Assembly (NCBI GenBank): GCA_031266495.1 | Contig: JAISAX010000578.1 | Span: 1 to 12,977 of the forward strand | DNA from: Opitutaceae bacterium | GTDB lineage: Bacteria; Verrucomicrobiota; Verrucomicrobiae; Opitutales; Opitutaceae | DNA length: 12,977 nucleotides | Direction of reading: 5' to 3' | In this document: one piece after another, positions 1 to 12,977 of the stretch | Layout: each line of letters starts with the position of its first letter | Position numbering within the stretch: the first letter of the stretch is position 1 | Translations under genes and position numbers: made by a program | Notes under the pieces: model-generated | Told to the model about the DNA's origin: nothing | Databases searched by the model: none | The model's input: only the letters and a program-made list of their open reading frames with translations

Positions 1-807
1 CCCCGCCCCGTCCGCGTCCACGCCGCCGCCGTGCTGTTCGGGCCGCCCCCGGCGCCGGCACTGACGCCGCCGGTTACCCCGTCAACTCCCAACCCCCCCC
101 CCCCCCCCCCCCCTTCCCCTCTCGCCGCCGCCGCCGCCATCGAATGCGTCCACACCTACTCGCTGATCCACGACGACCTGCCCTGCATGGACAACGACGA
201 CCTGCGCCGCGGCCGGCCCACCGCCCACCGTGCGTTCGACGAAGCCACCGCGCTCCTTGCCGGCGACGCCCTCCTCACCCACGCCTTCGCCCTCCTCGCC
301 AACGCCTACGGGCACGACCCGCGCCTCGCCACCGCGCTCGTCCGCACGCTCGCCGCCGCCGCCGGACCCGGCCAGCTTGTCGCCGGACAGATGGCCGACC
401 TGCTCGCCGAGAAAAACGCCGCCACCACCGCCGCCGACCTCGACTACATCCACCTCAACAAGACCGCCGCCCTGCTCCGCGCCTCGCTCGTCATGGGCGG
501 GCTGGTCGGCGGCGCCAGCGACCCCGCCCTCGCCACGCTCGACCACGCCGGCCGCCAGCTCGGCCTCGCCTTCCAGATCATCGACGACGTCCTCGATGCC
601 ACCGCCGACCGCGCCACGCTCGGCAAGACGCCCGGCAAGGACGCCGTCGCCGGCAAAATGACCAGCGTGAAACTGCACGGCATCGACACCGCCCGCCGCC
701 TCGCCCGCGAACTGACCGCCGAAGCCATCGCCGCCATCCGCACCCTTCCGGGCGACACCGCCTTTCTCGCCGGCTTGGCCGAAACGATGGCCTCGCGGGT
801 AAAGTAA
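1..807 (+). CDS. ispA: Short-chain polyprenyl (farnesyl/geranylgeranyl) diphosphate synthase, 5'-truncated by window edge
   Basis: This enzyme condenses isopentenyl diphosphate with allylic diphosphates to make C15-C20 prenyl chains in the cytoplasm. The first aspartate-rich motif, DDLPCMD (bases 172-192), sits in the context IHDDLPCMDNDDLRRGRPT. The second, DDVLD, is at bases 583-597 after FQII. The conserved GQMADL and KTAALL segments lie between them, and the protein ends with the usual short helix (AETMASRVK). The frame is open from base 1 (PRPVRVHAAAVLFG...), which matches the helix after the family's GK-R-RP motif, so the true start lies left of the window; the first in-window GTG (base 31) would remove that helix. 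Between this helix and the AAAAAIECVHTYS helix there is an unusual proline-rich insert of about 25 residues, partly encoded by a 21-C run. Whether the product is FPP or GGPP cannot be decided here. The family call is very secure. Confidence 0.93.
   Translation, partial: PRPVRVHAAAVLFGPPPAPALTPPVTPSTPNPPPPPPPSPLAAAAAIECVHTYSLIHDDLPCMDNDDLRRGRPTAHRAFDEATALLAGDALLTHAFALLANAYGHDPRLATALVRTLAAAAGPGQLVAGQMADLLAEKNAATTAADLDYIHLNKTAALLRASLVMGGLVGGASDPALATLDHAGRQLGLAFQIIDDVLDATADRATLGKTPGKDAVAGKMTSVKLHGIDTARRLARELTAEAIAAIRTLPGDTAFLAGLAETMASRVK
93..113. repeat. 21-C homopolymer inside the prenyl synthase gene
   Basis: Bases 93-113 are an uninterrupted run of 21 cytosines. In the current length the reading frame is the same on both sides (prenyl-synthase sequence upstream and downstream), and the run encodes most of a seven-proline stretch. 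A gain or loss of one or two C would break the enzyme. It could be a slippage-prone contingency tract or a sequencing/assembly length error; the sequence alone cannot tell. Confidence 0.9.
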
Positions 808-867
808 CCGGGCCGCCATCGCCATCGCCATCGCCGCCGGAACCGGACGAATGTCCACATAAATGCC

Positions 868-882
868 ATTTTGTAACAAAAT
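868..882. promoter_or_regulatory. AT-rich palindrome in the gap before the 936-1415 gene
   Basis: ATTTTGT-A-ACAAAAT is a perfect 7-bp-arm palindrome centred on one base, in the only AT-rich patch of an otherwise GC-rich 128-bp gap, about 55 bp upstream of the next start codon. A TATTAT hexamer overlaps its right end (882-887) and could be a -10 element, but no convincing -35 is visible. It may be an operator for the downstream gene; the hairpin lacks a following T-run, so a terminator for the prenyl synthase gene is less likely. The same gap also holds a short GCCATC hexamer repeat (about 811-835). Confidence 0.35.
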
Positions 883-935
883 ATTATCGCAAATGAGCGG
901 AAACAGACACACTCCTTGCCGTGCTTTTTTCCCTC

Positions 936-1415
936 ATGAGCAACGATACCTTTCCGCAACGGCGAACCTTCGCTGAACTGTACTGCGAGGATCGCCACCT
1001 CGATCCCGAAGATTTTGAAGAATCCGTGGTCAGGGAGACCCTGCACCCGGCCGGGCGACTGCTGTATCCGTTCCTGCGACGGATCGCGCCCGATTTCTTC
1101 ACGCCGGACTACGACCTGGCCCGCGCCGCCGGCCACCTGCGCCGGATGCGCGATTTCCCCATGGAAGCCTGGGAATACGGGCACCACCCCAAAAACAGCG
1201 GCCTTCTCCGGCGCGTGCTCGGCGTCCGCGTTTCGGTCGGCCTTTTCCGCCAGGTGATACGGCACACGCTCCATTCCCGGCTGGCCAAGCTCCCGGATCA
1301 CGCGACCGCCCCCGAACCGGTCGGCGATGGCACCATCGCCCCCTTCATCATGGACCCGGTACTCATCCGCCTCCCCCAGCGCGACAGTTTTCGCCGGCAG
1401 CCCCGGCCGGTCTGA
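936..1415 (+). CDS. Small hypothetical protein, unrecognised family
   Basis: The product is 159 residues from the ATG at 936. An alternative GTG at 921 adds only five residues. No catalytic motif, signal peptide or membrane segment is visible. Residues 1-116 are charged and probably alpha-helical (e.g. RTFAELYCEDRHLDPEDF, DYDLARAAGHLRRMRDF, GLLRRVLGVRVSVGLFR) and look like a folded domain. The last 45 or so residues are low-complexity. The 3' end overlaps the 3' end of the convergent helicase gene by 53 bp, so this tail may be a frameshift extension or a genuine overlap. The codon pattern is strongly GC3-biased like its neighbours, which supports real coding. The function is unknown. Confidence 0.65.
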   Translation: MSNDTFPQRRTFAELYCEDRHLDPEDFEESVVRETLHPAGRLLYPFLRRIAPDFFTPDYDLARAAGHLRRMRDFPMEAWEYGHHPKNSGLLRRVLGVRVSVGLFRQVIRHTLHSRLAKLPDHATAPEPVGDGTIAPFIMDPVLIRLPQRDSFRRQPRPV

Positions 1416-3963
1416 AGCCGGCCTCTTCCGCCCGCAGCCATGCGGACAACTCCGCATCGCCGGTGATCGTCTCGCCAAACTGGTAATCGCGATCCAGCAA
1501 CCGTGCGTAGCCCAACTCCGCAAACCGCCGGCAATGCAGCAGCACCCGCGCCCTCTGCCCCGGGGCCCGCACCAGCCGGCCCAGCGCCTGGTTCACCTTC
1601 TGCATGCCCGGCACCTGGTACACGCGGCGAAACGCCTCCTCCCGCCCCTCCCGCGGCAGCCCGCGCAATGCCGCCAGACGCGCCTTCTGCACCGCGTTCA
1701 CCTCGGGCAACGCCGGCCCCACCACCATCGCATGGCTGACCCGTCCGCCGAGCGCGTCGATGCCCTCCGCGAAGCTGCTGCCCAGCACCAGAAACAGCGC
1801 ATCCGTCAAGACCAGCGACTCCTCCACCCAGGCCGTCTGCGCCGCCAGATCGGTGAGGCGCGGCTGGAGCGCCACACGCATCGCCGGGAACCCTGCGTCC
1901 AACTCGCGCGTGATCGCCTCCGCGTACGCATAACTCGGGAAAAACACCACCACGCAGCCGGCCGCCGCCTCGTGCAACGCGGCCACCGTCGCGGCCGTCA
2001 CCCCCGCATGGCGCCCCCGTTCCCGGTACGTCGTGTCCACGCGCACATCGTACGCGATGTCGTACGCGCCCTCGCGCCACGGCGTGCGCGCAGCGAGAGG
2101 GAAAAGCTGAAAACCTGAAGGCTGAAGGCTGAAAACCGGGGAACCCGCACCATGTATCCGGGACTCCGCGACACCCGCCCCTTCAGCCTTCAGGCTTTTG
2201 TCCACCAGCCCGCACGCTTCGGCAAACAAGTCCGCCGGACCCGGCGTGGCCGTCGAGAACACCACGCCGCCAAACGGCGCCAGCGCCTCGCCGATCGCCT
2301 GCGCCGCGTCGATGCAGGTAAGATGGAGTTTCCCCTCCGCCGGGCACCACAGCAGTTTTTGCAGATTGCCCAACCCCGGCCACTCGGCCAGCGCCGGGAT
2401 CTGCCACACCGCCTCGCTGACAAACGGCCCGAGGTCGGCCGCATCGAGCGGAGTCTGCGTGATCCGCGCCGCCAGCGTGCGCAACGCATCGGCCACATCA
2501 TCCTCCTGGTCAAGCCCCAGTTCCTCACACGGACGCAGCCGGGCGAGCAACAAAGCCCACGTCTCCCACGCCCGTACCAGCGGCGCCGGCGCGCGCTGGT
2601 GGTCCAGCTCCGCCAGCACCGCGCGCGCCGTGCCGGCATCGGCCACATGCGACCATGCGTCGGCCACGCGTGAAGGCAGGTTGTGCGCCTCGTCGATCAC
2701 CAGCAACGTCTCCGCCGGATCAAAGCCGGGCTGCCCGGAAAACAGCCCCTGGTTGGCCGGCGCGAACACATAATTGTAGTCGCCCACCCATACATCCTGA
2801 AACGCCAGCGCCGTGCGCGTGATCTCGTACGGGCACACCCGCGCATGCCGCCCCGCCGCGCGCAACGCCGCGATGTCGCGCGCCTCGCTCCCGAACCGGT
2901 AAAACCGCGCCAGCCCCGCGCCCTCCCAGCGCCGCTCCAGCCCGTCGAGATACCCGCACACGCTGCGCACGCAGTGGAACGTGGTCATTATGCAATGCTC
3001 GCGCTTCGGCCGCACCTGCCACGCCTGCACGAATGCGGCATCGTCCGGGCGGCCTGGCGGAGCGGCGGCAGCAGTGGCGGCATCCCCGCAGCGCATCCGC
3101 CCGAGTGTTTCCATCACCTGCAACTGCCCCGTCGCCTTGCTCGTGAGGTAGATCAGGCGCGAGAACCGCCCGGCGCGCATCTGCCCGAGCGCGCATTCGA
3201 GGAGCACGCCCGTCTTGCCAAAACCTGTCGGCGCAGTGAACAGCACATTCCGGTGCAGCACCATCGCGGCCTCGAGCTCCGCCGCTGTCGTCTCCTGGCC
3301 GATACGGGGCTTCGCGAACGGCGGGGCAAACACCAGCCCGCGCAACCGCGCGCGCGAACGCGCCCGCAGATCGAGGAACTCCCGCACCGCCTCCAGTTGC
3401 GAGCGAAACAGTGACTCGTCCGCATCGCTGCAGGCGATGGTCTGGCTCAGGCCGCTGCCCGCCTCGACGAACAACAATTCGCCCCGCACGCGCTGCGCCG
3501 GGTCGGCGATCCGGCGCAGCGCCACGTAAGTGGCCAGTTGTACAAAATACTCCGGATACTCCGCGCGCAATTCCTCCTCGACGGCCGGGATGGCGCGCAT
3601 CGTCGTCTTGATCTCGCGCAACACGAGCGGTTCCTCGCGGCGCGGGGTTTTGTTCTTTTTCCCTCCCCCCCCCCCCCCGGCCACCGGCGACACTGCGGAC
3701 GGCGGGATGATCTGGTCGATCCGGCCGGTCAGCGAGATCAACCAGCCCGCATGCGCCACGCGGCCGCTCACCGGCACCTCGAAGGTCGCGTCCGTCCGCT
3801 CCGCCGCGACCTGCGCGCGCAATTCCTGGTGCCAGCGTGTGCCGAGCTGCGCGCGCCACACGCCGCCCTGTTGCCCGCTGCCCGCCGGACGCGGCCCGAC
3901 CGTAAACGCGGAAAACTCGCCGATACCCAGCGAGGCGGTGCGTTGGTCGAGATCGAATTCCAT
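1363..3963 (-). CDS. PD-(D/E)XK nuclease fused to Rad3/XPD-type (DinG-like) Fe-S DNA helicase
   Basis: The 866-residue protein probably unwinds DNA 5'-3' and cuts it. The N-terminal region carries a PD-(D/E)XK nuclease core: GRID (D83), REIKT (E117, K119) and the QLATY helix (Q142, Y146), as in Cas4/AddB-type nucleases. The superfamily 2 helicase follows: Walker A APTGFGKT (244-251), DEAH (424-427), FSTATPG (569-575), GSSFAEGID (728-736) and motif VI QALGRLVR (792-799). Four cysteines between Walker A and DEAH (324, 331, 336 and 377, the last in CPYE) match the XPD Fe-S cluster arrangement. Two oddities are a G14 homopolymer encoding a six-glycine linker near residue 98 and a repeat-derived insert at about residues 588-624. 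No clear ribosome binding site precedes the ATG. The recO-like gene 152 bp upstream suggests a recombination/repair role. The annotation COG1199-like helicase is secure; the biological substrate is not. Confidence 0.92.
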   Translation of the reverse strand: MEFDLDQRTASLGIGEFSAFTVGPRPAGSGQQGGVWRAQLGTRWHQELRAQVAAERTDATFEVPVSGRVAHAGWLISLTGRIDQIIPPSAVSPVAGGGGGGKKNKTPRREEPLVLREIKTTMRAIPAVEEELRAEYPEYFVQLATYVALRRIADPAQRVRGELLFVEAGSGLSQTIACSDADESLFRSQLEAVREFLDLRARSRARLRGLVFAPPFAKPRIGQETTAAELEAAMVLHRNVLFTAPTGFGKTGVLLECALGQMRAGRFSRLIYLTSKATGQLQVMETLGRMRCGDAATAAAAPPGRPDDAAFVQAWQVRPKREHCIMTTFHCVRSVCGYLDGLERRWEGAGLARFYRFGSEARDIAALRAAGRHARVCPYEITRTALAFQDVWVGDYNYVFAPANQGLFSGQPGFDPAETLLVIDEAHNLPSRVADAWSHVADAGTARAVLAELDHQRAPAPLVRAWETWALLLARLRPCEELGLDQEDDVADALRTLAARITQTPLDAADLGPFVSEAVWQIPALAEWPGLGNLQKLLWCPAEGKLHLTCIDAAQAIGEALAPFGGVVFSTATPGPADLFAEACGLVDKSLKAEGAGVAESRIHGAGSPVFSLQPSGFQLFPLAARTPWREGAYDIAYDVRVDTTYRERGRHAGVTAATVAALHEAAAGCVVVFFPSYAYAEAITRELDAGFPAMRVALQPRLTDLAAQTAWVEESLVLTDALFLVLGSSFAEGIDALGGRVSHAMVVGPALPEVNAVQKARLAALRGLPREGREEAFRRVYQVPGMQKVNQALGRLVRAPGQRARVLLHCRRFAELGYARLLDRDYQFGETITGDAELSAWLRAEEAGFRPAGAAGENCRAGGGG
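2101..2199. repeat. Inverted-repeat element inserted within the helicase coding sequence
   Basis: Arms at 2110-2127 (AAAACCTGAAGGCTGAAG) and 2181-2199 (CTTCAGCCTTCAGGCTTTT) are reverse complements except for one missing base, with a 53-nt spacer. The left side extends as degenerate GCTGAAG/GCTGAAAA tandem units (2102-2136). The whole element is read through in frame by the helicase gene and becomes a low-complexity peptide (about residues 588-624) between the FSTATPG motif and the DTTYRERG segment. This resembles palindromic elements that settle inside genes and are tolerated as loops. Confidence 0.75.
3665..3678. repeat. 14-C (G on the coding strand) homopolymer inside the helicase gene
   Basis: An uninterrupted run of 14 C on the plus strand encodes the glycine linker after residue 95 of the helicase, just before KKNK and inside the nuclease domain between D83 and E117. 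The frame is intact at this length. A one-base length change would truncate the protein before the catalytic EIK motif. Confidence 0.85.
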
Positions 3964-4012
3964 GTGGCAAACAGGCCCTTACCGGTGGCGAAATGCAAGC
4001 GGGGGAATGTTC

Positions 4013-4105
4013 GATTTTGGATTCCCGATTTTCGATTGTGGAGCTGCCGCTCCAACGGGCAGTCCGGCGCGGCAGCGCCCAATCGAAAATCGGGAATCGA
4101 AAATC
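4013..4105. repeat. Intergenic inverted repeat with 26-bp arms (TCGAAAATC family)
   Basis: The left arm (4013-4038) and right arm (4080-4105) match as reverse complements at 25 of 26 positions. Each arm is built from short AATCGAAAATC / GGGAATCG units. The 41-nt spacer contains a second nested pair, GCTGCCGC (4043-4050) and GCGGCAGC (4069-4076), and a small GGAGC/GCTCC hairpin. It fills most of the 152-bp gap between the recO-like gene and the helicase gene. It could act as a transcription attenuator between them; there is no T-run on the minus strand to make it a classical terminator. It is probably a dispersed, non-autonomous repeat. Confidence 0.85.
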
Positions 4106-4115
4106 GAAAATCACA

Positions 4116-4814
4116 TCACTCCACTTCCAGTTCGGTGTGCCCGCGCAGGTACTCCGCCAGCCGGCGCACGAGCACGTCGCCGTCGCGCAGTTGCAGCCCG
4201 CACCGGCCGATCTCCGCCAGCGGCGTCTGCAATAAAAACCCGGCCGCGGCCCGCAACCCGGGCGAAAGCGTGGCCAGCCATTGCTGGCGCACCGGGTAAC
4301 CCTCGTCGCGCGCGAAGCGATAACACCCTTTCAGGTAAACGACTGCCGGCGGCGCGCCGCTCGCGAACGCCGCAAAAACAGTCCGCAGCAACGCGAACAC
4401 CTCCACCCGGCTTTCCTCCGGCACCGGATTGCGCGCCACCAGCGAGGCGAAGGCCGACGCCCGTTGCAGGGTTTCGTAATCGCGTCCGATCCGCTCGTGC
4501 CGCGCCACCACGCGCAACTCCTTCACGAACCCGAGGCCTCCTCCCCCTCCCCCCGCGTCGCCGAAGCCTCCCGCCCCTCCCGCCCCGCCGAAACCGCCGA
4601 AGCCACCCGCTGCGGCGCTCCCGCCCTCGACCACACCGGCCACCTCGTCAAAAAGATCGGGGTTGATCTGGTCGGGATTCGGCTTGCGCGGCATCCGGTG
4701 CAGCACCGTGAGCGTCCCGTGCGCAGCATCGAACAGCACGAGCCGCTGAAAGGCATCCGAAGGCGGCAACCGCCTCAGTACCCACGCCTCGATCTGGATC
4801 AGCGGCCCGGCCAC
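4116..4814 (-). CDS. recO: RecO-like DNA repair protein with glycine-rich insert
   Basis: RecO helps RecR load RecA on SSB-coated single-stranded DNA. The 232-residue product begins with a beta-barrel-like segment of the RecO N-terminus (IQIEAWVLRRLPPSDAFQRL, then VLFDAAHGTLTVLHRMPRKP) and continues with a helical C-terminal region (about 97-200) ending in RAAAGFLLQTPLAEIG. The GTG at 4814 was chosen because GGAGG lies nine bases before it and the frame upstream would run deep into the preceding DUF502 gene. Residues 64-95 are an unusual Gly/Ala/Phe linker replacing part of the normal barrel-helix junction. The zinc-binding cysteines of many RecO proteins are not visible. It follows the DUF502 gene by 17 bp, indicating cotranscription. 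The family call rests on fold-like similarity and position, so it is moderate. Confidence 0.68.
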   Translation of the reverse strand: MAGPLIQIEAWVLRRLPPSDAFQRLVLFDAAHGTLTVLHRMPRKPNPDQINPDLFDEVAGVVEGGSAAAGGFGGFGGAGGAGGFGDAGGGGGGLGFVKELRVVARHERIGRDYETLQRASAFASLVARNPVPEESRVEVFALLRTVFAAFASGAPPAVVYLKGCYRFARDEGYPVRQQWLATLSPGLRAAAGFLLQTPLAEIGRCGLQLRDGDVLVRRLAEYLRGHTELEVE

Positions 4815-4831
4815 GGAAACGGTCCTCCGGT

Positions 4832-5599
4832 TCAACCCGCATTTATGCCCGTTGCCGCGCCGCCGGGATTTTTCGCCGCCGCCGGCGCCATCGCCGCAGG
4901 CGGCGGCCAGGGCGGCACGAACGAGCCGCCCGAGATCACGAACTTCATGCCGTCGCCGACGCTCATGTCGAGTTCGGTGACCTCTTCCTTCGGGAGCAGC
5001 AGCAGGAAACCGCTCGTCGGGTTGGGCGAAGTCGGCACGAACACCGTCCAGCGTTCGAGCGGCCGGCCGGCCTCGCCGTCGTGCTCGCCGCCGGCGCGGA
5101 CCTGCGGTTCGCCCTGGCTCCGGTTGGTGACAAAGCCGAGCGTCCACGAACCGCGGCGCGGGTACTCCACGACCACGACCTTGCTGAAAAGATTCCGGTT
5201 TTGCGCGGAGAAGGTCGTGATGATCTGGCGGGCCGCATTATAAACGGCGCTCACGCCCGGGATGCCGAGGATGGCGCGTTCGGCGAGTTGACCGAAAACG
5301 CGACCGATGAGATTGCGCGAGAAGGTGCCGAGCAGCGTGATGAGCCCGGCGACGATGAGCGTGGCCAGCACATTCCAGAGCAGGTCGAGCCGCGGGTTGG
5401 ACAAAAGCTCCTCCGGGACGTAGAAAAAGAACGTGTCGCGGAAGCGACCGCCGACCTGGGTGACCGACCAGGAAAACACCACCCAGGTGACAGCCAGCGG
5501 GGCGAGCATGAACAACCCGGCGAGGAACGCGGTGCGCAGGGAAGCGAGGCGAGCGGGAGGCGGAGGTTCGACGGGCGGTGGCAGCGGAGACGAAGGCAT
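4832..5599 (-). CDS. DUF502 family inner-membrane protein
   Basis: The 255-residue product starts at ATG 5599 (MPSSPLPPP). A proline-rich cytoplasmic tail is followed by a hydrophobic segment at about 24-46 (FLAGLFMLAPLAVTWVVF) and a second at about 73-92 (LLWNVLATLIVAGLITLLG). The family signature follows: IPGVSAVYNAARQIITTF (113-130), then the soluble part VVVEYPRRGSWTLGFVTN and a VFVPTSPNPTSGFLLLLP segment, all typical of DUF502. A proline/alanine-rich tail ends the protein. The family has no established biochemical role; a transport or membrane-organising function has been suggested only by context. A longer in-frame ORF runs up to 5917 but crosses the hairpin repeats and is not likely coding. 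It probably heads an operon with the recO-like gene. Confidence 0.9.
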   Translation of the reverse strand: MPSSPLPPPVEPPPPARLASLRTAFLAGLFMLAPLAVTWVVFSWSVTQVGGRFRDTFFFYVPEELLSNPRLDLLWNVLATLIVAGLITLLGTFSRNLIGRVFGQLAERAILGIPGVSAVYNAARQIITTFSAQNRNLFSKVVVVEYPRRGSWTLGFVTNRSQGEPQVRAGGEHDGEAGRPLERWTVFVPTSPNPTSGFLLLLPKEEVTELDMSVGDGMKFVISGGSFVPPWPPPAAMAPAAAKNPGGAATGINAG

Positions 5600-5675
5600 G
5601 AGATGAATCGGAAACGCCGACCTTCGCGAACCGGACAGGCTTTGGCAAGGCAGGGCGCGCCGCCTCACTGCTCCG

Positions 5676-5830
5676 GCGTGGCACGGCCATCCTGGCCGTG
5701 AGCGTTTGCCTCTCGGCTCCGACGTGGCACGGGCATCCTTGCCCGTGGGCGTTGCCCTTCGGCCGCATTGCATGGGTTTCCCGAGAGGCAAGGGGGCGGC
5801 GCTGCGCGCCTGAGCGGGCGTCCCGCCCGC
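5676..5830. repeat. Three REP-like hairpins in the 335-bp gap 5600-5934
   Basis: Two tandem units of about 46 bp start near 5673 and 5719, each beginning TCCG[G/A]CGTGGCACGG. Unit 1 has the hairpin CACGGCCA-TCC-TGGCCGTG (5682-5700). Unit 2 has CACGGGCA-TCCT-TGCCCGTG (5728-5747). The stems differ by a C-G to G-C swap that keeps pairing. A third hairpin, GCGGGCG-TCC-CGCCCGC (5814-5830), is followed by a short tandem of CGCGCCACTCG. The rest of the gap shows no gene. The hairpins lie after the end of the glycan operon and before the DUF502 gene, so they may stop or stabilise transcripts in either direction. Confidence 0.8.
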
Positions 5831-5934
5831 GCCACTCGACCCGCGCCACTCGCCCCCCGGCCCGTTCTTTGATCTTCGTTTCCACGAACACACTTTGGCG
5901 TTTTCCGGCGCGTGCACGGCACCGGTACGTTCGA

Positions 5935-7206
5935 TTACTCCCGGAACGGATCAGGGGCGTCTTGGCCGATGATATAAATTTCGCGGAAAACGACGTGTTG
6001 CTTGCCGGATTCCCAGGCAGTCAAGATGCGTGTTTCCCCCTTCTCGTCGCGCCCTGCCTCCACGGCCATCGCGTAACAATTCCAACCTTTGCCGCCGGTC
6101 AGCATGAGCGGGACGGACCAGGTTCCATTACCCGGAGCGCGAGCCATGACGAAGAGGCGTTCGCGATCCGGGGCGTCGTTGTAGAAGACAATGTGGCGCC
6201 CTTGTGCGTCGGTCAGGAACGCGCCTTTGGTGTTGTGATTGGGAATGTCGGGCCAGGGAACGGCAGGCGTCCAGGCGAGGCCGTCGCGACTGCGTGAAAC
6301 GAAGGCGCACCCGGTTGCGGAAACGAGTTTCCATTGGTCGGGCTGCCCCGTCCGCGAATTGCGCGTCACGCGCCAGTCGCCCTCGCGCATGACGAGGAGC
6401 AGGTCGCCGCTGCCGTCGTTGGCGGGAGCAATAAAACCTTCCTGTAAAAACGCATCTGCCGCCGGTGTGCCGGCGGGTTGCGGCACGATGCCTCCCGGCC
6501 TCCAGATGCGCAGGTCGTCGGAAACAAGGACGCCGTGAAGACGGATGGGCTTTTCCTGATAGAGGAGCGGATACTGTCCGTGAGAAACGTTCTGGTCCGC
6601 CTTGTTGGCGAAACCGTGGTCATTGCGATGAAAGGGCATCAGGAAACGGCTGCCAAAGCGAACCACCTTGCCTCCGCCGATGGTCGGGTGCGCGTAGTGC
6701 ATGTCGAGCCGTCCGTCCGTCCATGTGGCGCCATCGTCCCGACTGACACGGCTGACGATCACCTGTTGCTCCGAATGGGGCGAGGCAACAGGGCAGCGCC
6801 CGACGAATGCGTGGAGAGTCCGGTCGTGTGAATACAGGACGATGTTGGCATAGGCCCATTGCGTATCCGATCCGGCAATGCAGACAGGTGTTGACCATGT
6901 TTTGCCGTCGTCGCGGCTGACGGAGCACAGGATGTCGCCCATGTCCACGTGGCGGTTGGATTCCGGCTCGGCCCGCCATGCGACGACGATGGCCCCGGAG
7001 GCAGTGCGTTCGATGTCCACCGTGCGGACGGCCTGGTAGGGATGGGAAATGGCCCAGACGATGCGGGCCTTCCCTGTATCCAGATATGAATGATTGTCCG
7101 GAGGCGTGTTCACCAAAACCGGCAAAGGTGAGCTTTGGTTACATACGGCCAAGGTGTGTGCCTCCCTGTTTCTGTTCATCAGGGATTGAAATCTTTGTTT
7201 TATCAT
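5935..7206 (-). CDS. Sialidase-like BNR/Asp-box beta-propeller protein
   Basis: The protein is up to 423 residues and probably acts on, or binds, terminal sugars of a glycan. Three Asp-box repeats (S-x-D-x-G-x-x-W) are visible: SRDDGKTW (97-104), SRDDGATW (155-162) and SRDGLAW (306-312). An arginine close to the N-terminus (ARIVW) and RTVDIERTASGAIVVAWRA fit the first propeller blade of exo-alpha-sialidase-type proteins. No signal peptide is seen, unlike its upstream neighbour, so it may be intracellular. The start is uncertain: ATG 7206 overlaps the preceding gene by 68 bp; ATG 7179 is a second option; TTG 7152 has a GGGAGG eight bases upstream and overlaps by only 14 bp. It is the last gene of the four-gene operon. 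Sialidase activity itself is not proven by these motifs, because the family has many other specificities. Confidence 0.85.
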   Translation of the reverse strand: MIKQRFQSLMNRNREAHTLAVCNQSSPLPVLVNTPPDNHSYLDTGKARIVWAISHPYQAVRTVDIERTASGAIVVAWRAEPESNRHVDMGDILCSVSRDDGKTWSTPVCIAGSDTQWAYANIVLYSHDRTLHAFVGRCPVASPHSEQQVIVSRVSRDDGATWTDGRLDMHYAHPTIGGGKVVRFGSRFLMPFHRNDHGFANKADQNVSHGQYPLLYQEKPIRLHGVLVSDDLRIWRPGGIVPQPAGTPAADAFLQEGFIAPANDGSGDLLLVMREGDWRVTRNSRTGQPDQWKLVSATGCAFVSRSRDGLAWTPAVPWPDIPNHNTKGAFLTDAQGRHIVFYNDAPDRERLFVMARAPGNGTWSVPLMLTGGKGWNCYAMAVEAGRDEKGETRILTAWESGKQHVVFREIYIIGQDAPDPFRE

Positions 7207-8890
7207 CGGTAGAGACCGGGGTATTGCTTTCCCATTTTACCAACACGACGGATTCTTTGGGCAAGCGAAGGGCGAGTGTGTGGCCGGAGACCGAGGAGGA
7301 ATTCATGGGTTGTGTTCTCATGATTTCCGGGCGAGGCACGAGGCGTTCGCCGCGGTTTATGTTGCCGAGTTCGGCCTTGCTGATTGGTTTGATGGCCAGT
7401 GGCGGGCAGGTGCTGGCATCAAGCGAAGCCGTGGAAAATTCAACGGGAGCACTCATGCCGTCAAGTGTGAGGCGGAGATCGATCTCACGGGCATCGGACC
7501 ATCCTTCGGCGTTCCTGTCGTCCGGGTTGAGAAACCAGCGTGTATTCCATATCAGGATGCTTCCGCTACCCGAGGGTGCATTTGCGACGGCGAAGATGCC
7601 GGGAGTGGTCATGTCGGGAACAACGCCAAGGGAGGGCTGGCCCACGCGGACGCGGCGTCCTTGCATTTGGTGTATCCACCCGAATAGATGCCAGACGGGA
7701 GCGGCTTCGCCGCGCTGGGTGAAGAAGGCCGGCCATTCGCAATCATCCGTCAATGGAGGCACGCGAGCCATCAAATAAATAGCCCGATTGACTCCCGCTT
7801 CGAGCATGATGTTGAGCATGGCCATGGATTGGGCGGCGCCGACATGCGTGAAATTCTGGCGTGCCCCGGCTCCGTTGCGCGTTGAATCCATGCCCCATTC
7901 GGTGACGAGGATTTCGGCCTCGGGCAGCAGGACATCTCGCCAGAGACGGATGAGATCGAGTGTTCGGGTCAGATTTGGAAAACTGCGATAGCCAACGGAT
8001 GCGGTGACGGGGTGCCAGTTGGCGTATGCGTGGTAGCTCACGTAATCCATGCGTATGTTTTCGCGCGCACAGGTGCTGATGAAACGGTGTACCCAGTTAA
8101 AGGAGGGAGCGGGTTGCGATCCCCAGTCTCCCACGTGAAGCATGAAACTATAGGCGGTGGCGGCAGGGCCACCCACGCGAATGCGCGCTCCTCCTTTGGC
8201 CGCAGAATGGGCGGCCTCATAACGGCGCACACCCTCGACCACGGTTTTGTAGGCCTGCATGTAGCGGTCGAATTTCCCGGTGTAGGTGAGATTTCCATAC
8301 CAATAACCCGGGGTGTCAGGCTCGTTTCCGACCTCGATGTAAATGGTCTCCCGCTGATCGGAGACGGAAAGCGCGAGCGAATGAATGGCGTTGGCGACGA
8401 AATCCGCGTATTCATTGTGCCTGGGCACGGCCTCGTGCGGTTTCGGGGAGAGGTTGTCCGCGCGCAGGGCCGAGGGGACGTTTTCGGCGAAGACGAGATG
8501 GAGTCCGGCTCCAGAACGGCGGGCCGAGGCCGCGATCATTGCAGGATGGTCGTAGGAGAATTGCAGCTTTCCATCCTTATCCACCCATGCGGTTGAGGGA
8601 GCGTTTTTCCATTTGATGTCCTTGAACCGGTTTATCATGCGGGCGTATTGGATACCGATGTCGGCCAGCGAACCCTCAATATCAGCGGAGACACCATCCC
8701 ATCCAATGCCGGAAATCAGGGCCTTGAGACGGTTGAGGTCGTTGGCGCAGATCGCATCCTCGGGTTTGTCAGCCTGGACGGTGATTTCAACGGGATTGGC
8801 TCCGCCGACTCCGGTTGCCAGGATTGGCATGAAAACAAGGATACAGAGAGGGACGATTGGTGAGAGAAGGGCGCGAAGTGGCTTGGGCAT
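7139..8890 (-). CDS. Secreted clan GH-A glycoside hydrolase, GH39-like
   Basis: The 583-residue product starts at ATG 8890 with a signal peptide (MPKPLRALLS, a hydrophobic stretch to about residue 25, then ATGVGGA). A (beta/alpha)8 catalytic domain follows. The putative acid/base is E190 in IEVGNEPD and the putative nucleophile is E331 in ILVTEWGMDS; NE-P and TEWG are the hallmarks of clan GH-A retaining enzymes such as beta-xylosidases and alpha-L-iduronidases (GH39). YVSYHAYA (283-290) and a C-terminal beta-rich part (about 440-560) also fit. The frame is open well upstream of 8890, but that part lies inside the pseudopilin gene and lacks family features. It lies 46 bp after the pseudopilin gene. 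The substrate is unknown; a plant or host polysaccharide side chain is plausible. Confidence 0.85.
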   Translation of the reverse strand: MPKPLRALLSPIVPLCILVFMPILATGVGGANPVEITVQADKPEDAICANDLNRLKALISGIGWDGVSADIEGSLADIGIQYARMINRFKDIKWKNAPSTAWVDKDGKLQFSYDHPAMIAASARRSGAGLHLVFAENVPSALRADNLSPKPHEAVPRHNEYADFVANAIHSLALSVSDQRETIYIEVGNEPDTPGYWYGNLTYTGKFDRYMQAYKTVVEGVRRYEAAHSAAKGGARIRVGGPAATAYSFMLHVGDWGSQPAPSFNWVHRFISTCARENIRMDYVSYHAYANWHPVTASVGYRSFPNLTRTLDLIRLWRDVLLPEAEILVTEWGMDSTRNGAGARQNFTHVGAAQSMAMLNIMLEAGVNRAIYLMARVPPLTDDCEWPAFFTQRGEAAPVWHLFGWIHQMQGRRVRVGQPSLGVVPDMTTPGIFAVANAPSGSGSILIWNTRWFLNPDDRNAEGWSDAREIDLRLTLDGMSAPVEFSTASLDASTCPPLAIKPISKAELGNINRGERLVPRPEIMRTQPMNSSSVSGHTLALRLPKESVVLVKWESNTPVSTDDKTKISIPDEQKQGGTHLGRM

Positions 8891-8936
8891 GTGCGAAAAA
8901 ATGAATGGAGTGGTTTTGATGTGAGGATGCGAAGGG

Positions 8937-9620
8937 TCAGGGCATGGGTTTTTTATCATCGTTGGGCCATGCAATGACGAAGTAATAGCTGCCTGCGTCG
9001 GCGTGGTTTTGATGTGCCACGGGGATGAGCGCGACGTGGCCATCGACCATGAGCGCGGCGGTAGGCTCGTTGCGGGCGAGATTCTCGAAATTGCCACTGG
9101 CGGAGAACCTTGCCTCGAAGGGGAGGTTGTCGGCGGTGTACCATTCGTGAAGGACAATTTTGTGTCCGGGCGATTCGATGGTGTACGGATCAAGGCCAAT
9201 GGCTCCGCGGTAGTTCTTGCCGTCGCGCGTGGTTCCCCGGTTGTTGATGGCGTAGGAACGGGTGTCGATGCCATTGTCAAACGGACTGTGAAGGATGCCG
9301 CGGTTTCCGTCGATCCAGGGCTTGAGGATGGAGTCATACGATTCGTTGAGGATGCCATCGACGTTTGGATTGAGTGTGGCGCCGTCAGGAATGGGAAAAC
9401 GGTTGTTCTCCGAGAAATAAGCCTGCATCGCGACGCCAAGCTGGCGGAGATTGGAGGCGTTGACGGTTTGCCGGGCTTTGACGCGGACGGTTCCAACCGC
9501 CGGTATGATAATGGCGGCGAGAATACTGATGATGGCAATGACGGTGAGCAATTCGACCAGGGTGAAGGCCCGTTGATGGCCGCTTTGGGCAGGGTATATG
9601 GGATGTGTTGTGTGTTGCAT
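8937..9620 (-). CDS. Type II secretion/type IV-like pseudopilin (prepilin N-terminal domain)
   Basis: The 227-residue protein has a short basic leader, then RA|FTLVELLTVIAIISILAAIIIPAV, the prepilin cleavage/methylation site with the conserved glutamate at mature position +5 (E23) and a long hydrophobic helix. SNLRQLGVAMQAYFSENNRFP is the usual post-helix segment. Near the C-terminus ALMVDGHVALIP resembles the 'H-X9-DG' processing-associated motif of planctomycete/verrucomicrobial pseudopilins. It sits 35 bp after the PEP-CTERM gene and 46 bp before the glycosidase gene, so it belongs to the glycan operon rather than to a secretion gene cluster. No other secretion components are present here. 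It may form a cell-surface fibre or scaffold for glycan handling; that is inference. Confidence 0.9.
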   Translation of the reverse strand: MQHTTHPIYPAQSGHQRAFTLVELLTVIAIISILAAIIIPAVGTVRVKARQTVNASNLRQLGVAMQAYFSENNRFPIPDGATLNPNVDGILNESYDSILKPWIDGNRGILHSPFDNGIDTRSYAINNRGTTRDGKNYRGAIGLDPYTIESPGHKIVLHEWYTADNLPFEARFSASGNFENLARNEPTAALMVDGHVALIPVAHQNHADAGSYYFVIAWPNDDKKPMP

Positions 9621-9655
9621 GTGGGGATGGAGCAGAGGGTGAGGACGAAACCAGA

Positions 9656-10528
9656 TCAGTCGGACGGCTGGCGGCGGTGGCGCAGGATGCCGGTTGTCGT
9701 GAGAAGAAGGATACCCGAAAGAAGCGCCATATCAGCGGACTCGGGGACAGACATCAGGGCGGCGCCAGCCTTGCCGTCCAGAAAGAGGCGATTGATTTCG
9801 TTGTTGGAAAGAGAGGTATTGAAGAAGGCGAGTTCATCAAAGCTGCCGCTAAAACCGGCATTACCCGATCCGGATGGCTCTCCGTCACGTCCTCCAACGA
9901 CTAGTGGAGCGGTGGAGGCGGCAGATCCGCCAAAGGCTGCAAAGGAGGAGGTTGGCAGATGCGTATCAGCGCTCCCGGAGGCGACGCTGATATTGATGCC
10001 GGTTCCGGTGAAACGGACAACCACGTGGTTCCATGCTCCGGCAGTCAACAAGGTGTCGCTGGCTGTCTTGACGAGTGTATTGTTGGATTGATTACGGATG
10101 GCGAAGCTGAGCGCGCCGTTGGTATTTTCGATCCACCAGTTGCGGTCACCGCCTCCGGTGGAGTTGCTGACTGAAAGCAATATGCTCCATCCGCTGACGG
10201 AATCGGGATTGACCCAGAAACTAATCGTTCCGGGGGCTTGGCCGATTCCGATCTGTGTCGAGGCGGCGGCGGTTTGCAAAGTGAAACCCTGGAAGGAATC
10301 ACCGGTCTTGGTATTTGTTATTTGGGCGGACTCTCCGATAAAACCGTTTGTCAACCAGGATGCTCCGCCGACAGGCGCAAGCATCAGGTTGCCGACCGCG
10401 TCTTTCCCGTTATTGTCGAAATTCCAATAGGCAATGATTTCGCCAGATACCGTGGCGGCGCCGGCAACGGTCATAAATATGCCGAGTATGAGATCGAGTA
10501 TGAAACGTGATGTTTTTCGGGTTTTCAT
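9656..10528 (-). CDS. PEP-CTERM surface protein with LamG-like (concanavalin-fold) domain
   Basis: The 290-residue protein starts at ATG 10528 with a signal peptide (MKTRKTSRFILDLILGIFMTVAGAA). A LamG/concanavalin A-like beta-sandwich follows (about 30-250): IIAYWNFDNNGKDAVGN at the start, GTISFWVNP, AGAWNHVVVRFTG, and FSGSFDELAFFNTSLSNNEINRLF at the end are the typical segments of sugar-binding domains. The C-terminus is a PEP-CTERM sorting tail: VPES (261-264), a hydrophobic helix and a basic end (RHRRQ). VPES replaces the usual VPEP. Such tails are recognised by exosortase (EpsH/XrtA type), usually in exopolysaccharide producers; no exosortase is in this window. As the first gene of the operon it may display a glycan-binding domain on the outer surface. 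The frame is open further upstream to 10705, but those residues cross the operator repeats and are not credible. Confidence 0.9.
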   Translation of the reverse strand: MKTRKTSRFILDLILGIFMTVAGAATVSGEIIAYWNFDNNGKDAVGNLMLAPVGGASWLTNGFIGESAQITNTKTGDSFQGFTLQTAAASTQIGIGQAPGTISFWVNPDSVSGWSILLSVSNSTGGGDRNWWIENTNGALSFAIRNQSNNTLVKTASDTLLTAGAWNHVVVRFTGTGINISVASGSADTHLPTSSFAAFGGSAASTAPLVVGGRDGEPSGSGNAGFSGSFDELAFFNTSLSNNEINRLFLDGKAGAALMSVPESADMALLSGILLLTTTGILRHRRQPSD

Positions 10529-10595
10529 AGGTGCGCAGTTTACCCTGCGCTGTGGCTGCACGGATACGGTAAAGAGGTTGTATTTCTTGTCCTCA

Positions 10596-10648
10596 TGATC
10601 TGTTTTGGCCGGATTCATGTGCGTTGCCACGCACATTGATCTGTTTTG
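10596..10648. promoter_or_regulatory. Candidate operator: 12-bp direct repeats flanking a perfect inverted repeat
   Basis: TGATCTGTTTTG occurs at 10596-10607 and again at 10637-10648, 41 bp apart (close to four helical turns). Between them lies the perfect inverted repeat ATGTGCGT-TGCC-ACGCACAT (10617-10624 / 10629-10636). The cluster sits 68-120 bp upstream of the PEP-CTERM start. Direct repeats on one face of the helix are the usual binding pattern of AraC-type dimers, and an AraC-family gene lies divergently beyond the relic toxin-antitoxin region. No clear -35/-10 pair was identified for the operon promoter. Confidence 0.5.
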
Positions 10649-10653
10649 AGGGG

Positions 10654-10683
10654 GTGGCAATGGCTGCTTGCAGGCCGTGGCAA
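10654..10683. promoter_or_regulatory. GTGGCAA direct repeats near the operator region
   Basis: GTGGCAA occurs at 10654-10660 and 10677-10683, 23 bp apart, and its reverse complement TTGCCAC at 10624-10630 inside the inverted repeat described above. These could be further half-sites of the same regulator. The motif is short, so chance is not excluded. Confidence 0.3.
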
Positions 10684-10730
10684 CAGGGCCTTCGTTTGAC
10701 GTCATTTTTCACGGACGTAGTCTGTGGCGC

Positions 10731-11143
10731 ATGACTACGCCTGAAGTGCCTGTTGATGACCGCTGGCTGGTAAGGAGGCTATGAAAAACAACCGAAGCAA
10801 ATCTACCTGGTCTTGAAGAGTGATCCGGCGTTGCCGACACAGTCATTTACCTCGGTAAACTCCTGCGCCAGCTCCTTGGCTCACTCTTCAATCCCGGCGC
10901 ATCTTCTCTTCGTTTATCTTTCATAGCCTCCTTAGGTCCGGTCCGGGGCCTGACGACCTGCGTCAGGATTTGCGGGAGATATTGGCGGCAAAGTTGTTCG
11001 ATCCGGGCCGTCTCACTCTTGCCCAGGCGGCCGAGTTCGCCGGGCTACCTGTCTGGACCTTCATGGAGACGCTGTCGCGTCTGAAGGTCCCGGTCATCAA
11101 TCTCACCGACGAACAACTGGAAAACGAGTTCGCACGCCTCTGA
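10731..11143 (+). pseudogene. UPF0175-type antitoxin gene split by a 164-bp palindromic element
   Basis: The 5' part (10731-10770) reads MTTPEVPVDDRWL, then runs into a stop inside the insertion (...VRRL stop). The 3' part (from 10935) reads SGPGPDDLRQDLREILAAKL, FDPGRLTLAQAAEFAGL, PVWTFMETLSRLKVPVINLT, ending ENEFARL at the TGA 11141. Joining the two with exactly 10771-10934 removed restores one frame of 82 codons, the normal length of the small UPF0175 family, whose members carry the GRLSLGQAAELAG-type helix seen here. These proteins are usually antitoxins for a DUF3368/PIN-like ribonuclease toxin, and a stub of such a toxin follows four bases later. TTGACG (10696-10701) could be its old -35, but no good -10 was found. 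It cannot make a functional antitoxin as it stands; a short C-terminal fragment without a good start codon is all that remains open. Confidence 0.78.
10771..10934. mobile_element. 164-bp MITE-like imperfect palindrome with 16-bp perfect ends
   Basis: The ends are TAAGGAGGCTATGAAA (10771-10786) and its exact reverse complement (10919-10934). Similarity continues inward (for example CGAAG on both sides), then TTGAAGAGTGA at 10813-10823 pairs with TCACTCTTCAA at 10881-10891. The centre is a hairpin TTTACC-TC-GGTAAA (10846-10859) lying exactly at the symmetry axis of the whole element. Each end holds a full-length Shine-Dalgarno sequence (TAAGGAGG) two bases before an ATG; inward ORFs of 11 codons (plus, 10781) and 25 codons (minus, 10924-10847) result. 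It encodes no transposase, so if it moves it depends on one elsewhere. It interrupts the antitoxin gene. Confidence 0.75.
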
Positions 11144-11147
11144 GCCT

Positions 11148-11171
11148 TTGATTGTTTGCGACGCCAGCGCG
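11148..11171 (+). pseudogene. Remnant of DUF3368/PIN-type toxin N-terminus
   Basis: Starting at TTG 11148, four bases after the antitoxin stop, the frame reads LIVCDASA. This matches the beginning of DUF3368/PIN-type ribonuclease toxins (I-V-x-D-[AST]-S, where the Asp is the first active-site residue), which normally follow UPF0175 antitoxins. After about eight codons the similarity is lost (GIGRGWRETG...), so the rest of the toxin has been deleted. The remaining 75 bp to the AraC start show nothing recognisable. Confidence 0.5.
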
Positions 11172-11248
11172 GGCATTGGCCGCGGCTGGCGAGAAACAGG
11201 ACGGGGCTTGAAAACGCGCCATCGTTGTTGTCTTTATGGCTGCGTTTC

Positions 11249-12277
11249 ATGATGCCGTTACCCGTTCCGTTATCCTCCACGCCCCCGTCGCCTTCCGGGG
11301 TTTGCACCTGGCGCGATGTGCCGTTGCACGAGATACGGCGACAGCTTGAGCCTTGCGCAGGGATGTTGAACAGGGAGGCCGGAGGGCAGTTCTTTTTCGC
11401 GGACGATTCGTTGCCGGATAATCTGGAGTCCACCTGGATCGGCGGTGGTGAGGGCGGTTGGAGGTGTCAATCGATTCCGCGTCTGCACCTGCTGCTGGAG
11501 GGCGAACATGCGCTGACGTTCGTGCGCCACGGACTGGCGGAAACCGTGCGCCTGAAACCGGGCGATGTCTGGTTCTTCCCTGCCGACGCGCACGACAACG
11601 AGCGGTTTGCCACGTCGTGCCGGTATGCGGCGGCGATTTTTCAGGCGACGTTTACCCGGTTCATCGTGGTGGATTTCGAGGCGATGGCGCCGGGGAAACG
11701 ACGCGCGGGTGTAAGGAAAACGTTGGTACATCATTGGCACGAGGATCGTCCGCCGCACGTGCTCTCCGTATTGGAATCACTGACACAAATCCTGTCGCGG
11801 CGTCCGGACGGGAAGAGGGGCGTGGCGGAGGGATTGGAAAACACGGATGCGGGCTATTACCTGGCGCGCGGGTTGTGGGTGATGCTATACGGGTGGATTT
11901 GTGAAACGGTCATCGAACCCGCTCCGTTAGGGAAGGCTCATGCGAGCTGGTTGGGGATCGACCGGTTTTTGCAGGAGAACTATCATCGTCCACTCAATCG
12001 CCAGCAGGTGGCGGATGCCGTGGGGTTACATCCGAACCGGGTTTCCGTCCTGTGTGCGGAATTTGCCGGGAAAAGTTTTCGGGAGATCGTGGAAAAGCGG
12101 CGGCTGAAGCAGGCGATGCGGTTTCTTGAATCGTCGGATCACAAAATCGAGACGATCTCGGCGCTGTGCGGATATGTGAGCGCGGCGTATTTTTCCCGGA
12201 CATTCCGGCGCGTGACCGGCGTCACGCCGGGGCGATGGCGGCTGGATCATCGCAAGGAAACAAAAGATTCACCGTAA
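11249..12277 (+). CDS. AraC-family transcriptional regulator
   Basis: The product is 342 residues from ATG 11249; a second ATG follows immediately, and a longer frame from TTG 11156 would cross the toxin remnant. The N-terminal part contains a cupin-like effector-binding region (about 70-115: RLHLLLEGEHALTFV, then LKPGDVWFFPADAHDNE). The C-terminal DNA-binding domain (about 234-331) has two helix-turn-helix units: NRQQVADAVGLHPNRVSVLC (250-269) and KIETISALCGYVSAAYFSRT (299-318), followed by the signature FRRVTGVTPGRWR. Members usually respond to a sugar or other small molecule. It is divergent from the four-gene glycan operon and about 720 bp from its first start codon, so it is the likely activator, with the repeats at 10596-10648 as candidate sites. 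No clear ribosome binding site is visible. Confidence 0.93.
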   Translation: MMPLPVPLSSTPPSPSGVCTWRDVPLHEIRRQLEPCAGMLNREAGGQFFFADDSLPDNLESTWIGGGEGGWRCQSIPRLHLLLEGEHALTFVRHGLAETVRLKPGDVWFFPADAHDNERFATSCRYAAAIFQATFTRFIVVDFEAMAPGKRRAGVRKTLVHHWHEDRPPHVLSVLESLTQILSRRPDGKRGVAEGLENTDAGYYLARGLWVMLYGWICETVIEPAPLGKAHASWLGIDRFLQENYHRPLNRQQVADAVGLHPNRVSVLCAEFAGKSFREIVEKRRLKQAMRFLESSDHKIETISALCGYVSAAYFSRTFRRVTGVTPGRWRLDHRKETKDSP

Positions 12278-12313
12278 ATCCGCTTGCCGAAAAAACAGCA
12301 GCGCAAGGATGAC

Positions 12314-12331
12314 GCCTGTCCGAAGACAGGC
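12314..12331 (-). terminator. Hairpin with UUCG tetraloop downstream of lspA
   Basis: Read on the minus strand, GCCTGTC-TTCG-GACAGGC forms a perfect 7-bp stem with the very stable C(UUCG)G tetraloop, 41 bp past the lspA stop. A T-rich run (TGTTTTTT) occurs only about 20 bases further on, so it is not a textbook intrinsic terminator. It also lies 37 bp after the stop of the convergent AraC gene and may serve as a shared 3' end. Confidence 0.5.
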
Positions 12332-12372
12332 CACCGGACAACAGCAGGCCCACGTGAAGCGTCGCGTCACCC

Positions 12373-12876
12373 TTATGCTTTGGCCGCCGGCTGGAAAAGG
12401 GAGTGGATCACGTAAATGCCCACACCGATACAGATGCCCATGTCGGCGACGTTGAATGTCGGATACACGTAGCTGCCGAAATGGAAGTCGAGGAAGTCGA
12501 TCACGTGGCCGTCCAGGAGCCGGTCCCCGCGCAGGAGCCGGTCCACAAAGTTGCCGACGATGCCGCCGCAGAGCAGGCCGAAGCCGGCCTGCGCGATGCG
12601 CGAGCGCAGTCCGAGCTGGTGGCGCCACAGGTAGATGCCGCCGAGCGTCACCGCCGCAAGCACGGCGAGGAAGGGGCTCTTGCCCTCGAACATGCTCCAG
12701 GCCGCGCCGGTGTTGCCCACGTGCACGAGATTGAAAAATCCGTCGATGACCACGATGCGCTCCAGGTGCCAGCCATGCGGATCGAAGGGAATCACCGCCG
12801 CGATCCAGGTCTTCGTCCCCTGGTCGATCACGAAAACCGCCAGCGCGATCCACCAGAGCAGCCGGTAGGCATACAC
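12373..12876 (-). CDS. lspA: Lipoprotein signal peptidase (signal peptidase II)
   Basis: This inner-membrane aspartic protease removes signal peptides from lipid-modified prolipoproteins. From GTG 12876 the product has 167 residues, the usual family length. Four hydrophobic segments are visible (about 6-27, 66-85, 96-111, 143-161). Family motifs are VIDQGTKTW (D18), FNLVHVGNTGAAW (N55), GGIVGNFVDRL with catalytic D112, and FNVAD with catalytic D145. The frame stays open upstream to the window edge through an Ala/Pro-rich, Arg-ending stretch (...AQAEPRRSRRERV), so a longer cytoplasmic N-terminus starting outside the window is possible; GTG 12876 has only a weak GGCGGG upstream. Identity is very secure. 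Confidence 0.95.
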   Translation of the reverse strand: MYAYRLLWWIALAVFVIDQGTKTWIAAVIPFDPHGWHLERIVVIDGFFNLVHVGNTGAAWSMFEGKSPFLAVLAAVTLGGIYLWRHQLGLRSRIAQAGFGLLCGGIVGNFVDRLLRGDRLLDGHVIDFLDFHFGSYVYPTFNVADMGICIGVGIYVIHSLFQPAAKA

Positions 12877-12977
12877 CCGTTCCCGCCGCGAACGTCGCGG
12901 CTCCGCCTGCGCAGCGGCGGGCGTCGCCAGGGGAGCGGACGACGCGGCGGCCGGCCCGGCCGGTGAACCGTCAGCCG

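Follow-up and report, generated by a model that had tools for sequence, protein, structure and literature searches.

The stretch of DNA analysed here (the window; 12,977 nt of contig JAISAX010000578.1 from an Opitutaceae bacterium) contains a long palindrome within a UPF0175-like gene. The locus raises the question of whether this palindrome is a mobile element and, if so, how it was inserted and what moved it. A sequence-only reading of the window had described it as a small non-autonomous mobile element, possibly undescribed. In our view the palindrome is almost certainly mobile and non-autonomous: it has multi-copy relatives, the orthologous gene is intact in Opitutaceae bacterium TAV1, and there are nested insertions in repeats of which uninterrupted copies are known.

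The element is an imperfect palindrome of 164 nt (positions 10771–10934 of the window). Its arms form perfect 16-bp terminal inverted repeats at 10771–10786 (TAAGGAGGCTATGAAA, plus strand) and 10919–10934 (minus strand), the reverse complement of the right repeat being the left one. The first mismatch falls at position 17, and the inverted arms extend to 27 nt at 89% identity. The symmetry axis lies between 10852 and 10853, within a central hairpin (TTTACC-TC-GGTAAA, 10846–10859, no strand assigned) with TTTACC at 10846–10851 and GGTAAA at 10854–10859. This hairpin is kept in nearly all aligned copies, its six stem pairs being formed in 97.3% of the cells of 25 aligned sequences. As single-stranded DNA the element folds with −33.5 kcal/mol, compared with −14.8 ± 2.6 kcal/mol for dinucleotide shuffles (z = −7.1; none of 200 shuffles equalled it). 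Ungapped self-complementarity extends to 92 of the 164 positions, compared with a mean of 43.4 (s.d. 8.7, maximum 78) for 164-mers whose first base is over 200 bases distant, and a gapped alignment of the element with its own reverse complement gives 70.6% over 170 columns. The arm comparison, fold and self-complementarity confirm the perfect ends and the centred hairpin of the sequence-only reading. None of the 75 open reading frames of at least 60 amino acids in the window overlaps 10771–10934, within which shorter frames exist. We note that 10771–10786 and the complement of 10919–10934 both read AAGGAGGCTATGAAA, which resembles a ribosome-binding site followed by a start codon; these ends are probably untranslated, because the copy G185e has no such ATG.

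The window encodes a protein that we take to be DUF502-like (NCBIfam returned no match for it) and that is 78% identical to its counterpart in Geminisphaera colitermitum TAV2. The host is therefore assigned to the Opitutaceae, near the TAV isolates, which are presumably of termite origin. TAV2 holds no convincing copy of the element, the best match in a search at E ≤ 10 having an E value of 0.125 and none being found at E ≤ 0.001.

The flanks of the palindrome are two pieces of a UPF0175-like gene, as had been proposed. The 5′ piece (10731–10769, plus strand) comprises codons 1–13 (MTTPEVPVDDRWL) and aligns with residues 1–13 of the TAV1 protein P0001. The 3′ piece (10937–11143, plus strand; 68 codons and a stop) matches Pfam PF03683 with an E value of 3.8e-17 and on its own scores 62.2 bits, above the gathering cut-off of 27.9. 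P0001, which has 83 residues, is the closest intact UPF0175 protein and is 91% identical over the 3′ piece. When read onward, the 5′ frame reaches a TGA at 10782 within the element; the 3′ frame has an in-frame TAA at 10856–10858, also within the element, and from there to 10937 no ATG, GTG or TTG codon. As both frames are stopped in the element and there is no start before 10937, the gene is broken. The database-predicted protein P0002, of 53 residues, begins at a later TTG of the 3′ piece.

P0001 reads MTTLDVPVDDRWL-VS-SGLGPDD, the VS lying between ...DRWL and SG..., and the window has 167 nt at the place of these two codons. As the TAV1 orthologue has 83 codons, the net insertion would be 161 bp and not 164 bp. 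Removal of 164 bp does keep the frame, as the sequence-only reading had stated, but the 82 codons that it leaves are one too few. The empty site, and with it the 161-bp figure, is thus deduced from a protein, P0001, which carries no insert, rather than from DNA. Among 115 relatives a search for the intact gene as DNA found only distant homologues (38–48% identity) in four, and viral contigs gave none. Directly 3′ of the UPF0175 stop, at 11149–11180 (plus strand), a short frame LIVCDASAGI can be read by eye; we take it to resemble the start of the PIN/DUF3368 partner that often accompanies UPF0175, and it may be a remnant of the toxin partner.

The sequence-only reading had called for a search for further copies in related genomes, the absence of which would have refuted it, and multi-copy relatives at unrelated sites, scattered over several genomes, were found. 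An initial search, run on 26 genomes at E ≤ 10, returned mostly chance matches of 15–25 nt and one true relative, L074 in genome G011. With the window element as query, blastn at E ≤ 0.001 gave matches in nine of 282 relatives of TAV2, the top one (contig C5 of G185) having 76% identity over positions 1–162; with a copy from G114 as query, 14 of 378 genomes were matched. These two surveys covered overlapping sets of genomes, with the best two candidates per genome scored. When up to 40 candidates were scored in each of the 14 matched genomes, 13 matches were counted in G114, six in G185 and five in G119. A covariance model matched in eight of 189 genomes, including G056. In this last genome, blastn with a G056 query found the element at a minimum of 40 places (the best 40 of 56 candidates were scored): 17 are full length (161–165 nt matched) and 23 partial, many of the latter at contig ends, so that a single copy may in some cases have been counted as two places. 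The best three are 98–99% identical to the query copy. The matches in the 14 genomes made up 37 rows, of which 33 were read; the four omitted are matches in G129, G272, G316 and G339 which, at 20–40 nt, look like chance, as does the 46-nt L110. Alignment A1 consists of the window element and 24 of the 33 copies, nine truncated or contig-end copies having been omitted.

The copies have two types of end. One reads AGGGACTCGG...CCGAATCCCT and the other AGGAGGCYA..., the latter being found in the window, G185e, G114g and G114h and, in a decayed form, in G159b. Pairwise comparisons against palindrome-preserving shuffles gave z values of 14.2 for the G114 type with the window, 6.2 for the G114 with the G056 type and 5.0 for the G056 type with the window. 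The G119 type scored 8.6 with the G114 type, and 2.5 with the G056 type and 1.4 with the window, neither of the last two being significant. On the basis of these sequence comparisons we take the window, G114 and G056 types to be one family, which the G119 type would join only through G114. A G119-type model gave five weak matches (E 0.011–0.63) at four places, each a known element, and the window was not among them. The exact pair of 16-bp ends occurred in none of the genome contigs searched, and plasmids and phages gave no blastn match to the element at E ≤ 1. The 16-bp end alone occurs in 30 stretches of viral contigs. The longest viral match among the matches listed, L062 (32 nt), was rejected as a relative, as it looks like a gene start and not like a palindrome.

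The junctions indicate how the element may have been inserted. In the window its 156-nt interior (10775–10930, plus strand), as delimited by palindrome, fold and alignment, lies between two pentamers, and the interior plus one pentamer gives the net insertion of 161 bp. The left pentamer, GTAAG (10770–10774, plus strand), is probably the original target: codon 14 would then be GTA, a valine as in the TAV1 orthologue. It stands in the same register as the left pentamers of the G056 copies. The right pentamer, CTTAG (10931–10935, plus strand), has the form of most G056 copies (CTWAG), and comparison of the junctions suggests that it was probably brought by the element. After rows with repeated first 80 bases (for example L320) had been dropped, the G056 junction table held 34 rows, 17 of them two-ended; L316 and L191 have a flank in common and possibly represent a single locus that was assembled twice. 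The two pentamers are equal in seven of the 17 two-ended copies and different in ten, even in copies that are 98.8% and 96.9% identical. The centre base is equal in 11 of the 17, which is near the chance expectation of about 9.5 that we calculate from base frequencies alone.

Several G056 copies are flanked by parts of another palindromic repeat, R2 (TGGCACTAAGTTAAGG...TTAACTTAGTGCCA), which is found in this genome at L231:1785–1959 and L189:980–1142 and in the flanks of L182 and L186. Both ends of R2 are repeated landing sites of the element. When uninterrupted, the left end reads GGCA-CTAAG-TTAAG (L231 and L189) and the right end TTAA-CTTAG-TGCC (L189) or TTAA-CTTCG-TGCC (L231). The filled right end in L186 reads TTAA-CTTAG[..]CTTAG-TGCC; the filled left end in L182 reads GGCA-CAAAG[..]CTAAG-TTAAG, and in this copy the target is matched by the pentamer on the right rather than by that on the left. 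The flanks of L187 rejoin a third repeat, read elsewhere as ATCAAAGTGCC (L270, L188 and L195), its left junction being CAAAG, the target, and its right junction CTAAG. Where the earlier pentamer can be deduced, in the window and L187, the target is consistent with the left pentamer, and CTTAG or CTAAG stands on the right. Our provisional reading of these junctions is that the element inserts at a CTNAG-like pentamer, carries the right pentamer as its own and does not regularly duplicate its target. A TA duplication does not fit, in agreement with the sequence-only reading. The element is itself a site of nested insertion in G056 (L270 and L315), where copies of it contain two further palindromic insertions. 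One is a hairpin (GGGCACC...GTGCCC) a little shorter than 60 nt, and the other a palindrome of about 280–290 nt, the ends of which (CTAAGAGGCTGTC...GACAGCCTCTAAG) resemble those of the window element.

The same junctions bear on two other routes. A conventional MITE could be mobilized by a DDE enzyme with duplication of a short target, either the 5-bp CTWAG or a 3-bp TWA as used by the TNA-type IS5 groups and PIF/Harbinger. L186, with CTTAG on both sides where the known target is CTTAG, fits plain duplication; the R2 targets in L189 have the form CTWAG, most full copies have terminal inverted repeats, and the 17 full-length G056 copies are uniform in length. Against this stand the pentamers that differ in ten of the 17 two-ended copies, near-identical ones included, and the unequal GTAAG and CTTAG of the window. 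A 5-bp CTWAG duplication, suggested by L186 and by the one-sided R2 junctions, is weakened, if not finally dismissed, because, with insertion possible from either strand, one-sided junctions are not decisive, and because the agreement of the centre base is near chance. We consider the DDE route unlikely, if a serious competitor. The near-chance agreement is what might be expected of the second route, in which a site-specific recombinase (tyrosine, serine or IS110-type) inserts a double-stranded circle by crossover at CTNAG, so that the centre bases may differ on each side; the joined ends of the element would read ...CT-N-AG..., much like the target. An unsystematic look beside the copies revealed no gene for such an enzyme, and to our knowledge site-specific recombinases do not need a palindrome of this length. 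This route seems to us improbable.

From copy to copy the two arms have changed together. The RNAalifold structure of A1 has 33 pairs, and 91.9% of the cells pair. Two-sided changes number 75 cells, compared with 23.7 ± 4.5 in shuffles (none of 500 as high) and 13–21 in slid controls, and the covariation score is 0.339 compared with 0.186 ± 0.010. Some of this excess is inherent, since the alignment tested is also the one from which the structure was taken; even so, the slid controls lie far lower. Almost all of the two-sided changes fall in the outermost 30 nt on either side. Since the interior is conserved and not symmetrical, the element has an orientation. That the palindrome and its paired changes extend past a terminal repeat of the customary 15–30 bp is a further point against a DDE transposase.

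Paired changes in the arms and a conserved, oriented, asymmetric interior would also be expected of a structured noncoding RNA or a regulatory palindrome that is conserved by descent and does not move. The genome pairs G011/G125 and G159/G185 have copies in common at orthologous-looking sites, as judged by eye from the flanks, which fits descent as well. However, the insertion lies in a gene that is intact in TAV1, empty sites contradict conservation by descent, and there are nested insertions and 40 places in G056. Rfam gave no match in the window and, in four loci, one unrelated snoRNA match below threshold and outside the element. We therefore regard an immobile RNA or regulatory palindrome as very improbable; a secondary role as RNA is possible for what we otherwise take to be a mobile element. 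Reading frames spanning the element are depleted at G056 copies (4/14, controls 46/65) and not at A1 copies (15/19, controls 62/95); the test chooses the most favourable of three net lengths and its outcome is biased upward, so we draw on the G056 result alone and give it little weight. G185a, G185c and G185f, read by eye, lie behind terminator-like hairpins or T-runs.

A gene-less element would have to be mobilized in trans. The sequence-only reading had hoped for a transposase gene flanked by these terminal repeats, and none was found: in G056 all 60 end matches lay at copies or pieces of copies, and in the 282 relatives window-type ends with up to two mismatches formed inverted pairs only at three known copies. 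An autonomous partner could be missed in this set, because many of the 282 genomes are drafts in many contigs. The result of these end searches also speaks against a DDE transposase. Truncated ends in G114 and G125 (L147, L149, L150, L151 and L133) were considered as parts of a long autonomous element and set aside, as nothing was recognisable among the nearby frames, those of at least 120 codons being judged by length and first residues.

Genes for Y1 (IS200-like) transposases were found in all six genomes tested, with 42 matches in G119 and 11 in G056. In G119 a relative of about 150 nt adjoins Y1 genes in nine of the 24 copies found (40 of 63 candidates were scored). It lies 232–239 bp upstream of the Y1 match in contigs C128, C266, C281, C191, C61 and C135 and downstream in C128, C281 and C441, C128 and C281 having it, inverted, on both sides of the gene. 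The homology between the G119 Y1 units L247, L248, L254 and L260 ends, where this is visible, at the outer edge of the palindrome. The alignment of the G119 relative used 14 of the 24 matches. Because this relative adjoins Y1 genes, a Y1 transposase is the best single candidate for the mover, with the qualifications that the nine cases are not independent and may be one copied composite, and so one event, that the G119 relative is remote from the window element, and that REP-like GTAG hairpins lie at those units too. None of the window, G114, G185 and G056 types was found beside the 30 Y1 loci tested, and the family model, when run on Y1 loci (31 sources, E ≤ 1), matched only the window and L216. 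At eight of the 19 Y1 loci examined, six in G056 and two in G185, there are inverted (A)AGGGGTC ends with unlike flanks, a layout similar to that of the element.

Several further features of the Y1 loci were observed. The AGGGGTC(A)-bounded, TIRtron-like units are L261, L262, L264, L265, L266 and L268 in G056 and L205 and L210 in G185, and at L265:3535–3600 such ends form a perfect 66-bp palindrome that stands alone. The 42 Y1_Tnp matches of G119 (L241–L260 and L271–L280) are contained in a genome of 3.9 Mb, and many belong to related units that share about 1.15 kb. REP-like GTAG hairpins (GTAGGGCCTGACCTTGTGTCAGGCC) adjoin some of these units, as read by eye.

In our view the most consistent interpretation is that the window holds a palindromic MITE/REP-like insertion, 161 bp net, at a CTNAG-like pentamer of the UPF0175 gene, with a Y1 enzyme as no more than the likeliest mover; taken as a whole we consider this probable. 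The element would have landed in GTAAG, within codons 14–15, breaking the gene. Mobilization by a Y1 (HUH, IS200-like) transposase of the REP- or TIR-associated kind (RAYT/TIRYT) has, we estimate, slightly less than an even chance. Such an enzyme would recognize the single strand in its folded form, cut it out as a circle and insert that circle next to a CTNAG-like sequence without target duplication; we infer this single-strand route, the circle and the enzyme itself from the structure, the junctions and the G119 loci.

The element belongs to a family of oriented palindromes of about 150–165 nt in Opitutaceae-type genomes. More tentatively, these may constitute a class of long (150–165-nt), oriented elements that fold as single strands, are moved by Y1 (HUH) enzymes, insert at CTNAG without duplication and have co-evolving arms across Opitutaceae-type genomes. 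If that is true, the class would bridge the gap that separates REP/RAYT hairpins from classical MITEs. Searches of the literature, mostly outside subscription journals, found no description of the palindromes, and they are apparently an undescribed family of scattered MITE/REP-like repeats. The interest of the family lies in its being gene-less and recently active-looking, in a group whose small repeats have been little described. The window adds a clear case of gene inactivation, and the nested insertions make the junction readable. Should the Y1 link be borne out, the mobilization of REP-like hairpins could be tested directly in genomes of the G056 and G119 types.

Comparison with known systems places the element near several of them. 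Like the REP/REPIN hairpin repeats with their RAYTs, it is a hairpin repeat, here with a putative association with Y1 transposases; unlike GTAG REPs and REPINs it is about 160 nt rather than 20–40 nt long, has no GTAG tag at an end and has an asymmetric interior. According to the sections of PMC3733652 drawn on here, GTAG REPs are abundant in Opitutus terrae. As described in the same sections, Rickettsia palindromic elements are also palindromic insertions, many of them inside genes, but they are inserted in frame and their genes are likely still to function, whereas the UPF0175 gene is broken by stop codons (PMC3733652).

The TIRtrons and TIRYT repeats of Di Nocera et al. (2013; PMC3733652), some with the motif GGGGWSAS in their TIRs, are a closer parallel as far as the portions of that paper used here describe them. 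Like them, the G119 relative is found both as an inverted pair around a Y1 gene and by itself; AAGGG-type ends and an apparent absence of clean duplication are further points of agreement. The Y1 loci in G056 and G185 with inverted, GGGGTCA-like (A)AGGGGTC ends fit these TIRtrons. In contrast, the ends of the element (GGGACTCGG, GGACCGTAAC and GAGGCTATG) do not contain GGGGWSAS as given in those portions (PMC3733652), and no Y1 gene turned up that has the ends of the window, G114, G185 or G056 type. Bacterial MITEs of 70–300 bp, such as RUP, NEMIS, ERIC and Nezha in the account consulted (PMC3733652), resemble the element in size (156 nt plus pentamers), in terminal inverted repeats (perfect over 16 bp), in the absence of coding capacity, in copies dispersed through related genomes and in a strong hairpin. 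The element differs from them in that no parental IS was found, in being palindromic over most of its length and in apparently lacking a clean target duplication. In kind it is ordinary; its uncommon features are the junctions and a palindrome that spans the length of the element.
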